From: Eubacteriaceae bacterium
GTDB taxonomy: Bacteria; Bacillota; Clostridia; Eubacteriales; Anaerofustaceae
Assembly: GCA_009782515.1 (NCBI GenBank)
Contig: WRIY01000003.1
Location: 62,001-126,000 of the forward strand
Direction: 5' to 3'
DNA length: 64,000 nucleotides
The notes under the pieces: generated by a model
The model's input: the letters and a program-made list of their open reading frames with translations, nothing else
Database searches by the model: none
Told to the model about the DNA's origin: nothing
Made by a program: the position numbers and the translations under genes
Part shown: positions 1-64,000 of the stretch, in pieces
Layout of the letters: each line of letters starts with the position of its first letter
Numbering within the stretch: position 1 is the first letter of the stretch

Positions 1-542
1 TGAGCCCTAAAAAGGCTTGCAATATCATCGCTAAGCTTAGCGCTTTCGGATCCCGCTCCGTGTTTGTCGGCTTGCTCCTCAATAACATATCCAAATGTAT
101 AATAAATAACAGTGCGCACAATGCATTGCGCCATGCTTGTTTCAACGTGTGCGCTATATAAAGAAACGAGCGAATACTGCATAAGCCTGGCTAAAGTAAT
201 AGCAGGGTAAAGATGCGCACCCGCAACTACCCGCCCTCCATCCGGATAGGCCAGCATTGCTTTGCGCAGAAGCAAAATATGCTTGATCAGCCAGTCTTGC
301 CATGGCTGCCTTGCTTCTCTGGGCTCAAAATCCCCCATGCCTTTGCGCAGAATAAATTCAGCCATATAATCTACAAGCACGGCTTTATTCTTAAAATGCC
401 AGTAAATCGCCGGATTTTTAACATTTAGCTTTGATGCTATATTGCGCATTGATAAAGCGTCGTAACCGTTTTCGGACAAGAGTTCCAGTGCAGTTTCAAT
501 TATTTCCTGTTGTTTCCCGCTTAGTTCCAAATCATATTGCAT
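1..542 (-). CDS. TetR-class transcriptional repressor, partial (C-terminus off window)
   Basis: The reverse strand is open from an ATG at 542 to the window edge, 180 codons. The first 50 residues form a TetR helix-turn-helix (MRNIASKLNV, then AIYWHFKNKAVL). The remainder resembles the tetracycline-repressor subclass rather than generic AcrR: WQDWLIKH, a YPDGGRVVAGAHLYP stretch and a helical region ending in a TFGYVIEEQ-like segment match the layout of TetR itself. It probably binds DNA as a dimer and releases it on binding a small ligand, which cannot be told from sequence. It is divergent from the amidohydrolase at 833, and its own promoter overlaps one of two matching palindromes, so autoregulation is inferred. 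The ribosome binding site is weak (AAAGG about 11 bases upstream). An efflux or detoxification role is possible but not shown; no tet efflux gene is nearby. Confidence 0.85.
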   Translation of the reverse strand, partial: MQYDLELSGKQQEIIETALELLSENGYDALSMRNIASKLNVKNPAIYWHFKNKAVLVDYMAEFILRKGMGDFEPREARQPWQDWLIKHILLLRKAMLAYPDGGRVVAGAHLYPAITLARLMQYSLVSLYSAHVETSMAQCIVRTVIYYTFGYVIEEQADKHGAGSESAKLSDDIASLFRA

Positions 543-563
543 ATATTTTTTGCCTTTTGCTTC

Positions 564-593
564 ATTATAGCATGAACTCTTTAGCAGTGCTAA
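564..593 (-). promoter_or_regulatory. Promoter of the TetR-class gene
   Basis: On the minus strand a perfect TATAAT lies at 569-564 and TTAGCA at 593-588 sits in the -35 position with an 18-base spacer. The -35 element is half of the operator at 581-593, so repressor binding would block polymerase. Confidence 0.6.
581..593. promoter_or_regulatory. Operator copy 1 for the TetR-class repressor
   Basis: TTAGCA-G-TGCTAA is a palindrome around one central base, extended by one more T/A pair on each side. The same 13-base core recurs at 653-665. The pair flanks the divergent promoters between the repressor and the amidohydrolase, the usual arrangement for TetR-family autoregulation. Confidence 0.65.
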
Positions 594-611
594 ATAATTT
601 TGAAATAACCC

Positions 612-641
612 TTGACACACTCTCCTCAGCAATGGTAAAGT
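612..641 (+). promoter_or_regulatory. Promoter of the amidohydrolase gene
   Basis: TTGACA at 612-617 is a consensus -35. TAAAGT at 636-641 is a fair -10 with an 18-base spacer. The operator at 653-665 would fall just after the start point, giving a leader of roughly 185 bases before the gene at 833. Confidence 0.55.
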
Positions 642-652
642 AAAAGTGCAAT

Positions 653-665
653 TTAGCACTGCTAA
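653..665. promoter_or_regulatory. Operator copy 2 for the TetR-class repressor
   Basis: TTAGCA-C-TGCTAA is the same palindrome as at 581-593 with the central base complemented. It lies just downstream of the amidohydrolase promoter, where binding would block transcription. The 666-832 leader also holds a GGCGCA-A-TGCGCC palindrome near 765 but no further gene. Confidence 0.65.
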
Positions 666-832
666 GGAAAGATGCGAAAAAGACAAGGCATATTGTTCCA
701 GGTTATCGATTCATAAAGCGCGCACGAGCAATGCTTGCCACAGCAAAACGCTTTATGGCAAAAAGGCGCAATGCGCCTCTGAAAGCATAAATGCGCATCG
801 AAAGCGATAGCTAAATCCAGTGGAGGTGAATA

Positions 833-2065
833 ATGATCGCCAATTCAAATGAGCAAATGAGCGCAATAGTCAACGCGCGTATTTTCGATGGCGTAAATAT
901 TATCAGCGGCAGCAATCGCGCTGTGCTGATTAAAGGCAGATACATAGAGGCTGTAACTGATAAACTGCCTGAAAAAACACGCATTATTGACGCAAAGGGG
1001 GCTACGCTGATTCCAGGCCTAATTGATTCCCACGTGCACACTGATATTGGCGGCTTATGCGATGCTTTAAAATTCGGGGTAACGACTGAGCTTGAGATGA
1101 TGGGGCGCTGGACAAAAAAACAACGCGAACAAATAGCTGGCCGAGATGATATTGCTGATTTGCGCTCTCCCGGAATGGGCGCAACGCCAAAAGGGGGGCA
1201 CCCAACTGAATATGCATCTCAAAGCTTGCTGAACCGCTTGTTTGTCCGCTACCTATTCCCGTTCGTGCAAACACCCCGACAAGCGGTTAAATTCGTAAAC
1301 AAACAGATTTCCAGTGGAGCTGACTATATAAAAATATTCATCGAAGACGGAAGCTGCATTGGCTACCCTGGGCTTGCGGAATTAGATGATGCGACGATAA
1401 GAGCAGCAATAGACGAAGCGCACAGGCACAATAAGCTCACAATCGCGCATGTAACAACGGCTGATGCAACACACAGGGCTATCAGCGCCGGAATTGATGG
1501 GCTTGGCCATCTTTTTTTCGACTGCAATTCGAATCCAGCGCTTATTGAGCGAATTGCAAAGTCCGGTGTGTTTGTCATACCTACCACCGTAACTCTTTCG
1601 AGCGCGTTCGGCAACACTGCTGCAGATTTGGCTGCTGACAGCCGTGTATCTTCAAAGCTGAGCAAGGAATGGCTTAGCTCCCTCTCCCGCAGCATGAATG
1701 TCTACCCGAAGGGAAAACTCGAAAACGCCTTCGCAGCTATAAAAGCTCTCCACAGCTGTGGCGTAGACATCCTGGCTGGCTCTGATGTGTCGGAGCCAAC
1801 ACCGGAGCTGGGCGGCCTGGCACATGGCGCGAGCCTTCACCATGAATTGCAGTTACTGGCCGCAGCTGGCCTTAAGCCCATTGAGGCTTTGCGATGCGCT
1901 GCTTTCACGCCTGCGAAAAGGTTTGCTCTAAGCGATCGCGGAAGCATATCTGCCGGCAAATTGGCTGACCTTGTATTAATAGAAGGAAATCCAATGGACT
2001 GTATTTCAGATACACTGTCTATTCGAACAGTCTGGCGCCATGGCGCCGTGCTGCAAGCGCAATGA
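833..2065 (+). CDS. Metal-dependent amidohydrolase, imidazolonepropionase-like
   Basis: This 410-residue protein has the amidohydrolase superfamily layout: a small beta domain, then a TIM barrel starting with the metal-binding HVH at residues 67-69. Further ligands appear in order: a lysine at 167 (DYIKIFIEDG), His206 (TIAHVT), His226 (GLGHLFFD) and the catalytic Asp318 (LAGSDVS). The C-terminal segment with GKLADLVLIEGNP returns to the beta domain, typical of the imidazolonepropionase/prolidase-like branch. It probably hydrolyses a cyclic amide or peptide-like bond in the cytoplasm; no signal peptide is seen and the substrate is unknown. The start is supported by GGAGGTG six bases upstream. 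Control by the adjacent TetR-class repressor is inferred from the operators. It stands alone, with metY converging behind it. Confidence 0.85.
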   Translation: MIANSNEQMSAIVNARIFDGVNIISGSNRAVLIKGRYIEAVTDKLPEKTRIIDAKGATLIPGLIDSHVHTDIGGLCDALKFGVTTELEMMGRWTKKQREQIAGRDDIADLRSPGMGATPKGGHPTEYASQSLLNRLFVRYLFPFVQTPRQAVKFVNKQISSGADYIKIFIEDGSCIGYPGLAELDDATIRAAIDEAHRHNKLTIAHVTTADATHRAISAGIDGLGHLFFDCNSNPALIERIAKSGVFVIPTTVTLSSAFGNTAADLAADSRVSSKLSKEWLSSLSRSMNVYPKGKLENAFAAIKALHSCGVDILAGSDVSEPTPELGGLAHGASLHHELQLLAAAGLKPIEALRCAAFTPAKRFALSDRGSISAGKLADLVLIEGNPMDCISDTLSIRTVWRHGAVLQAQ

Positions 2066-2090
2066 AAAAATGCGCTATTTTTAATAGCGC
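2065..2090 (-). terminator. Rho-independent terminator for metY
   Basis: GCGCTATT and AATAGCGC (2072-2090) form an 8-base stem with a 3-base loop, followed on the minus strand by a run of six T. It lies about 110 bases past the metY stop, at the end of the convergent amidohydrolase gene. Confidence 0.65.
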
Positions 2091-2200
2091 GCTTGTTCTC
2101 GTTGCCGATAATTTTACTCTGTTTGTGGTTATATGCTGTTTTCAGCCTGTACACTCAGCCTTCTAATGCCGAAGGCATTTGACAGCGCTTTGCCGCCAAG

Positions 2201-3496
2201 TTATACAGCCATTGCGTCAAGCGCTTTGGCCAGGGCGCTTATAATGTCGCTTATGTTTTCTATGCCAATAGAGAGCCGTATAGTTCCAGCAGAAATGCCT
2301 GAGCTTTCCAGCTCCTCTGGCGTCATTTGTGAGTGGGTTGTAGAGGCAGGGTGTATCACCAGGGATTTCGAATCTGCGACATTCGCCAGGTTTGAAAAAA
2401 GCTCCAAGTTGTCGATAAACACCCTCGCGCTTTCGAATCCGCCTTTGATCACAAAGGTAAAGATAGAGCCGCCCCCATTTGGGAAATACTTCTTATACAG
2501 GCTATGGTCTCTGTTAAGAGGCAGGCATGGGTGGTTTACTTTTTCAACAGCCGGATGGCCCGCCAGGAACTGTGCTGCCTTCTCTGCGTTTTCTGCATGC
2601 CTTTGCACCCGCAGCGGCAAAGTTTGAAGGCCCTGCAAAAGCATGAAGGAGTTCATTGGGCTAATGACTGCGCCAGTATCGCGCATATAAGCTGTGCGCA
2701 GCTTGGCAATATAAGCCTCGTTTCCGGCTATTTCAGTAAAGATGGCGCCATGATAGCTATCGTTGGGCTCTGAAAGGCCGGGAAACTTCCCGCTTGCTGC
2801 CCAATCGAACTTTCCGGCATCCACAACGATCCCTCCCATGGCTACGCCGTGGCCGCCTATAAATTTAGTAGCTGAGTGGATTATTATGTCGCAGCCATAT
2901 TCAATAGGCCTAAACAGCACCGGGGTTGCAAAAGTGCTGTCGATTATAACAGGAAGGCCATGGCTGTGCGCTATTTCTACGATCTGCTCAAAGTCTAAAA
3001 TTGTGCAGTTGGGGTTGCCCATAGATTCAATAAATACAGCCTTCGTATTATCCTGAATTGCTGATTCAAAGTTAGCCGGATCGCTTCCATCAACAAAAGT
3101 GCATGAGATCCCAATATCTTCAAAAGTATGGGCAAACAGGTTGTAGCTGCCTCCATATATAGCAACATCAGAAACGATATGATCGCCGGCGCCAGCGATA
3201 TTAAGTATTGCTCCGGTAACAGCGGCAGCACCTGATGCAAAGGCGAGAGCGGCAACGCCACCCTCAAGCGCTGCAACCCTTTTTTCAAAGACGTCAGTGG
3301 TAGGGTTTCCAAGCCTTGTATATATATAGCCGTCTTCTTCAAGGGCAAATCTTTTCACTGCGGTATCAAAGCTGTCAAATACATAGGATGTGCTCATATA
3401 TATCGGAACTGCTCTTGCGCCTGTCGCTGTGTCCGGCGCTTCCTGGCCAGCATGCAGGGCTATGGTCTCGATTTTGTAGCCGTTATTGTTGTCCAT
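2201..3496 (-). CDS. metY: O-acetylhomoserine sulfhydrylase (Cys/Met metabolism PLP enzyme)
   Basis: This 431-residue enzyme makes homocysteine from O-acetylhomoserine and sulfide in methionine biosynthesis, in the cytoplasm. It carries the full Cys/Met metabolism PLP-dependent fold: TIALHAGQE at the N-terminus, YTRLGNPTT near 59, the SATK motif with the PLP lysine at 211, and FIGGHG just after. The insertion before the final domain (KFPGLSEPNDSYHG) is characteristic of the longer OAH sulfhydrylases rather than cystathionine gamma-synthase. I chose the ATG at 3496 because GGGAG precedes it by about nine bases; an upstream in-frame ATG at 3568 would add 24 unconserved residues and lacks a ribosome binding site. 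No SAM riboswitch is recognisable in the leader. Confidence 0.92.
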   Translation of the reverse strand: MDNNNGYKIETIALHAGQEAPDTATGARAVPIYMSTSYVFDSFDTAVKRFALEEDGYIYTRLGNPTTDVFEKRVAALEGGVAALAFASGAAAVTGAILNIAGAGDHIVSDVAIYGGSYNLFAHTFEDIGISCTFVDGSDPANFESAIQDNTKAVFIESMGNPNCTILDFEQIVEIAHSHGLPVIIDSTFATPVLFRPIEYGCDIIIHSATKFIGGHGVAMGGIVVDAGKFDWAASGKFPGLSEPNDSYHGAIFTEIAGNEAYIAKLRTAYMRDTGAVISPMNSFMLLQGLQTLPLRVQRHAENAEKAAQFLAGHPAVEKVNHPCLPLNRDHSLYKKYFPNGGGSIFTFVIKGGFESARVFIDNLELFSNLANVADSKSLVIHPASTTHSQMTPEELESSGISAGTIRLSIGIENISDIISALAKALDAMAV

Positions 3497-3608
3497 TATT
3501 AGTCTCCCAGAATTGCCTGCCAAATCTTGAGCCGAAAGGAAGATACTGTGTTTCTTATTGACAGGCATAAATTATTATGCTAGAATATGCTCACGGGTGA
3601 AACCGTAA

Positions 3609-3636
3609 ATTATAAACAATACAAAGCGATGGTAAA
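3609..3636 (-). promoter_or_regulatory. metY: Likely metY promoter
   Basis: On the minus strand TATAAT (3614-3609) follows TTTACC (3636-3631) at 16 bases. The -35 overlaps the hairpin at the end of the dnaJ-like gene. An ACGG...CCGT hairpin follows in the leader, without riboswitch signature. Confidence 0.45.
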
Positions 3637-3658
3637 GCGGTGAAAAACACCGTTTTAC
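3632..3658. terminator. Hairpin at the end of the J-domain gene
   Basis: GTAAAGCGGTG and CACCGTTTTAC pair around an AAAAA loop with one G-T pair. The stop codon of the J-domain gene lies inside the stem. The T-run follows on the plus strand, so as a terminator it would act best against antisense transcription; on the minus strand it may be only a 3' stabiliser. Confidence 0.45.
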
Positions 3659-4374
3659 TGTTTTTTGGGCTTTGATGTTTTTAGTTTCATCCGGTTTCGC
3701 ATGAATCGTACAATTGAAAGTGTCAGTGTAGCTGGCATGAGCGATATTGTGCACGCAAGCAAAGGCACAATAACAAGGTTTTCGTGTATAGTGAAAGGCT
3801 CGTATAGTATTGATACTGAAACTACATTATATACAAGCGAAAATAACAGGGCATAAATAATGCTGATAAAAAAAACGTCAATTCTCACATCGAAGCGTAT
3901 GCCTACAAATATAACGACAGACAGCGCCATAAGAGCAGAATAAGCAAAGACAAGCATTAGCTTCATTGTCTCAGACGAAGTAATGGCATAAAGCAGCCAA
4001 ATAATTGCAGAAAACGCCAGAGCTATTCTTCCCGGCGCTGTGTTCCAGGTCTCGACTTCGCCTACCGGCATATGGGCTTTCTTGTCTTTTGCAGGCTTTA
4101 GCGGCGTTTCAACTTTTCTAACGCTCGTTTGGTATGTACGCTCATTTTTCGTAAAATAGCCTACAGCAGGTATGCTCAGATCATACCTTTCGCGCTTTCC
4201 CGGATCGGACAGAGTGTCGTAAGCAACATTAACATCCTGCATAATCTTTTCAGCATAGTTTTTGTCGCCCTTGTATATGTCAGGGTGAAATTTTTTTGCA
4301 AGGCCTTTATAAGCAGTTCTTATTTCATCTTGGGAAGCGCTTCGCTTAACGCCAAGAGTTTTATAGTAATCCAT
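3655..4374 (-). CDS. J-domain membrane protein
   Basis: The 239-residue protein opens with a complete J domain (MDYYKTLGVKRSASQDEI, HPD at 30-32, then YDTLSDPGKRERYD), which stimulates DnaK ATPase. No Gly/Phe region or zinc-finger cysteines follow, so it is not a general DnaJ. Instead the C-terminal half has about four hydrophobic segments (roughly 118-134, 137-158, 165-188, 196-220) and a basic tail. It would therefore recruit DnaK to the membrane. It is the last gene of a minus-strand cluster with the TPM, zinc-ribbon and SPFH proteins, about 110 bases after the TPM gene, and may be cotranscribed. Specific client unknown. Confidence 0.8.
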   Translation of the reverse strand: MDYYKTLGVKRSASQDEIRTAYKGLAKKFHPDIYKGDKNYAEKIMQDVNVAYDTLSDPGKRERYDLSIPAVGYFTKNERTYQTSVRKVETPLKPAKDKKAHMPVGEVETWNTAPGRIALAFSAIIWLLYAITSSETMKLMLVFAYSALMALSVVIFVGIRFDVRIDVFFISIIYALLFSLVYNVVSVSILYEPFTIHENLVIVPLLACTISLMPATLTLSIVRFMRNRMKLKTSKPKKQ

Positions 4375-4483
4375 TCTTAGCCCTCATTAATGAAATTATA
4401 GCACAAATAGAAAATTTCTGCACATTTCATATTCTAGTGCAAATTTTGATCGCTACAATCCTCGCAGCTTAATCGAAAAGCAT

Positions 4484-5293
4484 CTAGAACTTACCCCCAT
4501 GGCCACCTCTGTCGCTCGAGCTTGAGCTAGAGCTTGATGAGCGTGAGGATCTGTCGTCGTCAGAATCCCTCTTTACCCTTGATGTCGTTGAGTAAAGGTA
4601 GATATCATTTGAATGTGTAACCTTGAAGCTGTTCTTAACAATATAATCGCTGGCATACCTGTTTTCTCTCGCTGTATTCATGGAAACTCTCATTACTGAT
4701 GTTATTATCAGCGCTATGCCCACGCTTGCTATAAGAATATACCAGAAATAGTCTCGAATGGTTTTTGGAGCCTCATAATGCTCATACCCGTTGCTCTGGC
4801 TGTTATTGCCCGGGTACAGTATTTCGTTTCTGCAGAGCTCAGCAAACAGCTTAAAGCAGCTGTAGGCGTCACCATTTTGCAGGTGCGGCATGCATTGGTT
4901 CCAAATTCTATCGATCGCCCTATCATCGATTATTTCATTGCCAGTGCCGTTTGTTACAATATACCAGTCGCGTTCACCCATGTTGATGAACAGCATAACG
5001 CCATTGCGCCTCTCGCTAATGCCATACTCGTACTGATCGTACATATTGTTTGCATAATCCCTAACAGTGCCGGTTATTGACATAACAGTCACAACTGAAA
5101 TATCTACCTGCGTTTCTTCAGCGTATGAAAGAAATAAACTATTAAGCGATTCTGCTTCGCTTGTGGTGAGCAGGTTTGCCCTGTCGACTACATGCGGAAT
5201 AGATGCGTTAGGCCCGCTTGAGCCATATACGCTTGTCATTAGCAATAAAACTAATGCCACAATAGCGGATGCAGCAGCTAAGTTTTTTTTCAT
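4484..5293 (-). CDS. TPM-domain membrane-anchored protein (YgcG/Psb32-like)
   Basis: The 269-residue protein has an N-terminal signal or anchor segment (about 5-24), a TPM domain (about 33-155) beginning VVDRANLLTTSEAESLNSLF and including RNGVMLFINMGERDWYIVTNG and the acidic DDRAIDRIW, then a second membrane helix (about 183-203). The tail is a run of serines ending in RGGHGGKF, the low-complexity GG-rich tail seen in many TPM proteins. The TPM domain would lie outside the cytoplasm. TPM proteins are linked to photosystem repair in plants and to envelope quality control or phosphatase-like activity in bacteria; the precise role here is unknown. It lies in the SPFH/zinc-ribbon operon, a recurring association in Clostridia. 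Confidence 0.85.
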   Translation of the reverse strand: MKKNLAAASAIVALVLLLMTSVYGSSGPNASIPHVVDRANLLTTSEAESLNSLFLSYAEETQVDISVVTVMSITGTVRDYANNMYDQYEYGISERRNGVMLFINMGERDWYIVTNGTGNEIIDDRAIDRIWNQCMPHLQNGDAYSCFKLFAELCRNEILYPGNNSQSNGYEHYEAPKTIRDYFWYILIASVGIALIITSVMRVSMNTARENRYASDYIVKNSFKVTHSNDIYLYSTTSRVKRDSDDDRSSRSSSSSSSSSDRGGHGGKF

Positions 5294-5442
5294 TTGGTAA
5301 AGTCACTCAGGAGGCAGCCATTGCTCAATTTGATGTGATACAGCTGCCTCTCCCTTTGTTTAGTTGCAGTATGGCTTTTTGTTGGCTTGCTTCAAAGGCT
5401 GTATACATAGCAAGCCCCAATATGGCAGACAGCATGCCTTTT

Positions 5443-6513
5443 TCATATTAGCAATGAGGCAACAAACGTTGCAATAGCTGTGAATGCTGCACTCAGCCCG
5501 ATTAGAAACATTAAGTATCTTGCATTATCTATTGGAAGCTTTCCAACAAACTTGCCTGTTTGCCCATTCATGGCATAATGGAAGTCTTCGCCATTATATT
5601 TAACGCTGAGCATCCACACCGGAAGAAGCGCATACCTTGTCTGTGCCTGTTGAAGCTGAACAGATGATGACTCTTCAGTAACGCCGCTGTATCCAGAGCA
5701 TGTCGATGCCAATTGCTGAATTGTTGAGCGCGTTATCCGCTCATTTGCTTTCGGCTGGCACTCTTCAACATCCTCATCATATCTGTCAGCAAAGTAGCCA
5801 GATAGATATGATGTCTTAAATTCCTTTATATCTACATACCTATATGGCTCAATGGCTTGCATGTATGCATCATCTGCTTGCTTTGAAGCATCTACCGGCA
5901 CATCTTCAAAGGAAATGTTGCCCGAGCGTTTCAAGGCATAATGCCTTGTTTCAGTGTAGCGGTAATTTTTATCAGACCAGGATCTTGATGTTGTACCCCT
6001 AAATGTGGCATTAGCCTTTGCACTGCAGCCAAACAGCCAGAAGGGCACATAAATGCCCTTGATCTCGCTAATGGTGTTTTGGGACTTAAACATTGGCGGC
6101 AAAAGGGGTTTATTTGAGAAGAATTTTTCAAATGCCTCTGTTGCCTGCTTTTTGTTAAGCTTAAAGGGGATAATGCAGTCAGGCTTAAGCATGCCGGATA
6201 TATTTTTTGTATATATAGCCGGATTGCCGCAAAAAGGGCAGCTCGAGGCTGCTGTGGTTGCCTGTGTGACAATTTCTCCTCCGCAAGAAGGGCAGCTATA
6301 GGCCACAAGCTCTTCTAGCTCGCTTTCAAGCCACTCATTTTCATTGTCTTCCTCAGGCCAGTCAAACGAATCTTTTTCATCGCCCTCCATATATGAGTTC
6401 ATTGCCTCAACATCAAACTCATTGCCGCAGGAATCACAAAATAGCTTCTGTCGTGATGAATCAAATCTTAGCGCTGCGCCGCAGCTTGGGCATTTATATT
6501 CAACAACAGCCAT
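5443..6513 (-). CDS. TFIIB-type zinc-ribbon protein with C-terminal membrane helix
   Basis: This 356-residue protein begins with a zinc ribbon (YKCPSCGAAL ... LFCDSCGNEF) and carries a second near residue 74 (YSCPSCGGEI ... SSCPFCGNPA). The middle region includes KPDCIIPFKLNKKQATEAF and IKGIYVPFWLFGCSAKANATF, conserved in the TFIIB-type zinc-ribbon family of Firmicutes. One hydrophobic segment ends the protein (about 333-355), so the ribbons would face the cytoplasm at the membrane. Function is not established for the family. It starts 11 bases after the SPFH gene stop, so the two are cotranscribed and probably act together. Confidence 0.82.
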   Translation of the reverse strand: MAVVEYKCPSCGAALRFDSSRQKLFCDSCGNEFDVEAMNSYMEGDEKDSFDWPEEDNENEWLESELEELVAYSCPSCGGEIVTQATTAASSCPFCGNPAIYTKNISGMLKPDCIIPFKLNKKQATEAFEKFFSNKPLLPPMFKSQNTISEIKGIYVPFWLFGCSAKANATFRGTTSRSWSDKNYRYTETRHYALKRSGNISFEDVPVDASKQADDAYMQAIEPYRYVDIKEFKTSYLSGYFADRYDEDVEECQPKANERITRSTIQQLASTCSGYSGVTEESSSVQLQQAQTRYALLPVWMLSVKYNGEDFHYAMNGQTGKFVGKLPIDNARYLMFLIGLSAAFTAIATFVASLLI

Positions 6514-6524
6514 TAAACACCCCT

Positions 6525-7823
6525 TTAGCTATTTGTTGCGAATGGTTTGCCGCACTCAGGGCAGAACTTTGGCGGCGCTTGCCCTTCAGGCAGCTCCCAA
6601 CCGCAGCTTTCGCACTTAAGCGCAACAATCTCAGGTTTTGGCTCTCCGCATTCCGCGCAGAATTTGCCTGTATTGGATGTATTGCAGCGAGGGCATTCCC
6701 AAGTTCCAGCCGCAGCTGGCTTTGGCTTTCCGCAGGCTTTGCAGAAGTTGCCGGTATTGGCCTCTCCGCAGCTGCAAATCCATTCTCCAGCTTTTGTGGC
6801 TTCCTGGGCTTTTTGCGCATTAGCCATTTCAAACAGGTTGGAAGCGTTTGCGCCGCCGGAGCTTTGTGCCATGTTTAGGCCAACAAACCCTGACATAGCC
6901 CCGCCTTCGTTCTCTGCTGCTTTCTTCATCGCATCAGCTTGGGCTTCAATGAGTGTAGCGCCGGCCAGGCCCGGATCTCTAAGCGCAGAGCTCTTTTGAA
7001 GCTGCTTGATCATATCTTCATCCTCTTTTGGCGCTGTAATGGAATTTATGCTCAAAGATGAAATAGCCAAACCTCTTGAATCGCTCCATTTTGGAGAAAG
7101 AATTTCGCTTAAGGCCTGTGTTAGCTCAAATGTTTGTCCGGGAAGCGAACTATAGCGGATGCCCTGATCAGACAGCTTGGCAAATGCAGGCTGCAGCGCC
7201 GTAAGCATTTCTGCCCTAAGCGTGCTCTCTATTTGCGAAGTTGTAAATTCATTCTCAAAATTGCCGCACACATTTTTGTAAAAAAGCATAGGGTCGATTA
7301 GCCGATAAGAAAACTCGCCGTTTAAACGAAGCGATATATCAACATCAAGGTTTATGTTTCTGTCAACAACCCTAAATGGTATTGGATTTTGGGTCCCGTA
7401 TTTATTGCCGTATACTTCTTTTGTGTTAAAGAAATATATCCTTTGGTCTTTGCCTGGCTCTCCGCCAAATCCGATCCTTTGGCCGATTGACTGGAATGTG
7501 CCCAAAATTCCCTTGCCCAGCCCTCCGTAAAATATGCTGGGCTCAGAGGATGTGTCGTATAAGAATTCGCCAGCCTCTGCGCATAAGTCAACTATGGCAC
7601 CTTGGTCAACAATCATCATGCACTGGCCTTCATTGACTGCTACGATTGAGCCATTTGAAATAATGTTTTCGCTTCCTCTTTTATTCGAAGAGCGCTTTCC
7701 GGCCCGTTTTTGGCCTTTCGTTGCCAAAACGTTTGCCGGCATCGAAGTGCAGTAGAAATAGTCGCGCCATTCGTCAGCAAGAGTTCCGCCAATTGCTCCT
7801 GCTACAGCTTTAATTAGTCCCAT
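6525..7823 (-). CDS. SPFH-domain protein with C-terminal zinc ribbons (virion-core-like)
   Basis: The 432-residue protein has an SPFH/band-7 core of about 300 residues, recognisable as the virion-core-like subfamily: IKAVAGAIGGTLADEWRDYF at the N-terminus, then FYGGLGKGILGTF and PIPFRVVDRNINLDVDISL. Three zinc ribbons follow in the last 90 residues, with cysteine pairs in WICSCGE, FCKACGK, WECPRCN, FCAECGE, KCESCGW and FCPECGK. SPFH proteins form membrane-associated oligomers. It heads the operon SPFH, zinc-ribbon, TPM, J-domain. AGGGA lies eight bases before the ATG. A 9-base inverted repeat sits directly upstream in the leader. Confidence 0.85.
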   Translation of the reverse strand: MGLIKAVAGAIGGTLADEWRDYFYCTSMPANVLATKGQKRAGKRSSNKRGSENIISNGSIVAVNEGQCMMIVDQGAIVDLCAEAGEFLYDTSSEPSIFYGGLGKGILGTFQSIGQRIGFGGEPGKDQRIYFFNTKEVYGNKYGTQNPIPFRVVDRNINLDVDISLRLNGEFSYRLIDPMLFYKNVCGNFENEFTTSQIESTLRAEMLTALQPAFAKLSDQGIRYSSLPGQTFELTQALSEILSPKWSDSRGLAISSLSINSITAPKEDEDMIKQLQKSSALRDPGLAGATLIEAQADAMKKAAENEGGAMSGFVGLNMAQSSGGANASNLFEMANAQKAQEATKAGEWICSCGEANTGNFCKACGKPKPAAAGTWECPRCNTSNTGKFCAECGEPKPEIVALKCESCGWELPEGQAPPKFCPECGKPFATNS

Positions 7824-7838
7824 TTTGCATCCCTACTA

Positions 7839-7860
7839 TGCATAGGCTTGTGCCTATGCA
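7839..7860 (-). promoter_or_regulatory. Inverted repeat in the SPFH-operon leader
   Basis: TGCATAGGC and GCCTATGCA pair perfectly around a 4-base loop, 16 bases before the SPFH start and overlapping the ribosome binding site region. It could be an operator or a translational hairpin. The rest of 7861-8328 shows no gene; a CAAAGGCATTGCCTTTTG palindrome lies near 7933. Confidence 0.45.
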
Positions 7861-8328
7861 AACTCTTTCTTGTTTTTTCTTGTTTATTGTTAATTCGAAA
7901 TACCTGTCTTTTTTCTTTCATCCGAAACTGCAAAGGCATTGCCTTTTGCTTTTTATATAGCCATAGATCGCTTGCACTGCTTTTGTTGCTCTTTAGCCGC
8001 ATGGGCAGCATATATATTGGTGCCTACTTATGTAGTTTAGCAAATGAAGCTGTTTGAAACCAGTGGTTTGTATAGCAATTGTGCTGCAAGCATTTTATGG
8101 CAGTTTTTGAAATGTCTAGAGCTTTTCTGATATTTATGAAGCGCTTTTTGCTGCATAAAATATGGCACGAAAAACTTTGAAAATGCATGCCATTTGCATA
8201 TAAGCCCATTAGCTCTATACGCCAAAATCATTAATTATTATGAAACCGGGCAGTGTTTGCCTTTTATTGTTCAGCTTATTGATGTATTGTGGTTAGGTGC
8301 GCTATTTATATTCGAAAAATGTGCACAT

Positions 8329-8334
8329 TATAAT
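8329..8334 (+). promoter_or_regulatory. -10 box of the cyclophilin gene
   Basis: A TATAAT stands 22 bases before the cyclophilin start, with only a poor TTTATA match near the -35 position. A strong AAAGGAG site follows. Confidence 0.4.
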
Positions 8335-8355
8335 TGTTATAAAGGAGCACTTAAA

Positions 8356-8829
8356 ATGGTTATATTGCAATTAAAAGGCTTGGGGTCAATAAAGATAGAG
8401 ACTGACAGCGCTTCAGCGCCAATAACAGTAGCCAACTTTGAAAAGCTGGTCTCAGAAGGGTTCTACGATGGCTTGACTTTTCACAGGGTAATAAAAGGGT
8501 TCATGGTGCAAGGCGGCGATCCGAAAGGCGATGGCACCGGCGGGGCGGCAGGCAATATAAAAGGGGAGTTTTCAAGCAACGGCGTGGACAACCCTATACA
8601 GCACTTGCGTGGCGCTATATCAATGGCTCGCTCTTCAGATCCGAACTCAGCAAGCTCACAGTTTTTTATTGTGCATGAAAATGCGCCGCACCTTGATGGC
8701 TCATATGCCGCTTTTGGCAGGGTTGTCAGTGGAATAGAGGTTGTTGACCGAATAGCTGAGGCAGCTACAGGAATTGCAGACAAGCCGCTTGAGCCAATCG
8801 TTATTGAGAAAGCGTTTATAGAAGAATAA
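8356..8829 (+). CDS. Cyclophilin-type peptidyl-prolyl cis-trans isomerase
   Basis: The 157-residue single-domain cyclophilin catalyses cis-trans isomerisation of prolyl bonds, assisting folding in the cytoplasm. The active-site block FHRVIKGFMVQGGDP lies near 41-55, followed by GTGG, the SMARS segment, SSQFFIVHENAPHLDG and FGRVVSGIEVVDRI. No signal peptide or lipobox is present. I chose the ATG at 8356 because AAAGGAG lies seven bases upstream; the same frame stays open further back to 8194 without family similarity. It is a single gene, followed by a separate dehydrogenase. Confidence 0.93.
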   Translation: MVILQLKGLGSIKIETDSASAPITVANFEKLVSEGFYDGLTFHRVIKGFMVQGGDPKGDGTGGAAGNIKGEFSSNGVDNPIQHLRGAISMARSSDPNSASSQFFIVHENAPHLDGSYAAFGRVVSGIEVVDRIAEAATGIADKPLEPIVIEKAFIEE

Positions 8830-8978
8830 GAATAATAGCAGGCGCTTAAGGCGCGCATTCAGCACAAGGCTTTAAATGCCTGTATAACAAACCCTATAAT
8901 TGTTAATAAAAAAAGTAGGCAAATGCAATTGGATAAAAAGGCTTATCTTTTTGCAACGCTCAAAAGATTGGGGGCACT

Positions 8979-9740
8979 ATGGGCAAACTTACAGGAAAAA
9001 CCGCAATTGTTACCGGCGCCAGCTCAGGAATGGGCAAAGAGATATCTATGCTGTTTGCAGAGGAAGGTGCAAATGTCATAGCATTTGCAAGAAGAAAAGA
9101 GCGCCTTGACGAGCTTGCAGGCGAAGCTTATGAAAAAGGGCATTTAATACTCCCGTTCGTAGGCGATGTTTCAAAGCCGGATGACATCGACGGGGCTGTT
9201 CATGCTGCGCTTAGCGAGTACAACAGCATTGACATCCTGGTTAACAATGCAGGCATAATGGACGGCTTCGTGCCATTGGGCGACCTCGAAGATGAGCTAT
9301 GGGACAGGATAATCGAGGTAAACTTAACAGCGCCTATGAGATTTGCGCGCAGAGCAATTGTCGAGATGCTAAAGCAGGGTTCAGGCAATATAATAAATGT
9401 TGCTTCGCTTGGCGGCCTATTTGGGGCGCGTGGAGGCGTTTCATATGTGGTTGCCAAACACGGCCTTGTTGGGCTGACAAAAAATACGGGTTTTATGTAT
9501 GCTGACAAGGGCATAAGATGCAATGCTATATGCCCGGGCGGCGTTGATACCGAAATTGGCGCCGGAAGCAGCAGCCCAAGCGAGCTTGGGTATAAAAAAA
9601 TATCAAGCGGCATGGGCGCAATGCCAAGAACAGGCAGCCCCTCTGAAATAGCATCGGTGGCGCTATTTCTTGCTTCAAGCGATTCCGCTTTCATAAATGG
9701 CACAACTATTGCTGTTGATGGCGGCTGGTCTGCCTACTAA
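8979..9740 (+). CDS. Short-chain dehydrogenase/reductase (FabG-like)
   Basis: The 253-residue protein is a classical SDR: the nucleotide-binding TGASSGMG at 12-19, NNAG at 89-92, Asn115, Ser143, and the catalytic pair Tyr156/Lys160 in SYVVAK, followed by the CPGGVDTE loop and AVDGGWSAY at the C-terminus. It would reduce a carbonyl or oxidise an alcohol with NAD(P). Similarity to 3-oxoacyl-ACP reductase is general; because it is not beside fatty-acid genes, I do not call it fabG. GGGGG lies close before the start. A strong terminator follows, so it appears to be a single-gene unit. Confidence 0.88.
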   Translation: MGKLTGKTAIVTGASSGMGKEISMLFAEEGANVIAFARRKERLDELAGEAYEKGHLILPFVGDVSKPDDIDGAVHAALSEYNSIDILVNNAGIMDGFVPLGDLEDELWDRIIEVNLTAPMRFARRAIVEMLKQGSGNIINVASLGGLFGARGGVSYVVAKHGLVGLTKNTGFMYADKGIRCNAICPGGVDTEIGAGSSSPSELGYKKISSGMGAMPRTGSPSEIASVALFLASSDSAFINGTTIAVDGGWSAY

Positions 9741-9747
9741 GGCTACA

Positions 9748-9800
9748 GCCAAAACAGCCTTGTTGCCATCACTGGCAGCAAGCTGTTTTGGCGCTTTTTT
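9748..9800 (+). terminator. Strong rho-independent terminator after the SDR gene
   Basis: GCCAAAACAGC at 9748 and GCTGTTTTGGC ending at 9792 form an 11-base stem extended inward by TTGTTGCC / GGCAGCAA, followed by GCTTTTTT. Confidence 0.9.
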
Positions 9801-9880
9801 ATATGCTTTTTGCGCAGTGCCAGGCATTTCTTTTTGTGGTTGAATTTATCATAGCCAAATAGCATGGCTGGGAGGCGAAA

Positions 9881-11476
9881 ATGGACAGCGATTACTTTGA
9901 AAACACAAACATAAGGCTTCTCAAGCTGAGCGCCTTGGGCGATCCGCTTGAGAACATAGCTAAAACAATAGACTTTGAGGCTTTTAGGCCACTGCTTAAC
10001 TCTGTTTTCGGGTTTGTTCCCGGAAGGAATGGATATCCTGGCTATGATTTTATTATGGTTCTGAAAATAATCGTTTTGCAGCATCTGTACAGCATCCCTG
10101 ATGATCAAATAGAATTTGAGCTATATGATCGCCTGAGCTTTGCGCGCTTCATCGGGCTTAGCCAAAATGGCAATGCGCCAAGCGAAACAGAAATGCTTTT
10201 GTATCGGGAGCTGCTGCAAAACAGCGGGAGCCAAAGAGAAATTCTTGGCAGAATCGACGTGATGCTTGAGGCTAGCCCTGCTGAGCAGAAAAAAGGGGAC
10301 GCCGTCGAAGGCTATGCTGATGATAAGCCATCTGAACAGCCTTCACCCCAAAGCAAGGCCGTAGAGCTTGAGCGCTGCGCATGCTATGATGAAAAATTGG
10401 GATGCGAAGCAGCAAGATCAGTTGCGCCAAAAGGTTGGCGATCCAGTGGCGGCGCTTACTGGATCATGCAAAGCGGAGCATATCCAGCTACTATAGATTT
10501 TCATATAATTTCGCCTGACAGCAGCGCTCGGGTTGGGTATGTGTCTCCAATGTCCTATGTGTCATCTGATCCAGGCAATATGGTGTTTGAGGGGCAATGG
10601 GATTCAGCGACTGTTGCTATTGTTAAAAACTGCCAAAGTGCAGAGATGTATGCCTACAACTATTTCAAGGAATACACAGGCTTTGATGCAAAGATCGTTG
10701 ATGTAGCATACCCTGAAGGCAGCTTGGCAGAAACGCTAAAGCAGTATTTGCATGGCAGGGAGCAGGAAATGCAAAGCTACCACATGCAGTGTGCTCCGAT
10801 GCTCGCTGCCCAGAATGCCCAAATGGAATATGAGCTTGGCCTTGACTGCGCCATTCTTACGCTTAGCTTTGCATTCGAAGGCGAGCCTTATAAGGCCAGG
10901 GTGCTTGCCAGCATATGCTCATCACTCTTAACAAATACCCAGCATCTGCCATTAGTCGGGGCTGTCAGCAAACAGACGCTCAATTGGGATACTTCGCCTC
11001 TTGGGTTCAACTACTGCTTTGCAAGGGAGAAAGAGTTTGAAAAATACGAGTTCGCTGCAGATATATTCTTTGCAAACAAGATCATCAACGAGCAGTGGGC
11101 AAACGCAGTGAAGCATTCTTCGAGCCGAATATTCAGCCAGCAGATGGAATGGACAATGCAGAGGCTGCAAAGCCAGCAGCAGCACATGCAAAAGATTGGC
11201 GCTGAATATGTAGCGCAAAGCTCCCGAAGCTATGATAGCGCCTCATCAGTATTCAATCGCGCATCTGAAGCTAACAGCAGAGTAATGGATGGCTGGACCA
11301 ATGTAATTACAGACAGGGAGTACTACGAAGGCCCCGATGGAGGGCCTGTGCTGCTGGACAGCAGATACTCCCATACATATGCTGATGGCAAGGGCAGCTT
11401 TATACAATCCGAGAGCATGCTCAACTTGCCAAGCGAATGGTCTGAAGTTGCCAGCAAGGGCCCTATGTGGCCTTAG
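9881..11476 (+). CDS. Fusion: IS5-type transposase N-terminal domain + uncharacterised C-terminal domain
   Basis: The 531-residue protein has two unrelated parts. Residues about 16-118 match the N-terminal (DUF772) domain of IS5/IS1182 transposases: LGDPLENIAKTIDFEAFRPL, YDFIMVLKIIVLQHLY and YDRLSFARFIGLS follow the family pattern. The DDE catalytic domain that should come next is absent. After a charged, Pro/Ser-rich linker (about 128-183), residues about 184-530 form a region with GWRSSGGAYWIMQSG, PDSSARVGYVSPMSYV and a C-terminal REYYEGPDGGP...YSHTYADGKG segment. I associate this region with uncharacterised Clostridia proteins that often carry zinc ribbons instead; that association is from memory. 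A perfect GGGAGG site lies five bases before the ATG and the frame is uninterrupted, so it is probably expressed. No terminal inverted repeats of an insertion sequence were noticed. Function unknown; domestication is an inference. Confidence 0.7.
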   Translation: MDSDYFENTNIRLLKLSALGDPLENIAKTIDFEAFRPLLNSVFGFVPGRNGYPGYDFIMVLKIIVLQHLYSIPDDQIEFELYDRLSFARFIGLSQNGNAPSETEMLLYRELLQNSGSQREILGRIDVMLEASPAEQKKGDAVEGYADDKPSEQPSPQSKAVELERCACYDEKLGCEAARSVAPKGWRSSGGAYWIMQSGAYPATIDFHIISPDSSARVGYVSPMSYVSSDPGNMVFEGQWDSATVAIVKNCQSAEMYAYNYFKEYTGFDAKIVDVAYPEGSLAETLKQYLHGREQEMQSYHMQCAPMLAAQNAQMEYELGLDCAILTLSFAFEGEPYKARVLASICSSLLTNTQHLPLVGAVSKQTLNWDTSPLGFNYCFAREKEFEKYEFAADIFFANKIINEQWANAVKHSSSRIFSQQMEWTMQRLQSQQQHMQKIGAEYVAQSSRSYDSASSVFNRASEANSRVMDGWTNVITDREYYEGPDGGPVLLDSRYSHTYADGKGSFIQSESMLNLPSEWSEVASKGPMWP

Positions 11477-11829
11477 GCCACCCCTGCCATCTGCTGCTGA
11501 GCTCTTTTTTCCTGCCAAACAAACAACAAACGCTTTATCCCGGCAAGTATCAGCGCATGCAGCTCTGCTGCACTGGTTTCGCGCACGCCTGCGCCTGCTT
11601 ATAGGCAAGGGGCTTAGCGGCTCTGCCTAAAATCATTCAAATGCCGCCAGACATGCGAGTATTTGTTGCATTTTGAAAAGTTAATGCAGTATAATGCATA
11701 TATATGGAATGTAAGTTCAATTAAAACATAGATATTGTTTGAATTTCACTATTATTTCTTACTTTATGTGTAGGAAATAGCGTAATTACGAACTTATATG
11801 CCATAAATGATGTCTTATAGGTAGATGCA
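11477..11829 (+). promoter_or_regulatory. Intergenic region with the sugar-ABC promoter
   Basis: A GTGGCC-TTA-GGCCAC hairpin (11467-11481) spans the preceding stop without a close T-run. TTGCAT at 11666-11671 and TATAAT at 11690-11695 (18-base spacer) form a plausible promoter. The roughly 130-base leader contains a perfect palindrome CGTAATTACG at 11781-11790 and inverted TAAGTTC / GAACTTA copies near 11712 and 11790, candidate regulator sites. No gene seen. Confidence 0.5.
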
Positions 11830-12924
11830 ATGAAAGTAGTGCTTCAGAATCTAACAAAAATCTATCCAAGCAGAAATAAAAAAACCGATAGCGATGTCAT
11901 TGCTGTAAATGATTTTTCTTTCGAAATTGCAAGCGGGGACCTTGTGGGCCTGCTCGGGCCATCCGGATGCGGCAAGAGCACAGCGCTTAATCTTATTTGC
12001 GGCTTGCAGTCGCCAACAAGCGGAAGCATTTTTTTCGATGAGGACGATGTAACTGCTGTGCCGCCCGAACGAAGGGGTGTTGGTGTTGTATTCCAAAATT
12101 ATGCGCTTTACCCGCATCTCACTGTTAAGGAAAACATCCTCTTTCCGCTGCAAAATTTAAAAGGGCCCGATAAAATCCCAAAGCAGGATATGCTTAATCG
12201 GGCTAATGAGGTAGCCGGGCTGGTTCAGATTGCCGGATTGATGGAGCGCAAGCCAAGCGAGCTGTCAGGCGGCCAGCAGCAGCGCGTGGCAATTGCTCGC
12301 GCTTTAGTAAAAATGCCGCGCATTCTGCTCCTAGACGAGCCTTTTTCCAACCTAGACGCAAGGCTGAGGCTGCAGACGCGGGAAGAGCTAAGGCGGATAC
12401 AAAGGCAGACACAGATTACTACAGTTTTTGTCACGCATGACCAGGAAGAGGCAATGAGCATCTCTGACACTATCATTGTCATGAGAGACGGCAAGATTGA
12501 GCAGATAGGCAAGCCCCAGCAGGTCTATGACAACCCGGCAAACCTGTTTGTAGCAAGCTTTCTTGGAACGCCGCCAATCAATGTTTTCGAGGGCCATGTG
12601 GCAAACGGATCTGCATACATCGGCAACGAGGCTGTGATTAGCGGCATCAACGCTGAAAACCAGCAGGTATACATTGGAATTAGGCCGGAAGGGTTCATCC
12701 TTAACAGGCAAGGCCCGTTGAAGTGCGAGCTTAGCCGTGTTGAAGCAATGGGGCGCGACATAAGCATTGTCTCAAAGCACAGCGCATCAGCCAGCTCCAT
12801 CGTTCGATCAATCTGTTCAGAGAGCGATATAAGCTTTGAGTCTGAACAAGTATGCTTTTCGCTAAAGCCGGAAAAAGTTTTTTTGTTTAGCAAAGAAACA
12901 GAAGAACGCATAACCAGCGCATAG
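11830..12924 (+). CDS. Sugar ABC transporter ATP-binding protein (MalK/UgpC/MsmK family)
   Basis: The 364-residue ATPase has Walker A GPSGCGKST at 43-51, the Q-loop in VVFQNYALYPHLTV, signature LSGGQ at 145-149, Walker B LLLDEP around 166-171 and the switch histidine in VFVTHDQEEAMS. A C-terminal TOBE-like extension of about 120 residues places it in the CUT1 sugar-importer ATPase family. Many Gram-positive CUT1 importers share one unlinked ATPase; here it heads its own operon, followed after three bases by the first permease. The natural substrate is unknown; a disaccharide, oligosaccharide or glycerol phosphate would fit. Confidence 0.92.
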   Translation: MKVVLQNLTKIYPSRNKKTDSDVIAVNDFSFEIASGDLVGLLGPSGCGKSTALNLICGLQSPTSGSIFFDEDDVTAVPPERRGVGVVFQNYALYPHLTVKENILFPLQNLKGPDKIPKQDMLNRANEVAGLVQIAGLMERKPSELSGGQQQRVAIARALVKMPRILLLDEPFSNLDARLRLQTREELRRIQRQTQITTVFVTHDQEEAMSISDTIIVMRDGKIEQIGKPQQVYDNPANLFVASFLGTPPINVFEGHVANGSAYIGNEAVISGINAENQQVYIGIRPEGFILNRQGPLKCELSRVEAMGRDISIVSKHSASASSIVRSICSESDISFESEQVCFSLKPEKVFLFSKETEERITSA

Positions 12925-12933
12925 AAGGTGCAA

Positions 12934-13824
12934 ATGGAAAAAAACAATAACAAAGGATGGCTATACCTGCTGCCAGCAATCGCCTTTTTAGGCCTCTTTA
13001 TGGTATATCCTCTAATTGATGTCTCAATATACTCCATTGAAGAAGGCTACAATTCGGCTTCCCAGTCTTTTTTTGGCGTAGGGCTATATAATTATTCTTA
13101 CGTATTGCATGATCCCTACTTCTTGCAGGCCCTGAAGAATACTTTCATATTAGTTGCTATTACTGTGCCTGTTTCTACGAGCATAGCTCTGCTTATATCA
13201 CTTGGCCTTAATTCAATCACGAAGCTTAAAGTGATGTACCAAACGATATTTTTTTTGCCCTATGTTACCAACACCCTTGCAGTAGGGCTGGTATTTATGA
13301 TCTTATTCAACAAAACGGCTTACACAGACGGTTTTGCCAATCTCATTATTAATTATTTTGGCGGAAGCTCTGTTGATTTTATTAATGGCCCATATTGGGC
13401 AAAAATGTTCGTTTTGTGTTTTTATACGGTTTGGGTTGTTATGCCGTTTAAGGTGCTTACGCTAACAAGCGCACTCGCTTCTGTGAACCAGCAATATTAC
13501 GATGCTGCGAAAATCGATTCTGCATCCAAGCTGCGCACATTCACCAAGATCACATTGCCAATGATTTCGCCTATTGTTTTCTATCTGGTCATAACTGGAT
13601 TTATAGGCGCTTTTAAGGCATATGGCGATGCTGTTGCCTTATTTGGCACCGATCTGAATGCAGCGGAAATGAACACGATAGTGGGATATATATGCGACAT
13701 GCTTTATGGCAACAGCGGGGGCTACCCTTCATATGCATCTGCCGGCGCTATAATCCTATTTGTTATCGTTCTAACAATAACATGCCTTAACTTGCTTATA
13801 AGCAAAAAGCATGTCTACTACTAA
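12934..13824 (+). CDS. Sugar ABC transporter permease (MalF/UgpA type)
   Basis: The 296-residue membrane protein has six hydrophobic spans and the cytoplasmic EAA loop that contacts the ATPase (YYDAAKIDSASKLRTFTKIT, about 189-208). It fits the MalF/UgpA/MsmF half of CUT1 importers. I prefer the ATG at 12934, with AAGGTG just before it, over a GTG two codons upstream. It lies nine bases after the ATPase gene and 14 before the second permease. Confidence 0.9.
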   Translation: MEKNNNKGWLYLLPAIAFLGLFMVYPLIDVSIYSIEEGYNSASQSFFGVGLYNYSYVLHDPYFLQALKNTFILVAITVPVSTSIALLISLGLNSITKLKVMYQTIFFLPYVTNTLAVGLVFMILFNKTAYTDGFANLIINYFGGSSVDFINGPYWAKMFVLCFYTVWVVMPFKVLTLTSALASVNQQYYDAAKIDSASKLRTFTKITLPMISPIVFYLVITGFIGAFKAYGDAVALFGTDLNAAEMNTIVGYICDMLYGNSGGYPSYASAGAIILFVIVLTITCLNLLISKKHVYY

Positions 13825-13838
13825 AGAGGTCTATATTT

Positions 13839-14714
13839 ATGGCAAACCAATCTAGTTTCGAGAAGCTTAATAAAACTGCAAATGCGAAAAAAAAGGCTGC
13901 GAATGCTATCATATATGCTTTGCTGTCTTTTTGGGCTGTTATGATACTGTTTCCCTTTTACTGGATGCTGCTTACTTCAATAAAGAGCTACAGCTCTTAC
14001 AACTCTGAGTTCAAGCCAATGCTATATACGCTTAAGCCGACAATAGACAACTATAAATTGGCATTTACAGCTGTGCCGCTTAGCAGGTATTTTATGAACA
14101 CTCTGATATTTACCATATCTGCTACGTCATTGATGCTTGCAATAACAGTATTTTCTGCATATGCATTTGCCAAGCTGAACTTTAAAGGCAAAAGCTTTGC
14201 TTTCACTTTATTTTTAGCGCTGATGATGATACCAAACGAACTCGTTATAGTTACAAACTTCGTGACAATAACGAATCTTGGCATGCGAAACACATACCTT
14301 GGATTGGTGCTGCCTTCAATAGCATCGGTCTTTTATATCTACCTTTTAAAAGAAAACTTTGAGCAGATCCCTGCCGAGCTGTACTACGCAGCCAAGGTCG
14401 ACGGCACAAGCGACCTTGCGTATTTATTTAAAGTAATGATTCCTATATGCAAGCCAACAATATTCACTATTGCAATCCTAAAGGCTATAGAGTGCTGGAA
14501 TTCATATGTATGGCCGAGGCTGATAACTGACGATGCCAATTACTTCGTTGTTTCAAATGGCATACAGGAAATACGCGAAAACGGGTTTGGGCGCGAAAAT
14601 ATTCCTGCTATGATGGCTGCTGTGGTAGTAATCTCTGTTCCACTGATAATTCTTTATTTTATTTTCCGCAAAAGCATCATGGAGGGCGTTGCGCATGGAG
14701 GGACAAAAGGATGA
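13839..14714 (+). CDS. Sugar ABC transporter permease (MalG/UgpE type)
   Basis: The 291-residue protein has about six transmembrane spans and the EAA motif ELYYAAKVDGTSDLAYLFKV, typical of MalG/UgpE/MsmG. It pairs with the preceding permease to form the channel. AGAGG precedes the start by about ten bases. Its TGA overlaps the ATG of the binding-protein gene (ATGA), indicating translational coupling. Confidence 0.9.
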   Translation: MANQSSFEKLNKTANAKKKAANAIIYALLSFWAVMILFPFYWMLLTSIKSYSSYNSEFKPMLYTLKPTIDNYKLAFTAVPLSRYFMNTLIFTISATSLMLAITVFSAYAFAKLNFKGKSFAFTLFLALMMIPNELVIVTNFVTITNLGMRNTYLGLVLPSIASVFYIYLLKENFEQIPAELYYAAKVDGTSDLAYLFKVMIPICKPTIFTIAILKAIECWNSYVWPRLITDDANYFVVSNGIQEIRENGFGRENIPAMMAAVVVISVPLIILYFIFRKSIMEGVAHGGTKG

Positions 14715-16336
14715 TCAAAGTGTTAAAGCCCTATTTCGCTGCTATGCTGCTGGCATTGTTTGTTACGGCGGTAACTGGCTGCCATGGCTCTAAGGGCATG
14801 AGAGCTTTTGAAATGCCTGATGAATTCGATGATGCTTCAAGCTATGAAATTACTTTTTGGGCAAAAAACGACACGAATAAGGCTCAGACTGATATTTACA
14901 AAAAAGCGATTGCTGATTTTGAGTCACTCTACCCGAATATTACCGTAAACTTGCGGCTGTATACAGACTATAGCAGAATTTACAATGATGTTATTACGAA
15001 TATCACTACCAATACAACGCCGAATGTCTGCATTACCTATCCGGACCATATAGCAACATACCTGACAGGAACTAATATTGTTGTGCCGTTAGACAGCTTG
15101 CTTGAGAATGGCAGATACGGGCTTGCCGGCAGCGATATAAAATTCGGCTCGCCTGCAAAGGATGAATTAGTCGCACAGTTTTTTAATGAATGCTCTTTTA
15201 ATGGCCATTATTATGCATTGCCATACATGCGCTCTACTGAGGCATGCTATATTAACAAGACATATGTTGAAGCATTGGGCTACACTCTGCCAGAGGCCTT
15301 AACTTGGGATTTTGTTTGGGAAGTCGCAGATGCTGCAATGGCAAAAGGCGATGACGGCCTTTTCTTATTAAACGGACAAAAGGTCATGATCCCATTTATA
15401 TATAAATCCACAGACAATATGATGATCACGCAGCTAAAGCAAAAGGATGCTGGCTACTCTACGCTTTCAGGAGATATTGAGCTATTTAACGATACAACAG
15501 CCGGGCTTTTGGCTACAATAGCTGATCATACAAAGCTTGGCGCTTTTTCAACGTTTAAGATATCTGGCTATCCAGCCAACTACCTGAATGCAGGCCAGTG
15601 CATCTTTGCTATAGATTCTACTGCCGGCGCAACATGGATGGGGCCGGAAGCGCCGCTGCTCGATATCAGCAAAGACAAGCTGGTGGATTTCGAAACAGAG
15701 CTTATGGCTATTCCCCAATTCGATCCGCTTAACCCGAAGATGATATCCCAAGGGCCATCTGTTTGCATTATGAACAAAGAAAATCCTCAGGAAGTGCTTG
15801 CTTCTTGGATATTCACCCAATACCTTCTTACTAACGATGTGCAGATTGCTTATTCCAGAACTGAAGGCTACTTGCCTGTGACAACGAAGGCGCTTCACTC
15901 TGATGCTTACCAAAGCTACTTATCAAGAAGCGGTGAAAACAATGATGATTTTTACAGCATAAAGATAAGCGCTTCAAAGCTGCTGCTTGACAATCTGGAT
16001 AATACTTTTGTTACGCCGGTGTTCAATGGCTCAGCTTCTGTGCGAGACTCTGCCGGGCAGCTAATCGAGAATGTAGTAAAGTCTGTTAGAAGAAAAGAAA
16101 CTGTTGATGGCGCATATATACAGAGATCTTTTTCCGATGTAAGGGCTCTCTACCGGCTAGACCAGATTGGAAGCAATTCATTAAATGCCTCAAGCAGCAA
16201 GGATTTAGGCCCGTTGCCTAATACTGCGAGAATCTTCTTGTCAGTGCTGGCTATTGCCTGGATTTTAATGGCTGTTTATATTATTGCAAACGCTTTAGCC
16301 GTTAAAGGCCGGAAAGTCGCTAAGGCAAAAAAATAG
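14711..16336 (+). CDS. Extracellular solute-binding lipoprotein with C-terminal membrane helix
   Basis: The 541-residue protein is the substrate-binding component of the sugar ABC importer. A lipoprotein signal ends in VTGC (Cys24), and the body matches family 1 solute-binding proteins: YEITFWAKND, IADFESLYPNITV, YALPYMRSTEACYINKTYVEALG. Unusually, after the binding domain there is a further hydrophobic helix (about 507-530, LSVLAIAWILMAVYIIANAL) and a basic tail ending KVAKAKK. The protein would thus be held by an N-terminal lipid and a C-terminal membrane span. It is also the last gene of the operon, whereas binding-protein genes usually come first. The substrate cannot be read from the sequence. 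Confidence 0.87.
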   Translation: MIKVLKPYFAAMLLALFVTAVTGCHGSKGMRAFEMPDEFDDASSYEITFWAKNDTNKAQTDIYKKAIADFESLYPNITVNLRLYTDYSRIYNDVITNITTNTTPNVCITYPDHIATYLTGTNIVVPLDSLLENGRYGLAGSDIKFGSPAKDELVAQFFNECSFNGHYYALPYMRSTEACYINKTYVEALGYTLPEALTWDFVWEVADAAMAKGDDGLFLLNGQKVMIPFIYKSTDNMMITQLKQKDAGYSTLSGDIELFNDTTAGLLATIADHTKLGAFSTFKISGYPANYLNAGQCIFAIDSTAGATWMGPEAPLLDISKDKLVDFETELMAIPQFDPLNPKMISQGPSVCIMNKENPQEVLASWIFTQYLLTNDVQIAYSRTEGYLPVTTKALHSDAYQSYLSRSGENNDDFYSIKISASKLLLDNLDNTFVTPVFNGSASVRDSAGQLIENVVKSVRRKETVDGAYIQRSFSDVRALYRLDQIGSNSLNASSSKDLGPLPNTARIFLSVLAIAWILMAVYIIANALAVKGRKVAKAKK

Positions 16337-16595
16337 TAGGCAACATTTGCCGGGCTATGGCCTAATCCGAAAAGACATAGGTTAGTGAAGTAGGTAGGGT
16401 GCCCCGCCATATGTATATTGCATATCTTAGGCAGCTTGCCGATTTCCTGTGATGCTGCGTTTTCGTTCCGGCTTTGCCTTTCGGTTAGGCAGGCTGCTTC
16501 CTGCGCTGTCTTGCGTCTTGCGGCCCATCTATGCGCACCATACGGAATAAAGGTGGCTCTTTTGCTTTTGGGGGCAAATGGGAACGGTTTTTTAT
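16337..16595. other. Intergenic region behind the ABC operon
   Basis: No gene is seen. A small GGCAA-CAT-TTGCC hairpin lies at about 16340-16353, but there is no hairpin with a T-run to serve as an obvious terminator for the convergent units. Confidence 0.4.
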
Positions 16596-17573
16596 TCATT
16601 GTAGCTTTTGCAAATTCTGCAAAAATATCGGATAGTTATAATAAAACTTCGGAGCGTTGATGTTTAGCTTTTGGCCAGAATCAAAAACGCTTCTAACAAT
16701 ATATGTGAGGTCGTATGTGTTGTTATGAAGTCGCATTATTCTCCGTTGCAGGGTATTTTTCGCAAACATTCTTTTCATTGCCACCCCCGCAATTTTTGGC
16801 GGTATCTTAAACATTGATATATCTTTTTTGTAATTATTCAAATCAACTCCTCTTGCTCCAACAATTTCTAATGCTTCACGAATCACAATGACTGTTTCAG
16901 ATAATATTTTAGCGCTGTTCATAAAAGAGTCAGCGGCTTTACCAGCATCTGCCATATCAGTAATGTCGGCATATTTTACTGCCGTTGATATTACCGCCGC
17001 ATTTATGGCCATGTGAACCCATATCCATTCAAGCATATCGTAAGGAGATTCTATTTTTATGTTTGCAGAACTAAACGCCGCGGCAATATCTGAATAATTT
17101 GATATGTTTGAGTTATTGTTGCTTTCAAGAACAATGTGGTCGAACAAAACGCAATCGATTAAATTATCGTCTATGCTACCACCTGCTACGGGATAGCCAA
17201 GTATATAAGAGTAGCCGCTCATTTGCTTGTCAATTTGATCTTTTGTTTCCCAGATACCGCTTAACAAAACAAGAGTTCCTTCGATATTGTTTTCATAAAG
17301 CGTTTGAATCGCCGCTTCCAATTTCCCTGCCGATAGACTCAGAAGAATAAAATCGTATTTACTGTTTGGCTGAGCTAAATTTATTAAATAGTAATCTGTT
17401 TTATGAACACCCTTTGGGGTTTCCCGCCCGTCAAGTATTTTAACCTCAATCTTTGAGCTGATTGAATCTCTTTTGCTTTCTCTAATAAAATGTTCGACAT
17501 GATGCCCCGCTTTTTGTAAAGCATAAGCGTAAGTTGTGCCGATAACACCAAGGCCTAAAACTAAAACTTTCAC
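16596..17573 (-). CDS. Ketopantoate reductase family oxidoreductase (ApbA/PanE-like)
   Basis: The 325-residue protein begins with the NAD(P)-binding glycine motif VLGLGVIGTTYA and follows the ApbA/PanE fold: KYDFILLSLSAGKLEAAIQTL, then a helical C-terminal domain with a conserved Lys/Asn/Glu-type environment less clear than in true PanE. It would reduce a 2-oxo acid or related compound; no pantothenate genes are near, so panE is not assigned. It starts with GTG overlapping the TGA of the upstream TetR gene, with AAGGAG nine bases before. G+C is about one third in sampled stretches, lower than most neighbours, suggesting transfer together with the regulator. Confidence 0.8.
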   Translation of the reverse strand: MKVLVLGLGVIGTTYAYALQKAGHHVEHFIRESKRDSISSKIEVKILDGRETPKGVHKTDYYLINLAQPNSKYDFILLSLSAGKLEAAIQTLYENNIEGTLVLLSGIWETKDQIDKQMSGYSYILGYPVAGGSIDDNLIDCVLFDHIVLESNNNSNISNYSDIAAAFSSANIKIESPYDMLEWIWVHMAINAAVISTAVKYADITDMADAGKAADSFMNSAKILSETVIVIREALEIVGARGVDLNNYKKDISMFKIPPKIAGVAMKRMFAKNTLQRRIMRLHNNTYDLTYIVRSVFDSGQKLNINAPKFYYNYPIFLQNLQKLQ

Positions 17574-18178
17574 AAGTGCTGCTCCTTTTTATTAACTAAA
17601 TTTTTTATGAATAGGCCAAACTGCTCGTCTATTGTCTCAGATGAAATCTGGCCGCTTACTGCGAATATACTCAAGCCTTCCAATAAAACAATCATGCAAT
17701 TCGCATATTTTTCTGCATCATTCGGGAGTATCCCTGTAATTTCTTTTCTTTCAATTCCGTAAAGCAGCGTTTGAGAGACTAATGATAAAGCAGCAGTATA
17801 GTTTTGTTCTAAAACATAGCTCATAGTATCTCTATGGAATATAAAAAACTCATACATAGCTAATCTTATTGTTTTTTCAATATTCAATAATTCTTTTTTT
17901 TGCAACTGTAAAAACATTTCAAGTATTTTTACTGCATTAGTTCCTTTCTCCATGTGTTTGCCTAAAAAAGCGTAATCGCTTTCATTTTCTGATGATATGA
18001 TCTCCATAAAAATCTCTTTAGTTGATGAAAAATATCTATAAACCCCTCCGCGGCTCATTTCACATTCCTCAACAATATCTTTCATAGTTACAGAAGTAAA
18101 ACCCTTGCGCATAAAAACAAGAGCGGCTTTTTCCAAGATATATTTTTTTCGAACAGTGCCCTTTGACATGAGTGCCAA
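17570..18178 (-). CDS. TetR/AcrR-family regulator
   Basis: The 202-residue protein has an N-terminal HTH (ILEKAALVFMRKGFTSVTMKDIVEE, then SRGGVYRYFSSTKEIF) and a helical ligand-binding domain. It likely starts at a TTG (18178) because GAGGG lies ten bases upstream; an ATG at 18169 is possible but too far from that site. It overlaps and probably controls the reductase gene behind it. Two palindromes of the same type bracket its -10 box, strongly suggesting autoregulation. Codon use is AT-rich like the reductase and unlike surrounding genes. Confidence 0.87.
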   Translation of the reverse strand: MALMSKGTVRKKYILEKAALVFMRKGFTSVTMKDIVEECEMSRGGVYRYFSSTKEIFMEIISSENESDYAFLGKHMEKGTNAVKILEMFLQLQKKELLNIEKTIRLAMYEFFIFHRDTMSYVLEQNYTAALSLVSQTLLYGIERKEITGILPNDAEKYANCMIVLLEGLSIFAVSGQISSETIDEQFGLFIKNLVNKKEQHL

Positions 18179-18205
18179 TACATCATTCCCTCTTTCATTT
18201 TAAAA

Positions 18206-18225
18206 AAGCGACAAGCATGTCGCTT
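18206..18225. promoter_or_regulatory. Operator copy 1 of the AT-rich TetR unit
   Basis: AAGCGACA and TGTCGCTT are perfect 8-base arms around AGCA. The site lies just downstream of the minus-strand -10 box. Confidence 0.7.
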
Positions 18226-18230
18226 GATTC

Positions 18231-18236
18231 ATTATA
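18231..18236 (-). promoter_or_regulatory. -10 box of the TetR-reductase unit
   Basis: A perfect TATAAT on the minus strand lies between the two operator palindromes. The -35 region (about 18254-18259) is a poor match, which may mean regulated or weak transcription. Confidence 0.55.
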
Positions 18237-18250
18237 CGACAGGTATGTCG
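18237..18250. promoter_or_regulatory. Operator copy 2 of the AT-rich TetR unit
   Basis: CGACA and TGTCG arms around GGTA repeat the core and spacing of the site at 18206-18225, 29 bases away centre to centre, placing both on the promoter. Confidence 0.7.
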
Positions 18251-18259
18251 CTTTTATTA

Positions 18260-18943
18260 ATTGGTTAAAAATAATCTTAGTAACTTTTCTGTAGGAGGTG
18301 AGAACAACGCAGCCTCACCACCTGTCTCATCTAATGAATTGGATATATTCACATTAGCTATATGTTGAAAACCTGCAATTCTGCATAGTTACCAAGTGCT
18401 TGTCGCCTTCGAGGAAAAATGTACCGGGATATAGTGTGCACAGTATTCAAGCATTCAGAGGCAACGAGAAAGATAGGCAATAAAAAACTTCACCTAAATA
18501 ATAAAATATTGAATATAGCTGGAATTGCCAAATATGTTTTTATATGATTTCTGCTTAAGTTTACCGAAAGTCTATCGCTATGCGGAGCAGTGTTTCTGCC
18601 CATCGCGATTAGCCGCTTTTCCAGGTATGTGCTCATAAATAGGAGCATTGCGCTTTTGTTTTGCCAACCAAAACGAATACAGTAAGCACTGTTGCATTAA
18701 TAAAGCGTTTTTGGCGCGCAATGCGCGTTGGCTTTAGCAATCCGCCAAGGTTTTCAGATGGCACGATCGCTTGCTTAGACAGAAATTTTATGCACATACG
18801 AAATTCTGATTTTTAGCCATTTTATACTGTTTTTCGATGCTAAGACAAGCATTTTGTATGAAGTGTTTTGTTAGATATTGATTTTTCATAACAAAAAGGA
18901 TATATAATATATACAAACTTAAATAAAGTTAAAGAGGAGAAAC
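18260..18943 (+). promoter_or_regulatory. Long intergenic region ending in a lipoprotein promoter
   Basis: No convincing gene is found. A hairpin AGGAGGTGAG / CTCACCACCT (18294-18323, one mismatch) stands near the left end. A GCGCGCAATGCGCG palindrome lies near 18714. At the right end TTGATT (18878-18883) and TATATAAT (18901-18908) form a likely promoter, followed by the GAGGAGA site of the lipoprotein gene. Confidence 0.45.
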
Positions 18944-19702
18944 ATGAAAAAGTTATTAGCATTACTTATGGCACTTACACTGTTGGTTGCCTTTGCCGGC
19001 TGCAACACTGGCACAAAAGAAGAAGAAAAAGTTGAAGATGACGACAATCAGCCGGCACAAGTCATGACTCATGCAGAATACATAGCAGCAGAGCTGGATT
19101 CTGAAGTCGTAGTCGAAACCTACATACAAGCAAAACAGGCATGGTGGGACAACCAGGCTATTTTCTACACCCAGGATGAAGATGGCGCCTATTTACTTTA
19201 CAATATGCCATGCACTGAAGAAGAGTTTGCACAGCTTGTTCCTGGAACCAAAGTCAGGATAAAGGGTATAAAAACTGAGTGGATGGGCGAAGTTGAAATA
19301 ATTGAGGCAACTTATGAAATCCTTGAAGGAAACTTCATAGCGACAGCTAAAGATGTTACAGAGCTTTTAGGGACTGAAACATTAATCAACCACCAAAATG
19401 AGTTTGTATCGTTTAAAGGCCTGACGATTGAAGCTGCTGGCCAGGATGATAATGGCGATGATGTTGCGTTCCTTTACAAATGGGATGGATCAGGCGTAGA
19501 CAGCGATGATTTGTACTTTAATGTATCGTATAACGGCGAAACCTATACATTCACCGTCAGAGCATATCTGACAGATAAAGACACTGATGTTTACGCTGCT
19601 GTCAAGGCGCTTAATATTGGCGACACCGTTGACATGGAAGGATACCTGTATTGGTATGAGGGAGTAAACCCGCACATAACATCTGTAACCGCTGCTAATT
19701 AG
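18944..19702 (+). CDS. Secreted lipoprotein with two OB-fold-like repeats
   Basis: The 252-residue protein has a lipoprotein signal ending LVAFAGC (Cys20), an acidic linker (EEEKVEDDDNQ) and then two beta-rich repeats of about 90 residues. Each has the pattern of a small OB-fold: a value such as VVVETYIQAKQAWW or FVSFKGLTIEAA, a central strand, then PGTKVRIKG or IGDTVDMEG followed by a terminal strand. Such lipoproteins occur in Clostridia with unknown ligands. The protein would be anchored on the outer face of the membrane. A strong promoter, GAGGAGA site and a terminator isolate it as a single-gene unit. Confidence 0.7.
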   Translation: MKKLLALLMALTLLVAFAGCNTGTKEEEKVEDDDNQPAQVMTHAEYIAAELDSEVVVETYIQAKQAWWDNQAIFYTQDEDGAYLLYNMPCTEEEFAQLVPGTKVRIKGIKTEWMGEVEIIEATYEILEGNFIATAKDVTELLGTETLINHQNEFVSFKGLTIEAAGQDDNGDDVAFLYKWDGSGVDSDDLYFNVSYNGETYTFTVRAYLTDKDTDVYAAVKALNIGDTVDMEGYLYWYEGVNPHITSVTAAN

Positions 19703-19723
19703 GAGCTTAATAAATAGCATGCC

Positions 19724-19750
19724 AAAAAAGCCGCATCTGTGCGGCTTTTT
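19724..19750 (+). terminator. Terminator of the OB-fold lipoprotein gene
   Basis: AAAAAGCCGCA-TCTG-TGCGGCTTTTT forms an 11-base stem with a T-run, about 20 bases past the stop. Confidence 0.9.
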
Positions 19751-19982
19751 GCTTTTTATCATCAGGCATAGTACTAAAGCCAGGTGAAGTGCATGCCGAC
19801 AGCGAATATGCTGCTTAGCGAAAAAACTTTTATGCGCATAGTAAAATTAAGGAACAGTGAAGCTGTTTTTCATGCCATAATAAGAAAAGAAAAGTAAGGC
19901 CCAGTATTTCTGTGAAAGGTGGCTAAGGCTAAAAGCATGTTCAAGCAATGCTTTGAAAATTATTAAGCCATTGGAGGGTATT

Positions 19983-21629
19983 ATGCAAATTAACCATATT
20001 ACTACAAAAAAAAGTGGCAAGCCCACTAAGATATCGGCAATTGAATGCCTTGCAGTTAGCGTTTTGTGCGCAATGCTTGCGCTAATCGCTTCGTGCAGCA
20101 ATAATAATGCAGAGCAGCCAAACAAAGCCGACACAGGCTCTACTGTAATAGACAGGCGTGATTCACTTGCTCTGCCTGTACCTGAAATTGTTGAAGTGCT
20201 AGAGCTTCCAGATGCTCTTGCTGAGTATAGGCCAGAGCATACTATTGCGCCAATAGTCCCGTCGTCTGTAATGAGAAGCTTTAGATACATTCATGCTGAG
20301 GACAATTTGCCGCATTTCATATATGTAAATAACAGTGAGCCTGTCAGCTTGCCTGCCCAAGCGAAATATCACCATGCTGTTATGAATTGGGCCTTTGAAA
20401 GCGATGATTTTTCGACTAGCTGCTTTTTGCTCTATGATGATGAGTTTAACATCGCTATTCTGCATCTGGATGGAACGATTGCTTCTAATGAATTTGTTTA
20501 CAAGCTTGCTGATGATGGCGAAGATGGAATCTATGTCATGTCACAAGGAGGCTACATAAAAGCTTATACTGAAATAGACGGCGCGCGAAAATACGGCGTG
20601 TTATCAATAGAGACAGGTGAGCCGGCAACTGATTTTGAATATGACAATATAATGTTCTACGATCGTTTCATTGCTGCCCATACTGGTGATAATGTAACCC
20701 TGCTAAGCTATGATGGCGATGCTTTGCGATCTTTTGAAAATGCAATAGTGCACTTTACCACTAGCGGAATCTATTTAATGGGAGATAAAGTACCCGACGG
20801 CAAAAGCGAATATATACTTAACCATGATACTGGCGCTGTTTATCAAGCAGTTCAAGAGATTGAATTCTTCTTGCCCTACGATAATTTTGATGTAGTAACC
20901 GGGCCAGACAACCTTAAGTCTGTTTATAGCAAATCGGGCCAGCATCTTTATTCGCTGCATTGCTACAACCACTATGACAAAGGCGATTTCATGCTCATGG
21001 AAGAAATAAGCAGTGGAGCGAGCGGTAGAAATTTCGGAGATCGAATAGCGCTTGTCCGAATAGAAAGTGATGGCACTATTTATTCAACGCCAGAAGCAAC
21101 TGCAATCCACCACATCCTATTCCTGGAATGGGATGGTGAGGCTTACACCGTAATTGGCTACAGTGGCGCTACTGCTAACAGTGATATACTTCGCATACGT
21201 GTGTCTGGAGCAGGCGAGGTTTTAGCTGAAGAGATAATTGATACTGAAGAAGCCTATGCAGGCAGATTTGATAGCTCAACAAACAATATCAGGTTCAAAG
21301 ACTCCCAAGTAGCGTATTTCGATAACGAAGGCAACGAAGTGATTGCTTTTGGCAAGTATGAAAATTTGGATAAGTTTGGGCCATTCGTTATAGCGCAAAA
21401 CGGGTTTGGCAGCAACCCAAAAATCGATATTTATAATTCAAAAGGCGAGCTTCTAGTTGAGGACGCGTACTTCTGCATTCCAGCTAAGCAATATGGTTTG
21501 CCTAGTGACGAGGAAATGATCGTCTACAAAGACAGCAAGGACTGTGGATGGCTTACAGCAGACGGAGCCTATACGCCTATACCAAATACCCTGGAGGTTG
21601 TTAGGGTTGTAAGGGAAACGGGCATGTAG
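19983..21629 (+). CDS. Lipoprotein with WG-repeat/propeller-like body
   Basis: The 548-residue protein has an N-terminal basic stretch and a lipobox LIASC (Cys38). The body is built of short beta repeats such as RKYGVLSIETGEPATDFEYDNI, FIAAHTGDNVTLLSYDG and GKSEYILNHDTGAVYQ, resembling WG repeats or a beta-propeller; I see no catalytic motif. It is likely exposed on the outer membrane face and may bind a ligand or partner. The ATG at 19983 has GGAGGG just upstream; ten more in-frame codons lie before it without support. A strong hairpin terminator follows, so it is transcribed alone. Confidence 0.65.
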   Translation: MQINHITTKKSGKPTKISAIECLAVSVLCAMLALIASCSNNNAEQPNKADTGSTVIDRRDSLALPVPEIVEVLELPDALAEYRPEHTIAPIVPSSVMRSFRYIHAEDNLPHFIYVNNSEPVSLPAQAKYHHAVMNWAFESDDFSTSCFLLYDDEFNIAILHLDGTIASNEFVYKLADDGEDGIYVMSQGGYIKAYTEIDGARKYGVLSIETGEPATDFEYDNIMFYDRFIAAHTGDNVTLLSYDGDALRSFENAIVHFTTSGIYLMGDKVPDGKSEYILNHDTGAVYQAVQEIEFFLPYDNFDVVTGPDNLKSVYSKSGQHLYSLHCYNHYDKGDFMLMEEISSGASGRNFGDRIALVRIESDGTIYSTPEATAIHHILFLEWDGEAYTVIGYSGATANSDILRIRVSGAGEVLAEEIIDTEEAYAGRFDSSTNNIRFKDSQVAYFDNEGNEVIAFGKYENLDKFGPFVIAQNGFGSNPKIDIYNSKGELLVEDAYFCIPAKQYGLPSDEEMIVYKDSKDCGWLTADGAYTPIPNTLEVVRVVRETGM

Positions 21630-21694
21630 CTGTTTAGCATGTATGGCATAGAAATATAGCCGTCTGCTTGGCAGGTTCATAAGGGCAGTTCAAG

Positions 21695-21736
21695 CGAAAA
21701 GGAATGGCTTGAGTTTATTGAGCCATCTTTTCGTTT
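21695..21736 (+). terminator. Terminator of the propeller lipoprotein gene
   Basis: CGAAAAGGAATGGCT (21695-21709) pairs with AGCCATCTTTTCG (21721-21733) around an 11-base loop and is followed by TTT. Confidence 0.7.
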
Positions 21737-22062
21737 GGCGCTGTGTTTTATTTTGCATGAAATGCCAGTTTAACATTTCATTTCTTAATGAATATTCCAG
21801 TTGCGGTCAAATTGAGGTCAAAAGCGGTTACTGGACAGCATCAAGGGTGTATAAGCACTTCCAGAAATGGTCAAAAGTTGAAATGGGCGAATTGTCTGCT
21901 CCATCAAGAGCCGAGTTTGAGCAGGAAGTGAAGTCGGTTTACCATATTGGAGTTGGCGAAAAAGCGATAAAGCACACCATGGGAGGCGACTACTATCCAT
22001 TCAACATAGATGCAACTCTAACTTCAGCTGATAGGCAAGAGGAAGTAAACCAGTTTGGCTAG
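21709..22062 (+). pseudogene. Remnant ORF before the integrase, possibly the end of a replication/primase gene
   Basis: The frame is open for 117 codons but has no good start or ribosome binding site. Its last 80 or so residues (GYWTASRVYKHFQKWSKVEM ... ending NQFG) look like real protein. The segment with a helix and FQKW vaguely recalls the C-terminal end of P4-type primases of satellite elements, but I am not sure. The left copy of the direct repeat lies within the same open stretch (21791-21806). It is best read as the tail of a gene truncated when most of an integrated element was lost. Confidence 0.35.
21791..21806 (+). repeat. Left direct repeat, candidate att site
   Basis: AATATTCCAGTTGCGG recurs with a single change at 23565-23580. 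The two copies bracket the remnant ORF and the integrase, 1.77 kb apart. Confidence 0.45.
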
Positions 22063-22151
22063 AGCAAGCAAATGGCATATCAGGATAACAGAGCTCTAAA
22101 GCAGCAATGGACTCAACAGCAAACGGAATTCGACATCGAGAGCAGAGAATC

Positions 22152-23348
22152 ATGCCAAGAAAAAGAAAAGCGCCTAACGGGATGGGCTCAATTCGCAAAA
22201 GAGCTGACGGGCGGTGGGAAGGCCAATATACTGCAGGCTTTAACTATAGCAATGGGAAACTGATAAGAAAATCAGTATATGGCAAGTCACAGGCTGAGGT
22301 AGCAAAGAAGCTGGCAGAAAAGCTTGCTGAGGTTGACGGCAACATCGAGATGAATACCGAAATAGATCCAAGCAAAACCTCAGTCGGTGAATGGCTTAAT
22401 TTATGGGTTGACGAATATTGTGTTCACTTGAAGCCTCTTACTTTAGTTAGCTATAGGTCAATAATAAGGAACTACCTGGAGCCTGGCTTGGGCAAACTGA
22501 TGCTCGGCAAACTTTCCAATATCCGGATCCAAAAGCTATACAACAGCATCGATGTCAGCTCAAAAACACTGAAGAACATACATGGGGTTCTGCATAAAGC
22601 CCTAAAACAAGCTGTTGCTATCGGATGCCTCAAAAACAATCCCAGCGACGGCTGCATCTTGCCAAAATTGGAAGCTAAAGAGATTGAGCTTCTAGACTCT
22701 TCAGGGATAGCACTCGTTTTGAAAGCAATAGAAGGGAATGAGCATGAAAACGAGTTGATTACAGCCTTATTCAGTGGGCTAAGGATTTCAGAGCTAATAG
22801 CTCTAAGCTGGGACTGTATTGATTTTGAGAAGGGTGAGATAACGGTGTATCGCCAATTGCTTAGGATAAAAGAGCCGGGAACATCTGTCCGCTATGAGTT
22901 TGGGCCGACTAAAAACAGCAAGAAACGGATTGTTGCAGCTTCGCCATTTGTTCTCGGCGTGCTCGAAAAGCAAATGCAAAAAATAGAGCAGATGGCTACT
23001 AAGGCAGACAGCGCATGGCACAATAAAGACAACCTTGTATTCACTGATGCAACGGGATCACACAAGACACAGCCAGCATTATACAAGCAAGTCAAGAAAA
23101 CAGCTGCGGAAATCGGGCAGCCTGGGCTGCACTTTCATTCTTTAAGGCATTCGTTTGCAACAGCCTCAATCTTCGCTGGTGACGACATAAAATCAGTGTC
23201 TTCTAACCTAGGGCATTCAACTATATCAATCACTTTGAATACATATGGCCACTATACCGACGAAGCTCGCAGAAAATCAGCTATGTTGATGCAAAGCTAT
23301 ATAGAGTCATCGCTGAAAAGCGGCAATGAGGAACATGATGAACACTGA
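22152..23348 (+). CDS. Tyrosine recombinase/integrase (Tn916/phage type)
   Basis: The 398-residue integrase has an N-terminal AP2-like DNA-binding segment (GSIRKRADGRWEGQYTAGF), a SAM-like core-binding domain (about 75-165), and a C-terminal catalytic domain with the full set of residues: Arg211 (FSGLRISEL), a lysine near 254, His329 and Arg332 (HFHSLRHSF), His355 (NLGHST) and Tyr365 (NTYGHY). It should cut and rejoin DNA at att sites. I start at 22152, where MPRKRK fits the family; 15 in-frame codons upstream are unlike it. No excisionase is present. It points towards tRNA-Gly, the usual arrangement for a tRNA-associated element, but the element is reduced. Confidence 0.92.
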   Translation: MPRKRKAPNGMGSIRKRADGRWEGQYTAGFNYSNGKLIRKSVYGKSQAEVAKKLAEKLAEVDGNIEMNTEIDPSKTSVGEWLNLWVDEYCVHLKPLTLVSYRSIIRNYLEPGLGKLMLGKLSNIRIQKLYNSIDVSSKTLKNIHGVLHKALKQAVAIGCLKNNPSDGCILPKLEAKEIELLDSSGIALVLKAIEGNEHENELITALFSGLRISELIALSWDCIDFEKGEITVYRQLLRIKEPGTSVRYEFGPTKNSKKRIVAASPFVLGVLEKQMQKIEQMATKADSAWHNKDNLVFTDATGSHKTQPALYKQVKKTAAEIGQPGLHFHSLRHSFATASIFAGDDIKSVSSNLGHSTISITLNTYGHYTDEARRKSAMLMQSYIESSLKSGNEEHDEH

Positions 23349-23383
23349 CAAAAGCTCACGACAAGGTCATTTTTTAAGTTATA

Positions 23384-23418
23384 GAGAAAGAGATAAAACT
23401 CAGCGTTCCCTCTTTCTC
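23384..23418 (+). terminator. Inverted repeat behind the integrase, possible terminator
   Basis: GAGAAAGAG and CTCTTTCTC form a perfect 9-base stem around a 17-base loop, 35 bases after the integrase stop. Only a short T-rich tail follows. Confidence 0.55.
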
Positions 23419-23564
23419 TTAACATTGAAAACTATTGTGTTATTGAATATTATATAGTTGCATGATTATATGACAGATTTCCTGGAAAGTCAGATACACA
23501 TGAGTAGCAAAGCAATAATTCTATCAGTAATGAAGCACTTCAAACCGTTTCACTATTAGGTAGA

Positions 23565-23580
23565 AATACTCCAGTTGCGG
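23565..23580 (+). repeat. Right direct repeat, candidate att site
   Basis: AATACTCCAGTTGCGG matches the copy at 21791-21806 in 15 of 16 positions. It lies between the integrase and tRNA-Gly, not inside the tRNA. Confidence 0.45.
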
Positions 23581-23628
23581 ATAAAAGACACTTTTCATCA
23601 AAAAAACAACGTTTTTAAGCCAAAAAAA

Positions 23629-23702
23629 TGGAGCGGGTGAAGGGAATCGAACCCTCGTAACCGGCTTGGGAAGCCGATGCTCTGCCATTGAGCTACACCC
23701 GC
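23629..23702 (-). tRNA. tRNA-Gly (anticodon CCC), CCA encoded
   Basis: The minus strand gives a full cloverleaf: acceptor GCGGGTG / CACCCGC, D arm GCTC...GAGC, anticodon stem TCGGC / GCCGG with loop TTCCCAA (anticodon CCC), T arm GAGGG-TTCGATT-CCCTT, discriminator T and an encoded CCA, followed by a T-run. Its 3' end faces the integrase element. I saw no second copy of its 3' end in the window. Confidence 0.95.
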
Positions 23703-23969
23703 ATTTGACTAATATACTATCACAGACTGCAAAATGTTACAACAAAAAGCGATGAAGCAAACGAATAAGAATGCAATCGCAGCCCATAGCGCCCGCAGCT
23801 TCCTGAAGCGCCGTTTGGCTGCTAAAAAAAAGCGTTTAATTATGCGAGCCCTAAACTGTAAAGGCAAACTGCCAAAGGCAATGGCAATCCAAGCTGCCGC
23901 TAATATTCCAAATCGGCAACTGTGAGAACAAAAGCGAGTATTATTATTAAAATTGAAGTGGGAATTAGA

Positions 23970-24386
23970 ATGAATGAACAAGCAAAAAAAGCAACAGAGC
24001 TCTTTTTAGGCGGATTGTATTGCTCACAAGCTGTATTGGGTGCATTCTGTGAGAAATACGAGCTAGATGCAAGCCTTGCCAATAGGATTTCATTTGGGCT
24101 CAATAGCGGCTGCAGGTGCGCTGATGTGTGCGGGGCGGTCTCAGGCGCTTTATTAGTCGTTGGCCTGAAATATGGAGACAACAGATCAATAGGAAATAAG
24201 AGCATCGAAGAGTATATAAGAATTTTCAAAGAAAAATACGGCAGCATAATTTGCCGTGATTTATTGGGCTGTGATATTTCTACGCCTGATGGAAACGAGC
24301 AGGCGATAGCAAAAAACTTGTATAAGACTCGATGCGTGGAAATTGTCGCAAGCTCAGCTGAAATTCTTGCCGGCTTAGATTTTTAA
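23970..24386 (+). CDS. C_GCAxxG_C_C family redox-type protein
   Basis: The 138-residue protein matches the C_GCAxxG_C_C family: ELFLGGLYCSQAVLGAFCEKYEL with Cys18 and Cys27, the SGCRCADVCGAVSGALLVVGLKYG block, and RDLLGCD with a further cysteine. These conserved cysteines suggest metal or iron-sulfur binding in anaerobes; the biochemical role is not established. The start at 23970 is chosen because family similarity begins there; the upstream 16 in-frame codons from a GTG are not conserved. It is a single gene after tRNA-Gly. Confidence 0.85.
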   Translation: MNEQAKKATELFLGGLYCSQAVLGAFCEKYELDASLANRISFGLNSGCRCADVCGAVSGALLVVGLKYGDNRSIGNKSIEEYIRIFKEKYGSIICRDLLGCDISTPDGNEQAIAKNLYKTRCVEIVASSAEILAGLDF

Positions 24387-24401
24387 CCTGGCATTTTTTA
24401 T

Positions 24402-24568
24402 ACAGCAGGCGGTCCGAAAGCGCATGCGCCTGTTAAGCGCAAGGCAGTGAACCGTAAGGCGAACCCAGGCGCAGTAACATTAAAGCCCGATCGCTGGCAG
24501 CAAGAGGCTAGCTGCCTACAATTCATCCCTCCGCTTAACGCTCATAGCGCTTGAAGCGGGGGGGAATT
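24402..24568. ncRNA. Candidate structured RNA with three successive hairpins
   Basis: In the 195-base gap three stems follow each other: CAGGCG / CGCCTG (24406-24432), GGCAGC / GCTGCC (24496-24516) and a long stem CCCTCCGCTT / AAGCGGGGGG (24527-24563) with an inner CGCT-CAT-AGCG and flanking AATTC / GAATT. None is followed by a T-run on either strand, so they are not ordinary terminators for the two convergent genes. The type of RNA is not recognised, and the strand is unknown. It could also be DNA-level structure. Confidence 0.3.
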
Positions 24569-24581
24569 CTTGCCGATCTTG

Positions 24582-26882
24582 TTAAAATAACTGCTTGGCA
24601 TAATGAAGCGCTTTTATATACGATGCTTCATTATTGACATAGCCGGTCTGGCTGTAGGAAGAGAGCAGCAGGCTTTTGTATTCTCCGTATGAAAATCGCT
24701 CGTCAAGCAATATGGCAACCCCTTTGTCAAATTCCGTTCGAATGACTCTTCCTATTGCCTGAAGCGCTTTATTCATCCCGCTATACAAATATGCATAGGC
24801 AAACCCGTCTTTTCCCTGGCTGTTAAAGAAAGCTTTCATTGACTCCTGCTCGTCTGAAACCATTGGTATGGCAACTCCGCAGACAACCACGCATGAGAGC
24901 TTTTCGCCACTGAGGTCAAGGCCTTCAGAAAAAATGCCTCCGCTCAAAGCAAACGCTGCGACATGGGCGCCAGCTTCAAAACAGGAAATAAAATCGAGCC
25001 TTTCGCTTTCCGGCATGCTTCGGGGCTGCAGCACGACTTCAGAAGACGGGAATTTGGCACTGTATTCATTGTGCACTGCTGCCATAAAATCATATGACGG
25101 AAAAAATGCTATGAGGTTGCCTGGCAGCATCTCAAAAGCAGTATGAATTCTGTCTGCAATATGCGTATAATATCTGCTTCTTTTTCTATATATAGTTGAA
25201 ATGCTTGTATCGCATACTACTGCAAAGTTTTTATTGTCGAATACAGGCGGCGCTTTTAGCAAATAGTCATCTTTGCTGCCGCCAAGCATTTCGCAGTAAA
25301 ATGGCAATGGAGCCAAAGTAGCCGAAAAAAACATCGCAGATCCTACCAGTTTCAGTGAAGCTGCCAGATACTCTTTGGCATCAGCGCAAAATAGCTTTAA
25401 AGAGCTGTTTTCTTCGGCAATCACAGTGTGCGATATGCCTTTCATTTCATATATCCTCGTAAACCTCTTTGCGGCAAAGAACATCTCTTGAACGCATTCA
25501 AACCCCTGCATGCCAGCATCAAACCCCTCTATTGAGAGTTCCTCTGTGAAAGTTTTAAGCGAATCGGCCAGCTTGCCAACATATGCTTCCCTGGCTTCGC
25601 CTTCAGATCCTATTGCTTGCCTAAACCTTACATGGACGCTGTTTAGCGCTTTCTTTGACTTAAGCCGTTGCTTAACAGCCTTCTTAGCTTCAATGATGGC
25701 CTTTTTGTCTATTGAAGCAGAATACATTTCCCTTGATCTGGCCAGTAGATTATGCGCTTCATCAATCAGCAGCATATTTTTGGTTTTGCGCTCAGTCAGA
25801 AAGCTCAGCCTGGCAAAAGGATCGAAAAAATAGTTATAGTCACAGATAATGATATCTGACCATTTTGCGATGCTCAGTGACAGCTCAAAAGGGCATAGCC
25901 TGTGCTCTATGGCAATATCCCTTATTTCATTCGGATCCAGGATCCGGGGATTCTTTATTGATTCTATTAAAACATTGCCAACCCTCTCATAATGGCCATC
26001 AGCATATATGCATTCATCAGGGCTGCACTGTGCCCCTTCGCTTAAGCAGCACTTCTCTTTTGCGCTCAGGGTTACTGCAAGGCAGCTTAGGCCGTTTTCT
26101 GCTAGCAGCCGAAGTGTGCTAAGCGCTGGCAGCATTTGCGTAGTCTTTGAAGTCAGGTAAACGGCCTTTGCTGATATGTCGCCTTTCAAATGGGGGAGCG
26201 ATGCTGTAAAGGCATTTATAGTTTTTCCTGTGCCGGTAGGCGCGCACAAAAAAAGATTTTTTCCCTCAGCCTGAGCCTGGGCAATAGCTTGAATTATTTC
26301 AGCTTGCTTCAATCGGTATTCGAAAGGAAAGCGCATGCTTTCCACAGACTCGTCCCTTTCAAGCATTTGATCAAGCTTTGCTGAAACAAGCACAGCGAAT
26401 TTTGAGCAAAGCGCGCAAAAATGTTCATATAATTCAGCTTTTGAGAGCTGATAGCTAAAAATCGAGCTGGCAGCTTCGCTAATGCTGTAGTAGTGTATTT
26501 GCACCTTTATAGAGCTAAGGCTGTTTTTTTCGCAGTACAGGTATGCATAAACCTTAGCTTGCGCCAAATGTTCGGCAAGAGGCGCATGAATCTCATCGCA
26601 CTTCATGTATGTAGACTTTATTTCTTCAATAATCGGATCGCTTTTGTAATTTAGCACGCCATCGGCCCTGCCGGATACAACCAGGCGTATCCCGCTGCCC
26701 TCAAACGATCCGCTCAAATGGTGCTCACGCAAGGCGCTGCCTGTATAGTGGCTTTGGATGAGCTGGTGCGCTTCAATGCCTTCAACGAGCCTGCTTGCAA
26801 AAGAATTTGCCCGAAAGTCAATGCTTGTTGCTTCTGAGGCAGTATCAGCTAAGGCTGTGACTGCAATTTTATATTCAAACAT
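24582..26882 (-). CDS. PD-(D/E)XK nuclease - XPD/DinG-type helicase fusion
   Basis: The 766-residue protein begins with a Cas4/RecB-like PD-(D/E)XK nuclease region: GRADG with Asp74 and EEIKS with Glu87/Lys89. The helicase part follows: Walker A APTGTGKT at 214-221, a cysteine set (278/279, 286, 291, 330) placed as in the 4Fe-4S domain of XPD/DinG helicases, the DEAH box at 374-377, and C-terminal motifs SGGIFSEGLDLSGE and ALQAIGRVIR. It would unwind DNA 5' to 3' and perhaps cut it, in repair. I start at 26882 because GAGG lies about nine bases upstream; an ATG ten codons earlier is possible. It is a lone gene. Confidence 0.87.
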   Translation of the reverse strand: MFEYKIAVTALADTASEATSIDFRANSFASRLVEGIEAHQLIQSHYTGSALREHHLSGSFEGSGIRLVVSGRADGVLNYKSDPIIEEIKSTYMKCDEIHAPLAEHLAQAKVYAYLYCEKNSLSSIKVQIHYYSISEAASSIFSYQLSKAELYEHFCALCSKFAVLVSAKLDQMLERDESVESMRFPFEYRLKQAEIIQAIAQAQAEGKNLFLCAPTGTGKTINAFTASLPHLKGDISAKAVYLTSKTTQMLPALSTLRLLAENGLSCLAVTLSAKEKCCLSEGAQCSPDECIYADGHYERVGNVLIESIKNPRILDPNEIRDIAIEHRLCPFELSLSIAKWSDIIICDYNYFFDPFARLSFLTERKTKNMLLIDEAHNLLARSREMYSASIDKKAIIEAKKAVKQRLKSKKALNSVHVRFRQAIGSEGEAREAYVGKLADSLKTFTEELSIEGFDAGMQGFECVQEMFFAAKRFTRIYEMKGISHTVIAEENSSLKLFCADAKEYLAASLKLVGSAMFFSATLAPLPFYCEMLGGSKDDYLLKAPPVFDNKNFAVVCDTSISTIYRKRSRYYTHIADRIHTAFEMLPGNLIAFFPSYDFMAAVHNEYSAKFPSSEVVLQPRSMPESERLDFISCFEAGAHVAAFALSGGIFSEGLDLSGEKLSCVVVCGVAIPMVSDEQESMKAFFNSQGKDGFAYAYLYSGMNKALQAIGRVIRTEFDKGVAILLDERFSYGEYKSLLLSSYSQTGYVNNEASYIKALHYAKQLF

Positions 26883-27019
26883 TCTAGTGGCCTCGGTATA
26901 AGTATAAGCCATGTTGCATGCTTGAAGAGCAAATAATTTTGGAAACTAAAATATTTTGGGCTTGCCCTGCATATCAGATCATAGCAGGCATTTTACTGTG
27001 CAAGCGAGGAGGAATTGGT

Positions 27020-28111
27020 ATGGGGGCAACAATTAGCCTATGTATGATTGTTAAGGATGAAGAAAAAGTATTGGCCCGCTGCCTTAGCTCTATTAAGGGC
27101 GGAGTTGATGAAATTATAATTGTTGATACAGGCTCAACAGACTCGACAAAGAGAATAGCAAGGGAATTTACTGACAAGGTATATGATTTCGAATGGATTG
27201 ATGATTTTTCTGCAGCCAGAAACTACTCGTTCAGCCTGGCTACAATGGACTACCAAATGTGGCTTGATGCAGATGATGTTGTAGAGCCTGAAGAGCTTTC
27301 AAAGATGCTAGCCTTAAAAGAGAGCTTGGGCCCTGAAATAGAGCTGGTGACAATGAGATACCATACTAGCTATGACAGCCAAGGCAAGCCTGTGCTAACA
27401 AGCACCAGGGAACGCTGGCTAAAGCGCAGCAAAGGCTACACATGGAACGATCCCATCCATGAGTACATATATATGAGCGGCAATATTTTGCATTCGGAAA
27501 TCGCAATATCGCATAGGCGCCCGGCGCGCCCTGCAGACAGAAAAGACCGCAATATTGCTATATATGAAAAGCAGTTGGCCCAAGGCAAGGAGCTTTCGCC
27601 AAGAAGCCAATACTACTACGCAAGGGAGCTCTTTGATCATAAGCGCTACGAAGAATCGATTGAATATTTCAATATATTTCTAGATGGGGGCAAAGGCTGG
27701 TTTGAGGACAACATTGCAGCCTGTTTTACGCTAAGCCGGTGCTTTAATGAGCTAGGCAAAAAGGAAAAGACGCTGCAAGTGCTAACCCGCAGCTTTGAAT
27801 TTGACACTCCACGGGCTGAAATATGCTGCCAGCTGGGGTATTACTTCAAAGAAAAGGAAAAATATGCCCAGGCGATATACTGGTTCGAACTGGCTCTGAC
27901 TCTCGTCAAAAAATCGCTGGGGTTTGTTCTAAATGACTATTGGGACTATATTCCAAATATAGAGCTGTGCCTATGCTACAACTCTATTGGCAATACCCAA
28001 AAAGCATATGAGCACCATAAAAAATCAGCAATAGCAAAACCAGGCGATCCAAGCGTAGCGTTCAATGAAGATTATTTTAAGAGGGTTATGGGCGAAGCCT
28101 ATGAAGGCTAG
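27020..28111 (+). CDS. Family 2 glycosyltransferase with TPR-like C-terminal region
   Basis: The 363-residue protein has a GT-A fold typical of family 2: ISLCMIVKDEEKVLARCLSS, DEIIIVDTGSTDSTKRIA, and the metal-binding MWLDADDVVEPEE. The C-terminal half has repeating helices (YYARELFDHKRYEESIEYF, AQAIYWFELAL), like tetratricopeptide repeats, common in the bacterial SunT/tetratricopeptide glycosyltransferases. It likely acts in the cytoplasm, adding sugars to a protein or envelope glycan; acceptor unknown. The start at 27020 has GGAGGAA upstream. The divergent neighbour is the helicase. Confidence 0.85.
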   Translation: MGATISLCMIVKDEEKVLARCLSSIKGGVDEIIIVDTGSTDSTKRIAREFTDKVYDFEWIDDFSAARNYSFSLATMDYQMWLDADDVVEPEELSKMLALKESLGPEIELVTMRYHTSYDSQGKPVLTSTRERWLKRSKGYTWNDPIHEYIYMSGNILHSEIAISHRRPARPADRKDRNIAIYEKQLAQGKELSPRSQYYYARELFDHKRYEESIEYFNIFLDGGKGWFEDNIAACFTLSRCFNELGKKEKTLQVLTRSFEFDTPRAEICCQLGYYFKEKEKYAQAIYWFELALTLVKKSLGFVLNDYWDYIPNIELCLCYNSIGNTQKAYEHHKKSAIAKPGDPSVAFNEDYFKRVMGEAYEG

Positions 28112-28476
28112 CACAAAATACTTGCCAAACTGCTCTGGCGGCTGGCCGGCGAAAGCGTTTAGCAGCAGTGGCCTGTCCCTTGGCAAGAATGCCATTGAGC
28201 AGCGGCTTTGGCGTTTCAATATGAAAATTTCTTGTGGTTTGCGTTAAAAAAAGCGCATTATTGCAGGCGGCATGCATATTATTAGCTTAGGAGATTGCAG
28301 CATTTATGTGCAAAGCCTATATCGCTAAATTATGGGCGTTTGGCGAATTATGCCGAAATGTTATGCATACCACAGCTTTTTTTGTCAAATACGCAAAAAA
28401 AGTTGGACACAGTTTACAAGCGAGCAAAAAAAAAGAAAAATTGAGTTGAAGAATTTAAATTTCTTACAATTGGTGA
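28112..28476. other. Intergenic region between the glycosyltransferase and csp
   Basis: No gene is seen. Distant inverted copies CTTGCCAA / TTGGCAAG (about 28130 and 28182) and an A/T hairpin CTTTTTTTG...GCAAAAAAAG near 28377-28411 are present; the latter could end transcription from the left. Confidence 0.35.
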
Positions 28477-28505
28477 TTGACTTTGAATTATCTACGTGCT
28501 AAACT
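28477..28505 (+). promoter_or_regulatory. Promoter of the cold-shock gene
   Basis: TTGACT at 28477-28482 and TAAACT at 28500-28505 with a 17-base spacer. It implies a leader of about 110 bases before the start at 28623, long as usual for cold-shock mRNAs, where leader structure controls translation. Confidence 0.6.
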
Positions 28506-28622
28506 GTGCACGTATCAGTTACAGGCATTTAAGCTCGCTTAATTGTGGTCACCTGAACGATAAAGGCTGCAACTATGCGGGTTTTGTTTGTGATAAGGGT
28601 AATATTTGTAAGGAGGCTCTTC

Positions 28623-28832
28623 ATGCAGGGTACGGTAAAATGGTTCAACGCGGATAAAGGCTACGGGTTTATCCAAAACGACGACGGGAGCGACGATGTA
28701 TTTGTACACTTCTCATCCATAATGACAGAAGGCTACAAAACGCTGTCGGAAGGCCAGAGGGTGTCATTTGATATAGAACAGGATCCAAGGAACACTAACA
28801 AGGTTAGAGCCGTCAGTGTAATTCCACTGTAA
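28623..28832 (+). CDS. CspA-family cold-shock protein
   Basis: The 69-residue protein is a single cold-shock domain: [18 protein letters not shown] with the RNP1 motif KGYGFI, then [10 protein letters not shown] with the RNP2 motif VFVHF. It binds single-stranded RNA and DNA and acts as an RNA chaperone in the cytoplasm. AAGGAGG lies nine bases before the ATG. The full-length domain has no extra sequence; an in-frame upstream extension is unrelated. A terminator follows. Confidence 0.95.
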
Positions 28833-28848
28833 ATATCAAAAACAATTT

Positions 28849-28876
28849 GAAAAACCGGCATTTTTGTCGGTTTTTC
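28849..28876 (+). terminator. Terminator of the cold-shock gene
   Basis: GAAAAACCGGCA...GTCGGTTTTTC is a stem rich in A/T outside and GC inside with a T-run, about 17 bases past the csp stop. Confidence 0.85.
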
Positions 28877-28900
28877 TTTGGTTGTGCGTGATGCCTGATT

Positions 28901-28929
28901 TTTGCATCTTAATTATTGTATGTTATAAT
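28901..28929 (+). promoter_or_regulatory. Promoter of the two-component operon
   Basis: TTTGCA at 28901-28906 and TATAAT at 28924-28929 with a 17-base spacer precede the response regulator by about 135 bases. Confidence 0.6.
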
Positions 28930-29065
28930 GTTTTCAAGCAAAAGGCACTGCAATCGCAAAAAATGAGCAAAGTAAAGTTGCTGCGAACAATAGAACCCAT
29001 AGAAAAAATGCCCGGCCTGGCAAGGCAGCTCTGTGGGCTTTGGGCAAATTAGGCAATTCAAAAAT

Positions 29066-29764
29066 ATGAACGAAAAAATATTAGTTGTAGACGATGAAGT
29101 CAATATCTGCGAGCTCTTAAAGCTCGAATTAAAGCTGGAAGGCTATTTGTGCGACACAGCATATGATGGAATAGCTGCACTGGACAAGTTCGAGTCATTT
29201 GAGCCCGATTTGATAATACTGGATTTGATGCTGCCTGGAATGAGCGGTTATGAAGTGTGCGAAAAAATGCGCGAAATTCGAAACGTTCCAGTAATAATGC
29301 TTACTGCAAAAACTGAAGTAGACGATAAAATACTGGGGCTGAAAACTGGCGCAGACGACTACATGACCAAACCTTTCGATACAGGCGAGCTTTTAGCGAG
29401 AATAGAAGCGCTGCTGCGCAGATATTCATCCATTGAAAAGCAAAAGGAGCAATTGGTGCTAAAAAATGGAAGCTTGACATTAGTGCCTGAAAGCCAGTCA
29501 GCTTACATTAACAGCAGCCAGCTGCACCTGACTGCTACCGAGTATGATATTCTTAAACTTTTCGCACTTTCAAAAAACAAAGCCTTTTCAAGAGAGCAGA
29601 TAGCCAAAACGCTGGGCCTTGACTTTCAGCTTGACACACGGGCAATAGACATGCATATACAGCGCTTAAGAAAAAAACTGGCAGAGTTCACAGAGGAGCG
29701 CTTTATCGAAACAGTGTTTGGCATTGGCTATAAGATGAAAGATTATGAACAAAGTGAGCTTTAA
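29066..29764 (+). CDS. OmpR/PhoB-family response regulator
   Basis: The 232-residue regulator has a receiver domain (ILVVDDEVNICELL, phospho-acceptor Asp53 in IILDLMLPG, conserved Lys in TKPFDTGEL) and a C-terminal winged-helix domain (LHLTATEYDILKLFALSKNKAFSREQIA ... DTRAIDMHIQRLRKKL ... VFGIGYKM). It binds promoter DNA on phosphorylation. The ribosome binding site is weak (AGG about 12 bases upstream). It overlaps the kinase start by 20 bases and heads a long co-oriented run through uvrC. Confidence 0.93.
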   Translation: MNEKILVVDDEVNICELLKLELKLEGYLCDTAYDGIAALDKFESFEPDLIILDLMLPGMSGYEVCEKMREIRNVPVIMLTAKTEVDDKILGLKTGADDYMTKPFDTGELLARIEALLRRYSSIEKQKEQLVLKNGSLTLVPESQSAYINSSQLHLTATEYDILKLFALSKNKAFSREQIAKTLGLDFQLDTRAIDMHIQRLRKKLAEFTEERFIETVFGIGYKMKDYEQSEL

Positions 29765-31520
29765 AGCGAAAGTAATAGCGGCGAATACAATCGTTCTTGC
29801 CGCTATTATTATTGCAGTATGCTTTTTCGTCGTAAATGGCATATATGGCCTGTCATATGACATGCACGAAAAATCCCTGAAGTCGCATGCATATGCTATT
29901 AACAATGTAATTTACCAAACAATAATGGCAAACGAAGGCGCAATTGCAGCAGAGCTCTCATCACATGCGACAAGCTTGGCAGAGACGGTTTTCAGCAAGT
30001 ACAACATAACTTGCTTTATATATGATACCGAGGCCGGATTTCTGGCCTCCAGCGAAACTGACTTCCCTGAAGCGCTGCTCTCGCCAAAAGCAAAATCTGC
30101 TGTAGCAGGCAAGTATGAAGGCGTATATGCTCTAAAGCACAACGGAATAAACCATATAGCGGTGTTTGCGCCACTGGCAGATGCCCAGGCGGAAAATTAC
30201 GGCATGATAGCCCTTTTGTGGCCTATGCGCCAGGAAATGAAAACTACAAGCCGGGTTATTACAGTCTTCGCCATCATAGGTGTGTTTTTTGCCATTATTT
30301 CGGTTTTAGTCTATAACTCTGCCTACAAGGTGCTGTTTAAGCCTTTTCGCGAGCTGGGAAATGATATAGCAAGCTTTCCCAAAGATGGCTCAAAATTCGC
30401 TTTGCGCGATGTTTACAGCAAAGAGGATGAGCTGCAGGGAATAATCGCTGGCGTCAATGGCCTTATCGAGCACGCTAACGAGCGCTCGGCACATGCAAGC
30501 AGTATAAAATTCAGCTTCGTGGCTGGAATTTCAGCACTGCAGGATGCTGTTGTTGCTATTAATCTGCTTGGAGAGCCGATGGTTACAAATGATAAGTTTT
30601 CACAATATTTTCCAAGCGATACTGACTACTTTGCAGTAGTTTCCTATATAGATGAAGCAATAAAGAAAGCGCATGCCGGAAACGAGCCTATCGACACAGA
30701 ATTTGAGCTTGATGAGCGAAACTTTCTTGCTACAGCATGCCCGGTGCCCGGCATCCCGAACAGCTCAATAGCTGTAATCAAGGATGTAACGTCAATAAAA
30801 AAAATGGAGCAGGCACAGCGAAAGTTCATTTCCAGCATATCCCACGAGCTTAGAACTCCATTAACTACAATAAAAGGCTATATTGATCTTCTTGAGCGAA
30901 GGGGCACAGGCGATCCTGAAGTAACAAGCAAAGCGCTTGCCACTACCAGCAGCGAAATTGCAAGGCTGCTAAGGCTTGTCGATGAGCTGCTTAACCTGGA
31001 CAGCTATAGCAGCATGGAGTTCGATTTGATATTTTCCAATATAGCGCCTGATGAGCTAATCGCAGAAGCAGTAGCGCAAATGAACATGGCTTCAGAGGAA
31101 ACCGGAATTTTGGTTCATTACAACAGAATAAGCCTTCCAAACATAAAAGGCGATCGGGACAGGCTCAAGCAAGTGTTTCTTAATATCATTGACAACGCTG
31201 TAAAGTATTCAGATCCCGGCAATGCTGTCAGGGTAATAGCCTCATTTGATGCAGAATTTTTAGAAGTCGCAGTGCGCGATTATGGCGTTGGAATACCAAG
31301 CAACATGCAGGAGAAGGTGTTCGACACGTTTTATAGAGTTGAAGAAGACCGCAGCAGGCTTAGAGGAGGCGTCGGGCTGGGCCTTTCGATTGTCAGAAAT
31401 ATCGTTCGCAGGCACAATGGCTCTGTGTCAATAGAGAGCTTGCCGGACCAGGGCACTCTTGTCACCCTTAAGCTTCCATTAGCGATAAAGAAGGAGGGCT
31501 CCGAAGATGCTGCAAGCTGA
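29745..31520 (+). CDS. Sensor histidine kinase of the two-component system
   Basis: The 591-residue kinase has membrane spans at about 9-31 and 170-191 enclosing an outside sensor domain of about 135 residues, a HAMP-like and PAS-like region (about 195-350), the phosphorylation site His367 in SSISHELRTP, and a complete ATPase domain with IIDNAVKYSDP, DYGVGIP and GVGLGLSIV. The layout resembles WalK/PhoR/PnpS kinases. It overlaps the regulator before it and the lipoprotein after it (31507-31520), suggesting that the three are a functional unit. The signal is not known. Confidence 0.93.
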   Translation: MNKVSFKAKVIAANTIVLAAIIIAVCFFVVNGIYGLSYDMHEKSLKSHAYAINNVIYQTIMANEGAIAAELSSHATSLAETVFSKYNITCFIYDTEAGFLASSETDFPEALLSPKAKSAVAGKYEGVYALKHNGINHIAVFAPLADAQAENYGMIALLWPMRQEMKTTSRVITVFAIIGVFFAIISVLVYNSAYKVLFKPFRELGNDIASFPKDGSKFALRDVYSKEDELQGIIAGVNGLIEHANERSAHASSIKFSFVAGISALQDAVVAINLLGEPMVTNDKFSQYFPSDTDYFAVVSYIDEAIKKAHAGNEPIDTEFELDERNFLATACPVPGIPNSSIAVIKDVTSIKKMEQAQRKFISSISHELRTPLTTIKGYIDLLERRGTGDPEVTSKALATTSSEIARLLRLVDELLNLDSYSSMEFDLIFSNIAPDELIAEAVAQMNMASEETGILVHYNRISLPNIKGDRDRLKQVFLNIIDNAVKYSDPGNAVRVIASFDAEFLEVAVRDYGVGIPSNMQEKVFDTFYRVEEDRSRLRGGVGLGLSIVRNIVRRHNGSVSIESLPDQGTLVTLKLPLAIKKEGSEDAAS

Positions 31521-32610
31521 AAGAAAGCGCATCTTGGCAGCAATAGCTGCTTTGTTGGCGCTGTTGCCATCGTGTGCGCCTATGTTTATCAAAAGCGAAG
31601 CCTATAAAGGCATAGCCGGCTCCGGCAAAAAAGCAGCGAACGGAAACCTTATTGAGAGCCCGCTTGAAGACATGTTTCTAGGCACTGCAATGTGCTATGA
31701 CTCGATGCAGGATAGGGCAATAATAGCTTTGCCAGGCACCTCGTCTTTTGAGCTGTATGAATACAATAATGGCGATCTTTATGCCTTAAACCAGCAAAGC
31801 TCCTTGTTCCAATCTATTCGCATGCACGAAAACAGCGTCTACTTTACGGAAAAAAACCTGCAAATGGACAAAACTATTCTAGCGCGCCTGATTGGCGACA
31901 CAAAAACCTACATATGCCAAGTGGGCATAAATGAGTCGATACATTTCGCGCTCAGTGAGCAAGGCACGCTAGTGTACTCTTATTGCGATTCAGGGGCATA
32001 TAGCATCATTTTGTCCAGAGGCGGCCGGGATGAAACCGTTAAGGTTTTGCCCAGTGCATTTGAAGTCAGAAGAGTCGCTTACTCAGAGCATAGCAAATCA
32101 ATTTTCATAATGGCAAACATTCTTGAAGCCCAGGGCAAAATGTCTACCCAGCTTTTCAGGATTCCTGATGATGGCAGCAGCATTTCTTCGATTGGCGCAG
32201 TAGCTGATTTTGTGCTGCCCGAACCCTATACATGCATATATTACACGAAAGCCTCCCCTACGGGAGAGGATATTATATATAAGTACGCTATAGATACCGG
32301 CAAATCGGCCCAAATGTATACAGAATCCATAGAGCGTTTTTCTATAAGCGAGTCAGGAAGGTACATAGCATTTGTGACAAGGGCAAGCGATGCTAAGCCA
32401 ACGCCAAGCCTGTATGTTGAGAACCTTGAAACAGGCGCAAAAGGCCTGTTGGCCAACGACGCCTATGTTGTAAGCCGAATATACTGGCTTAGCGATGACA
32501 GAGGAATCCTATTTACGCAAACCGAAAACTCTGCCGATTCGATGGAGACCCAATACACAACAAAAAGAATACTAATCGAAGAGCCAAGCCAAAACGGGGG
32601 CAAACGATAA
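31507..32610 (+). CDS. Lipoprotein with propeller-like repeats, coupled to the two-component genes
   Basis: The 367-residue protein has a lipobox ALLPSC (Cys23) after a short hydrophobic segment, then repeated beta-strand blocks such as DRAIIALPGTSSFELYEYNNG, YIAFVTRASDAKPTPSLYVENL and RIYWLSDDRGILFTQTEN resembling TolB/WD-like propellers. Its start lies within the kinase gene, and AGGAGGG lies just before it, so it is translationally coupled. A sensory or inhibitory partner of the kinase is a plausible inference. Its TAA overlaps the dtd start. Confidence 0.7.
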   Translation: MLQAERKRILAAIAALLALLPSCAPMFIKSEAYKGIAGSGKKAANGNLIESPLEDMFLGTAMCYDSMQDRAIIALPGTSSFELYEYNNGDLYALNQQSSLFQSIRMHENSVYFTEKNLQMDKTILARLIGDTKTYICQVGINESIHFALSEQGTLVYSYCDSGAYSIILSRGGRDETVKVLPSAFEVRRVAYSEHSKSIFIMANILEAQGKMSTQLFRIPDDGSSISSIGAVADFVLPEPYTCIYYTKASPTGEDIIYKYAIDTGKSAQMYTESIERFSISESGRYIAFVTRASDAKPTPSLYVENLETGAKGLLANDAYVVSRIYWLSDDRGILFTQTENSADSMETQYTTKRILIEEPSQNGGKR

Positions 32611-33050
32611 TGCGCGCAGTCATACAGCGTGTAAACCATGCCAGCGTAAAAGTGCAAGGGGAAATTGTTGGCCAGATAGGAACCGGGCTCCTCACGTTTA
32701 TCGGATTTACTGACGGCGACAGCCTTGAGCAAGGCGAAGCGCTGCTTAACAAGATCAGCAATATGCGAATATTTGAGGATGCCAATGGCAAAATGAACCT
32801 GTCCCTTAGGGATGTTAATGGCCAAATGCTTATTGTCTCACAATTTACTTTATATGCCCAAACCCGCAAAAGCGGTAGACGGCCATCATTTTCAGATGCT
32901 ATGGAAAGCAGCAAAGCCGGTGAACTGTATAGCAATCTATTGGCAAAAGCGCGCGAACTGGGCATTTGCGCCCAAAGCGGCGTCTACGCAGCCAACATGC
33001 AAGTTAGCTTGGAAAATGACGGGCCGGTTACGATTATCCTTGAGGCATAG
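32610..33050 (+). CDS. dtd: D-aminoacyl-tRNA deacylase
   Basis: The 146-residue enzyme removes D-amino acids from mischarged tRNA. It shows the family signature: MRAVIQRVNHASVKV at the start, the SQFTLYAQTRKSGRRPSF block with the conserved SQFTL and GRRPSF, and DGPVTI near the C-terminus in place of the NxGPVT motif. Full length. The ATG overlaps the preceding stop by one base. In many Firmicutes it lies next to relA; here it follows a lipoprotein. Confidence 0.95.
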   Translation: MRAVIQRVNHASVKVQGEIVGQIGTGLLTFIGFTDGDSLEQGEALLNKISNMRIFEDANGKMNLSLRDVNGQMLIVSQFTLYAQTRKSGRRPSFSDAMESSKAGELYSNLLAKARELGICAQSGVYAANMQVSLENDGPVTIILEA

Positions 33051-33130
33051 CTGCCGATGCATTCAAAGCATTATATATAGACCAGCCAAATTTTGAAAGG
33101 GGCGTGTTAGCTGCGCCATAAACTAAATGA

Positions 33131-33730
33131 ATGAATATAAAGGCATTTGTTCTAGGCGCTCTGCAAACGAATTGCTATGTCGCCTACAGCGCAAGCGAGG
33201 CTGCCATAATTGATCCTGCAGAGTATTCAGAAGAAATAATGGGCTTTATAAATGAAAGCCGGCTTACTGTCAGATGGATAATCCTTACCCATGCCCATTA
33301 CGATCATGTTGGAGGCGCCAAGAGCTTCAAAGATTCATGTGGCGCTGTTCTGGCAATGAGCGAAAATGACATCCCTGTGCTTGGCAGTTCCGGCATGCTT
33401 GATTCAAGCTATCTGGAAAATGAAATTGGCTTCTTTATTAGCGATGGCAGCCAATTTGAGATAGGCGACGAAAAGCTGGCAGCGATTCACACGCCCGGCC
33501 ATTCCCCTGGCTCAGTGTCGCTATATGCCCAAGGCTTGCTGTTTTCCGGAGACACTCTCTTTGAGCGCAGCATTGGAAGGACAGATCTGTATTTAGGAAG
33601 CTTTTCTGAGATTGAAAAATCGATAAAGAAGCTTTATAGCCTTCAAGGCGCTACGATTGTTTACCCGGGCCATGGCGGCACTACAACAATTGGCAGCGAA
33701 AAACTAAACAACCCCTTTGTAAGGGGCTAA
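33131..33730 (+). CDS. MBL-fold metallo-hydrolase (glyoxalase II-like)
   Basis: The 199-residue protein carries the metallo-beta-lactamase metal motif THAHYDHVGG (His54, His56, Asp58, His59), followed by the later ligands in HTPGHSPGSVSLY, FSGDTLFERSIGRTD and VYPGHGGTT. This is the YqgX/glyoxalase II-like subclass; hydrolysis of a thioester is probable, with exact substrate unknown. It follows dtd and precedes hemZ, a common order in Clostridia. Confidence 0.9.
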   Translation: MNIKAFVLGALQTNCYVAYSASEAAIIDPAEYSEEIMGFINESRLTVRWIILTHAHYDHVGGAKSFKDSCGAVLAMSENDIPVLGSSGMLDSSYLENEIGFFISDGSQFEIGDEKLAAIHTPGHSPGSVSLYAQGLLFSGDTLFERSIGRTDLYLGSFSEIEKSIKKLYSLQGATIVYPGHGGTTTIGSEKLNNPFVRG

Positions 33731-33733
33731 GCT

Positions 33734-35116
33734 ATGAGCCCAATTACAAGCTTGGGAACAATTCGCCCAAGCCAAACAATGCTCGATGAAGCCTTGGCGC
33801 TATACAGCGGATCGAAAGAGCTCAGCATACAAATCGAGATTGAGCCCTCCTACGCACAGGCATCATGCAATGGCAAGTCTGCAAGAGTTCCTGTGCGTGA
33901 GCGCAGCCCGCAAAAGAGCGCGAAGTACGCGCTATACTGCCTGCTTGCTGCACTTTACGGCTATGGGCAAAGCTGGGGCTGCCTTACAGGCGTTAAGCCG
34001 CTGAAAAAATACTCAGAGCTTGCTAAGCTTGGAATGGCTGAAAGCGATATAGCGCTTTTTTTTAGCAATACCTACGGAACTTCGCAGCCAAAGATTGATC
34101 TCTTAAAAGCATCATATGAAGTGCAGCAGTCAATGGCTTTGCCAAGCAGCTGCGTTTATATAAACATTCCATTATGCCCTGCAAAGTGCAGTTACTGCTC
34201 GTTTCCATCAAAGACAGCAGTGCCCCATGGAAGCGAGTGCGAATTATACGCCCAATCGCTTATAGCAGAAATTCATGCGATCATGCCATATTTCACCCAG
34301 GATTCAAAAGAAGCTGCCTGCCTTTATATCGGCGGAGGCACGCCGGCAATGCTCTCAGCATCCCAGACAGCAAAGGTCCTTGACGCTCTGTACTCCTACA
34401 GCCCAAAGTTCAAAGAGGCAACTTTCGAAGCAGGAAGAAGCGATCTGGCAACTGTAGAAAAGCTTGAGCTGCTCAAAGAATATGGCTTCACCCGGCTATG
34501 CATAAACCCCCAGACATTTAACGAGCCAACTCTAAGGCAAATGAACCGCGATATTTCAAACGAGTCGTTTTTTCAGGCATTTGGACTTGCCAAGGAGCTG
34601 GGCTTCACGCTGAATAGTGATTTAATACTCGGCTTTCCCAATGAAAGCGCGCGTGAATGCGATAGCGCTATAGATAAGCTGATTGGCCTTGAAGCTGAAA
34701 ACATCACACTGCATGCCTTGTGCAAGAAGCGCACCTCAAGCATGGATAAATATGAAGCCATGTCTGCCTCATGGGATGTGTCTGCCTTTCAGGACTTTGC
34801 GCGCGAAAAGCTTGGCCTAAGCGGTTACCGGCCTTACTATTTGTATAAGCAAAAGGATTCTGCCAATGCAGCTGAGAACGTTGGCTATTCAAAGCCGGGC
34901 TTTGAATGCGCCTACAACACAGCCATGATGGGCGAAGTGTGCGATATTATTGGCCTTGGGGCCAATGCAACAACAAATATAGTGAGAAATGATGGCACAC
35001 TCGCTAAAATATACAATATAAAGGATTTTATTTTATATAATAATAGGATCGAAGAAATTTGCGCTGCAAAGATAAAAAAGATAGAGTATGAACGAGAATC
35101 TAAGACTGAAAATTGA
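33734..35116 (+). CDS. hemZ: Coproporphyrinogen dehydrogenase HemZ-like radical SAM protein
   Basis: The 460-residue protein has the radical-SAM cluster motif CPAKCSYCSF (about residues 148-157) preceded by a TGVKPLKK-containing N-terminal domain that marks the HemZ type, and GGGTPAMLSA and LILGFPNESARE downstream. It probably carries out oxygen-independent coproporphyrinogen oxidation or another radical reaction; other heme genes are not in the window. The start is two codons after the hydrolase, and the last 29 bases overlap uvrC. Confidence 0.85.
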   Translation: MSPITSLGTIRPSQTMLDEALALYSGSKELSIQIEIEPSYAQASCNGKSARVPVRERSPQKSAKYALYCLLAALYGYGQSWGCLTGVKPLKKYSELAKLGMAESDIALFFSNTYGTSQPKIDLLKASYEVQQSMALPSSCVYINIPLCPAKCSYCSFPSKTAVPHGSECELYAQSLIAEIHAIMPYFTQDSKEAACLYIGGGTPAMLSASQTAKVLDALYSYSPKFKEATFEAGRSDLATVEKLELLKEYGFTRLCINPQTFNEPTLRQMNRDISNESFFQAFGLAKELGFTLNSDLILGFPNESARECDSAIDKLIGLEAENITLHALCKKRTSSMDKYEAMSASWDVSAFQDFAREKLGLSGYRPYYLYKQKDSANAAENVGYSKPGFECAYNTAMMGEVCDIIGLGANATTNIVRNDGTLAKIYNIKDFILYNNRIEEICAAKIKKIEYERESKTEN

Positions 35117-36941
35117 AAATATCCCCAAAAAGCCTGGCGTCTACATAATGTATAACTCTGCAGGCGATGTTATTTATGTAGGCAAAGCCAAGGTGCTTTT
35201 TAGCCGCGTCAGAAGCTATTTCAATTCGCCTTCAGGCCATACAGACAAGGTAAGCCATATGGTTAAAAACGTAGAAGGCATTGACTATATTATATGCGAC
35301 ACAGAATCCGAAGCCCTGCTTCTTGAATGCAACCTTATAAAGGAGCACAAGCCGTATTATAATGTAATGCTAAAAGATGGCAAAAGCTTCCCGTTTATTG
35401 CGCTTAGCACATCAGAAGAGTACCCGCGGCTATACACAACACGAAAGCGAACAGGGCCCAAAGGCAAGTTTTTTGGCCCATACTATAATGCAACATCGGC
35501 AAAAATCGTAGTTGAGGCTGCAAACCGCATCTACCCTTTGCAGAAGTGCAGCAAAAAGACAGCTTACGGCACGAAAGTAGGCAAGCCGTGCCTATACTAC
35601 CACATAGGCCAGTGCCTTGGCTGCTGCAGCGGAAATGTAGAGCATGCAGAGTATAAAAAAATAGTCGCTAAGGCAGAAAAAGCATTCTCTGCAAGAAACT
35701 TTATAATAGAGGATCTAAAAGCAGCGATGGCAGCTGAAGCTGAAACTCTAAACTTCGAAGCTGCGGCTGTTTACAAAGACGCTTTTGAACATGCCCAGGC
35801 ACTGCTTGGCGAAGGCCAAAAGGTAGCTAAGCCGTCAGGCGAAGACATGGATATAGTGGCTATTGCCCATGAAGGCAGGGAAGCGGTTGTCCAGGTCTTT
35901 CGGTTTCGCGATGGGAAGATGGTTGCGCCAGAGCTTGAGCGCATGAGCATGAAAGGCGGGGCTGAGGGCGCAGACGAGATTTCTGCCTCCTTTTTGCTCC
36001 AGTTTTATGAGGCGCCTCTAACAATTCCTCCAACAATACTGCTTGAGAGCGTGCCGAGTGACAAAACGGCAATACAAGCTGCGCTCTCAGAGCGCAGAGG
36101 GGGCTCAGTGCTGCTAAAATCGCCACAAAAGGGCGAGAAGAGAAGGCTGCTTGAGCTTGCCTCGTCCAATGCGCAAATGAATATTGAAATGACGCGCACC
36201 AAAGCTGAAAACCAGCTTAAGAAGAGCCAGGGCGCTCTTAGGGAGCTTGCCAGTGCATCAGGGGCGGCCTCAGAGCTTGTGAGGATCGAAGCCTATGACA
36301 TTTCAAACATTTCCTCAGCATATAACGTTGGCGCAATGGTAGTGTTTGAAAACGGCAAAAAGGCTCCAAAAGCATACAGGCATTTTAGGATAAAAAGCGT
36401 TGAGGGGCAAAATGACTATGCCAGCATTTCCGAGGTAGTGCTGCGCCGGCTAAACAGGGCAAAAAATGAATTGGACACGAAAGCAGAAAATCCAAAGTTC
36501 CTGCCGCTGCCGCAGCTTATGCTCATTGATGGAGGCAGAAACCAAATGCTTGCTGCAAAGCGCATCGTCAGCCTGTTTGGCTATGACATTGCAGTGTGCG
36601 GCCTTGCAAAAGACTCGCGCCATTCCCTTAAGGCGCTCGTATGCGATGAAGAAGTCGAAATACCGCTTGACAAGCTCAAAATGTCTGGAAGCCTTTTGTA
36701 TGAAATAAGCGAGGAGGTGCACAGAAGCGCTATTTCCTACCATAAGGGCCTGAGAAGCGCTGATATGACAGCCAGCGAGCTTACTGAGATAGAAGGAATA
36801 GGGGCTAAAAGGGCAATTGAGCTTTTGAAAAGCTTTGGCTCAATAGAGGCAATCAGCGAAGCCGGCTTGCAGGCTTTGCTGGACGTAAAGGCCATGAACA
36901 AAAAGAGCGCCGAAGCAGTGTATGCGCATTTTCACAGCTGA
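35088..36941 (+). CDS. uvrC: Excinuclease ABC subunit C
   Basis: The 617-residue protein makes both incisions in nucleotide excision repair. An N-terminal GIY-YIG domain (PGVYIMYNSAGDVIYVGKAK) is followed by a cysteine-containing region (CLYYHIGQCLGCC), a UVR motif around residue 220, the RNase H-like C-terminal nuclease (IEAYDISNISSAYNVGAMVVFENG) and a helix-hairpin-helix (EIEGIGAKRAIELLKSFGS). Length is normal. It is read from within the end of hemZ and is the last gene of the run. Confidence 0.96.
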   Translation: MNENLRLKIENIPKKPGVYIMYNSAGDVIYVGKAKVLFSRVRSYFNSPSGHTDKVSHMVKNVEGIDYIICDTESEALLLECNLIKEHKPYYNVMLKDGKSFPFIALSTSEEYPRLYTTRKRTGPKGKFFGPYYNATSAKIVVEAANRIYPLQKCSKKTAYGTKVGKPCLYYHIGQCLGCCSGNVEHAEYKKIVAKAEKAFSARNFIIEDLKAAMAAEAETLNFEAAAVYKDAFEHAQALLGEGQKVAKPSGEDMDIVAIAHEGREAVVQVFRFRDGKMVAPELERMSMKGGAEGADEISASFLLQFYEAPLTIPPTILLESVPSDKTAIQAALSERRGGSVLLKSPQKGEKRRLLELASSNAQMNIEMTRTKAENQLKKSQGALRELASASGAASELVRIEAYDISNISSAYNVGAMVVFENGKKAPKAYRHFRIKSVEGQNDYASISEVVLRRLNRAKNELDTKAENPKFLPLPQLMLIDGGRNQMLAAKRIVSLFGYDIAVCGLAKDSRHSLKALVCDEEVEIPLDKLKMSGSLLYEISEEVHRSAISYHKGLRSADMTASELTEIEGIGAKRAIELLKSFGSIEAISEAGLQALLDVKAMNKKSAEAVYAHFHS

Positions 36942-37489
36942 GTGCCGCGCGCTTGCGCCTTGGCGCTTGAGATGCACGATGCCATGGAAACGACCCTTTC
37001 CACTGCTGATGCCATATAATACAGCTCGGAGAGGCGAATGGATCTGTATGGCGCAGCGCTTTCAAGCTCAGTGATCCCGATGACTGAAATGTCTCCGGCA
37101 TACGAACCGATAGATTTCGTCGCTGACGCTGCAATAACGCCCTTATCTTCGAAGAGGATGTCGCCAAGGCCTAAATCGTGGGAATATCCGGCATCGATAG
37201 TGAGAACAATGCTGTTTGGGTAGCGCGCCCTGATGATGTCCTGCGTGTAAGCAAGGTTTTCCTTGTGCACAGGCTTGTCCACTGTCCCAAATACCGGCGC
37301 GCTGATGCTTGCAGCCAGGGCGCTGCCGCATATAGGGCCAAAGCAGTCGCTTAGCACCCTGTCGCTGCCAATGCATAAAAGAACAAAATCGCTTTTAATG
37401 CTGCCGGCAATAGCCTGTGCGAATTCAAGTTCAACTGCAGCGTTTCCGAAGCGTTTTTTTGGCAGAAGCAATGCTGATTGGTTGTCCAT
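36932..37489 (-). CDS. yyaC: Sporulation protease-type protein YyaC
   Basis: The 185-residue protein matches the YyaC family (DUF1256), related to spore germination proteases: VLLCIGSDRVLSDCFGPICG near 40-60, VFGTVDKPVHKENL, LTIDAGYSHDLGLGDILFEDKGV and SVIGITE. It indicates a sporulation lineage. I start at MDNQ (37489); an in-frame ATG at 37531 would add 14 residues. No clear ribosome binding site is visible for either. It converges with uvrC (10-base overlap at the 3' ends) and is divergent from obgE. Confidence 0.87.
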   Translation of the reverse strand: MDNQSALLLPKKRFGNAAVELEFAQAIAGSIKSDFVLLCIGSDRVLSDCFGPICGSALAASISAPVFGTVDKPVHKENLAYTQDIIRARYPNSIVLTIDAGYSHDLGLGDILFEDKGVIAASATKSIGSYAGDISVIGITELESAAPYRSIRLSELYYMASAVERVVSMASCISSAKAQARGTQL

Positions 37490-37506
37490 GAAAGTATAAT
37501 AGAATG

Positions 37507-37532
37507 TATGGCGCGAATATTTTGTCGCCATA
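37507..37532. promoter_or_regulatory. Inverted repeat between yyaC and obgE
   Basis: TATGGCG and CGCCATA are perfect 7-base arms 12 bases apart in the 61-base divergent gap, a candidate operator or hairpin. A TATAAT (37495-37500, plus strand) lies beside it. Confidence 0.4.
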
Positions 37533-37550
37533 CCAAGTAGGCAAAAAGCT

Positions 37551-38822
37551 ATGTTTATAGATAGAATAACAATAAATGTAAAATCCGGAAAAGGCGGTGA
37601 TGGAGCCGTCTCTTTCCGAAGGGAAAAGTACGTGCCCAATGGAGGGCCTGATGGGGGAGATGGAGGAAAAGGCGGAAGCATAATACTTGAAAGCGACTCA
37701 AGCCTTAACAGCCTAAGCCAATTTCGCTATAAGCGCGCCTTCACAGCCCTGGGCGGGGACAATGGTTCAAAAAACAACAGAAGCGGCAAAGACGCCGGCG
37801 ATCTTGTTATAAAGCTTCCTGTTGGAACAGTAGTGTTTGACGGGTCTACAGGCGAAATGCTGGCTGATTTTACGGAACACGGGCAGCAAAAGGTTGCCTG
37901 CAGGGGTGGCAGAGGCGGAAAAGGCAACGCCAGGTTCGCAAATTCGCGCCGGCAATCGCCTAAGTTCGCCAAGCCAGGCGATGATCCTGAGGAGAGGCAG
38001 CTTTTGCTTGAGCTTAAGATTATTGCTGATGTTGGCCTTATAGGCTTTCCCAACGCCGGAAAGTCAACGCTTCTGGCTGCAGTTACTAACGCCAAGCCGA
38101 AAATTGCTGACTACCGCTTTACAACACTGACGCCGAATCTGGGAGTGGCCTCATATAAAAACTCTGAAGAGTTTGTGATAGCAGACATCCCCGGCCTTAT
38201 CGAAGGCGCAAGCGCTGGCGCAGGGCTCGGGCTTGAATTCCTGCGCCATATTGAGCGAACCCGGCTACTGCTGCACCTTGTTGACTTGTCAAGCTATGAA
38301 GGGCCTGTAATGGATCGCTTTCATGCTATCAATGCAGAGCTGGCAAGCTATTCGCAAACAATCGCAGAGCGGCCCATGGCAGTATGCCTGACAAAAACAG
38401 ACTTAATAAGCGATTCGGCCTATATAAGCGATTTGGAAAGCAGCTTTGCTGAAATGGGCTATGAGTGCTTTGCGATTAGCTCAGCTACAGGCTCCGGCAT
38501 CCCCGAACTGTTAGGCTACATTGCAAAAACGCTGCCCACAATTCCAAAGCAGCTGCCTCTGCTTGGCCAAAGCGATCTGATCATTCACCGCGTTGATACA
38601 TCAGACGAATACAGCGTGGAGTTTGAAGACGGCATATGGCGCCTTGAAGGCGAAATGCCAAGAAGGCTTCTGATGACTGTTAACCTTGATGACTATGAAT
38701 CAAGCCAGTACTTCCAGCGCGTATTAAAAAACAAGGGCGTGTTTGACTATCTGGAGGAGCTGGGCATTCAGGACGGGGACACCTTGGAGATAATGGGGTA
38801 TCAATTTGACTATTACAAATGA
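37551..38822 (+). CDS. obgE: GTPase Obg
   Basis: The 423-residue GTPase acts in ribosome assembly and stress control. The glycine-rich Obg domain spans about 1-158 (MFIDRITINVKSGKGGDGAVSF). The G domain follows with GFPNAGKST, DIPGLIEGA, CLTKTD and an SSATGSG switch, and the C-terminal OCT domain (about 350-423) is complete (SDLIIHRVDTSDEYSVEFED). The usual upstream rpl21/rpl27 genes are absent; nadD overlaps its end. Confidence 0.96.
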   Translation: MFIDRITINVKSGKGGDGAVSFRREKYVPNGGPDGGDGGKGGSIILESDSSLNSLSQFRYKRAFTALGGDNGSKNNRSGKDAGDLVIKLPVGTVVFDGSTGEMLADFTEHGQQKVACRGGRGGKGNARFANSRRQSPKFAKPGDDPEERQLLLELKIIADVGLIGFPNAGKSTLLAAVTNAKPKIADYRFTTLTPNLGVASYKNSEEFVIADIPGLIEGASAGAGLGLEFLRHIERTRLLLHLVDLSSYEGPVMDRFHAINAELASYSQTIAERPMAVCLTKTDLISDSAYISDLESSFAEMGYECFAISSATGSGIPELLGYIAKTLPTIPKQLPLLGQSDLIIHRVDTSDEYSVEFEDGIWRLEGEMPRRLLMTVNLDDYESSQYFQRVLKNKGVFDYLEELGIQDGDTLEIMGYQFDYYK

Positions 38823-39432
38823 GCAGCGGCCTCTTAAGCTTGGCATTCTCGGCGGCACTTTTGACCCTCCGCATAAATCGCATGTCGAGCTGTGCCGCTA
38901 TGCTTCGGATTCCCTTGGCCTTGATGGCATTGTCGTTGTTCCAACAGGAAGCCACCCTTTTAAGTCCGGCGAGACCGACAAGTCAGATCGCTACAATATG
39001 GCGATGCTTGCGTTCGATGGAATGAAAGGCTACAGCGTTTCTGACATTGAAATTGCCAGGGAAGGCATGAGCTATACAATCGACACGCTAACTGAGCTTT
39101 CCCGCATCTGGCCCGGTGTAGAGTTCTACTTTATCATTGGCTCGGATATACTTAGGGAAGCGCATTTGTGGAGAGATTTTTTGGCTGTCTCGAAGCTTAC
39201 AAGGTTTATATGCTGCCCAAGGGCAGGTGACAGCCGTGAAATGATACTGCTCACAGCTGAAAAGCTGAGCAGAAATTTTTATTCCAAGATTATAGTGCTC
39301 GACACCCTTATGCCTGAAGGCCTTTCATCGACGCAAGCAAGAAAAGGCATCATGGAATACAGGGATGAGCTTGATGAGAAAGTTTGGGAATACATAAACC
39401 AGAAAGGCCTATACGGACAGCGTAACCAATGA
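38806..39432 (+). CDS. nadD: Nicotinate-nucleotide adenylyltransferase
   Basis: The 208-residue enzyme adenylates nicotinate mononucleotide in NAD synthesis. The nucleotidyltransferase motif reads GGTFDPPHKSH, where the usual HxGH is HxSH, and the ISSTxIR-type motif is GLSSTQARKGI. It starts 17 bases inside obgE and overlaps yqeK, so the three are coupled. The order obgE-nadD-yqeK is standard in Firmicutes. Confidence 0.93.
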   Translation: MTITNEQRPLKLGILGGTFDPPHKSHVELCRYASDSLGLDGIVVVPTGSHPFKSGETDKSDRYNMAMLAFDGMKGYSVSDIEIAREGMSYTIDTLTELSRIWPGVEFYFIIGSDILREAHLWRDFLAVSKLTRFICCPRAGDSREMILLTAEKLSRNFYSKIIVLDTLMPEGLSSTQARKGIMEYRDELDEKVWEYINQKGLYGQRNQ

Positions 39433-39998
39433 TTGCTGAAACAGAAATAATAAATACCCTGAAAGCAACACTCAGCCATGAACGATTCATTCACTCTATC
39501 TCAACTTCAAAGACTGCTGCATCGTATGCGAAAATGCTAAAGGCCGACGAAGAGAAGGCATATATTGCCGGCCTGGTGCATGACTGCGCGAAATATCTGC
39601 CTAGTAGCGAGCTTTTAAGGCAATCAGAGCTTGCAGGAATAGCAATTGACAGCATACAGCGCATCGCCCCCTCCCTTCTGCATGGCAGCCTTGGCGCTGT
39701 TTATGCAAAAGAGAGATTTCAAATAGATGATGAGGAAGTTCTCTCAGCAATAAGCTGGCATACAACAGGCAAAGCGGCAATGACTGATCTTGAAAAGATA
39801 ATCTTCCTTGCTGACTTGACTGAAGAGGGCAGAGACGCTGAATTCGACGACTCAGCGCTTATAAGGCAGACTGCCGCGCATGATTTTGACAAAGCTATGC
39901 TAATGGCCTTTGACGGGGTGATTCGCGCAGTGCTTGACAAAGGGGGCCTGCTTCACTTCAGCACAGTAGAAGCGCGCAACGGCATGCTATTGGCATAG
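39429..39998 (+). CDS. yqeK: HD-domain hydrolase YqeK, probable Ap4A hydrolase
   Basis: The 189-residue protein has an HD metal motif (AGLVHDCAKYLPSSELL), HGSLGAVYAKERF and ISWHTTGKAAMTDLEKIIFLADLTEEGRD, matching YqeK, a symmetrical bis(5'-nucleosyl)-tetraphosphatase. It follows nadD with a 4-base overlap. A 7-base stem GTCCCTA / TAGGGAC (39998-40023) lies directly at the stop. The rsfS gene that often follows yqeK is missing. Confidence 0.92.
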   Translation: MIAETEIINTLKATLSHERFIHSISTSKTAASYAKMLKADEEKAYIAGLVHDCAKYLPSSELLRQSELAGIAIDSIQRIAPSLLHGSLGAVYAKERFQIDDEEVLSAISWHTTGKAAMTDLEKIIFLADLTEEGRDAEFDDSALIRQTAAHDFDKAMLMAFDGVIRAVLDKGGLLHFSTVEARNGMLLA

Positions 39999-40152
39999 TC
40001 CCTACAACGCGCCTGCTAGGGACAATTGGCCTATGCTACGCAGCGCAGCAATTAGGCAAAAGGGATTGCTATGAAGCAGCGTTTGGCGATCACTGCCAGT
40101 GGCTTTGAGGGCTGGCGCTCATTTGTTCATGCCTTCAGATGGAAAAGAGATC

Positions 40153-42084
40153 ATGCTAGCAATAATTAATTCGGTATCAAAAAGCTATGGCTCAAACACA
40201 ATACTAAAAAACGTCAGCGCCAGCGTTGATGAGGGTGCCCGCATCGGCCTAATAGGCAGCAATGGCGCAGGCAAAAGCACGCTAGCAGCAATAATATGCA
40301 GCCTTGTGCCTATAGATGAAGGATCCGTATGGCTTAGGGAAGGCGCAAAAGCCGTATATTTAGCCCAAGACACAGGCCTTAGCGGCAGTATGGGCCTTTA
40401 CAGCGCTGTGCTTGCCGGGTTTGCTGAGCTGGAAGCCAAGCAGGAAGGCCTTGATCAAATCATTGCCCGGATGTCAAGCGAAACGGATGTTGCCAAGCTT
40501 GAAAAGCTGTCAGCAAGGTTCAGTGCACTGCTTGAGGAGTTTGAAAATAACAGCGGGTTTTACTATAAAGAGCTTGCTGCTTCCTCCCTAAAAGGGCTGG
40601 GTTTTTTAGAAAGCGATTTTAGCACGCCAATAAGCAATCTTAGCGGCGGGCAAAAAATGAGGGCTGCGCTGGCAAAGGCCCTCTTGTCAAAGCCTGCGCT
40701 TCTTGTTTTGGACGAGCCGACAAACTACCTGGATGCTGAAAGCATGCTGTGGCTTGAGGGGGCGCTTAATAATTTTACAGGCGCTTATATAGCGATTTCC
40801 CACGACCGCTACTTTCTTGACAAAGCGGCAAGAGCCATTTGGCTTATTGAAGGCGGAGTTTTAAAAACCTACAAAGGAAACTATTCGCAAAGCCTGGCGC
40901 TAAGAAACGAAGAGGAAAGCGCACAAGCAAAAGCGTACCGCCTTGCAGTTGAAGAAATTAAAAGGCAAAAAGCGATAATAGCAAAACTAAAAAGCTTTAA
41001 CAGAGAAAAATCCGTTCGGGCTGCGGAAAGCCGCGAAAAGAAGCTGGCCAAGATGGATATGCCAGAGCAGCCAAAGGCAGCATCGATTGCGAAGGTGGCT
41101 TTGGCAAGGGCAGGCAACTCCTCGCCAACGCCATTAAGGCTCAAAGATATTTGCATTGGCTATAGCAAAGACAAGCCACTCATACAAGGCTTGAGCCTTG
41201 AAGCAAAAGCAGGCCAAAAGATTGGCATTGCCGGAAGGAACGCAACAGGCAAGACGACTCTTTTCAAGACGATTATGGGCATGCTCGAGCCTCTATCAGG
41301 CTCTGTTGAGCTAAATGGCCCCAAAGACAATATAATGTATCTCAGCCAGGAGCATGAGGGCCTTGACCTGAGCGCTACGGCGCTTGAGGAGCTTGAGCGC
41401 TTCAGCGGAAGGAACCAAGCTGAAATACGAAACATTCTGGCAAGCTTGGAGCTGACAGGGGAAGAGGGCCTAAAGAGGATATCAGAAATGAGCGGTGGCG
41501 AAAGGGCGAGAGTTGACATTGCAAAGCTGATGCTCTCCAGCCATGGGATTCTTCTGCTTGACGAGCCCACCAACCATTTGGACATCGCTCTTAGAGAGGT
41601 CTTTGAGAGCGCGATAATAAGCTATGAAGGTGCAGCCCTAATAATTTCGCATGACAGGTATTTGCTCAATAAAGTTGCCAATAGAATGGTTTTTTTGAGG
41701 GATGGCAAGCCGAGCATTTATAACTTAGGCTATGAAGAGGCATTCGCAGAGTTTACGGACTCCCAGAAGCCTTCAGGCGATCCGGTTTCGGCAGGGGAGG
41801 GCAGAAACCAGGAAAGGCCGCCAAAGCAAAAAAATTCAGCCAGCAAGAATGAAATCTATCGGGCTGAAAAGAGAATAGCAGAACTCGACACCCTGCTCGA
41901 AGAAGCCCAAAGCAGTATTAGCCAGCTTGAGTCAGAGCTCGGCACTGCTGAGCTGTATAAAGACCATTCGCTCGCGCAGCAGCGCCTTGCCAAGCTTGAC
42001 AGCCTTAAAAGCTGCTATGGCGAGCTCGAAGAGGAATGGCTTTCACTTTCATACTTTCTGGAAGGGGCAAAAAACGATGCATGA
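40153..42084 (+). CDS. ABC-F ATPase (ribosome-associated)
   Basis: The 643-residue protein has two ABC ATPase domains and no membrane spans. The first contains GSNGAGKST, LSGGQKMRAALAKALL and LLVLDEPTNYLD; the second GRNATGKTT, MSGGERARVDIAKLML and LLLDEPTNHLD. A linker rich in Arg/Lys joins them, and a coiled coil ends the protein. ABC-F proteins bind ribosomes and rescue or regulate translation; the length resembles Uup/EttA-like housekeeping types more than resistance types. The ATG at 40153 has GGA...AGAGA just before it. Confidence 0.9.
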   Translation: MLAIINSVSKSYGSNTILKNVSASVDEGARIGLIGSNGAGKSTLAAIICSLVPIDEGSVWLREGAKAVYLAQDTGLSGSMGLYSAVLAGFAELEAKQEGLDQIIARMSSETDVAKLEKLSARFSALLEEFENNSGFYYKELAASSLKGLGFLESDFSTPISNLSGGQKMRAALAKALLSKPALLVLDEPTNYLDAESMLWLEGALNNFTGAYIAISHDRYFLDKAARAIWLIEGGVLKTYKGNYSQSLALRNEEESAQAKAYRLAVEEIKRQKAIIAKLKSFNREKSVRAAESREKKLAKMDMPEQPKAASIAKVALARAGNSSPTPLRLKDICIGYSKDKPLIQGLSLEAKAGQKIGIAGRNATGKTTLFKTIMGMLEPLSGSVELNGPKDNIMYLSQEHEGLDLSATALEELERFSGRNQAEIRNILASLELTGEEGLKRISEMSGGERARVDIAKLMLSSHGILLLDEPTNHLDIALREVFESAIISYEGAALIISHDRYLLNKVANRMVFLRDGKPSIYNLGYEEAFAEFTDSQKPSGDPVSAGEGRNQERPPKQKNSASKNEIYRAEKRIAELDTLLEEAQSSISQLESELGTAELYKDHSLAQQRLAKLDSLKSCYGELEEEWLSLSYFLEGAKNDA

Positions 42085-42110
42085 GAAGGCAAGCTGCCCG
42101 GTATTCAGGC

Positions 42111-42986
42111 TTATAGGGACAGTTCCAGGCTTTCCAGGCTAAAAGGCGATGCAAGCTCGCTTATCTGTGATGCCATGGTATTAAATGCTTCATACAAAAC
42201 AGGCACCGGGTAGCCTTCAGGCATTATCTTTTCGAAAGCGTCTATATCCCCTTTTAGCTCTTCAAGGATTTCAACCTCTTGCAGGTAATCCATGCCATGC
42301 TCGCTTAAAAAGCTTTCAATGTAGAGCAAGTCTTCCTCAGCCCTTACATCAGCAGACAGGTATTGCCGAAATCTTATAGAGACAAGCTCATCGCCAAATG
42401 CATCAACGCTGAGCGAAAACACTCTCGCTGTAGCAAGGTCGGTATAAACAGCGCCATAGTTCATATTATTGTATATAGCTATTGGCCCACTGTATTCTTT
42501 AGTCATAGAATTAATTAGCTCCTCTGCAAGCTTTTTATAGTCCGCTGCCCATTCTGAGCGAAGAGCTGATGCTCCGTCAAAGCTTGCTTTTTGCTTTCGA
42601 ATGAGATCTTGGTTCAGGGTTTTGCGATCTGACTTTAGCATCTCGATGGCTATAGTATTGTCTGTTTGCTCTTCAGAGCGCTTCTCGCCGATATCATTAT
42701 AGTAATCGAAGTCAACTGAATTAATGACGCCACCGGAAACATTCAGCTTAAGAACCGGCGCGTAGCCAGATTTCGGTTCATAGTATGCATAGTGGGCTAT
42801 ATACTCTCCATCTTTGTAGCTGGCAGCCAGCTCGCCGACTTGTATAGCTCCGTATTCATCTTTTATTTGGGGCTTTGTGCAGGAAAGCATAACAGACAGG
42901 CCCGCCAAAAGCGCCGCGCAAACAGCCTTTTTATATGCGCTGCGAAAATTGCATTGCCGAATTGTAGCTGCTGCTTTAGCGATCAT
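42111..42986 (-). CDS. FMN-binding-domain-like lipoprotein
   Basis: The 291-residue protein has a lipobox SVMLSC about 36 residues from its proposed ATG. The domain behind it resembles the FMN-binding lipoproteins of Gram-positives: SYKDGEYIAHYAYYEPKSGY, VLKLNVSGGVINSVDFDYYND and KASFDGASALRSEW, the last at the place of the flavin-attachment SGATxS-type motif but not a clear match. It may hold FMN or a related cofactor outside the membrane; this is a moderate inference. Other in-frame starts exist up to 43043. It ends 27 bases after the ABC-F gene and is convergent with it. Confidence 0.55.
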   Translation of the reverse strand: MIAKAAATIRQCNFRSAYKKAVCAALLAGLSVMLSCTKPQIKDEYGAIQVGELAASYKDGEYIAHYAYYEPKSGYAPVLKLNVSGGVINSVDFDYYNDIGEKRSEEQTDNTIAIEMLKSDRKTLNQDLIRKQKASFDGASALRSEWAADYKKLAEELINSMTKEYSGPIAIYNNMNYGAVYTDLATARVFSLSVDAFGDELVSIRFRQYLSADVRAEEDLLYIESFLSEHGMDYLQEVEILEELKGDIDAFEKIMPEGYPVPVLYEAFNTMASQISELASPFSLESLELSL

Positions 42987-43183
42987 AATGCATCCAGCAA
43001 GCGCAAATTGCATTATTATAAAATATGCGCTTCCTTTCACCAAAAATCAAAGCGTTTTGAATCGATGGCAATCGTTGCTGTTTATACTCCGCCATTCAAA
43101 GCTTTGCTCAAAATATGTAAGTATGTACAGCCATATTGTATCATGTTATAATCTATATTGCGAATTCAGAGCATTAATTGTTT

Positions 43184-43501
43184 ATGCCTGAGAAAAGCAA
43201 TAATATAGAAATGGCAGGAACCATGCAGTTTTCATACAAAACAGTCGGGACATGCTCCAGCAGAATTAATTTCACCATTGAAGACGGAATTGTAAAAGGC
43301 GTTACATTTTACCAAGGCTGTGACGGCAACTTGCAGGGCATCGGGCGCCTTGTAGAAGGGAAGCCGGCTGAGGAAGTAATTGAGCTTTTGTCAGGAATAA
43401 AATGTGGCTACAAGCCTACATCATGCCCCGACCAGCTTGCGCGCTCGCTGCGGCAGGCGCTGTCCTCAAAGCATGCAGAGGCGAGCGCTGAGCAGCTCTA
43501 G
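43184..43501 (+). CDS. TSCPD-domain protein (TIGR03905 type)
   Basis: The 105-residue protein has the TSCPD domain: FSYKTVGTCSSRINFTIEDG, VTFYQGCDGNLQGIGRLVEG and the terminal CGYKPTSCPDQLARSL. Cysteines in TCSS, GCDG, CGYK and SCPD suggest metal binding; in ribonucleotide reductase the same motif is a C-terminal domain, but here it is free-standing. Starts at 43211 or 43226 are possible because no strong ribosome binding site is present. It converges with an Lrp regulator at a one-base gap. Confidence 0.85.
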   Translation: MPEKSNNIEMAGTMQFSYKTVGTCSSRINFTIEDGIVKGVTFYQGCDGNLQGIGRLVEGKPAEEVIELLSGIKCGYKPTSCPDQLARSLRQALSSKHAEASAEQL

Positions 43502-43924
43502 CTATAGCGACTCCTTTACCGTTGAATACATAACAACGAAGGTTTCTGTGGGGCCAAAGATTTGAGTCCTCTCCAGAAGCTGTGCCAGATGCTCTGTGTC
43601 ATTCACAAAAGCTTTAATTATCAGGGAATGCTGGCCTGTAACATAATAAAACTCGCTTATCTCCGGCGAGTTTTCTGCAAATTGCTGGAATTCGCCGTAT
43701 TGCTTCGCCGGTATGTCCAAGTTGATAAATACGGTTATGGCATGCCCGAGCTTTTTGCGATCGATAATCGCTCGGTAACCGGTTATAACCCCATTGTTTT
43801 CAAGCCGCTTAACGCGCTCTGATGCTGCAGGCGCTGACAGCCCCAGCTCTGAAGCCAGCTCTTTCATTGTAATGCGGCCATTTATGCTTAACAGCTCAAT
43901 TATTTTTTTATCCTGCTCGTCCAA
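43502..43924 (-). CDS. Lrp/AsnC-family transcriptional regulator
   Basis: The 140-residue regulator has an HTH domain (DEQDKKIIELLSINGRITMKELASELGLSAPAASERVKRL) and a RAM ligand-binding domain (HAITVFINLDIPAKQYGEF ... SEFYYVTGQHSLIIKAFV). It would respond to an amino acid and form dimers or octamers. Target genes are not clear from position; the TSCPD gene is convergent. Confidence 0.93.
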   Translation of the reverse strand: MDEQDKKIIELLSINGRITMKELASELGLSAPAASERVKRLENNGVITGYRAIIDRKKLGHAITVFINLDIPAKQYGEFQQFAENSPEISEFYYVTGQHSLIIKAFVNDTEHLAQLLERTQIFGPTETFVVMYSTVKESL

Positions 43925-44260
43925 AATATTACCTGCTTTTGCTGTCTCATGCAGCTAGGAAAATTATAGCATGTGAATTGGGATATGCAATATGCCATAG
44001 ATTCGCAGCAGCTGCTGTTAAACGCAGCTCTGAACCGCGCAAAAAAATAAAATGGCATTCGCGGGCAATAAAGCTGAGGCATTTCCTGCGCTTGCACTGA
44101 AATGCTTATAATCGTTAGAAAACACAGTAGAAATCGATTAAATACAATAAAATATAGATTATGGTTTCATTTATCTTGTTCATGAAAATAAAATTTGTTA
44201 CAATATAACCGGAAATTTTTATATAAATTCATACAATGGGATATACTCAAGAGGAGTGCA
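43925..44260 (+). promoter_or_regulatory. Intergenic region with BTAD-regulator promoter
   Basis: TTGTTC (44176-44181) and TACAAT (44199-44204) with a 17-base spacer form a good promoter about 60 bases before the regulator start; an additional TATACT lies at 44242-44247. No gene seen in the rest. Confidence 0.55.
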
Positions 44261-45445
44261 ATGGCAAATCTGGAAATATTTATGCTAGGAAAGTTCATGG
44301 TTGTCGCTGAAGGCCAAGACGTTATACAGTACCTTGGCAGCTCAAAGAAAAAGATAGAGCTACTGGCATATTTAATACTAAATAAAGATAAGAATATTAC
44401 AGCTTTTGATCTATATGAAATGCTTTGGCCAAATGACGAAAACTCAAATCCAGAAAGCTCGCTTAAGACTTTAATCAGTCGCCTGCGCTCTAACTTAGCT
44501 GCTTTTGACATGCGCAATGCCATTGTAACCAAAAGAGGGTTTTACTCATGGAACGACGATCTTGGCGCAAAAATTGACGTGTTTACATTTGAGAGCCTCT
44601 GCATGGAGCTTCAAATGGCAACAGCGCTGACAAATGACATTGAGGAAAAGTTTCAAAAGGCAATGCAGCTCTACCAGGGCGATTTGCTTCCAAACTCCAG
44701 CCTTGATTCATGGGTCGTGCCCAAGAGCATGTATTACCATAATGTCTATTTGGAAATAGTGCAAAAGTATGTCCAGTTGCTCGTCAATGACAACCGCCAT
44801 TCTGATGTTGTCAATGTATGCCGAAAGGGCCTTGATATTGACGCTTTTGACTCATCGCTAAACCTGTCGTTAATGTCATCGCTTTTGAAAATGGGCAAAG
44901 GAAAGGAAGCTTTGGCCCAATATAACTGCACCACAGGCTTGCATTATACATATCTGGGAATGAACCCTTCAGATGAAATCCTGGATTTTTATAAAAACCT
45001 TATTCGCATAGAGCACGCGTCAGGATCAGATATTGATGTCATTCGCAAGGAGCTTTGGGAAGAAGACGACGGAGAAGGCGCCTTCATTTGCGAGTACGCT
45101 ATCTTCAAAGATATTTACAAGCTGAACATGCGCAACCTCAAGCGCCTTGGAACATCGATGTTTATTGCTCTTATATCTATTGACGCGATGGACAAAAAAG
45201 CGCCTGACTTTATTATGCTGGACAAGATTATGACGATACTTGGCGATACGCTGAGAGATAATTTGAGGCGTGGCGACACAGTTTCGCGATACTCCCCATA
45301 CCAGTTCGCTGTGCTGCTTCCGACTGTAAACCACACAAACGGGCAAAGCGTGCTTGAGAGAGTTAAAAGAGAGTTTTACAAAAAATGCTCAACTTCCCAG
45401 TTTGTGCTCAACTATAAGCTAAAGCCAATAAATATGGAAGAATAA
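44261..45445 (+). CDS. BTAD-type regulator with degenerate GGDEF-like C-terminal domain
   Basis: The 394-residue protein has three parts. Residues about 1-95 form a winged helix like OmpR/SARP (LEIFMLGKFMVVAEGQ ... SSLKTLISRLRSNL). Residues about 96-245 match the bacterial transcriptional activator domain (FESLCMELQMATAL, YQGDLLPNSSLDSWVV, VCRKGLDIDAFDSSLNLSL). The final 120 residues look like a GGDEF fold (MFIALISIDA, DTLRDNLRRGDTVSRY, FAVLLP) but the GGDEF motif itself is replaced by SPYQF, so it should not make c-di-GMP. It may be a sensory module. GAGGAG lies before the start and a terminator follows. Confidence 0.8.
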   Translation: MANLEIFMLGKFMVVAEGQDVIQYLGSSKKKIELLAYLILNKDKNITAFDLYEMLWPNDENSNPESSLKTLISRLRSNLAAFDMRNAIVTKRGFYSWNDDLGAKIDVFTFESLCMELQMATALTNDIEEKFQKAMQLYQGDLLPNSSLDSWVVPKSMYYHNVYLEIVQKYVQLLVNDNRHSDVVNVCRKGLDIDAFDSSLNLSLMSSLLKMGKGKEALAQYNCTTGLHYTYLGMNPSDEILDFYKNLIRIEHASGSDIDVIRKELWEEDDGEGAFICEYAIFKDIYKLNMRNLKRLGTSMFIALISIDAMDKKAPDFIMLDKIMTILGDTLRDNLRRGDTVSRYSPYQFAVLLPTVNHTNGQSVLERVKREFYKKCSTSQFVLNYKLKPINMEE

Positions 45446-45458
45446 TTCTTCTTGCCTT

Positions 45459-45493
45459 AAAGCCGCATTCTGTGGTTTCGGGGCTTTTTTTTT
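45459..45493 (+). terminator. Terminator of the BTAD regulator gene
   Basis: AAAGCC at 45459 and GGCTTT at 45482 close a stem with an inner CCGCA / TGTGG pairing, followed by nine T. Confidence 0.7.
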
Positions 45494-45656
45494 GCAATCT
45501 GAACAGCTTTGTGCCTTAAGTGCAATATCACAGCATGCTCCGGCAGGCTTCATGTTATAATGATTTAGCTTGCGGCTGCGAAAAAGCGCATGCATTGGCA
45601 AAAGCATTAAAGCAGCCATAGCCGGCATACAATAATAAGCATAAAAAGGGCATAAA

Positions 45657-46535
45657 ATGGGAATTCGAATTATTAGCGACACAACATCGTATATTGAACA
45701 AACTCTTATTCATGAGCTAAATATCCAGCTAGTACCGTTAAGCGTCAACTTTCCGGATGAGTCATTTCAGGAAGATCAGGTAAATTACGATTACTTCTAT
45801 AACAAAATCACCCGAGACAACGTTATACCAACTTCTTCGCAGCCGTCCTCCGGAGAATTATCAGCTATCTTTAGAGAGATAGCCCAAGCAGGCGACGACA
45901 TTGTTGCTATTTTTCTCTCATCTGCTATGAGCGGCACTTACGGGAATGCCTGCATTTCAAAAACAGAGATTTTAGATGAATTTCCAGATGCAAAGATTGA
46001 AATAATTGATTCCTTCACAAATTGCATGGCTTTAGGGATAATTGTTCTGGAAGCCGCCCGGGCAGCACGCGCCAATGCAGCCTTTGATGAGGTAGTTCGC
46101 CTGGCGATCGAAACAAGGAATAAAGTAGAGTTTTACTTCACCCCTAAAACTTTAGACTTTCTAAGAAAAGGGGGCCGTATTGGCACAGCGTCTGCTTTGC
46201 TCGGAAGCGTGCTGAATATAAACCCCATTTTGACAGTCGACATGAGCAAAGGGATGACGCATCTTCAGGCAAGGGTGCTTGGGCCAAGCAGAGCTTTAGC
46301 GAAAATATTTGATTTTATGGCTAAAGACTGCGAAGAGTATGGTATAAAGGCAATATATGTGCACCACATTAATGCACAGGAAAAAGCTCTTGAAGCAAAG
46401 AGCCAGCTTGAGAGCTTATACCAGGGCATTCCTATCAACATGTGCAGCATAGGGCCTGTTATTGGCCTTCATGTGGGGCCGGGGACAATTGGCGTTGTTT
46501 ATTGCACTGATAAGCCAAAGCACAATCTAGGCTAA
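45657..46535 (+). CDS. DegV-family fatty-acid-binding protein
   Basis: The 292-residue protein belongs to the DegV family: IRIISDTTSYIEQ at the N-terminus, TSSQPSSGELSAIFREI, SSAMSGTYGNA, LDFLRKGGRIGTASALLG, and a C-terminal GPVIGLHVGPGTIGVVY. DegV proteins bind a fatty acid and pass it to a fatty-acid kinase (FakB role). No fakA kinase is in the window. Length is typical. A single gene. Confidence 0.92.
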   Translation: MGIRIISDTTSYIEQTLIHELNIQLVPLSVNFPDESFQEDQVNYDYFYNKITRDNVIPTSSQPSSGELSAIFREIAQAGDDIVAIFLSSAMSGTYGNACISKTEILDEFPDAKIEIIDSFTNCMALGIIVLEAARAARANAAFDEVVRLAIETRNKVEFYFTPKTLDFLRKGGRIGTASALLGSVLNINPILTVDMSKGMTHLQARVLGPSRALAKIFDFMAKDCEEYGIKAIYVHHINAQEKALEAKSQLESLYQGIPINMCSIGPVIGLHVGPGTIGVVYCTDKPKHNLG

Positions 46536-46753
46536 ATCTGCAAAGCTGCCGCCAAAGATGCGTGAGCATAGCATAACCGCAGGTATGCGAACGGCCGCAT
46601 TTGCTCAGCATTTCGCATTGGCAAAAAAAAAGCGCGCTCTTTGGGAGTGAAGCTTCCCTGGCGGCGAGCAGGCCAATAAAGCAAACAGCCATTAAGGCAA
46701 ACAGCGCCATGCAGCGATCAGCCCAAAGCCCGCGTGGAGCTTTTTTATTGCAG

Positions 46754-47170
46754 TTAGCTTTCTATGCGTTCGCTGTCTGCTTCGCTGCCGGGATCATCAT
46801 TTTCATTAATGCCATTTTGGCCTTCAGGCTCATCTATAGGCGCATTCGCATTAATTATCGCGGCCTTAGCGCCCGCCGGCGGATTTGTTGCCAACACTGG
46901 TTCCGCCTGGCTTCTTAATTGGCTCAGGCTTGCAATAATCCCATCGAAGCCATATAGCAGCGTAGCGACGATTGTTAGCGGCCCGGCGAACACCATAGCT
47001 GCTGTAGAAAGCGACCCGAAGTTATAGTACTCCCTTACGTCCTCCTCATCTATGCCTTGCTCTATAAAGCTCTTTATCATTTTTTCGTTCTGTTGGTATA
47101 AAAGTCCATATATGATAAGAATAGATACTGATACAATAACTGCGCTGTAAAAAAACCAAGTTTTTTTCAT
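46754..47170 (-). CDS. Small membrane protein with acidic tail, function unknown
   Basis: The 138-residue protein starts with MKKTWFFYS and has two hydrophobic segments (about 5-24 and 55-75, VFAGPLTIVATLLYGF) and a hydrophilic, Asp/Glu-rich tail ending ADSERIES. GGAGG lies seven bases before the ATG, so translation is likely. I do not recognise a family. The neighbours are the DegV gene (convergent) and a DUF1858 gene (divergent). Confidence 0.6.
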   Translation of the reverse strand: MKKTWFFYSAVIVSVSILIIYGLLYQQNEKMIKSFIEQGIDEEDVREYYNFGSLSTAAMVFAGPLTIVATLLYGFDGIIASLSQLRSQAEPVLATNPPAGAKAAIINANAPIDEPEGQNGINENDDPGSEADSERIES

Positions 47171-47344
47171 ATTTCCTCCAAATTTATATATTAGAATCAT
47201 TCTACATTATTGTTTTAAGATAAAATAGTGAAATGTAGTAAATATAGCTAATGCCAGTGTTGCATGGATTCAATTTTTATCACAAAAGGCTTGACTATAT
47301 CCAATGAATTTAGTACGATATCAAAAAAACGGGGAGAACGATAT

Positions 47345-47542
47345 ATGGCTATTGGAAAAGAAATGCCAATAATGGATTGTGTTGTTAAGTTTCCAGAAAC
47401 AATAGATGTTTTTGAAGAGTTTGGTATGGGTTGCCTTGGATGCGCAGCTGCCAACTTTGAGTCAATTGAAGAAGGCGCTCTGGCACATGGCATGAACGTA
47501 GAAGCTCTCATGATAGCGCTGAACGCTGTCGTTGCAGCTTAA
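47345..47542 (+). CDS. DUF1858-domain small protein
   Basis: The 65-residue protein is a complete DUF1858 domain: a helix with VVKFPETIDVFEEFGMGCLGCAAANFESIEEGALAHGM, including a Cys-Leu-Gly-Cys pair. The family is small, thiol-rich and common in anaerobes, often fused to redox proteins (hybrid-cluster type); the free-standing role is not known. GGGGAGA stands nine bases before the chosen ATG; 27 upstream in-frame codons are not conserved. Confidence 0.88.
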   Translation: MAIGKEMPIMDCVVKFPETIDVFEEFGMGCLGCAAANFESIEEGALAHGMNVEALMIALNAVVAA

Positions 47543-47565
47543 TATAAATTATTGTGTAGTGCAGC

Positions 47566-47591
47566 AAGCCGCGCTTATTTGCGGCTTTTTT
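47566..47591 (+). terminator. Terminator of the DUF1858 gene
   Basis: AAGCCGC and GCGGCTTTTTT form a stem with a T-run 24 bases after the stop. Nothing gene-like is seen from there to 47844. Confidence 0.85.
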
Positions 47592-47844
47592 CAATTTGGC
47601 CGAGCCGGTGCAGCTCTGCCATGCGCAAAAAAGCAGGCATGCGATCGGGAGTGAAGCGAGTTTATGCATGCAATAATAATTCATGCTTTGGATGTGATCT
47701 AAAATGCATTTTGGGGCGCCTCGCATAAAATGATTCCTTGAAAAATCGCTGGCAGGCGCTTTTAAATAATACTTGAAAAATGGGCCCAACTGCTTTATGG
47801 CCAGGCCTTTTGCCGCGGATCAGCTTCGTGCGCCTTTTTGCTGT

Positions 47845-48597
47845 TTAAGCCAGAAGCATGCCACAGATGAAAAATGCCGCACCGGCAGCAAGGCCGTAAA
47901 TTATTTCCTTGTGCCTGATATGCTCCCTGATCTCTGGCAGCAACTCCATAAAGGCAATGAATAGCAGCATGCCGCAGCTTGACGACAATAGCGCGCATGC
48001 AAGCAATGTCCCTTCAAGCTCAAGTTTTAAAAGGTGCACAACAAGCCCTCCAGCAAAGGGGGAGAAAGCAACGCCGAAAATATACATGGCAAATTGGAAT
48101 GCGCTGTCCTTCTTTCCATAAAACGATGATCCTACCATCATGCCAATTGGTATATTGTGAAGGCCTACAGATATGCACATTAGCACGCCCATAGAAATAT
48201 TTGAAGAGTAAACAGCATATACCCCTGCACCTTCAACGAGGTTATGTATGATAATTGCAATAGAAGTTATAATGCCAATGTGAGTAAGCTTTTCATCTTC
48301 ACTGTGGTGCTTATGCCCCGGCATCATCAGATCAAGCAGCTTTAGGGCGCCTATGCCCAGGGCTGTGAAAGCTACTGGAAAAGCTATGCCAAGTACTGTC
48401 CCTGAAATTTGCTGCATTGAAATCTCAAATGCTTCCGGTAAAATCTCAAAAAATACAAGCAGAAGCATAACCACAAATGCTGCGCCCATCGTGAAATTCA
48501 CAATTTTGCTGCTGTTTTTCGTAATAAATACAGCTGCTGCGCCCATGAGCACAAATGCTCCAAGGAATAATGTTGCTATTAATGCCGTTGTATTCAA
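47845..48597 (-). CDS. ZIP-family metal transporter
   Basis: The 250-residue membrane protein has about eight hydrophobic spans and the two ZIP metal-site motifs HNLVEGAGVY and HNIPIGMMVG in transmembrane helices 4 and 5, plus a histidine-rich loop (PGHKHHSEDE) and a MELLPE segment. It imports zinc or another divalent metal. A single gene. Confidence 0.92.
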   Translation of the reverse strand: MNTTALIATLFLGAFVLMGAAAVFITKNSSKIVNFTMGAAFVVMLLLVFFEILPEAFEISMQQISGTVLGIAFPVAFTALGIGALKLLDLMMPGHKHHSEDEKLTHIGIITSIAIIIHNLVEGAGVYAVYSSNISMGVLMCISVGLHNIPIGMMVGSSFYGKKDSAFQFAMYIFGVAFSPFAGGLVVHLLKLELEGTLLACALLSSSCGMLLFIAFMELLPEIREHIRHKEIIYGLAAGAAFFICGMLLA

Positions 48598-48667
48598 TAT
48601 TCACCTCTTATATCGCTGCAATAATACTATAATATTCACTGGCGCACGAATCTGTCACAAAAAAATG

Positions 48668-49177
48668 CTAGTCTTTCAAGCTTATTGAGCGCATCATCCG
48701 GTTAATTATTTCATTGTTTGATGTGCTGATAGTGTTTTCCTGAGAAAACACGAAAACATAGCCATTTTTCTTGGCGATAAAGCCAATAATCCTATACTCG
48801 AAAGCAGTCCCATTGGCATTGCCGCTTATTGCATACTCTTTTGCAGCTTGCCCTGATATCGTTGAGTCCGATTGGCTGAGGACTTTTACGTCTGTAATAT
48901 AAGACCCCTCAGGCTGCCCGATGACTTCTTCCATATATTCAGAAAGGCTTGAGCCATTTAAATACCTGTTTACAGAAACAGAAGCCTTAAGCTCATTATT
49001 ATCTGAATAAAAGATATATGAGTCCGGCTCGCGAATCGAATACCAGCTGTTTGGGCGCTTAAACGCGATATCAGGAAGCTTTGTTTCTTCCCTGTCAAAT
49101 GAAGAGCAAGAAGCGATGAGCGTTAAAAGAGCCAATAAAACTGCACAAACTGCCTTTCTTTGCCAACTATATGCCAA
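48668..49177 (-). CDS. Lipoprotein with PsbP/DUF1795-like domain
   Basis: The 169-residue protein has a lipoprotein signal ending LLTLIASC. The domain after it contains FKRPNSWYSIREPDSYIFYSD, SGQAAKEYAISG and FSQENTISTSNNEIINRMMRSISL, resembling PsbP/DcrB-like (DUF1795) lipoproteins. I choose a TTG start (49177) because GGAGGAT stands seven bases before it; ATG candidates lie at 49192 and 49222 but the former contains that site. Probably attached to the outer membrane face; function unknown. Confidence 0.6.
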   Translation of the reverse strand: MAYSWQRKAVCAVLLALLTLIASCSSFDREETKLPDIAFKRPNSWYSIREPDSYIFYSDNNELKASVSVNRYLNGSSLSEYMEEVIGQPEGSYITDVKVLSQSDSTISGQAAKEYAISGNANGTAFEYRIIGFIAKKNGYVFVFSQENTISTSNNEIINRMMRSISLKD

Positions 49178-49840
49178 GAGGCTATCCTCCATACCGTATA
49201 ATGCTTTAGTTATTGTTTGCATTTTTAATGCAAGCGCAGCTTCACTCAGGCTTATTGCCTGCTAAAACGCATGCATGCAAAATGCATAAGCCATGCAAAA
49301 CATCGATGCCAATACACAAAGGCCAAAGCTGATGTTTGCCGCATTTTCACCAGTGCAGCAATTATGCTGTGCTGCCTGCTGTTTTGCCGGCTATGGCCGA
49401 TGCTTATTGCTAAGCTTCGCATTTGTTTCTGGCTTCAGTTCCCCTTATTATACCATTGTTTATTAGCTTAGAACTCCTCCTGAATATGATAAAGCATGAG
49501 GCACGCTATGAATTTTAATCTGGCAATTGCGCGCGCTATAAGCTTGCAGCCTTTTTTTCTGCCTAAGCGCATAATCTATTTAGTGAGGCGCGCAGCATGC
49601 CTTGCATATTCAAAAATTTGGCGCAATCAATGGCATTGCCAGCCACAAATAACAATGATCCGGCTGCTGCAAAGGCCTTATATATTTGTGCCCGCGCCTG
49701 CAATATAATGCTTTACGTAAGCAGTATTGTTTCATATTGCAGGGTAAATATGCTAAATTATTGTTATACGAAAAAACGGAGGAGCGTGCATCCCCACCTG
49801 CTGTTTGAGTAAAAAACACAGGAACAACACGCGCTAAACA
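49178..49840. other. Long intergenic region before rapZ
   Basis: No convincing gene is found in 663 bases. A TATAAT lies at 49704-49709, followed by a near-palindrome GCTTTACGTAAGC, but no good -35 was found. The leader of rapZ is AT-rich from 49735 and contains GGAGCG near 49781. Confidence 0.35.
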
Positions 49841-50707
49841 ATGAAAGTTCTTATACTAACTGGCATGCTTGCCAGTGGAAAGAGCATCGCTTTGCGCGTC
49901 CTGCAAGATCTGGGCTATTACTGCATAGACAACTTGCCGCCAAACTTGATTCAGCACTTTATAGATATCGTTAACAGCTCAAACCCCTCTATCCAAAAAA
50001 TTGCAATTGTAGTTGACGCAAGAGGAGAGGTATTTTTTAGCCATCTTGACGATATGCTATTATATCTAAAAAGTTTAGGCAACTGCGACATTGTCTTTAT
50101 GGATGCCGATGATGAAATCCTTATTCAGCGCTACAAGCTTCAGCGAAGGCGCCATTTGATCGCTGGCGAAGAGCGCATTGAGGAGACAATCAAGCGGGAG
50201 CGGGGCATGCTCAAGCCTCTAAGGGAAATATCAAGCTATATAATTGACACATCGCGCACAACAGACGATATGCTTCGCGAGAAGCTGATAAAGCTGTTTA
50301 GCGCGAATGAGCAGGCAGGCGAGCTGACTCTGATAATAACAAGCTTTGGGTTTAAGTATGGGATACTTAAAGACGGCGATATCATTATGGATGTGCGTTT
50401 CCTGCCAAATCCGTACTATATCGAAGACATGCGCGAGAGAAGCGGCCTTGACAGCGATGTAAGCGATTATGTCCTTGCATCTGAGATGGCAGAAGGCTTT
50501 GTCTCTCGTTTTGAAGAACTAATAATGTATCTTGTTGATGGCTATAAACAAGAAGGAAAAAAACAATTGGTAATAGGCATAGGCTGCTCTGGAGGCTTTC
50601 ACCGCTCGCCAGCATTAGCCGAAGAAATTGCGAAACGCCTCAAAGAAAGCGGCTATCTAGTAATTATTGACCACAGAGACATAGGGGCAGACAATCATGG
50701 GAACTGA
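49841..50707 (+). CDS. rapZ: RNase adapter/nucleotide-binding protein RapZ
   Basis: The 288-residue protein has an N-terminal P-loop (GMLASGKS at 8-15), DLGYYCIDNLPPNL, FMDADDEILIQRYKLQRRRHL and a C-terminal sensor domain ending IGIGCSGGFHRSPALAEEIA, diagnostic for RapZ/YvcJ. In Bacteria it senses cell-wall precursor and regulates GlmS or RNA turnover. The P-loop differs slightly from GMSGAGKS. It overlaps yvcK by 11 bases. Confidence 0.95.
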   Translation: MKVLILTGMLASGKSIALRVLQDLGYYCIDNLPPNLIQHFIDIVNSSNPSIQKIAIVVDARGEVFFSHLDDMLLYLKSLGNCDIVFMDADDEILIQRYKLQRRRHLIAGEERIEETIKRERGMLKPLREISSYIIDTSRTTDDMLREKLIKLFSANEQAGELTLIITSFGFKYGILKDGDIIMDVRFLPNPYYIEDMRERSGLDSDVSDYVLASEMAEGFVSRFEELIMYLVDGYKQEGKKQLVIGIGCSGGFHRSPALAEEIAKRLKESGYLVIIDHRDIGADNHGN

Positions 50708-51689
50708 AGCGCTTGAAGGCAAGAATATCGTATTAATAGGCGGAGGAACAGGGAGCTCTGTCTTTTTGCGCACACTAAAGAAATATACACACAACATAAC
50801 ATCAATCGTAACCGTCGCAGATGATGGAGGAAGCTCAGGATCAATTCGCGACTCTTTTGATATGGTAGCTCCAGGCGACATTCGCAGCTGCATTGTTGCC
50901 TTGGCTGATGATGAAAGCATCATGGCATCCCTTATGGATATGCGATTTAGCGAGAAAAGCTTTCATAAACATAGCTTTGGCAATATTATGCTGGCAGCAA
51001 TGAACAAGCTTACCGGCAACTTTCCTTTGGCAGTGGAAAAGGTAAGCGAGGTGCTGGCTATAAAGGGAAGGGTCCTGCCGGTCACCACAGCAAATGTGGC
51101 ACTAAAAGCATACGTCTCAGATGGGAGCGTAGTGATGGGAGAGTCCCTTATACCTATCCATTGCGAAATGACTGGAGCGCGAATAATAAAAGTGGAGCTT
51201 AGCCCCAGCAATGCAGAGATTTATGCCGGCTGCCAGGAGGCAATAGCAAATGCCGATATAATCGTTATATGCCCGGGAAGCCTTTATACATCCATTATTC
51301 CCAACTTCCTTGTGCAAGGGATGTGCGATGCAATCAGTGAAAGCTCTGCTATGAAATATTGGATAATGAATATCATGACCCAGCCTGGCGAAACCGATGG
51401 CTATAGCATGTCTGATCATGTAAAGGCGTTTGAGAAGCACTGTGGCAAGCTGGCAGAGCACATTATATATTCCAGCAGCAGCATACATGAATCTGCACTT
51501 GAACGATACAGGCTTGATCATGCTGCGCCAGTGAGAGCAAAGATAGAAGCAAGCATGCAAAATTCTTACGAATGGCATGGGATTGATACAGCAACAGTGA
51601 CAAACGAAGGCCTTATTCGCCACGACAGCGACATCGTTTGGAATTTCATTGCCAGCCATGCTCAGATGGATAAGCGCTATATCGTGTAA
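50697..51689 (+). CDS. yvcK: Gluconeogenesis factor YvcK
   Basis: The 330-residue CofD-like protein contains VLIGGGTGSSVFLRTLKKY, TVADDGGSSGSIRDSF, PGDIRSCIVALAD, HSFGNIMLAAM and CPGSLYTSIIPNFLV. In Bacillus YvcK binds UDP-GlcNAc and supports cell-wall growth on gluconeogenic carbon. It usually lies between rapZ and whiA; here a terminator and a convergent transporter follow instead. whiA was not found in the window. Confidence 0.94.
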   Translation: MGTEALEGKNIVLIGGGTGSSVFLRTLKKYTHNITSIVTVADDGGSSGSIRDSFDMVAPGDIRSCIVALADDESIMASLMDMRFSEKSFHKHSFGNIMLAAMNKLTGNFPLAVEKVSEVLAIKGRVLPVTTANVALKAYVSDGSVVMGESLIPIHCEMTGARIIKVELSPSNAEIYAGCQEAIANADIIVICPGSLYTSIIPNFLVQGMCDAISESSAMKYWIMNIMTQPGETDGYSMSDHVKAFEKHCGKLAEHIIYSSSSIHESALERYRLDHAAPVRAKIEASMQNSYEWHGIDTATVTNEGLIRHDSDIVWNFIASHAQMDKRYIV

Positions 51690-51706
51690 GGCATTATAGC
51701 GGGCAA

Positions 51707-51742
51707 TAAAAAAGGGCTGCCAGCTCTTGGCAGCTCTTTTTG
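51707..51742. terminator. Bidirectional terminator between yvcK and the GPH transporter
   Basis: GCTGCCA (51716-51722) and TGGCAGC (51728-51734) form a stem flanked by A6 on the left and T5 on the right, serving both converging genes. Confidence 0.85.
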
Positions 51743-51750
51743 GGGTTCTG

Positions 51751-53157
51751 TTAAACAGCGGCTTCAGCTTTCGCCTTGTCGTAAGCAATGTTCTCGTCAA
51801 GATAAAGCTTAGCTTCAGCATCGTCTATCTTGTAGAGCAGCGCTGTCATTATAGCTGTAATCGCAAAGCATACTGCAGGCAGGCCGCCCAGCAGGAGCAT
51901 ATACTTGCGCGTGAATTCAGTTGTTACTTCCATGTTTGGAGAGAAGCCAATCATGTCAAGGCCGTACAAGCCAATGGATCCGCCGATGAAGGTTGATATC
52001 TTCATTGGGATGTTAACAAGAGAGTTTGTAACTGTTCTGTTGTCAACTTTTGTCTTCCAGTAGCCATAGTTGCCAACGTCAATGATATAGCTTGCAGAGA
52101 ATCCTGTATAAAGCGACATCGCAAAGCCGTTTAAGCATGTAAAGGCGATAAAGGCATAAATGCTTGTATGGCCAAAGAATGCTATGAGCAGCTGGGCAAC
52201 GCATGCAACGCCTGTTCCTGCGATGCGGGCTTTCTTTCTGCCGAGCGAGGTTCCTACCCTAGGTCCAAATGTTGATGAAACCAAGTTCCATAAGGTGCTT
52301 ATAAGCATAACATTTGCCTGCATAACAAGCGTTGGGTCGTTTTGGATGTATAGGTAGTAGTAAACCGAAATTGACATTGGTGACATCATTCCGATAAACG
52401 CAAACACAGCTGAGAGCAAGTATATAAGAAGCTGGTCATTTGCGCCAATGGCTTTAATCATGTCAGCAACTTTTATCTGGTTTGTCTGTGTAGCAGCGCC
52501 GGTGCGCATATGCGGCCCGTCATACTGTTTGGCCAAGCTTTGCAGGATTCCAATAGAAATAAGGTATAAAGATCCATAAACTGCAGCCATTGTTATGTAT
52601 GCATTCCGTGGCTCCAGGATGCCTAAGAGCCAGTTGCGCACGCGCACAGTTGTCAGCGATGAAAACACTTGAACAATTGTTGTGACCCTGTAGCCTGTGA
52701 GGACAAGCTTGTTTCTGTCTTCGAGGGATGGGCCTGCCAGGAATGCAAGCACCGCGTATTGGGTTGTGCTTACAAAGCTAAGCAGCGTATTTGTTAATAA
52801 GTATGCTACTATAATTACGAGAGATCTTACAAAGAAAGGTATTTCCAGCGGGAAGAATGTTAAAACGACGCCTGCATAAATAAAGTACCTTGGCACGCCT
52901 AGCCATGGAATGTACTTGCCAGACTTGAACTTTGCATTCTCGATTATGCTGCCTACCATAAAAGTTACGAAAAAGTCGATTATTCTAGCTACTAGCAAGA
53001 TTGTAGCCAGCGATGTGGGGGTAAGCATAAGTACATTGGTGTTAAATAATGTCTGGTATTGAAGCGTTGCCATCGCCAGAACATTCATTGCGCCATATGA
53101 AGAATACTTCCATAAGTTCGAATTCGACAATGGCTCCCGTTCTTGGGCTGTCGCCAT
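51751..53157 (-). CDS. GPH-type sugar:cation symporter (MFS)
   Basis: The 468-residue membrane protein has 12 predicted spans. It opens LWKYSSYGAMNVLAMATL, contains KSGKYIPWLGVPRYF in the loop typical of GPH proteins and KVADMIKAIGANDQLLIYLL in the central region. It likely imports a glycoside, pentoside or hexuronide with a cation. GGAGGCC precedes the ATG. Upstream is a long AT-rich leader with operator-like palindromes. Confidence 0.82.
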   Translation of the reverse strand: MATAQEREPLSNSNLWKYSSYGAMNVLAMATLQYQTLFNTNVLMLTPTSLATILLVARIIDFFVTFMVGSIIENAKFKSGKYIPWLGVPRYFIYAGVVLTFFPLEIPFFVRSLVIIVAYLLTNTLLSFVSTTQYAVLAFLAGPSLEDRNKLVLTGYRVTTIVQVFSSLTTVRVRNWLLGILEPRNAYITMAAVYGSLYLISIGILQSLAKQYDGPHMRTGAATQTNQIKVADMIKAIGANDQLLIYLLSAVFAFIGMMSPMSISVYYYLYIQNDPTLVMQANVMLISTLWNLVSSTFGPRVGTSLGRKKARIAGTGVACVAQLLIAFFGHTSIYAFIAFTCLNGFAMSLYTGFSASYIIDVGNYGYWKTKVDNRTVTNSLVNIPMKISTFIGGSIGLYGLDMIGFSPNMEVTTEFTRKYMLLLGGLPAVCFAITAIMTALLYKIDDAEAKLYLDENIAYDKAKAEAAV

Positions 53158-53607
53158 ATTATTGGCCTCCTTAATTTTTTTGGTGCTTTTTAGACATCGA
53201 ATGAAATAAAACTTTATTAAATTTTGTATTTCAAAATGATTATCTTTTATTAGACATAAAATATTTGTCGAAAATTGCGTTCAATATTTCATTTCGATTG
53301 TATTTTCACCCAATTATTCATCCAATATTTGTAATTTTTTGAGACAAGAAACTATATTTTTTGAATATTCTACAATCCCATACAGGTTATAAAACGGGAA
53401 ACTCAGCTAATAGCGCATGTGAAAGCAGAAAGCGCCAAGCACGCCATTTGGAAATAATCGTTTTTGCTTATATAAAATTATGCTATCTTATATATAAAAA
53501 GCCATATCAGGCAATAACGGGCTAATGGCAATTGCGTTCAAACGAATGATGCTGCCAAATATTCAAATTCTGCCTTGGCAGTCTGGCATATTCATTTTCT
53601 ATTAATA
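53158..53607 (-). promoter_or_regulatory. AT-rich control region of the transporter gene
   Basis: The first 250 bases are very AT-rich. TGAAATA / TATTTCA arms near 53200-53235 and an imperfect palindrome with GACA / TGTC ends (53253-53269) are candidate operators. No clear promoter can be chosen, and no gene is seen up to the ABC-F leader. Confidence 0.35.
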
Positions 53608-53633
53608 ATGAAGGAAGACATTCAGATAGCAAT

Positions 53634-53725
53634 ATGCTTGCTTGTTGGAAAATAGCTGCAGCGCATAATAAGGCAAGCTTACAGCGAAATGCGCTCTAAG
53701 CCTGCCAGTCGGTACAGGCAGGCTT
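53634..53725 (+). promoter_or_regulatory. Candidate attenuator leader of the Lsa-type ABC-F gene
   Basis: A strong stem AAGCCTGCC / GGCAGGCTT (53698-53725) lies 40 bases before the gene. GGCAAGCTT at 53672-53680 differs from the second arm by one base, so it can pair with the first arm instead; the two hairpins are mutually exclusive. A 21-codon ORF (53634-53699) ends on the stem, which would allow ribosome stalling to choose the fold; its ribosome binding site is poor. Confidence 0.4.
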
Positions 53726-53765
53726 GCACTTAGCAACTGCGCTGAAAATAAAAGTAAGGTGAAAC

Positions 53766-55238
53766 ATGCAAATAGCAGTCAACAATTTATCTTTTGCATA
53801 TCCGGGCCGAAGCGATCCTGTTTTTTCGAAAGCAAGCTTTTCTTTCGATACATCCTGGAAGCTCGGACTTATAGGGCGAAACGGCAGGGGCAAGACAACT
53901 CTATTAAAAATTCTCTCAGGAGAGCTTGAAGGCTATGGCGGGAGCATAACAGGGAATGCATCATTTGAGTACTTTCCATATCCTGTTGATAATGAAGCAT
54001 TAAGCCTCAGCTGCCTGGATGCCCTAAGGCGCTCAGGCTGCGAAGCTGAGGAATGGGAGCTTATATGGGAGTTTAGCCTAATAGGCCTGAGGGGCAGCGC
54101 GCTTGAGAACCCTTACAGCTCACTTAGCTTGGGAGAGCAGGCAAAAGCGCTGCTATGCGCCCTTTTTTTGAAAAGCGGGAGCTTTATGCTAATCGATGAG
54201 CCGACCAACCACCTCGATTTGCAGTCCAGGGAGCATGTAGGCAAATACCTTGCATCGAAAGAGGGCTTTATTCTTGCATCGCATGACAGAAGCCTGCTGG
54301 ACAGCTCGGTTGATCATATACTGTCTATCAACAAAACCACTATTGAGCTGCAAAAGGGAAACTTTGGCTCATGGCAGCAGAACCGGGAGAATATGGACAA
54401 TTACGACATAGCGCTAAACAAAGCGCTTAAGTCGGAAATAAAGCGGCTGGAGGCAGCATCAAGGCAAACAGCCGGCTGGGCAGGGGTTGTTGAAAGCAGG
54501 CGCTATGGATCCGGTCTGGACAGAGGCTATGTCGGGCATAAATCCGCAAAGATGATGAAAAGGTCCAAAGTTGTCCAAAAGAGGCAGGCAAACGCGATAG
54601 CGCAAAAGGAAAGCCTGCTTAAGGATGTAGAGCAAAACCAATCGCTGCTCATGTTTCCGCTGCGCTTTCACTCTGATCTGCTTATTAGCGCCAATGAGGC
54701 GGGCATGAATTACAGCGGCACTGCAGGCGTGCAAAAAACTTCATTTGAAATCAGGCGCGACGAAAGATTAGCCGTTATTGGCAGCAACGGCTCTGGAAAA
54801 TCTACAATTCTAAAACTTGCCTGCGGCATACTGCAACCAAGCGAAGGCCGGATAAGCATTGCTAAAAACTTGAAAATATCGTATGTGCCCCAGGGCACTT
54901 CGCATTTGAAAGGCACGCTTTCAGAGTGGGCTGCTGCTCAAGCAATTGATCTGACGGTTTTTCTTACAAACCTTGATAAGCTTGGCGTAAATAACTTGAG
55001 CCTTGCAATAGAGCTTGAGGGCTTAAGCGAGGGAGAGAAGAAAAAGGCGCTCATTGCTGCAAGCCTCTCAACTTCTGCGCATCTTTATATATGGGATGAG
55101 CCCCTGAACTACCTTGACATATACACCCGCATACAAATCGAAAACGCCATACTGGCCGCTGAGCCGGCAATGCTTGTCGTTGAGCATGACAAAGAGTTTA
55201 TCGAAAGCATAGCAACCAGCTCGCTTAGCCTCAGCTAG
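53766..55238 (+). CDS. Lsa-type ABC-F ribosomal-protection-like protein
   Basis: The 490-residue protein has two ABC domains without membrane spans. Motifs: FDTSWKLGLIGRNGRGKTTLLKIL, LSLGEQAKALLCALFL, MLIDEPTNHLD; then GSNGSGKST, LSEGEKKKALIAASL and IWDEPLNYLDIYTRIQIE. The last two blocks are typical for Lsa/Vga-like ABC-F proteins, which protect ribosomes from lincosamide, pleuromutilin and streptogramin A antibiotics. Resistance is an inference; linker residues decide it. AAGGTGA stands before the start. Confidence 0.85.
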   Translation: MQIAVNNLSFAYPGRSDPVFSKASFSFDTSWKLGLIGRNGRGKTTLLKILSGELEGYGGSITGNASFEYFPYPVDNEALSLSCLDALRRSGCEAEEWELIWEFSLIGLRGSALENPYSSLSLGEQAKALLCALFLKSGSFMLIDEPTNHLDLQSREHVGKYLASKEGFILASHDRSLLDSSVDHILSINKTTIELQKGNFGSWQQNRENMDNYDIALNKALKSEIKRLEAASRQTAGWAGVVESRRYGSGLDRGYVGHKSAKMMKRSKVVQKRQANAIAQKESLLKDVEQNQSLLMFPLRFHSDLLISANEAGMNYSGTAGVQKTSFEIRRDERLAVIGSNGSGKSTILKLACGILQPSEGRISIAKNLKISYVPQGTSHLKGTLSEWAAAQAIDLTVFLTNLDKLGVNNLSLAIELEGLSEGEKKKALIAASLSTSAHLYIWDEPLNYLDIYTRIQIENAILAAEPAMLVVEHDKEFIESIATSSLSLS

Positions 55239-55366
55239 AGCGATTTATTGCGCTAAAGGCAAGGATTTGCGCTATAATCTATAGGCAACTGCATTATTTA
55301 TGCAAGCTATAAGAAATATATAGAAAGGCGCGCCGACAATCCAATAATAAGGCGCATATCAAATCA

Positions 55367-56569
55367 ATGATTGTATTTATCGTTAACTGCGGAAGCTCAT
55401 CCCTGAAATTCCAGTTATTCGACATGCACGAGCAAAAAGCTCTGGCAACCGGCCTTGCTGACAGAATAGGCATTGAGCCGAGCGCGTTTAGGTTTGAGCC
55501 GGAAGGCAAAGACACGATAAAGCTTGAGCTGCCCATCCCTGACCATGCAAGCGCATTCAGCCTGGCTGTACAGTATTTAACCGATCCTACGCACGGCGTA
55601 ATATCATCAATTAATGAGATAGATGCTGTCGGGCACCGTGTAGTGCATGGCGGAAATAAGTTTGTGGAGAGCGCGCTTATTGACGAGAGCGTAATTGATG
55701 CTATCAAAAGCTTCATTCCCTTAGGCCCTTTGCACAACCCTGCTAACCTGACAGGCATACAGGAAGCAACAAAGCTAATGCCGAATACTCCCCAGGTTGC
55801 ATGCTTTGATACAGCTTTTCACCAAAGCATGCCAGAGTATGCTTATGTATACCCTATCCCTTATGAGCTATATGAAGAGTACAAAATAAGAAAATATGGC
55901 TTTCACGGCACAAGCCATCGCTTTATCACAGCAAAAGCAATCGAAATGCTTGGCAATCCGGCCCATAGCAAGATTGTCACATGCCATTTGGGGAACGGAT
56001 CAAGCTGCGCTGCCGTGCTGGACGGAAAGAGCATGGATACAACAATGGGGCTGACGCCGCTGGAAGGGCTGGCCATGGGGACACGCTCAGGCTCAATAGA
56101 TCCGGCGATAGTAAAATTCCTGCATGACAACGCAAACATGAGCATCGACGAAATCGACTCAATGCTTAACAAAAAATCCGGAGCTCTGGGAATAAGCGGG
56201 TTTTCAAATGACTTCCGCGACATAGAGTCAGCTGCAAATGAAGGCAATGAGCGTGCAAGGCTTGCTTTGGATATTTTCTTCTACAGAGTGCGCCTTTCAA
56301 TCGGATCATATGCCGCAGCGCTCGGCGGGCTGGATGCAATAGTGTTTACAGCAGGAATAGGCGAAAACTCATCAACAGGAAGAGAAGCAATCCTAAAGGG
56401 TCTGGAATTCCTTGGCGTGAGCATTGATGCACAGAAAAATCTTATTAGGGGCGAGGCTATAGACATTTCTATGCCGGATGCTTCATGCAGAGTGCTTGTA
56501 ATACCAACAAATGAAGAGCTGATGATTGCCCAGGATACAGAAGAAATAGTGCTGGCAGCAAAAAAATAG
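55367..56569 (+). CDS. ackA: Acetate kinase
   Basis: The 400-residue enzyme makes ATP from acetyl phosphate. Motifs: VFIVNCGSSSLKFQLF, HRVVHGGNKF, GPLHNPANLTG, FDTAFHQSMPEYAYVYP, RKYGFHGTSHRF, CHLGNGSSCAAV and FTAGIGENSS, all expected. Length is normal. pta is not adjacent. It precedes the rpmF operon without the yceD gene that often lies between. Confidence 0.97.
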   Translation: MIVFIVNCGSSSLKFQLFDMHEQKALATGLADRIGIEPSAFRFEPEGKDTIKLELPIPDHASAFSLAVQYLTDPTHGVISSINEIDAVGHRVVHGGNKFVESALIDESVIDAIKSFIPLGPLHNPANLTGIQEATKLMPNTPQVACFDTAFHQSMPEYAYVYPIPYELYEEYKIRKYGFHGTSHRFITAKAIEMLGNPAHSKIVTCHLGNGSSCAAVLDGKSMDTTMGLTPLEGLAMGTRSGSIDPAIVKFLHDNANMSIDEIDSMLNKKSGALGISGFSNDFRDIESAANEGNERARLALDIFFYRVRLSIGSYAAALGGLDAIVFTAGIGENSSTGREAILKGLEFLGVSIDAQKNLIRGEAIDISMPDASCRVLVIPTNEELMIAQDTEEIVLAAKK

Positions 56570-56665
56570 CAGATTTTTAGCAGTTGGCGCTTGCAGCAAT
56601 ATTAAACAATATATGCTAAAAAAATAAGCTTCTAATGCATAATTGCTGGCTTATTCAATTTTCAC

Positions 56666-56694
56666 TTGACACACCAGGTGCAGTTATATATAAT
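56666..56694 (+). promoter_or_regulatory. rpmF: Strong promoter of rpmF
   Basis: Consensus TTGACA at 56666-56671 and TATAAT at 56689-56694 with exactly 17 bases between. A short leader with an AAGCATGCTT palindrome follows; no yceD gene is present. Confidence 0.9.
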
Positions 56695-56758
56695 ATTTTA
56701 GCATAAACTAATGGAGCAGCTTCAAGCATATGCAAGCATGCTTCTGGAGGTAACGACT

Positions 56759-56941
56759 ATGGCTGTGCCAAAAAGAAAACAATCAAAATCCCGCAGGGAT
56801 AAAAGGCGGGCTAACTATAAGCTTAGCATGCCAGCCATTTCGATATGCCCTGAATGCGGAGCTGTGAAACAGCCACACCGCGTATGCTTGGCATGCGGAA
56901 CTTATAATGGCAGGAAAGTAATAGAGACAGCTAACAACTGA
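56759..56941 (+). CDS. rpmF: Ribosomal protein L32
   Basis: The 60-residue protein begins MAVPKRKQSKSRRDKRRA and has two CxxC pairs (CPEC, CLAC), the zinc-binding L32 form. GGAGG lies eight bases before the ATG; a longer frame to 56711 is not conserved. A terminator separates it from plsX. Confidence 0.97.
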   Translation: MAVPKRKQSKSRRDKRRANYKLSMPAISICPECGAVKQPHRVCLACGTYNGRKVIETANN

Positions 56942-56950
56942 TTATTCGAG

Positions 56951-56972
56951 GGCTGCCATGGCAGCCTTTTCT
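56951..56972 (+). terminator. Terminator after rpmF
   Basis: GGCTGCC-AT-GGCAGCC then TTTTCTT, 10 bases after the rpmF stop. It may be partial, letting some transcription into plsX. Confidence 0.8.
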
Positions 56973-57010
56973 TCTATGTTGATATATTTAAAATTGTATA
57001 GGAAAGCAGC

Positions 57011-57976
57011 ATGCCAATATACGTTGATGCAATGGGAGGCGATCACGCACCATCTGAGATAGCCAGTGGAGCACTCCTGGCATTAAGCATGGTGAGCGAG
57101 CCAATTGCCCTTATCGGAAAAGCTGAGGCAATCAGCCAGGAGCTTAAAAAGCTTGGGGCAGAAGGCTTGTTTGAGGTTGTCAGCTGCAGCGAGTCTATTG
57201 AAATGGATGAGGACCCTGCAGCAGCGGTAAGAAGAAAGAAAGATTCAAGCATAGTCATTGGGTGCCAGCTTGCCCGGGAAAATGAAGGCTCGGCTTTTGT
57301 CTCAGCAGGCTCAACAGGAGCCCTGCTGGCAGCAGGCCTTATGTATATCAAGCGAATTCCCGGAGTGCAAAGGGCTGCTTTGGCTACGGTTTTGCCGATA
57401 AAAAAGCCTGTGATGCTCCTGGACATAGGCGCAAATGCCGACTGCAAGCCCGAATACCTTGTACAATTTGCAAAAATGGGCATAATCTATATGCAGTCGC
57501 TTTTCGGCATCGCCAGCCCAAGCGTCGGGCTAATGAGCATCGGCACGGAAGATACAAAAGGCAGCGCATTTACCAAGCAATGCTTTGCCGAGCTAAAGCA
57601 GCTGGGCCCAAGCTTTGCCGGAAATATCGAGCCTACAAGCCTGTTTGAGCCAACGAGCTGTGATATTGCAGTTAGCGACGGCTTTACCGGAAATATAGTG
57701 CTAAAGACGATAGAAGGCGCTATGGCGCATTCTATGTCAGCTCTTTATCCGGCAATTGCTGCAACTGGCAATAGCGGGGCCGAAGCCATTTTTGAGCAGG
57801 CAAGATCCTCGCTTGACCCTACATCAGTTGGCGGGGCGCCATTCCTGGGAATAGAAGGCTGCCTGATAAAAGCCCATGGCTCCAGCCGCGCGCAAGCGAT
57901 ATCAAACGCTATACGCCAGGCTTCAAGCTTTTTGGGCAACAATGCGCTTGAAAAAATAAAGGCAGAAATTATATAA
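57011..57976 (+). CDS. plsX: Phosphate acyltransferase PlsX
   Basis: The 321-residue enzyme forms acyl phosphate from acyl-ACP, the first step of phospholipid synthesis. Motifs: YVDAMGGDHAPSEI, VRRKKDSSIVIGCQL, SAGSTGALLAAGL, DIGANADCKPEYLVQFA, SIGTEDTKG, and ending GGAPFLGIEGCLIKAHGSS. Order with acpP and rnc is standard. Confidence 0.96.
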   Translation: MPIYVDAMGGDHAPSEIASGALLALSMVSEPIALIGKAEAISQELKKLGAEGLFEVVSCSESIEMDEDPAAAVRRKKDSSIVIGCQLARENEGSAFVSAGSTGALLAAGLMYIKRIPGVQRAALATVLPIKKPVMLLDIGANADCKPEYLVQFAKMGIIYMQSLFGIASPSVGLMSIGTEDTKGSAFTKQCFAELKQLGPSFAGNIEPTSLFEPTSCDIAVSDGFTGNIVLKTIEGAMAHSMSALYPAIAATGNSGAEAIFEQARSSLDPTSVGGAPFLGIEGCLIKAHGSSRAQAISNAIRQASSFLGNNALEKIKAEII

Positions 57977-58057
57977 GCAAAAATAAGTTCATGGCAAACC
58001 AGCTTTTTATGAAAAGAGGTATATGCTACAGGCATTAGCCGGCATAGCAAAGCGCTA

Positions 58058-58282
58058 ATGGTATATGAAAAAATAAAAGAGATCATCGTAGCCCAGTTTC
58101 AAGTTGATCCTGACAAAATCCAGCTTGAGACATATTTCGCCGAGGATCTTGAAGCTGACTCTATTGATGTTATGGAGCTTGTCAATACGTTCGAAGAAGA
58201 GTTTAACAAGGAAATAACAGACGAAGAGCTTGGCTCGATTAAGCAAGTCAAGGATGTTGTGAGGTATTTCGAAGGGCATTGA
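58058..58282 (+). CDS. acpP: Acyl carrier protein
   Basis: The 74-residue protein is acidic and contains the phosphopantetheine site in EADSIDVMEL (usually DSLD). It carries fatty acids to PlsX. Its TGA overlaps the TTG start of rnc. Confidence 0.96.
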   Translation: MVYEKIKEIIVAQFQVDPDKIQLETYFAEDLEADSIDVMELVNTFEEEFNKEITDEELGSIKQVKDVVRYFEGH

Positions 58283-58974
58283 ATAGTAAACCTGATTTTA
58301 GTGAATTGGAAGAGCTCCTTCGCTATCACTTTAAGGACAGCGATCTGCTAAGAAAAGCTTTAACCCACCCTTCAGCTGTCAACGAGACAAAAGCTGAAAG
58401 CAACCAAAGGCTTGAGTTCTTAGGGGATGCAGTATTGCAGCTGGCTATCAGCGCAAACATTTATGAAGCCCATCCTGATCTTAACGAGGGGTCTTTGTCA
58501 AAAATCCGCTCAATGATAGTGTGCGCCGACTCATTATACATTGGCGCAAATGGAATCTCGCTTTCTGATTTTTTAATACTTGGAAAAGGCGAAGAGCTTA
58601 ACGGCGGCCGCAGCAAGAAGAACATTTTAGCAGACTCATTCGAAAGCGTCATCGGCGCAATCTTCCTGGATGGCGGATTTGATGCAGCAGAAGAATTCAT
58701 AATATACTCTTTATCAGACATCATATCCCAAGCTTCAGACGGATCGCTAACCTATGACTACAAAACTACGCTGCAAGAGTATGCGCAAGCCCTTGATGCA
58801 GGCGAGCTTGAGTACGAGCTTGTAAGGATCGAAGGGCCGGAGCATGAGCAGATCTTTTACTCTCGCGCAGTGCTGGGCAACCGCGCGTTTGGCGAAGCTT
58901 TCGGGCACAACCGAAAGCATAGCGAACAAAATGCTGCTGAGCTTGCGCTTCGCGAGCTTAAGGTTATTGACTGA
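58279..58974 (+). CDS. rnc: Ribonuclease III
   Basis: The 231-residue endonuclease cuts double-stranded RNA in rRNA maturation. The signature QRLEFLGDAVLQL lies near 43-55; ADSFESVIGAIFLDGG follows, and a dsRNA-binding domain covers the last 70 residues (DYKTTLQEYAQALDAG ... HSEQNAAELALREL). It begins with TTG overlapping the acpP stop, with GAAGGG as its ribosome binding site. Confidence 0.96.
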   Translation: MNSKPDFSELEELLRYHFKDSDLLRKALTHPSAVNETKAESNQRLEFLGDAVLQLAISANIYEAHPDLNEGSLSKIRSMIVCADSLYIGANGISLSDFLILGKGEELNGGRSKKNILADSFESVIGAIFLDGGFDAAEEFIIYSLSDIISQASDGSLTYDYKTTLQEYAQALDAGELEYELVRIEGPEHEQIFYSRAVLGNRAFGEAFGHNRKHSEQNAAELALRELKVID

Positions 58975-59005
58975 ATAAATATGAAAAAGAAAGCGCTGGT
59001 GCGCT

Positions 59006-62000
59006 GTGATTCTAAAGAAAGTAGAAATTTTCGGCTTTAAATCGTTTGCAAACCTTTGCACAATATCTTTTTTATATCCCATAACAGCTATTGTCGGGCC
59101 TAATGGCAGCGGCAAAAGCAACTTTGTTGACGCTATAAGATGGGCTTTGGGCGAGCAAAGGCCCACAGCTCTGCGGGCTTCAAAGATGGAGGATGTAATC
59201 TTTGCAGGCAGCTCTGAGATGAAGCCTCTTGGCTACGCTCAAGTGAGCCTTTTTTTTGATAACGAAAACAGGGTTCTGCCTGTGGATTTTGCTGAAGTCA
59301 AGATCTCGCGCAGGATATACCGCTCAGGGGAAAGCGAGTACTTTATTAATGGAGCAGAAGCCCGCCTAAGGGATGTGTCAGAGCTTTTTTATGACACAGG
59401 CTTAGCCCGCGAAGGCTACTCGATAATAGGCCAGGGCAAGATCGAAGAGCTGGCTACAGCTTCAGCAGCAGAAAGAAGGCTTTTAATTGAAGAAGCTGTT
59501 GGAATTGTGCGCTATAAAATGCGCAAAGCTGAATCTGAAAAAAAGCTTGGGCTTGCCCAAGCCAATCTTTACAGGATTGATGACATTATATCTGAGCTTA
59601 ACAGCCGCCTGCCTTCCCTAAAGCGCCAAGCAGAAAAGGCGCAATCCTACCTCGGCCTGCGAAGCGAGCTAAAGGATCTTGAGATCAGCGTTTTCGTCAG
59701 GAGAATTGATGAGCTCACTGAGCACAGGGAGCAAATAAGCCACAATAAAGATGCTATTGACACGAGCATAAGGGCGATACAAAGCCAGAAGGAATACTAC
59801 GAAGGCCGCCTGGAAAGCCAAAAGAGCGCAATGGAGCATTTTGAAGGCGATGCAGCGCTGGCTGAGAGCAGCCGCATCGAAGCAATAAGCCATTATGAAG
59901 AAGCCAGAAATGCGCTTCGATCGCTTCAGGAAAAGGAGCTTGCGCTTAAAATTTCGGTCTCAGAGCTGGAAAGCGAAGCAGAAGAGTATGAGTCAAGCCT
60001 CAAGGCAGCTTTATCAGAAAGCAAGGCAGCAGCTGTTGATCTTGCCAACGCGCAAAAAAGGGCCAGCGATGCTGAGAGCGCATGGCTAAGCTCATCAGAA
60101 AGCCAGCCGTCTATAGCCAAGTGGGAAGCAGCCCAAGAGGCCAAAGGCAGGCTTGAAGGGTACAGGTATGTCTTAAGCAGGCTTAATGAAGAAAAAGAGC
60201 TGCTTGAAGCAGCAGCGGCAAAACCTGGCCAAAGCAGCATCGCAGAAGCTGAAGCAGAGCTTGAGGCAGCGAAAAAATCGCTTAATCTGGCAAGATACAA
60301 AGCAGCTGATGCGAAAAACCGCGCTGATGCCGCCATGCAAAAGGCAATATCAGCAAAAGCAGCGCACGAGTCTGCAGCAGCAAGCGTTAGGGCCATACTT
60401 TCAAGGCCGCTTAACAGGGTAATACAGTACGCTGAGTCTGAACCCTCCCTAAAGGGAATAATACATGGCGCCGCCGGGGACTTGATTGAGCCCAAGGACG
60501 GCTATAGCCTGGCTGTCTCGGCTGCGCTTGGCGCAACTTACAACTACCTCGTGTGCGAAAGCAAAGAGGGTGCTTCGCTTATTATTGAAAAAATGAAGTC
60601 TGCCCAATGGGGCAGGGCAACATTTCTTCCCCTGGATATAATTAGTGCCCACACAGAGCATTTTAATATATCCCATAAAGGCTTTATCGGAAATGCAGCC
60701 AGCCTTGCCCTCTACAAAACCGAGCATGAAAGCGCAGCAAGCTTTCTGCTAGGGAGAACTGCAGTTGCAGACACTCTTAAAAGCGCTCTTGACATCGCCG
60801 GCATGCTTGGCTACAGATTTAAAGTTGTCTCGCTTGACGGAAGCGTCGTTTTGCAGGGAGGCGCAATAACAGGAGGCAGCAGCTCGGCGTCGGCAGGCAT
60901 GAGCAGAGCGCGTGAGCTTGCATTGGCAAGGGAGCGCGAAAAAGAGGCAGCAGCTGCGTTGGAGCAGCTTGAGCTTGAAAGGCAGAGGGCAGCATCCAGC
61001 ATAGCAGATCTTGAAAATGGCGCTGAGCTTGCACTTGAAGCTTACACTGAAAAGCTGGCCCGGCACCAAAGCGCATTTAGTGCATATGAAGCGATTAATT
61101 TAGAGGCTGGCAAAGCTTTAAGCCAGCTCGCCCAAAACCAGTCGCGAAGAAGCGAGATAGAGCGCATGGCTGCACAAGACGAAGCCCTGGTAGGCTCAAT
61201 GCCGGAATTATATACAAGCCAAACCCTTTCGTTTCGCGCAAGCGAAGCAGAAATAGCTTATGTTAAAGCCTCTGAGGAGCTTGAGCGCTATAAAGAGAGG
61301 GTGGCATATTGCAATTCTTCAGCTGCTTCGGTTGAAAATGCCCTGAAAAGCAAGCGGGAGCGCGTAAAAGCAGCAATCGAAAGCTTAAGCAGCATAAATG
61401 ACGACATCGAGCATGCAAAGCAGATGCAAAGCATGCATGAGGCCTCAAAAGACAGCTTGACTGAAGCCAGCGGCAAAGCTTCCGGCAGCCGGCAGCAAGC
61501 ATACCAAGCTTACATGGATGCCAATGAAAAATTGCTTGAGCTGGCTAAGCAGGAAGCTGGCGCCCTCGAAAAAGCGTATAGGCTTGAAAGCGATTTGGCA
61601 CAGAACGCACAAGAAGCAAGAACCCTCAAGCTTTCAATGATAGAGCAATATTCGGTAACATATGCCGTTGCTGCATCCTATAGCACAAGCGGCAGCCTGG
61701 AAGAGGAAAAGGGCAAAATAGACAGCATAAAGGCATCGATAGCCAGGCTGGGCTCGATTAACCCAAACGCTCCTGAGGAGCTCTCTGAGCTGAATGAAAG
61801 GCTGAGCGGGCTTATTGCCCAACGGGACGATATCGAGAAATCCATGTCTGAGCTTACATTGCTCATTAGCGATGTGGCAAAAAACATGGCCAAGCGCTTT
61901 GCCGAGTCATTTGCCAAAATACAGGACGAATTTGCTAAAACATTCACATCGCTGTTCCAGGGGGGAAGTGCAAGCCTTGAGCTCACTGATCCGCATGATC

Positions 62001-62365
62001 TCGAAAACAGCGGGGTTGACATTATCGCATCCCCTCCAAACACTAAGCCAAAGTCAATAGCCCTTTTGTCCGGAGGCGAAAAGGCCCTTTGCTCAATCGC
62101 GCTGCTCATGGCAATCCTGCGCTTGAAGCCTTCGCCCTTTTGCATTCTGGACGAGATAGACGCTGCGCTTGACGAAACAAATGTAGCCAGGTTTTCAGCT
62201 TACTTAAGGGAAATTTCAGATGAAAACCAATTTGTTGTGATAACCCATAAGCGAAAGACGATGCAGGCTGTGGACGCCTTATATGGCGCTGGCATGGATC
62301 TTAACGGGACAAGCATGGTTGTTTCTATGAGCCTTGCAGATCTTGAGGCAATAGGCTTTGCCTGA
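59006..62365 (+). CDS. smc: Chromosome partition protein SMC
   Basis: The 1119-residue ATPase compacts chromosomes. The N-terminal head has VEIFGFKSFA and GPNGSGKSNFVDAIRWALGE; long coiled coils flank the hinge (about 480-640, with GAAGDLIEPKDGYSLAVSAALG); the C-terminal head has LLSGGEKALCSIALLMAIL and FCILDEIDAALDETNV. It is somewhat shorter than the usual 1180-1190 residues, owing to shorter coils. It starts with GTG 31 bases after rnc. Confidence 0.97.
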   Translation: MILKKVEIFGFKSFANLCTISFLYPITAIVGPNGSGKSNFVDAIRWALGEQRPTALRASKMEDVIFAGSSEMKPLGYAQVSLFFDNENRVLPVDFAEVKISRRIYRSGESEYFINGAEARLRDVSELFYDTGLAREGYSIIGQGKIEELATASAAERRLLIEEAVGIVRYKMRKAESEKKLGLAQANLYRIDDIISELNSRLPSLKRQAEKAQSYLGLRSELKDLEISVFVRRIDELTEHREQISHNKDAIDTSIRAIQSQKEYYEGRLESQKSAMEHFEGDAALAESSRIEAISHYEEARNALRSLQEKELALKISVSELESEAEEYESSLKAALSESKAAAVDLANAQKRASDAESAWLSSSESQPSIAKWEAAQEAKGRLEGYRYVLSRLNEEKELLEAAAAKPGQSSIAEAEAELEAAKKSLNLARYKAADAKNRADAAMQKAISAKAAHESAAASVRAILSRPLNRVIQYAESEPSLKGIIHGAAGDLIEPKDGYSLAVSAALGATYNYLVCESKEGASLIIEKMKSAQWGRATFLPLDIISAHTEHFNISHKGFIGNAASLALYKTEHESAASFLLGRTAVADTLKSALDIAGMLGYRFKVVSLDGSVVLQGGAITGGSSSASAGMSRARELALAREREKEAAAALEQLELERQRAASSIADLENGAELALEAYTEKLARHQSAFSAYEAINLEAGKALSQLAQNQSRRSEIERMAAQDEALVGSMPELYTSQTLSFRASEAEIAYVKASEELERYKERVAYCNSSAASVENALKSKRERVKAAIESLSSINDDIEHAKQMQSMHEASKDSLTEASGKASGSRQQAYQAYMDANEKLLELAKQEAGALEKAYRLESDLAQNAQEARTLKLSMIEQYSVTYAVAASYSTSGSLEEEKGKIDSIKASIARLGSINPNAPEELSELNERLSGLIAQRDDIEKSMSELTLLISDVAKNMAKRFAESFAKIQDEFAKTFTSLFQGGSASLELTDPHDLENSGVDIIASPPNTKPKSIALLSGGEKALCSIALLMAILRLKPSPFCILDEIDAALDETNVARFSAYLREISDENQFVVITHKRKTMQAVDALYGAGMDLNGTSMVVSMSLADLEAIGFA

Positions 62366-62490
62366 TTTAGCGCTGCAGGCATGCTGTATTTCTTTCAGCA
62401 TGTTGACTTTAGGCGCCCGCAAAGGTATTGTTACTGGAGCAGCGCGCAACAAGCAGCTAAAAAATACTATTGCTTAAGAGAGGTGCCAGA

Positions 62491-63381
62491 ATGCGCGATA
62501 AATGGGTCCCAGGGTTCTTAAAGACAAAGAAAGCGCTTTCAGACAGAATAAAGGAAGCTTTTACAGGAAAAATCGATGAGGATCTTTACGAAGAGCTTAT
62601 AGAATCGCTGGTTATTGCTGATGTGCCGTTTGCTCTGGCAGAATCTATAATTGAAGATGCAAAGCATACGCTTAGCCGCAGCTCAAAAGGGGATGAGCAG
62701 TCAGTCAAAGATGCTGTCAAGCAAAGCGTTCTTGGCATGCTTGCGAATGCAGCACGGCCTGTAGAAGTAAGCTTTCCTGCAATAATCCTTGTTTCAGGCG
62801 TCAATGGCGTAGGAAAGACTACCAGCATTGCAAAGCTTGCATACCATTACAAGGAAATGGGCAAAAGCGTTCTGCTGGCAGCCGCAGACACTTTTCGGGC
62901 CGCCGCCAGCGAGCAGCTCCAAATATGGGCTGAGAGGGTAGGCGTGCCGATTATTTCAAGCCAGTCCGGCCAAGATGCCGCAGGCATCGTTTTTGACGCT
63001 GTTACAGCCGCCAAGGCCCGAAACAGCGATCTTCTTATATGCGATACAGCAGGAAGGCTGCACAATAAAAAGAACCTCATCAGCGAGCTTGAAAAAATAT
63101 ACAGGGTCCTAAACAGAAACAAAGAGGGCTATAGCCTTTACTCCCTGCTTGTGCTGGATGCCATGAGTGGGCAAAACACTATGTCGCAGCTGGAAAGCTT
63201 TGCTGAGGCGCAGGAATTGTCCGGAATAATTCTTACAAAAACTGACAGCTCAGCTAAAGGCGGGATATTAATTCCAATAGCACTGAATGCAAATGCCCCT
63301 GTCTGGTTTGTTGGGACTGGAGAAGGGCTTACCGATCTGGAGCCTTTTGACGCAGTAAAATTTGTTGATGCGATCTTGTAG
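62491..63381 (+). CDS. ftsY: Signal recognition particle receptor FtsY
   Basis: The 296-residue GTPase receives SRP-ribosome complexes at the membrane. The helical N domain is followed by the G domain: GVNGVGKTTSIAKLA, DTFRAAASEQLQ, CDTAGRL, LDAMSGQNTMSQ and LTKTDSSAKGG. The acidic A domain of E. coli FtsY is absent as in most Firmicutes. GAGAGGTG precedes the ATG. Confidence 0.96.
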   Translation: MRDKWVPGFLKTKKALSDRIKEAFTGKIDEDLYEELIESLVIADVPFALAESIIEDAKHTLSRSSKGDEQSVKDAVKQSVLGMLANAARPVEVSFPAIILVSGVNGVGKTTSIAKLAYHYKEMGKSVLLAAADTFRAAASEQLQIWAERVGVPIISSQSGQDAAGIVFDAVTAAKARNSDLLICDTAGRLHNKKNLISELEKIYRVLNRNKEGYSLYSLLVLDAMSGQNTMSQLESFAEAQELSGIILTKTDSSAKGGILIPIALNANAPVWFVGTGEGLTDLEPFDAVKFVDAIL

Positions 63382-63406
63382 CATTTTGCCCTAATCATGC
63401 TATAAT
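63376..63406 (+). promoter_or_regulatory. thrS: Promoter of the thrS T-box leader
   Basis: TATAAT at 63401-63406 follows a weak TTGTAG at 63376-63381 (19-base spacer), overlapping the ftsY stop. Confidence 0.5.
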
Positions 63407-63412
63407 GCTATA

Positions 63413-63638
63413 AATAATGATGTAATGATAAAGACGTTTTAACAGGCAAGTGCATCAAAGAGAGAGGCTGTATGCTGTAAATGCCTTATGCCGGCCGTTA
63501 AAAAAACCACTTTGGAACACGCAGCGATTAAGCTTGCGCGCTTGGCAGCGTTAACGCCCTCAAGAGAGCCGCAAGGTTAAGTTGGGTGGAACCGCGCTTA
63601 AAATCGTCCCTTTTTTTAAGGGAATATTTTTTTTGGAG
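63413..63638 (+). promoter_or_regulatory. T-box riboswitch leader, threonine type
   Basis: The leader contains AGAGAG near 63461, a stem I closed by CAAAG / CTTTG with ACC (a threonine codon) on its 3' side as probable specifier, and the T-box sequence GGGTGGAACCGCG at 63584-63596. The terminator is TCCCTT / AAGGGA (63607-63623) with a T-run to 63634. Uncharged tRNA-Thr should favour readthrough into thrS. Confidence 0.9.
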
Positions 63639-63647
63639 GATTGCTTT

Positions 63648-64000
63648 ATGGCAATTATAGATATTTCAGGACAAGAAGTTGAATACGAAGAAGGCTCAAG
63701 CTACTTTGATATAGCGCTGGGCCTTGATGCATCGCAAGCAAGGTCGTTTGCCTCGGTAGAATCCGGCAGCGAAATACTTGATCTTCGCGATGCGCCAAAT
63801 AATGCAAGCCAAGCCAGATTTCTCTCCTTTGGCGATGAGGGCGGGGCTATGGCATTTTGGCACACTACCTCCCATCTCATGGCACAGGCTGTAAAAAGGC
63901 TTTACCCGGATGCAAAGCTGGCTATCGGCCCTGCGATTGCCAGCGGTTTTTACTATGATTTTGACATTAGTGAGCAGCTAACGCCCGAAAGCCTGGACGA
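63648..64000 (+). CDS. thrS: Threonyl-tRNA synthetase, partial (N-terminus)
   Basis: The first 117 residues are present, with the rest beyond the window. The start is a short TGS-like region (MAIIDISGQEVEYEEGSSYF), followed by HTTSHLMAQAVKRLYPDAKL and GPAIASGFYYDFD, diagnostic of class II ThrRS. GGAGGA precedes the ATG by about nine bases. It is regulated by the T-box leader before it. Confidence 0.95.
   Translation, partial: MAIIDISGQEVEYEEGSSYFDIALGLDASQARSFASVESGSEILDLRDAPNNASQARFLSFGDEGGAMAFWHTTSHLMAQAVKRLYPDAKLAIGPAIASGFYYDFDISEQLTPESLD

Follow-up and report, generated by a model that had tools for sequence, protein, structure and literature searches.

The 64,000-nucleotide stretch of a Eubacteriaceae bacterium genome analyzed here (the window) contains a gene of composite make-up among genes that we take, by reading, to be uvrC, obgE, rapZ, yvcK, ackA, plsX, smc and ftsY; this gene content is suggestive of a clostridial Firmicute. 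The gene is a single open frame without internal stops and has a good ribosome binding site, as the preliminary description had stated (Table 1). Its neighbors are an SDR gene, which terminates in a hairpin followed by a run of T, on one side, and an ABC sugar-transporter operon on the other. The terminator-like stem of the hairpin lies at positions 9759-9782, and the number of such sites in the window is not above that in shuffled sequences. The hairpin is the likely terminator of the SDR gene, and thus the composite gene probably has its own promoter, located within about positions 9800-9870. An internal start near residue 128 was also considered and rejected, since no good ribosome binding site is visible there.

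Table 1. Features of the chimeric gene, its surroundings and related sequences
Feature	Location	Strand	Basis or remark
Hairpin with arms GCCAAAACAGC/GCTGTTTTGGC, then T-rich stretch	9748..9792	+	inverted repeat and sequence
Ribosome binding site GGGAGG	9870..9875	+	5 nt upstream of ATG, read from sequence
Chimeric gene	9881..11476	+	531 aa, ATG start, intact frame
IS5 (IS5_4 type) transposase N-terminus, natural start included	residues 1-130 = 9881..10270	+	profile matches, tblastn, tree
Pfam DUF772 match	residues 51-121 = 10031..10243	+	profile search
Hydrophilic Pro/Ser/Glu linker, the junction	residues 131-159 = 10271..10357	+	no match to relative before residue 160
Domain common to zinc-ribbon/TM protein of Eggerthellaceae MAG (L002:4419-6104)	residues 160-531 = 10358..11473	+	BLASTP
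Other DUF772 matches, same genome	IS1182-like frame on C13; truncated frame on C48; weak match on C1
Free-standing DUF772 proteins, about 155 aa, no DDE domain	L058:2596-3087, L059:2542-3042, L060:2152-2673; also L075, L077		several Clostridia

The N-terminal part of the encoded protein is a fragment of an IS5 transposase. In a search with the whole protein, the Pfam domain DUF772 scores 46.3 bits over residues 51-121 (cut-off 23.1, E 4.3e-12), and with residues 1-130 alone it reaches E 3.7e-13, while the NCBIfam model NF033581 (IS5_4 transposase) aligns its positions 4-123 of 285 with residues 25-145 (E 5.3e-13). The NF033581 score of 49 bits is well under the full-length cut-off of 140 because the protein carries the fragment only. 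The tblastn alignments to IS5 transposases of plasmids and Clostridia begin at the start of the transposases themselves and mostly end at residues 129-132. The transposase identity proposed in the preliminary description is therefore confirmed, but the extent given there, residues 16-118, has to be widened to about residue 6 to 130, possibly 145.

The fragment shares with IS5 family transposases (NF033581, Pfam DUF772 plus DDE) the N-terminal start and the motifs GDPLE...DFE.FRP, LKI.VLQ.LYS...DDQ.E and DRLSF.RF.GL. In contrast to these enzymes, it is devoid of the DDE nuclease domain, as had been recognized before: no DDE family was matched in the Pfam and NCBIfam searches, the region of the first catalytic Asp is not preserved, the PDA.T.W motif is lost, and the frame runs on into an unrelated domain. 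Identity to any sampled transposase does not exceed 44%, and the closest ones, IS5 transposases of plasmids, are 41-44% identical over residues 1-130. In the phylogenetic tree the sequence falls among IS5_4-type transposases, in an unsupported position; its branch is long, with 1.62 changes per column.

An IS5 element would be expected to show terminal inverted repeats and several copies, whereas no terminal inverted repeat was recognized at the ends of the fragment, which is an immobile single copy in an intact frame. The same genome yielded neither a second copy of this transposase type nor a loose DDE half to match, and therefore the fragment does not represent a live element; a recent insertion is likewise ruled out by the single copy, the missing IS ends and DDE domain, and the strong divergence. 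Three other DUF772 matches in the genome, two of them over the cut-off, are all of other types. An ORF adjoining the IS1182-like gene among them (L005:5-337, forward strand) contains repeated 'PRTRGDGP / SPHTRGWT' peptides and is probably a translated CRISPR array.

Searched separately, the C-terminal part matches no known family: residues 184-531 alone have no Pfam or NCBIfam match, residues 160-531 have none in Pfam, NCBIfam or PDB, and a PDB search with the entire protein gave no match. The earlier reading of this part as an uncharacterized domain holds with regard to families, but the domain is not an orphan. It has one clear relative of similar length: by BLASTP, residues 160-530 are 42% identical (156/372, E 7e-96) to a 561-aa protein encoded in single copy in the Eggerthellaceae MAG Nt197P3bin52, and two cysteines and many Trp and Gly residues are conserved between them. 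Nt197P3bin122, a bin of the same series, is described as originating from a metagenome of termite gut (PMC9386147).

In the relative, the shared domain is preceded by a zinc ribbon of CxxC...CxxC type (CANCG...CMNCG; E 0.002 against Pfam, under the cut-off), a Pro/Gln-rich linker and a membrane helix, whereas the window protein has the transposase N-terminus in their place, with no zinc ribbon detected by profile search and no membrane helix predicted from hydropathy. The hydropathy maximum of the window protein, 1.29, lies inside DUF772, in the helix at residues 54-72; this helix is an unlikely membrane anchor, given 1.19-1.26 in soluble transposases and 2.65 for the anchor of the relative.

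A single-sequence structure model was unusable (pLDDT 34.7), and a model of the C-terminal domain built from two sequences was poor (43.9). A Foldseek search with the latter listed PsbP/MTC28/DcrB-like entries, none below E 0.001, which gives only a hint of such a likeness. A clostridial contig encodes, at its end, 144 C-terminal residues weakly similar to the end of the fusion protein (L013:1507-1941, reverse strand; E 2e-6), and this piece may be a remote representative of this domain family; L014 (E 0.003) and L015 (E 0.007) gave weaker matches.

The fusion is known from one assembly. Its occurrence in related genomes, which the preliminary description had raised, was not observed: no second fusion was found in the 12 other genomes of the family, in 66 genomes of the order, in evenly drawn samples of the class and phylum, or among viral contigs and plasmids. 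A search of one paper library returned nothing on a domesticated DUF772 transposase.

Several Clostridia encode free-standing proteins (L058, L059, L060 and L077 among them) that, like the window protein, have a DUF772-type domain without DDE in an intact frame, but are unfused. They belong to a different DUF772 clade, a separate group with a support of 99/100, which rules out a common clade with the window sequence. The free-standing gene occurs in three species of one genus (g124), and in the two whose neighborhoods were read it occupies the same site, with pepF on one side and an ABC transporter gene on the other; the proteins of these two syntenic species are 64% identical, with dN of 0.28 and saturated dS. 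The free-standing proteins look like conserved, domesticated transposase N-termini. In one clostridial genome such a gene lies about 1.5 kb from an apparent homologue (L060:1-670, reverse strand) of an SPFH gene that is also present in the window, where a cluster of TPM-domain, zinc-ribbon and SPFH(Band 7)-zinc-ribbon genes (4484-7823, reverse strand) precedes the fusion gene by about 2 kb. The proximity of DUF772 and SPFH genes in the two genomes may be due to chance.

Taken together, we consider it fairly probable that, in a rare protein, the N-terminus of an IS5 transposase has taken the place of the zinc ribbon and membrane region, via insertion of an IS and deletion or via recombination. 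If the relative represents the ancestral state, the zinc ribbon, linker and anchor were lost from the window gene and the transposase N-terminus was acquired; we infer this ancestral N-terminus by sequence comparison with a single distant outgroup (Eggerthellaceae versus the apparently clostridial window). According to this scenario, an IS5 element with an IS5_4-type transposase would have entered, by insertion or recombination, the 5' region of a gene encoding a zinc ribbon, linker, membrane helix and outer domain, and a later deletion would have taken out the ribbon and the anchor together with the remaining transposase and its DDE domain. The start codon and first ~130 residues of the transposase would then run in frame, via the hydrophilic linker, into the former outer domain. 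The join is placed between residues 130 and 160, and the linker may retain, up to residue 145, degenerate remains of the first part of the DDE domain. As neither a signal sequence nor a membrane helix remains, the product is expected to be cytoplasmic and would probably carry the C-terminal domain on a helical DUF772 head that is DNA-binding and/or dimerizing and lacks catalytic residues. The insertion-deletion route, expression, the cytoplasmic location and any DNA-binding or regulatory role are what we infer from these comparisons. The graft looks old, judging from its host-like codons, its low identity to transposases and the large-scale loss of the PDxxT/W motif.

The question whether the transposase part is retained by selection was addressed using codon usage, conserved columns and simulation. 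The codon usage of residues 1-130 is host-like, with a CAI of 0.80 compared to 0.68-0.77 for window genes. Among columns at least 90% conserved in 13 transposases, the window sequence retains 19/27 in residues 1-93, 16/23 in residues 51-93 and 2/10 in residues 94-130 (Fisher test for residues 1-93 versus 94-130, P 0.009). Within the DUF772 core (residues 51-93), replacements are more conservative than under neutral mutation (P 0.013). These statistics are based on a small number of columns and a presumed parent sequence, after several regions and thresholds were tried. The central DUF772 helices are conserved and the PDxxT/W motif is mostly lost; the pattern of retained columns (19/27 versus 2/10) indicates that the fragment is no longer under transposase constraint. 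In simulations, a neutral fragment at 44-62% identity keeps an open frame in roughly 2-14% of runs. Codon usage, conservative core replacements and the open frame thus argue for retention of the N-terminal part in a suggestive, though not decisive, manner.

These observations bear on two further explanations. The first is that of a domesticated regulator, in which selection for DNA binding maintains the DUF772 head and the product recognizes specific DNA sequences, its C-terminal domain being sensory or structural. The core helices kept with conservative changes and the intact frame speak for it, and the free-standing DDE-less proteins of other Clostridia indicate that such modules can be kept; however, the PDxxT/W region is lost, no orthologous fusion was found among the genomes, viral contigs and plasmids searched, and the N-terminal frame could be open merely because the start codon of the C-terminal domain lies there. 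We regard this explanation as possible but unlikely. The domesticated DNA-binding module of the preliminary description accordingly stands as a possibility favored by the signs of retention, but one that gains little from the statistics and from a fusion present in one assembly.

The second explanation is a non-functional or marginal chimera, in which the transposase piece supplies only a promoter, ribosome binding site and start codon and the protein is decaying after the loss of its anchor. The restriction of the fusion to a single genome, the loss of the anchor from a domain that looks outer-face in the relative, and the second truncated DUF772 piece in the same genome are in line with such decay, whereas the strong host codon bias of the N-terminal part, the 531 codons that stay open despite large divergence, and the preservation of the C-terminal part, including its cysteines and many Trp/Gly, are not, and we regard this account, too, as possible but unlikely.

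Finally, the possibility that assembly or binning misjoined an IS fragment to the 3' part of another gene, as might be suspected for a fusion seen once in a draft genome of 74 contigs (completeness 94.17%, contamination 1.94%), is very improbable, because the join lies deep within a 127,772-base contig, in frame and at a linker, with matched codon usage and GC3 on both sides (0.484 and 0.489), the IS fragment occurs only once in the assembly and so offers no repeat at which a misjoin could arise, and the IS part is far diverged from every sampled IS.

Fusions of host genes with transposases are well known in eukaryotes. The replacement of a zinc-ribbon and membrane part by a transposase N-terminus proposed here would illustrate clearly how an insertion sequence can create a new bacterial gene, namely by exchanging the N-terminal module of a host protein and, presumably, its location in the cell. 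A broader proposal is that the captured DUF772 domain became the DNA-binding or dimerizing head of a new cytoplasmic protein, that one IS event turned a membrane protein into a potential regulator, and that, together with the free-standing proteins, DUF772 has been recurrently exapted in Clostridia; we put it forward as speculative and rather improbable. If the gene is expressed, it would offer an opportunity to test an IS5 DUF772 domain at work outside transposition.
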